A stretch of 7,119 nucleotides of DNA. It comes from Conexibacter sp. GTDB lineage: Bacteria; Actinomycetota; Thermoleophilia; Solirubrobacterales; Solirubrobacteraceae. The stretch lies in the NCBI GenBank assembly GCA_025964295.1, contig JAOPZD010000332.1, positions 1 to 7,119 on the forward strand, in the 5' to 3' direction. Under the pieces are notes generated by a model. It ran no database searches. It worked only from the letters and a program-made list of their open reading frames with translations, and was not told the origin of the DNA. Made by a program: the position numbers and the translations under genes. Of this stretch, positions 1 through 7,119 are shown in pieces; position 1 is the stretch's first letter; every line of letters begins with the position of its first letter.

Positions 1-1238
1 CGCGCAGCGCCGCAGACGTCCCCGCCCTCGTGCGCTTCTCCCGCGAGCACGGCGTCCGCGTCGCCCCGCAGCGCACGGGCCACAACGCCAACGCCCGCAG
101 CGGCGCCGACGAGTCGATCCTGCTCAACACCCGCCTCATGCGGGGCGTCGAGATCGACTTCGAGAACCGCTCCGCCCGCGTCGAGGCCGGCGCGCTGTGC
201 GCCGACCTCACGGGCCCGGCCTCCGAGCTCGGCCTGGCCGCGCTGGCCGGCTCGTCGCCCGACGTCGGCCTCGTCGGCTACACGCTCGGCGGCGGCATCG
301 GCTGGCTGGCCCGCGCCTTCGGCATGTGCTGCAACTCGGTCCTGTCCTTCGACGTCGTCACCGGCGAGGGCGAGCAGCTGCACGTCGACGCCGAGAACCA
401 CCCGGAGCTGTTCTGGGCGCTGCGCGGCGGCACCGGCAGCCCGGCCGTCATCACCGCGATGGAGCTGCGGCTGATCGCGACGCCGGATCTCTACGCCGGC
501 GCGATGCTGTGGCCGTGGGAGCGTGCCTCCGAGGTGCTGCACGCCTGGCGCGAGTGGACGCTCGACGCGCCCGAGTCGGTCACGACGTCGGCCCGCATCC
601 TGCAGGTCCCGCCGTTCCCGGACATCCCGGAGCCGGTCCGCGGCCGCAAGTTCGTCTGCATCGACGGCGCGGTCCTCGGCTCCGACGCCTACGCGGCGGA
701 GGTCCTCGGCGCGCTGCGCGCCCTGGAGCCCGAGATCGACATGTTCGCCGCGGCGCCGCCCGTCGCGCTGAGCCACCTGCACATGGATCCGGAGAGCCCG
801 GTGCCCGGCATGGGCGACCACGCGATGCTCGAGGAGCTGCCGGCCGAGGCGATCGACCGCCTCGTCGAGGTCGCCGGCCACGAGTCGGGCTCGCCGCTGC
901 TGGCGGTCGAGCTGCGCCACCTCGGCGGCGCGCTGGCGCGCACGGTCGAGGGCGCGGGCGCCCGCTCGCGGCTGGAGGCGGCCTACATCCTGTTCGCCGT
1001 CGGCGTGCCGATGACGCCGGAGTTGGGCGCCGCGATCCCGCCGCGCCTGGCGCAGGTCAAGGTGGCGCTGGCCCCGTGGCACGCCGAGCGCGTGTACCTC
1101 AACTTCGCCGAGAGCCCCACGGACGTCAGCACGGCGTTCGACGGCGAGGCGTTCGCCGCGCTGCAGGCCGTCAAGGCGACCTACGACCCGCGCGACACGA
1201 TCCACGCCAACCACGCGATCGCGCCGGCCTCGCGGTAG
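1..1238 (+). CDS. FAD-binding (BBE/PCMH-type) oxidoreductase, 5'-truncated by window edge
   Basis: Flavin-dependent oxidoreductase of the berberine-bridge/6-hydroxynicotine-oxidase type; the substrate cannot be told. The reading frame is open from base 3 to the TAG at 1236-1238, and the codons before the first GTG (base 30) already match the family (SAADVPALVRFSREHG), so the true start lies outside the window. Seen: the RTGHN motif with the histidine at bases 81-83 that in this family carries 8-alpha-linked FAD; the PDVGxxGYTLGGGxGWLAR flavin-binding stretch (about 258-320); a C-terminal BBE segment with YLNF (about 1096-1107) and YDPRDTIHANH (about 1182-1214). The cysteine of bicovalent members (CxxV) is replaced by serine at 255-257, so a single histidyl FAD link is expected. 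It converges on the next gene with 14 bp between stop codons. Family assignment is firm; substrate and cellular role are unknown. Confidence 0.9.
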   Translation, partial: RSAADVPALVRFSREHGVRVAPQRTGHNANARSGADESILLNTRLMRGVEIDFENRSARVEAGALCADLTGPASELGLAALAGSSPDVGLVGYTLGGGIGWLARAFGMCCNSVLSFDVVTGEGEQLHVDAENHPELFWALRGGTGSPAVITAMELRLIATPDLYAGAMLWPWERASEVLHAWREWTLDAPESVTTSARILQVPPFPDIPEPVRGRKFVCIDGAVLGSDAYAAEVLGALRALEPEIDMFAAAPPVALSHLHMDPESPVPGMGDHAMLEELPAEAIDRLVEVAGHESGSPLLAVELRHLGGALARTVEGAGARSRLEAAYILFAVGVPMTPELGAAIPPRLAQVKVALAPWHAERVYLNFAESPTDVSTAFDGEAFAALQAVKATYDPRDTIHANHAIAPASR

Positions 1239-1252
1239 ACGGGCGGCGCGGG

Positions 1253-1846
1253 CTACTCGTGCAGCTTGCGGCCCTCGCGGCACATCGCCACGAACGTGGC
1301 GATGCGCCGCGCCCGCGTCTCGGGCTTCTTGGCCTGGCCGACGCGGAAGAGGATCGCGTAGCGGTTGTGGCTGTCGAGCGCGTCGAAGAAGGCGCGCGTG
1401 GCGGCCGGCTCGGCGTCCAGCGCCCGCTGCAGGTCCTCGGGGACCGTGGCGGTGCGCTGGCCGTCGTAGGCCACGTCCCAGCGGCCGTCGGCCTTGGCCC
1501 GCTCGATCTCGGCGTGCCCGGCCGGCCGCATCCGGCCCTGCTCGATCAACGCCTCCACCTTGGTGCAGTTGATCTTCGACCACGTGCTCCGCGGCCGCCG
1601 CGGGACGAAGCGCTGCAGGAAGCGCTCGTCGTCCAGCGCCCGCCGCTGGCCGTCGATCCAGCCGAAGCAGAGCGCCAGGTCCAGCGCCTCCTGATGGGTG
1701 ACCGTCGGGATCTTGGTGGCCTTCTTGGCGATCGCGATCCACACGCCCGGCCCGTCGGCGTTGCCGTCCTCGAGCCACGCCTCGAACGCGGCGGCGTCGG
1801 CGAAGGTCAGGACCGGGAGGTCGTCGGGGGAGGGGATCGCGGGCAT
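1253..1846 (-). CDS. YdeI/OmpD-associated (OmdA) family protein
   Basis: A 197-residue cytosolic protein of the YdeI/OmpD-associated family, linked in enterobacteria to bacteriocin or stress protection but of unknown biochemical activity in actinobacteria. Recognised from the N-terminal LPVLTFADAAAFEAWL (residues 10-25), the family signature LCFGWIDGQ (59-67) followed by RRPRSTWSKIN (83-93), DGRW (120-123), and a C-terminal OmdA-type helical region around PEDLQRAL and NRYAILFRVGQAKKPETR (136-179). Length is normal for the family. The ATG at 1846 is chosen because the N-terminus then matches relatives; no clear Shine-Dalgarno precedes it. It is divergent from the ion-channel gene and convergent with the flavin oxidoreductase. 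Family is confident, function is not. Confidence 0.88.
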   Translation of the reverse strand: MPAIPSPDDLPVLTFADAAAFEAWLEDGNADGPGVWIAIAKKATKIPTVTHQEALDLALCFGWIDGQRRALDDERFLQRFVPRRPRSTWSKINCTKVEALIEQGRMRPAGHAEIERAKADGRWDVAYDGQRTATVPEDLQRALDAEPAATRAFFDALDSHNRYAILFRVGQAKKPETRARRIATFVAMCREGRKLHE

Positions 1847-1904
1847 CGCGGGCAGTCAAGCACGCGCAGGAGGCGGAAGGGGTCCGTCGAACGCCGGTGG
1901 CACG
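1847..1904. other. Short divergent intergenic region
   Basis: This 58-bp gap must hold the promoters of both the YdeI-family gene and the ion-channel gene unless these start inside neighbouring genes. It contains AGGAGG (1868-1873) with no start codon at a usable distance on the plus strand. TTGACT on the minus strand lies close to the YdeI start, too near to serve as its -35. No confident promoter is seen. Confidence 0.4.
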
Positions 1905-2570
1905 ATGGCCTTCGGGAGGCAGACCGGCGGCGCGACGCACCGCTACGGGCGGGTGCTGCTGGCGACCGTCGTGACGGTGATCGCGACCATCGCGCTGCCC
2001 GACGACGACCTCGGCCACGGGATCGGGCTCGTGGTCCAGGCGCTGCTGCTGACGATGGTCACGATCGCGGCGCGCGATGCGCGCACGCGGGCGCTGACGG
2101 CGGTCGGCCTGGCCGCCGCGGTCCTCGGCCTCGTGTCGGCCCTCGGCGCGACGCTGCCGTCCTGGATCGTGCTCGGGCTCAGCGGCGCGCTGGCCGGGGC
2201 CATGGTCGCGACGATGGTGGCCGGCCTCGTCGCCCACGTCCGCGGCGCCGGCGTCACCCTCCAGGCCGTCGCCGGCGGCCTGGCGATGTACCTTCTGGTC
2301 GGCCTGCTCTTCGCCGACGTCGTCGGCGCCATCGCCGACGTCTCCGACGGCGCCTACTTCGCCCAGGGCACCGACGGCACCTCCGGCGAGCGCATCTACT
2401 ACTCCTTCATGTCGCTGACGACCACCGGCTTCGGCGACCTCACGCCGCGCCTCGAGGTCGGCCGCGCCCTCGCCGTCCTCGAAGTCCTCGTCGGCCAGAT
2501 CTACCTGGTCGTCGTCGTCGCGCTGCTGGTCGGCAACCTCAGGCCACGCACGCCGACCTCCGCCGGCTAG
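1905..2570 (+). CDS. Potassium-channel-type ion channel, six hydrophobic segments
   Basis: Integral membrane cation channel of the Ion_trans_2 (two-helix pore) family, 221 residues. Hydrophobic segments lie at about 15-33, 37-55, 62-82, 86-112 and 118-142. A pore helix YYSFMSLTTTGFGDLTP follows (165-181), containing the TxGFGD selectivity-filter signature, then the inner helix at about 186-211. No S4-like arginine ladder is seen, so voltage sensing is not indicated, and there is no RCK/TrkA-N regulatory domain after the pore. The frame is open upstream to 1698, but that part is antisense to the preceding gene and not membrane-like; the ATG at 1905 puts TM1 near the N-terminus. A GGTGG ends 4 bases before it, while a perfect AGGAGG at 1868-1873 is too far upstream to serve it. 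It ends 8 bp from the convergent antitoxin gene. K+ selectivity is inferred from GFG. Confidence 0.87.
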   Translation: MAFGRQTGGATHRYGRVLLATVVTVIATIALPDDDLGHGIGLVVQALLLTMVTIAARDARTRALTAVGLAAAVLGLVSALGATLPSWIVLGLSGALAGAMVATMVAGLVAHVRGAGVTLQAVAGGLAMYLLVGLLFADVVGAIADVSDGAYFAQGTDGTSGERIYYSFMSLTTTGFGDLTPRLEVGRALAVLEVLVGQIYLVVVVALLVGNLRPRTPTSAG

Positions 2571-2573
2571 CCG
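2564..2573. repeat. 10-bp perfect palindrome CGGCTAGCCG over the channel stop codon
   Basis: CGGCTAGCCG is fully self-complementary and contains the TAG stop of the channel gene. The CTA on the other strand (2567-2569) is also in frame with the convergent antitoxin, downstream of its own stop, so it would act as a backup stop. Without a loop it is too short to be a convincing hairpin. It may be incidental to closely packed convergent genes. Confidence 0.4.
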
Positions 2574-2578
2574 ACGAG

Positions 2579-2785
2579 CTACTTCGCAAGCCGCTCGAGA
2601 GCGGCCTTGTTCTCCTCCAGCGCCTTGCGGCGCCGTGCCTGGAACCCCTTGTCGGCGCGCCGCGCCTCGATGCGATCCTCGATGGCCGATCGAACCTGAT
2701 CGGCGACGGTGGTCCCGTCGACGCGCGCGACGGCGTCGAGCGCGGCGGCGGTGTCGTCGTCGAGGCGCAGGGTCATGGACTTCAT
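2579..2785 (-). CDS. Ribbon-helix-helix antitoxin, putative partner of Doc
   Basis: A 68-residue protein with a ribbon-helix-helix (MetJ/Arc/CopG-type) DNA-binding fold. The N-terminal MKSMTLRLDDDTAAALDAVA gives the beta-strand (about 3-8) and first helix, and TTVADQVRSAIEDRIEARR (25-43) the second. The highly charged C-terminal tail (44-68, rich in Arg, Lys and Glu) is what one expects of an antitoxin segment that folds on its toxin. The ATG at 2785 is chosen over an upstream in-frame ATG because GAGAGGG (2800 to 2794) lies 8 bases before it and the RHH strand begins at once. It is transcribed away from doc, with both starts facing a shared 93-bp repeat-rich gap, so it probably represses both promoters. 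Pairing with doc is inferred from position and from known RHH-Doc combinations. RHH fold is confident, antitoxin role likely. Confidence 0.82.
   Translation of the reverse strand: MKSMTLRLDDDTAAALDAVARVDGTTVADQVRSAIEDRIEARRADKGFQARRRKALEENKAALERLAK
2590..2605. terminator. Possible hairpin downstream of the channel gene
   Basis: GCCGCT (2590-2595) and AGCGGC (2600-2605) form a perfect 6-bp stem with a CGAG loop, about 20 bp past the channel stop, followed on the plus strand by the mildly T-rich CTTGTTCT. It could end transcription from the channel gene before it runs through the antitoxin. It also lies inside the antitoxin reading frame, and such stems arise easily in this base composition, so support is weak. 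Confidence 0.25.
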
Positions 2786-2793
2786 GATTGGAA

Positions 2794-2800
2794 CCCTCTC
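2794..2800 (-). promoter_or_regulatory. Ribosome binding site of the antitoxin gene
   Basis: GAGAGGG on the minus strand lies 8 bases upstream of the ATG at 2785. It fixes that start codon and contrasts with the divergent doc gene, which has no such site. Confidence 0.6.
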
Positions 2801-2819
2801 GTCCGGTATTGGCCGTGGC

Positions 2820-2825
2820 ATGCTA
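2820..2825 (-). promoter_or_regulatory. Possible -10 element of the antitoxin promoter
   Basis: TAGCAT on the minus strand fits the actinobacterial TANNNT -10 pattern. A transcript starting about 7 bases downstream would have a leader near 28 nt that includes the GAGAGGG site. The repeat array at 2842-2872 would then lie over the -35 region, suiting autorepression. No good -35 hexamer is visible, so this is tentative. Confidence 0.3.
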
Positions 2826-2841
2826 GATAGCGAGGTAGCGC

Positions 2842-2872
2842 ATACCACGGTATCACGGTATCTTGATACCGT
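2842..2872. promoter_or_regulatory. Candidate operator: direct and inverted ACGGTATC repeats
   Basis: The octamer ACGGTATC occurs twice in perfect tandem (2847-2854, 2855-2862) and once inverted as GATACCGT (2865-2872), so 2855-2872 is a perfect 8-bp inverted repeat around TT. The left end adds ATACC (2842-2846), which pairs with GGTAT (2849-2853) around AC. There are thus four half-sites in alternating orientation within 31 bp, their centres 7 to 9 bp apart. An isolated CGGTAT at 2804-2809 may be a fifth. The array sits between the divergent antitoxin and toxin starts, in the most AT-rich part of the window. RHH proteins bind short tandem or inverted sites cooperatively, so the antitoxin is the likely ligand. 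Confidence 0.65.
2867..2872 (+). promoter_or_regulatory. Possible -10 element for a leaderless doc transcript
   Basis: TACCGT fits the TANNNT -10 pattern and ends 6 bases before the GTG at 2879, the spacing expected if transcription starts on the start codon itself. It is embedded in the right arm of the operator palindrome, so a bound repressor would block it directly. No Shine-Dalgarno precedes the GTG. This is inference from spacing and pattern only. Confidence 0.35.
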
Positions 2873-2878
2873 AAATGG

Positions 2879-3271
2879 GTGCAGCGCCTCGACATCGCCG
2901 ACCTCCTGCTCATCGCCGAGGATCTCCTTGGGGAGCCAGCCGAGCAGCTCGTCCGGACGATCGACCTCGGCCTCGCCGAGTCCGCGCTGGCGGCGCCGTT
3001 CGCCACCTTCGAAGACCACGACTTCTACGAGGGCTACGCCCTGCGGGCGGCGATCCTCGCGTCGCGCATCGTCCGCAACCATCCGCTGATCGACGGCAAC
3101 AAGCGTCTGGCGCTCCTGGCGATGATCGAGTTCCTGTGGCGCAACGACCGGCCGTGGCCGTCGGACCTCGATCAGGACGAGGTCGCCGAGACGTTCGAGC
3201 GGCTGGCTGCCAGGGATCTCGCCGAGCCCGACTTCGCCGCCTGGGTCGCGGCAAAGCTGCGACAGAGCTAG
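2879..3271 (+). CDS. doc: Fic/Doc-family toxin (death-on-curing)
   Basis: A 130-residue Fic-fold toxin of the Doc type. Phage P1 Doc phosphorylates elongation factor EF-Tu and stops translation; the same target is a family-based expectation here. Seen: an N-terminal RLDIADLLLIAEDLLG helix (3-18), FYEGYALRAAILASRIVRN (49-67), and the Fic loop HPLIDGNKR (68-76) with catalytic His68, Asp72, Asn74 and the Doc-type Lys75-Arg76, a form nearer Doc than the GNGR of AMPylating Fic proteins. There is no internal inhibitory (S/T)xxxE(G/N) helix, as expected when a separate antitoxin does this job. The start is GTG at 2879: the frame has a stop at 2864-2866 and no other start between, and no Shine-Dalgarno is present. 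The putative RHH antitoxin is divergent, not upstream in the same operon. Its stop overlaps that of the convergent DUF3037 gene. Confidence 0.88.
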   Translation: MQRLDIADLLLIAEDLLGEPAEQLVRTIDLGLAESALAAPFATFEDHDFYEGYALRAAILASRIVRNHPLIDGNKRLALLAMIEFLWRNDRPWPSDLDQDEVAETFERLAARDLAEPDFAAWVAAKLRQS

Positions 3272-3657
3272 GCCACGAGCCGGGTGAAGAGGCGGTCCAG
3301 GACCGCTTCTGGGTCGTCGCAGATGCCGGTGTGGATCGGCGAGGGTTGGACGATCGTCGAGGAGGTGGCGGTCAGCCAGCCGAAGCGCTCGGACTGGTCG
3401 AGGTGGGCCACGGCGCCGCCCGCGGGGTCGCCGGCGGCGACGCGGACCATGCCGTCGAGGTGGCGGCGCAGGGCGTCGAGGTCGAGGTCGGGCGACAGCG
3501 CGCGCAGGCGCGGCTCGTCGAGGGTGGTCCGGGCGGCCAGGAACCGGCGGCGGCGGCAGAAGACGACGACGCCGACGTTGACCGCCTCGCCGCGCTCGAC
3601 GCTGGGCACGACGCGCCACATCGCGTACTGGAAGGCGTCGTCCTCACGCGATGGCAC
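3268..3657 (-). CDS. DUF3037 family protein
   Basis: A 129-residue protein of the DUF3037 family, function unknown. The family hallmark is seen in YAMWRVVPSVERGEAVNVGVVVF (residues 11-33), followed by an Arg-rich stretch, LDLDALRRHLDGMV (58-71) and a C-terminal segment ending DRLFTRLVA. The start is GTG at 3657, strongly supported by a GAGGAGG 6 bases upstream (3670 to 3664) inside the end of the HipA-like gene. The two genes overlap by 14 bp and are very likely translated from one message. DUF3037 genes are, to my knowledge, commonly found next to HipA-like kinases, so a shared role such as partner, substrate or antidote is plausible but unproven. Its TAG shares the tetranucleotide CTAG with the stop of doc on the other strand. 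Confidence 0.85.
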   Translation of the reverse strand: MPSREDDAFQYAMWRVVPSVERGEAVNVGVVVFCRRRRFLAARTTLDEPRLRALSPDLDLDALRRHLDGMVRVAAGDPAGGAVAHLDQSERFGWLTATSSTIVQPSPIHTGICDDPEAVLDRLFTRLVA

Positions 3658-4438
3658 GGCGCGCCTCCTCGGCCTCGGTGGCGAACGCGCGCGGCGCCGC
3701 GAGCCGCTGGGTGAAGTAGGCGACGTAGATCTCGCGCGCCAGGGGCGCCTCGCCGGGGCCGCCGAGCCAGTCGTCGGGCACCGCGCCGGCGATGCGCGCC
3801 AGCGTCGCGCGGTCCAACCTCGACGCGAGACGCGCGTCGGCCTCGGCGAGCGAGCCGGCGAAGGGCAGCAGGACGTGGTCGCCGATCAGCCCGAACCGCG
3901 CCTCCGCGGCGCCCTCGGGCCACGCCGGCGCGTGGTGGCGGTACAGCGCGGCGCCGTGGTCGATGAGCCACAGGTCGCGGTGCCAGAGCAACATGTTGGG
4001 GTTGCGGGGCGTGCGGTCGACGTTGGCGCACAGCGCGTCGAGCCAGACGACGTCGGCGGCCAGCTCCGGCGTCACGCCGACCGGCGCGGCGGGCGAGAAC
4101 GGCAGCGCGCCGGGCAGGAAGTCCAGCGCCGCGTTGGTCCCGCCACTGGCCGCGACGAGCTCCTGGATCTCGGGGTCGGGCTCGGCGGCCGCGAGCAGCG
4201 GGTCGACGTCGACGAGCACGATCTCGGGGACCCGCAGGCCCAGCGCGCGGGCGACCTCGCCCACGACGACCTCGGCGATCAGCGCCTTCAGCCCCTGGCC
4301 CGCGCCGCGGAACTTCACGACGAAGAGGACGTCGTCGTCGGCCTCGACCAGGCCCGGCATCGAGCCGCCCTCGCGCAGGGGCGTCACGTAGCGCGTGGCG
4401 CGCACGGTGCGCAGGGAAGCGGTCGTCGGCTCGGCCAT
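3644..4438 (-). CDS. HipA-like kinase domain protein
   Basis: A 264-residue protein resembling the stand-alone HipA-like kinase family (shorter than E. coli HipA, about 440 residues, and lacking the HipA N-terminal domain). Kinase signatures: VLFVVKF with the probable ATP-binding Lys42; AEVVVGEVARALGLRVPE with a helix-C type Glu56; the catalytic loop NVDRTPRNPNML with Asp141 and Asn148; and WLIDHGAAL with metal-binding Asp160. HipA itself phosphorylates glutamyl-tRNA synthetase; the substrate here is unknown. No HipB-type HTH gene is adjacent; instead it is followed, with a 14-bp overlap, by the DUF3037 gene. The ATG at 4438 gives a natural N-terminus (MAEPTTASLRTVRATRYVTP). Shine-Dalgarno is weak; TACCTT (4454 to 4449, minus strand) could be a -10 element giving a very short leader. 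Kinase fold likely, toxin role not established. Confidence 0.83.
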   Translation of the reverse strand: MAEPTTASLRTVRATRYVTPLREGGSMPGLVEADDDVLFVVKFRGAGQGLKALIAEVVVGEVARALGLRVPEIVLVDVDPLLAAAEPDPEIQELVAASGGTNAALDFLPGALPFSPAAPVGVTPELAADVVWLDALCANVDRTPRNPNMLLWHRDLWLIDHGAALYRHHAPAWPEGAAEARFGLIGDHVLLPFAGSLAEADARLASRLDRATLARIAGAVPDDWLGGPGEAPLAREIYVAYFTQRLAAPRAFATEAEEARRAIA

Positions 4439-4483
4439 CGCTGCGGGGAAGGTAACGGTCGGCGCTACGGTCCTGCGGACCCG
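4439..4483. other. Short divergent promoter region between the HipA-like and membrane protein genes
   Basis: Only 45 bp separate these divergent starts. Two TANNNT-type hexamers are visible, TACGGT (4466-4471, plus) and TACCTT (4454 to 4449, minus), each placed so that its transcript would have a very short leader. No repeats like those of the Doc operator are present, so the two regions are probably regulated separately. Tentative. Confidence 0.3.
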
Positions 4484-5272
4484 ATGTGGTTCGAGGCCGA
4501 CAACATGGTCCTGACCGCCGCGCAGGCCGCCTGCGTGGCGCTCCCGGCCGCGGGCGTCCCGCGCGCGCTGCAGCGCTTCCGCGGCGGCGCGTGGGCCCTG
4601 GTCCTGCCGCTGTGCATCGTCGTGGTGATCGTCGCGATCAACGAGGTGCCCCAGAGCGCCGACGTCCTGACGTGGGTGGCGCTGCTGCTGGTCCCGCCCG
4701 GCTGCGCGCTCGCGCTCGGCTGGGCGATGCGCGGGGCGCGCTGGTGGCTGGCGCCGGTGGCGATCCCGCTGCTCGCGCTCGCCTGGGCCGACCAGGAGAC
4801 GCGGATCGGCCAGATCGCGACGATCCTGCTGATCGTCGGCTCGTGCGTGACGCTCGGCCGCCTGCTCGCCGGGGCCGCGCCGCTGCTGCTGCTCAAGCTC
4901 GGTCTGCTGGCGATGGCCATCTCCGACGCGATCCTCGTCTTCGGCAACACGCTGCAGGCGCCCAACGCGGTGCTCGTCGCCGCCCAGCCGGGCGCCGGCC
5001 TGCCGCAGCTGCAGTCGGCGACCTTCCACTTCGCCTCGCTGGGCTACGGCGACTTCTTCGCCGCCGCGGTGCTCGGCGGGATCCTGGCCGCGGAGCGCCG
5101 CCCGCAACTCGTGCCGGCGCTCGCGGTGCTCGTCGTCTCGCTCGCGTGGGACCAGCTCTTCCTCGTCGTCGACACGATCCCGGCGACCGTGCCGCCGGCG
5201 ATCGTGCTCATCGGCGTGGAGGTCTGGGCGCAAGTTCGGGCGCGCGGGCGCGTTGGCGCTCTCGATGCCTGA
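4484..5272 (+). CDS. Nine-segment membrane protein, candidate presenilin-like GxGD aspartyl protease
   Basis: A 262-residue polytopic membrane protein I could not assign by simple recognition. Hydrophobic segments lie at about 4-24 (weak), 36-54, 61-82, 87-102, 107-129, 131-157, 178-202, 209-230 and 234-250, nine in all. Segment 6 holds SDAILVFGN with Asp148, resembling the YDxFWVFGT of signal-peptide peptidases. Segment 7 holds SLGYGDFF with Asp190, resembling the (L)GxGD motif. Segment 9 holds TVPPAIVL (235-242) where these enzymes carry PAL. Order and roughly 42-residue Asp spacing fit the presenilin/SPP family, which cleaves transmembrane helices of substrates. Deviations: Ser for Tyr before Asp148, PPAI for PAL. 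A K+ channel reading of GYGD is less good (no TT before it). Start is ATG 4484; ATG 4505 has a better Shine-Dalgarno (GAGG, 8 bases away). Overlaps the amine oxidase by 8 bp. Confidence 0.55.
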   Translation: MWFEADNMVLTAAQAACVALPAAGVPRALQRFRGGAWALVLPLCIVVVIVAINEVPQSADVLTWVALLLVPPGCALALGWAMRGARWWLAPVAIPLLALAWADQETRIGQIATILLIVGSCVTLGRLLAGAAPLLLLKLGLLAMAISDAILVFGNTLQAPNAVLVAAQPGAGLPQLQSATFHFASLGYGDFFAAAVLGGILAAERRPQLVPALAVLVVSLAWDQLFLVVDTIPATVPPAIVLIGVEVWAQVRARGRVGALDA

Positions 5273-6758
5273 TGGACGACTGACCCGGAGAGGGATGCTG
5301 GGGGCCGGCGCGGCGGGTGGCGCCGGGCTGATGCTGGCCAAGGGCGCCGAGGCGCGAGCGGCCGGCGCCGCCGCGGGTTCGCCCACCGCCGTCGACGTCG
5401 TGGTCGTCGGCGCGGGCCTCGCGGGCCTGACGACCGCTCGCAAGCTCGTGGCGGCGGGCCGCTCCGTCGTCGTCCTGGAGGCCCGCGACCGCGTCGGCGG
5501 GCGCACGCTCAACCACGACCTCGGCGGCGGCGACGTCACCGAGGCCGGCGGCCAGTACGTCGGCCCGACGCAGAACCACGTCCTCGCGCTGGCTCAGGAG
5601 TTCGGCGTCGGGACCTACCCGGGGTACAACCCCGGCGAGAGCGTCTACGTCGCCGACGGCCGCGCCCAGCGCTACACGGGCGACATCCCGCCCGACGTCC
5701 AGGCACTGCCCGACCTGACGCAGATGATCCCGCGGCTGGACCAGATGGCCGCCAAGGTCCCCGTCGACGCGCCGTGGACCGCGCCCGACGCCGAGCGGCT
5801 CGACGGCCAGACCGTCGAGACCTGGGTCAAGGGCAACACCATCAACAGCGCCCGCGTCCTGCAGCTGGTCGACCTCTTTCTCTCGCCGGCGCTGGGCAGC
5901 CGCGCCGCCGACGTCTCGATGCTCTTCCTGCTGGCCACGATCGCCGGCTACGGCGACGAGCGCACGCCGGGGACGCTGGAGCGCGGCATCGGCAGCAAGG
6001 GCGCCGCGCAGGACAGCCGACTGATCGGCGGGACGCAGCGGCTCTCGCTGCTCATGGCCCAGCAGCTCGGCGACCGCGTCGTCCTCGGCGCGCCGGTTCG
6101 ATCGATCGACCAGAGCGGCGCGGGCGGCGGCGTCACCGTCACGACCGCCGACGGCCGCGCCTGGCACGCGGGCCGCGCCGTCGTGGCGATCCCGCCGCCG
6201 CTGGCGGTCGAGATCGACTGGACGCCGCTGCTGCCCGCCGAGCATGACAGCCTGCGCCGGCGCATGGTCCTCGGCACGCTGGCCAAGTGCGAGGCCATCT
6301 ACGACGAGCCGTTCTGGCGCAAGGACGGGCTCAACGGCCAGGCGCTGAAGCTCGGCGACGCGGCCGTCCCCGCGATGTTCGACAACACGCCGCCGGACGG
6401 GAGGCCGGGCGTGTTGATGGGGTTCATGGGCGGCCGCTCGTGGCGGCGGTGGCAGACGCGCTCGGCCGCCGACCGCCGCGCGGCCGTCCTGGAGGACTTC
6501 GCCCAGGCGTTCGGGGCGAAGGCCCGCACACCGATCGACTACTTCGAGCAGGACTGGGTCGGGGAGCGCTGGACGCGCGGCGCCCCGACCTCGGTCCTCG
6601 GCCCGGGCACGCTGGTCGACTTCGGCGCCAAGCTGACCGAGCCGGTCGGCGCGGTGCACTGGGCCGGCACGGAGACCGCGGGCTACTGGAACGGCTACAT
6701 GGACGGCGCGATCAGCTCGGGCAAGCGCGCCGCGGCGGAGGTGCTGGCCGCGCTGTAG
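5265..6758 (+). CDS. Flavin amine oxidase with Tat-like leader
   Basis: A 497-residue FAD-dependent amine oxidase (monoamine-oxidase family), oxidising an amine to an imine/aldehyde with peroxide release; the amine is unknown. N-terminal LTRRGMLGAG and a small hydrophobic Ala/Gly stretch (6-35) resemble a Tat signal, suggesting export of the folded flavoprotein. Then the dinucleotide-binding motif VVVGAGLAGL (46-55), LEAR with ribose-binding Glu72, and RVGGRT (76-81). LAKCEAIYDEPFWRK includes Lys341, equivalent by alignment to the catalytic-water Lys of MAO-B. C-terminal WAGTETAGYWNGYMDGAISSG closes the FAD site. The covalent-FAD Cys of mammalian MAO is replaced (RGAPTS), so FAD is probably non-covalent. 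ATG 5265 overlaps the preceding stop as ATGCCTGA with no good Shine-Dalgarno, suggesting translational coupling; TTG 5253 is an alternative. Confidence 0.9.
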   Translation: MPDGRLTRRGMLGAGAAGGAGLMLAKGAEARAAGAAAGSPTAVDVVVVGAGLAGLTTARKLVAAGRSVVVLEARDRVGGRTLNHDLGGGDVTEAGGQYVGPTQNHVLALAQEFGVGTYPGYNPGESVYVADGRAQRYTGDIPPDVQALPDLTQMIPRLDQMAAKVPVDAPWTAPDAERLDGQTVETWVKGNTINSARVLQLVDLFLSPALGSRAADVSMLFLLATIAGYGDERTPGTLERGIGSKGAAQDSRLIGGTQRLSLLMAQQLGDRVVLGAPVRSIDQSGAGGGVTVTTADGRAWHAGRAVVAIPPPLAVEIDWTPLLPAEHDSLRRRMVLGTLAKCEAIYDEPFWRKDGLNGQALKLGDAAVPAMFDNTPPDGRPGVLMGFMGGRSWRRWQTRSAADRRAAVLEDFAQAFGAKARTPIDYFEQDWVGERWTRGAPTSVLGPGTLVDFGAKLTEPVGAVHWAGTETAGYWNGYMDGAISSGKRAAAEVLAAL

Positions 6759-6770
6759 CCGGCGCGGCTA
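6756..6770. terminator. Inverted repeat spanning both convergent stop codons
   Basis: TAGCCG (6756-6761) and CGGCTA (6765-6770) are a perfect 6-bp inverted repeat around GCG. The left arm begins with the TAG of the amine oxidase and the right arm ends with the reverse-strand TAG of the response regulator. It could act as a small two-way terminator, but there is no T-run on either side and the match is partly forced by two TAG stops facing each other. Confidence 0.35.
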
Positions 6771-7112
6771 GAGCAGGGCGCAGATCCGCTCGGCCGACAG
6801 CTCGCCCTTGGGGACGAAGCCCCGGGCGCCGCAGCGGCCCACGAGCGGGCCGAACTCGCGCGGGTCGCGGCTGGAGGTCAGCACGACCTTCGGCGCCCCG
6901 GCGTCGAGGCAGATGCGCGACGCGACGTCGAACCCGTCGAGGTCGGGCAGGTTGATGTCGAGGAGGACGAGGTCCGGCGCGAGCTCGGTGGTCGCCGCCA
7001 GGCCGGTCATGCCGTCCTCGGCCTCGCCGATGACCTCGAAGCCCTCGTGCTCGAGCAGCAGGCGGGCCGCCGAGCGGAAGCTCGGGTGATCGTCGACGAT
7101 GAGGAGCTTCAT
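6768..7112 (-). CDS. Single-domain (receiver-only) response regulator
   Basis: A 114-residue CheY-like receiver domain with all key residues: acidic pair Asp7-Asp8 (LLIVDDHP), phospho-acceptor Asp52 (LVLLDINLP), Thr79 (VVLTSS) and Lys102 (GFVPKGEL). The sequence style (DDHPSFR, DINLPDLDGFD) is that of NarL/LuxR-type regulators, but the protein stops right after the receiver fold, with no helix-turn-helix output. It may relay phosphate or act by protein contact, with its histidine kinase perhaps outside the window. The start is taken as ATG 7112; an in-frame GTG at 7118 is also possible, and the upstream ribosome site lies beyond the window edge, so the exact N-terminus is unsettled. It converges on the amine oxidase with 9 bp between stop codons. 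Confidence 0.87.
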   Translation of the reverse strand: MKLLIVDDHPSFRSAARLLLEHEGFEVIGEAEDGMTGLAATTELAPDLVLLDINLPDLDGFDVASRICLDAGAPKVVLTSSRDPREFGPLVGRCGARGFVPKGELSAERICALL

Positions 7113-7119
7113 GGGCACG

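Follow-up and report, generated by a model that had tools for sequence, protein, structure and literature searches.

The window, the whole stretch of 7,119 nucleotides analysed here, carries among other genes one for a very hydrophobic protein of 262 residues and a stop codon, as translated from a forward-strand open reading frame (Table 1). On its upstream side, a HipA-like kinase gene runs divergently from it with 45 bases between, and a DUF3037 gene comes next after the kinase gene. On its downstream side, the likely start of a flavin amine oxidase gene overlaps its end, and the oxidase N-terminus RRGMLGAGAAGG looks Tat-signal-like by eye. The window also holds a ribbon-helix-helix-like gene and an adjoining Fic/Doc gene, possibly a toxin-antitoxin pair, and a membrane protein gene with an ion channel domain.

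Table 1. Genes of the window and landmarks of the presenilin-like protein (residue numbers are those of the 262-residue protein)
Feature	Position	Strand	Basis
Membrane protein, Ion_trans_2 (ion channel) domain C-terminal	1698..2570	+	E 2.6e-10
Ribbon-helix-helix-like gene	within 2579..3271	-	weak DUF6290/RHH matches below cut-offs
Fic/Doc gene	within 2579..3271	+	E 9.9e-12; HPLIDGNKR
DUF3037 gene	3268..3657		
HipA-like kinase gene	3644..4438	-	PF20613, E 4e-15
Presenilin/SPP-fold di-aspartyl membrane protein, 262 aa (fold predicted)	4484..5272	+	translation, model, alignment of relatives
Asp148 codon, helix 6, predicted first catalytic Asp	4925..4927	+	Asp in 384/384 relatives; helix 134-153
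Short helix 158-166, predicted counterpart of presenilin TM6a	4955..4981	+	model; PS1 TM6a = L268-E277 (PMC10290658, in excerpt)
LPxLQ loop, residues 173-177	5000..5014	+	P174, L176, Q177 each 384/384
Predicted beta-hairpin, strands 178-181 and 184-187, just ahead of Asp190	5015..5044	+	model
GYGD motif 187-190, Asp190 = predicted second catalytic Asp	5042..5053	+	D190 384/384, G187 381/384, G189 276/384
TVPPAI 235-240, head of helix 9, place of PAL motif	5186..5203	+	T235 383/384, P237 381/384; helix 236-261
Flavin amine oxidase	5265..6758	+	PF01593, E 1.4e-68

The predicted model has nine long helices (residues 5-19, 35-54, 58-81, 87-102, 107-131, 134-153, 188-203, 209-227 and 236-261). Two further helices, 27-30 and 158-166, are short. 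The nine-helix fold of the presenilins is thus present, as far as predicted models tell. D148 lies within ISDAILVFGN of helix 6, D190 within SLGYGD in the first part of helix 7, and TVPPAIVL (residues 235-242) at the head of helix 9. Hence, the Asp pair is on the adjacent helices 6 and 7, as in family A22 (presenilin, SPP and PSH). The initial annotation, made from the sequence by itself, had claimed nine hydrophobic segments, a presenilin-like fold and these places of Asp148, Asp190 and TVPPAIVL in segments 6, 7 and 9; the translation and the model agree with it on these points.

The presenilin match could in principle be a modelling artefact or the convergence of a generic nine-helix bundle, as presenilins are known to AlphaFold2 and the similarity to A22 in sequence is at or near noise. 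However, models from two non-overlapping alignments are concordant, with the next fold 4-5 Z units below the presenilin-type match, and the invariant Asp residues land on the presenilin active-site helices. We give such an artefact a minute chance.

Conservation was assessed on 384 distinct relatives, namely the window protein, 360 best-listed matches from three best-120 lists and 23 distinct locus translations, two duplicates being dropped. Neither Asp varies in this homolog alignment, the check proposed at the outset: both are Asp in 384/384 sequences, which are not independent and were unevenly drawn, with 32 representatives at <70% identity and 9 at <50%. The invariant columns are six, P71, D148, P174, L176, Q177 and D190, and T235 (383), P237 (381), G187 (381) and Q14 (381, with 3 gaps) are nearly so. 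The other 11 of the window protein's 13 acidic residues are acidic in only 29 to 251 of the relatives. A more diverse alignment of 30 sequences, whose identity to the window protein goes as low as 25%, has ten invariant columns including both Asp.

The signature motifs are altered. Residue 147, whose equivalent is Tyr in presenilin and SPPL2a, is A in 116, L in 96, S in 80, V in 67, T in 18, I in 6, F in 1 and Y in none of the 384, so the YD of A22 is absent. At 187-190, the relatives have GYGD (255), GWLD (107), GWGD (17), DYGD (2), GFGD (1), GWMD (1) or DFGD (1). The window protein has the helix-7 GxGD as GYGD and 273 relatives have it literally, while the third position is Gly in 276 and Leu or Met in 108, and three read D[YF]GD. 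All the 108 Leu/Met sequences (GWLD/GWMD) make a single clade with a support of 0.977. Positions 237-240 are PVLA in 99, PPAI in 97, PVAL in 89, PPAL in 18 and rarer strings in the remainder; PAL stands literally at 238-240 in 19 relatives and is PAI in the window protein. Two suggestions of the initial annotation do not survive these counts: Ser does not replace Tyr, as residue 147 is free, and PPAI does not replace PAL, as the stretch varies with only its first Pro conserved.

The lack of the YD tyrosine throughout, the rarity of PAL and the loss of GxGD in one clade might speak for a presenilin fold without protease function, such as an ion-leak channel, a chaperone or a binding protein retaining the scaffold, and the cleavage activity of the window protein is what we infer. 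Such a reading is unlikely, for both Asp are invariant amid near-total variation elsewhere, whereas a lost active site should drift. Moreover, the LPxLQ loop is likewise invariant where presenilin has its docking strand.

At the sequence level, the window protein matched none of the curated A22 Pfam models at E ≤ 1 and no family in Pfam (E ≤ 1) or NCBIfam (E ≤ 5). A profile match to an unrelated family, sought as a possible refutation, is thus also absent in both databases. A22 models are absent among the Pfam matches listed for members of two family alignments (A4 and A5), and PDB sequence searches gave nothing or a marginal signal for A22. The SPP model PF06550 matched 0/100 genomes of the phylum of Paraconexibacter antarcticus (G001), including that genome and another (G004) which both have family members, and 2/14 control genomes, both archaeal. 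We take PSH to be a member of PF06550.

The statistical signal from sequence is weak. When 3000 shuffles were scored against an HMM of columns 135-255, 9 did at least as well as residues 378-467 of presenilin-1 (PS1), 2345 as well as 249-302 and 7 as well as the two joined. With the full-length HMM, the respective numbers were 40, 859 and 86 of 3000. A typed SPP fragment matched antibody light chains and SPPL2a with equal strength (E 0.2 and 0.29), and our SPPL2a comparison used only the SPPL2a letters shown in that fragment match. We leave the window protein outside A22 in its definition by YD, PAL and the Pfam models, all three of which were looked for and are absent. The claim of a divergent A22-type bacterial member holds for the predicted fold, the Asp pair and the helix positions of the motifs but not for the sequence marks of A22 (Pfam, YD and PAL).

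The known A22 enzymes differ from the window protein in several respects. Compared with human SPPL2a and SPP (A22B), it has only 262 residues without an extra domain, PAI instead of PAL and no Pfam match, and it lacks the YD tyrosine that SPPL2a has. Presenilin-1 (A22A), the catalytic subunit of gamma-secretase, works with partner subunits, whereas none are known for the window protein, whose predicted orientation is opposite and whose Asp-to-Asp interval is 41 residues versus 127. PSH (MCMJR1), a nine-helix A22 enzyme of an archaeon (PMC4343526; PMC2947513, both in excerpt), retains YD162, while the window family never has YD. According to the excerpt of PMC2947513, PSH also has no obvious PAL.

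Type IV prepilin peptidases such as FlaK (A24) are membrane proteins that likewise combine GxGD with another Asp, so the family could be a divergent one that cuts prepilins at the membrane surface. Its GYGDFF..AVLGG resembles the GxGDxK stretch of A24, Peptidase_A24 matched weakly in 3/40 and 2/30 members (best E 3.6 and 0.036), and one relative (P0061) is named 'prepilin signal peptidase PulO-like enzyme' in one source. But the A24 bit scores listed for the family, 15.3 (at the gene of G001), 12 (P0062) and 10.8 bits (P0061), are below the 26.5-bit cut-off of PF01478, which gave no match to the window protein at E ≤ 1. Also, the A24 Lys two residues past the Asp is absent in 384/384, residue 192 being F, L, A, Y or S.

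The A24 Asps are several helices apart according to PMC2947513 (in excerpt), whereas those of the window protein are on adjacent helices in the model. A separate A24 gene above the cut-off is present in 7/7 genomes searched. By hhalign, the match to seven A24 sequences, some of whose rows include upstream non-gene residues, has a probability of 4% locally and 1% over 14 columns globally; it pairs the GxGD stretches, yet the other A24 Asp aligns to R126, not D148. A24 structures are absent among the structure matches listed, and such lists do not exclude an A24 fold. A paper titled 'Glycine 384 ...' reportedly concerns prepilin peptidases. With the separate A24 genes, the 4% and the mispaired second Asp, we rejected the prepilin peptidase identity as highly improbable.

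Structurally, the landmarks come in the same order in the window model as in PS1: D148, helix 158-166, strand 178-181, strand 184-187, D190 and P237-P238-A239. The invariant LPxLQ lies directly ahead of the beta1 position, and LFPALIY is placed likewise in PS1, where its letters were confirmed. The D190-A239 spacing of 49 equals that of D385-A434 in PS1 (TM7 and PAL numbering from PMC7248309, in excerpt). The literal PAL of the 19 relatives sits exactly at this spacing, and the conserved Pro of the family, P237, is one residue earlier.

In substrate-bound PS1, beta1 (Y288-S290), beta2 (R377-L381) and the substrate form a hybrid sheet adjoining TM6a, and L432 beside PAL is also bonded to it (PMC10290658, in excerpt). 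Hairpin 178-187 may be the counterpart of beta1 and beta2, as judged from the model.

Given the computed family, invariant Asp pair, predicted fold with its landmarks and charge pattern, the gene very probably encodes a bacterial intramembrane aspartyl protease of the presenilin/signal-peptide-peptidase fold, for which we propose a mechanism and a substrate class. The nine helices would make up the enzyme, in which Asp148 of helix 6 and Asp190 in GYGD at the start of helix 7 would activate a water molecule between them. The end of a substrate transmembrane helix would unwind and join the hairpin as an added strand. The cut would then fall at the hairpin, close to three landmarks: helix 158-166 as the TM6a counterpart, the LPxLQ loop with its invariant residues, and TxP at the head of helix 9.

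Lys and Arg together are more abundant in loops 1, 3, 5 and 7 than in loops 2, 4, 6 and 8 in 384/384 relatives, with loop limits set by hand from the model and tails excluded. By the positive-inside rule, the N-terminus would therefore be outside and the C-terminus inside, an orientation like that of SPP and opposite to that of presenilin. Helices with a cytoplasmic N-terminus would then be the likeliest substrates, such as those of signal-peptide remnants or of type II membrane proteins. In E. coli, RseP is able to cut membrane-spanning signal peptides and SppA cuts those freed into the periplasm (PMC9360617, in excerpt).

The gene context was compared all-against-all with the open reading frames of 27 loci, the window included. 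It revealed no operon naming a substrate, for the shared groups listed span at most 4 of the 27 loci, own and antisense frames aside. Apart from the window itself, only two loci (L001 and L002) have its neighbours again; there, the HipA-like kinase and DUF3037 genes adjoin the homolog too.

The pattern is not a chance one: searching with the window protein turned up 2296 homologs (E ≤ 0.001, 7996 candidates scored). The under-described bacterial family that the initial annotation had suggested is supported. A query with a 44%-identical relative gave 4175 proteins, and a profile built on the seven full-length loci that are most distant gave 944, each among 7998 scored candidates; the three sets may overlap and the best 120 of each were examined. 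The window protein had no match in a plasmid search. Near and distant members are taken as a single family because their profiles cross-detect them. With profile A3, the E values of the seven distant full-length loci run from 6e-31 to 3e-19 and that of a contig-end fragment is 5e-4; one genome, G018, was detected by the distant profile A6 and not by A3. For A6, the best piece of each remaining member has an E of 7e-26 or lower.

An organism is named for 15 of the 360 best-listed matches and all 15 are Thermoleophilia. Among the best 120 each, these are Baekduia (4) for the window query, Solirubrobacteraceae (3) for the 44% relative, and Gaiellaceae (6), Gaiellales (1) and 'Thermoleophilia bacterium' (1) for the distant profile (best 120 of 944). 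The closest named relatives are Conexibacter MAGs (89% and 82%) and Baekduia alba (88%), Baekduia belonging to Actinomycetota, Thermoleophilia and Solirubrobacterales. Seven loci from the search that gave the Conexibacter MAGs are from Conexibacter, Paraconexibacter, Thermoleophilaceae and Solirubrobacteraceae. Within the class of P. antarcticus, at least 20 of 149 genomes have a match, or at least 21 with another profile, both lower bounds as at most 17 candidates were scored per genome.

Prokaryotic presenilin/SPP proteases have been described from archaea (PMC4343526; PMC2947513, both in excerpt). We found no report of a bacterial one among the titles and abstract beginnings listed in searches of the open-access literature. 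A membrane-lipid review mentions a 'bacterial presenilin homologue' in passing (PMC8396450, in excerpt), by which, we guess, archaeal PSH is meant. We call the family a new relative of a known type because it has the same predicted fold and Asp pair, altered motifs and bacterial hosts, and no report in print turned up in these searches. This suggests that a protease type known mainly from archaea and eukaryotes may also exist in one bacterial class.

Taken further, the presenilin/SPP protease fold would be established in Bacteria, class Thermoleophilia, with an SPP-like orientation. One clade, whose named members include Gaiellaceae, would have swapped GxGD for GWLD/GWMD while keeping both Asp, and the minimal invariant kit would consist of the Asp pair, the docking loop LPxLQ and a TxP segment. 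The odds of all this holding jointly are about even. If it does, the YD tyrosine and the GxGD glycine are dispensable, since both Asp are kept without YD and, in one clade, without GxGD.

Presenilin is the enzyme behind the Alzheimer peptides. A bacterial branch, if true, would inform the question of where presenilin and SPP come from. It would also provide a small single-subunit enzyme for studies of mechanism and inhibitors, as well as natural GxLD variants to test which motif residues matter. In Thermoleophilia, it may be an unrecognised route of signal-peptide clearance or signalling.

A few relatives deviate in other ways. For a relative of 358 residues (P0299), the precomputed Pfam label is PF26421.1, but rescanning at E ≤ 1 gave no such match. 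Two loci, L031 at 994-1923 (-) and L032 at 967-1902 (-), have an insertion of about 35 residues between helices 5 and 6. One genome (G114) carries two divergent copies of the family, L013 and L030.
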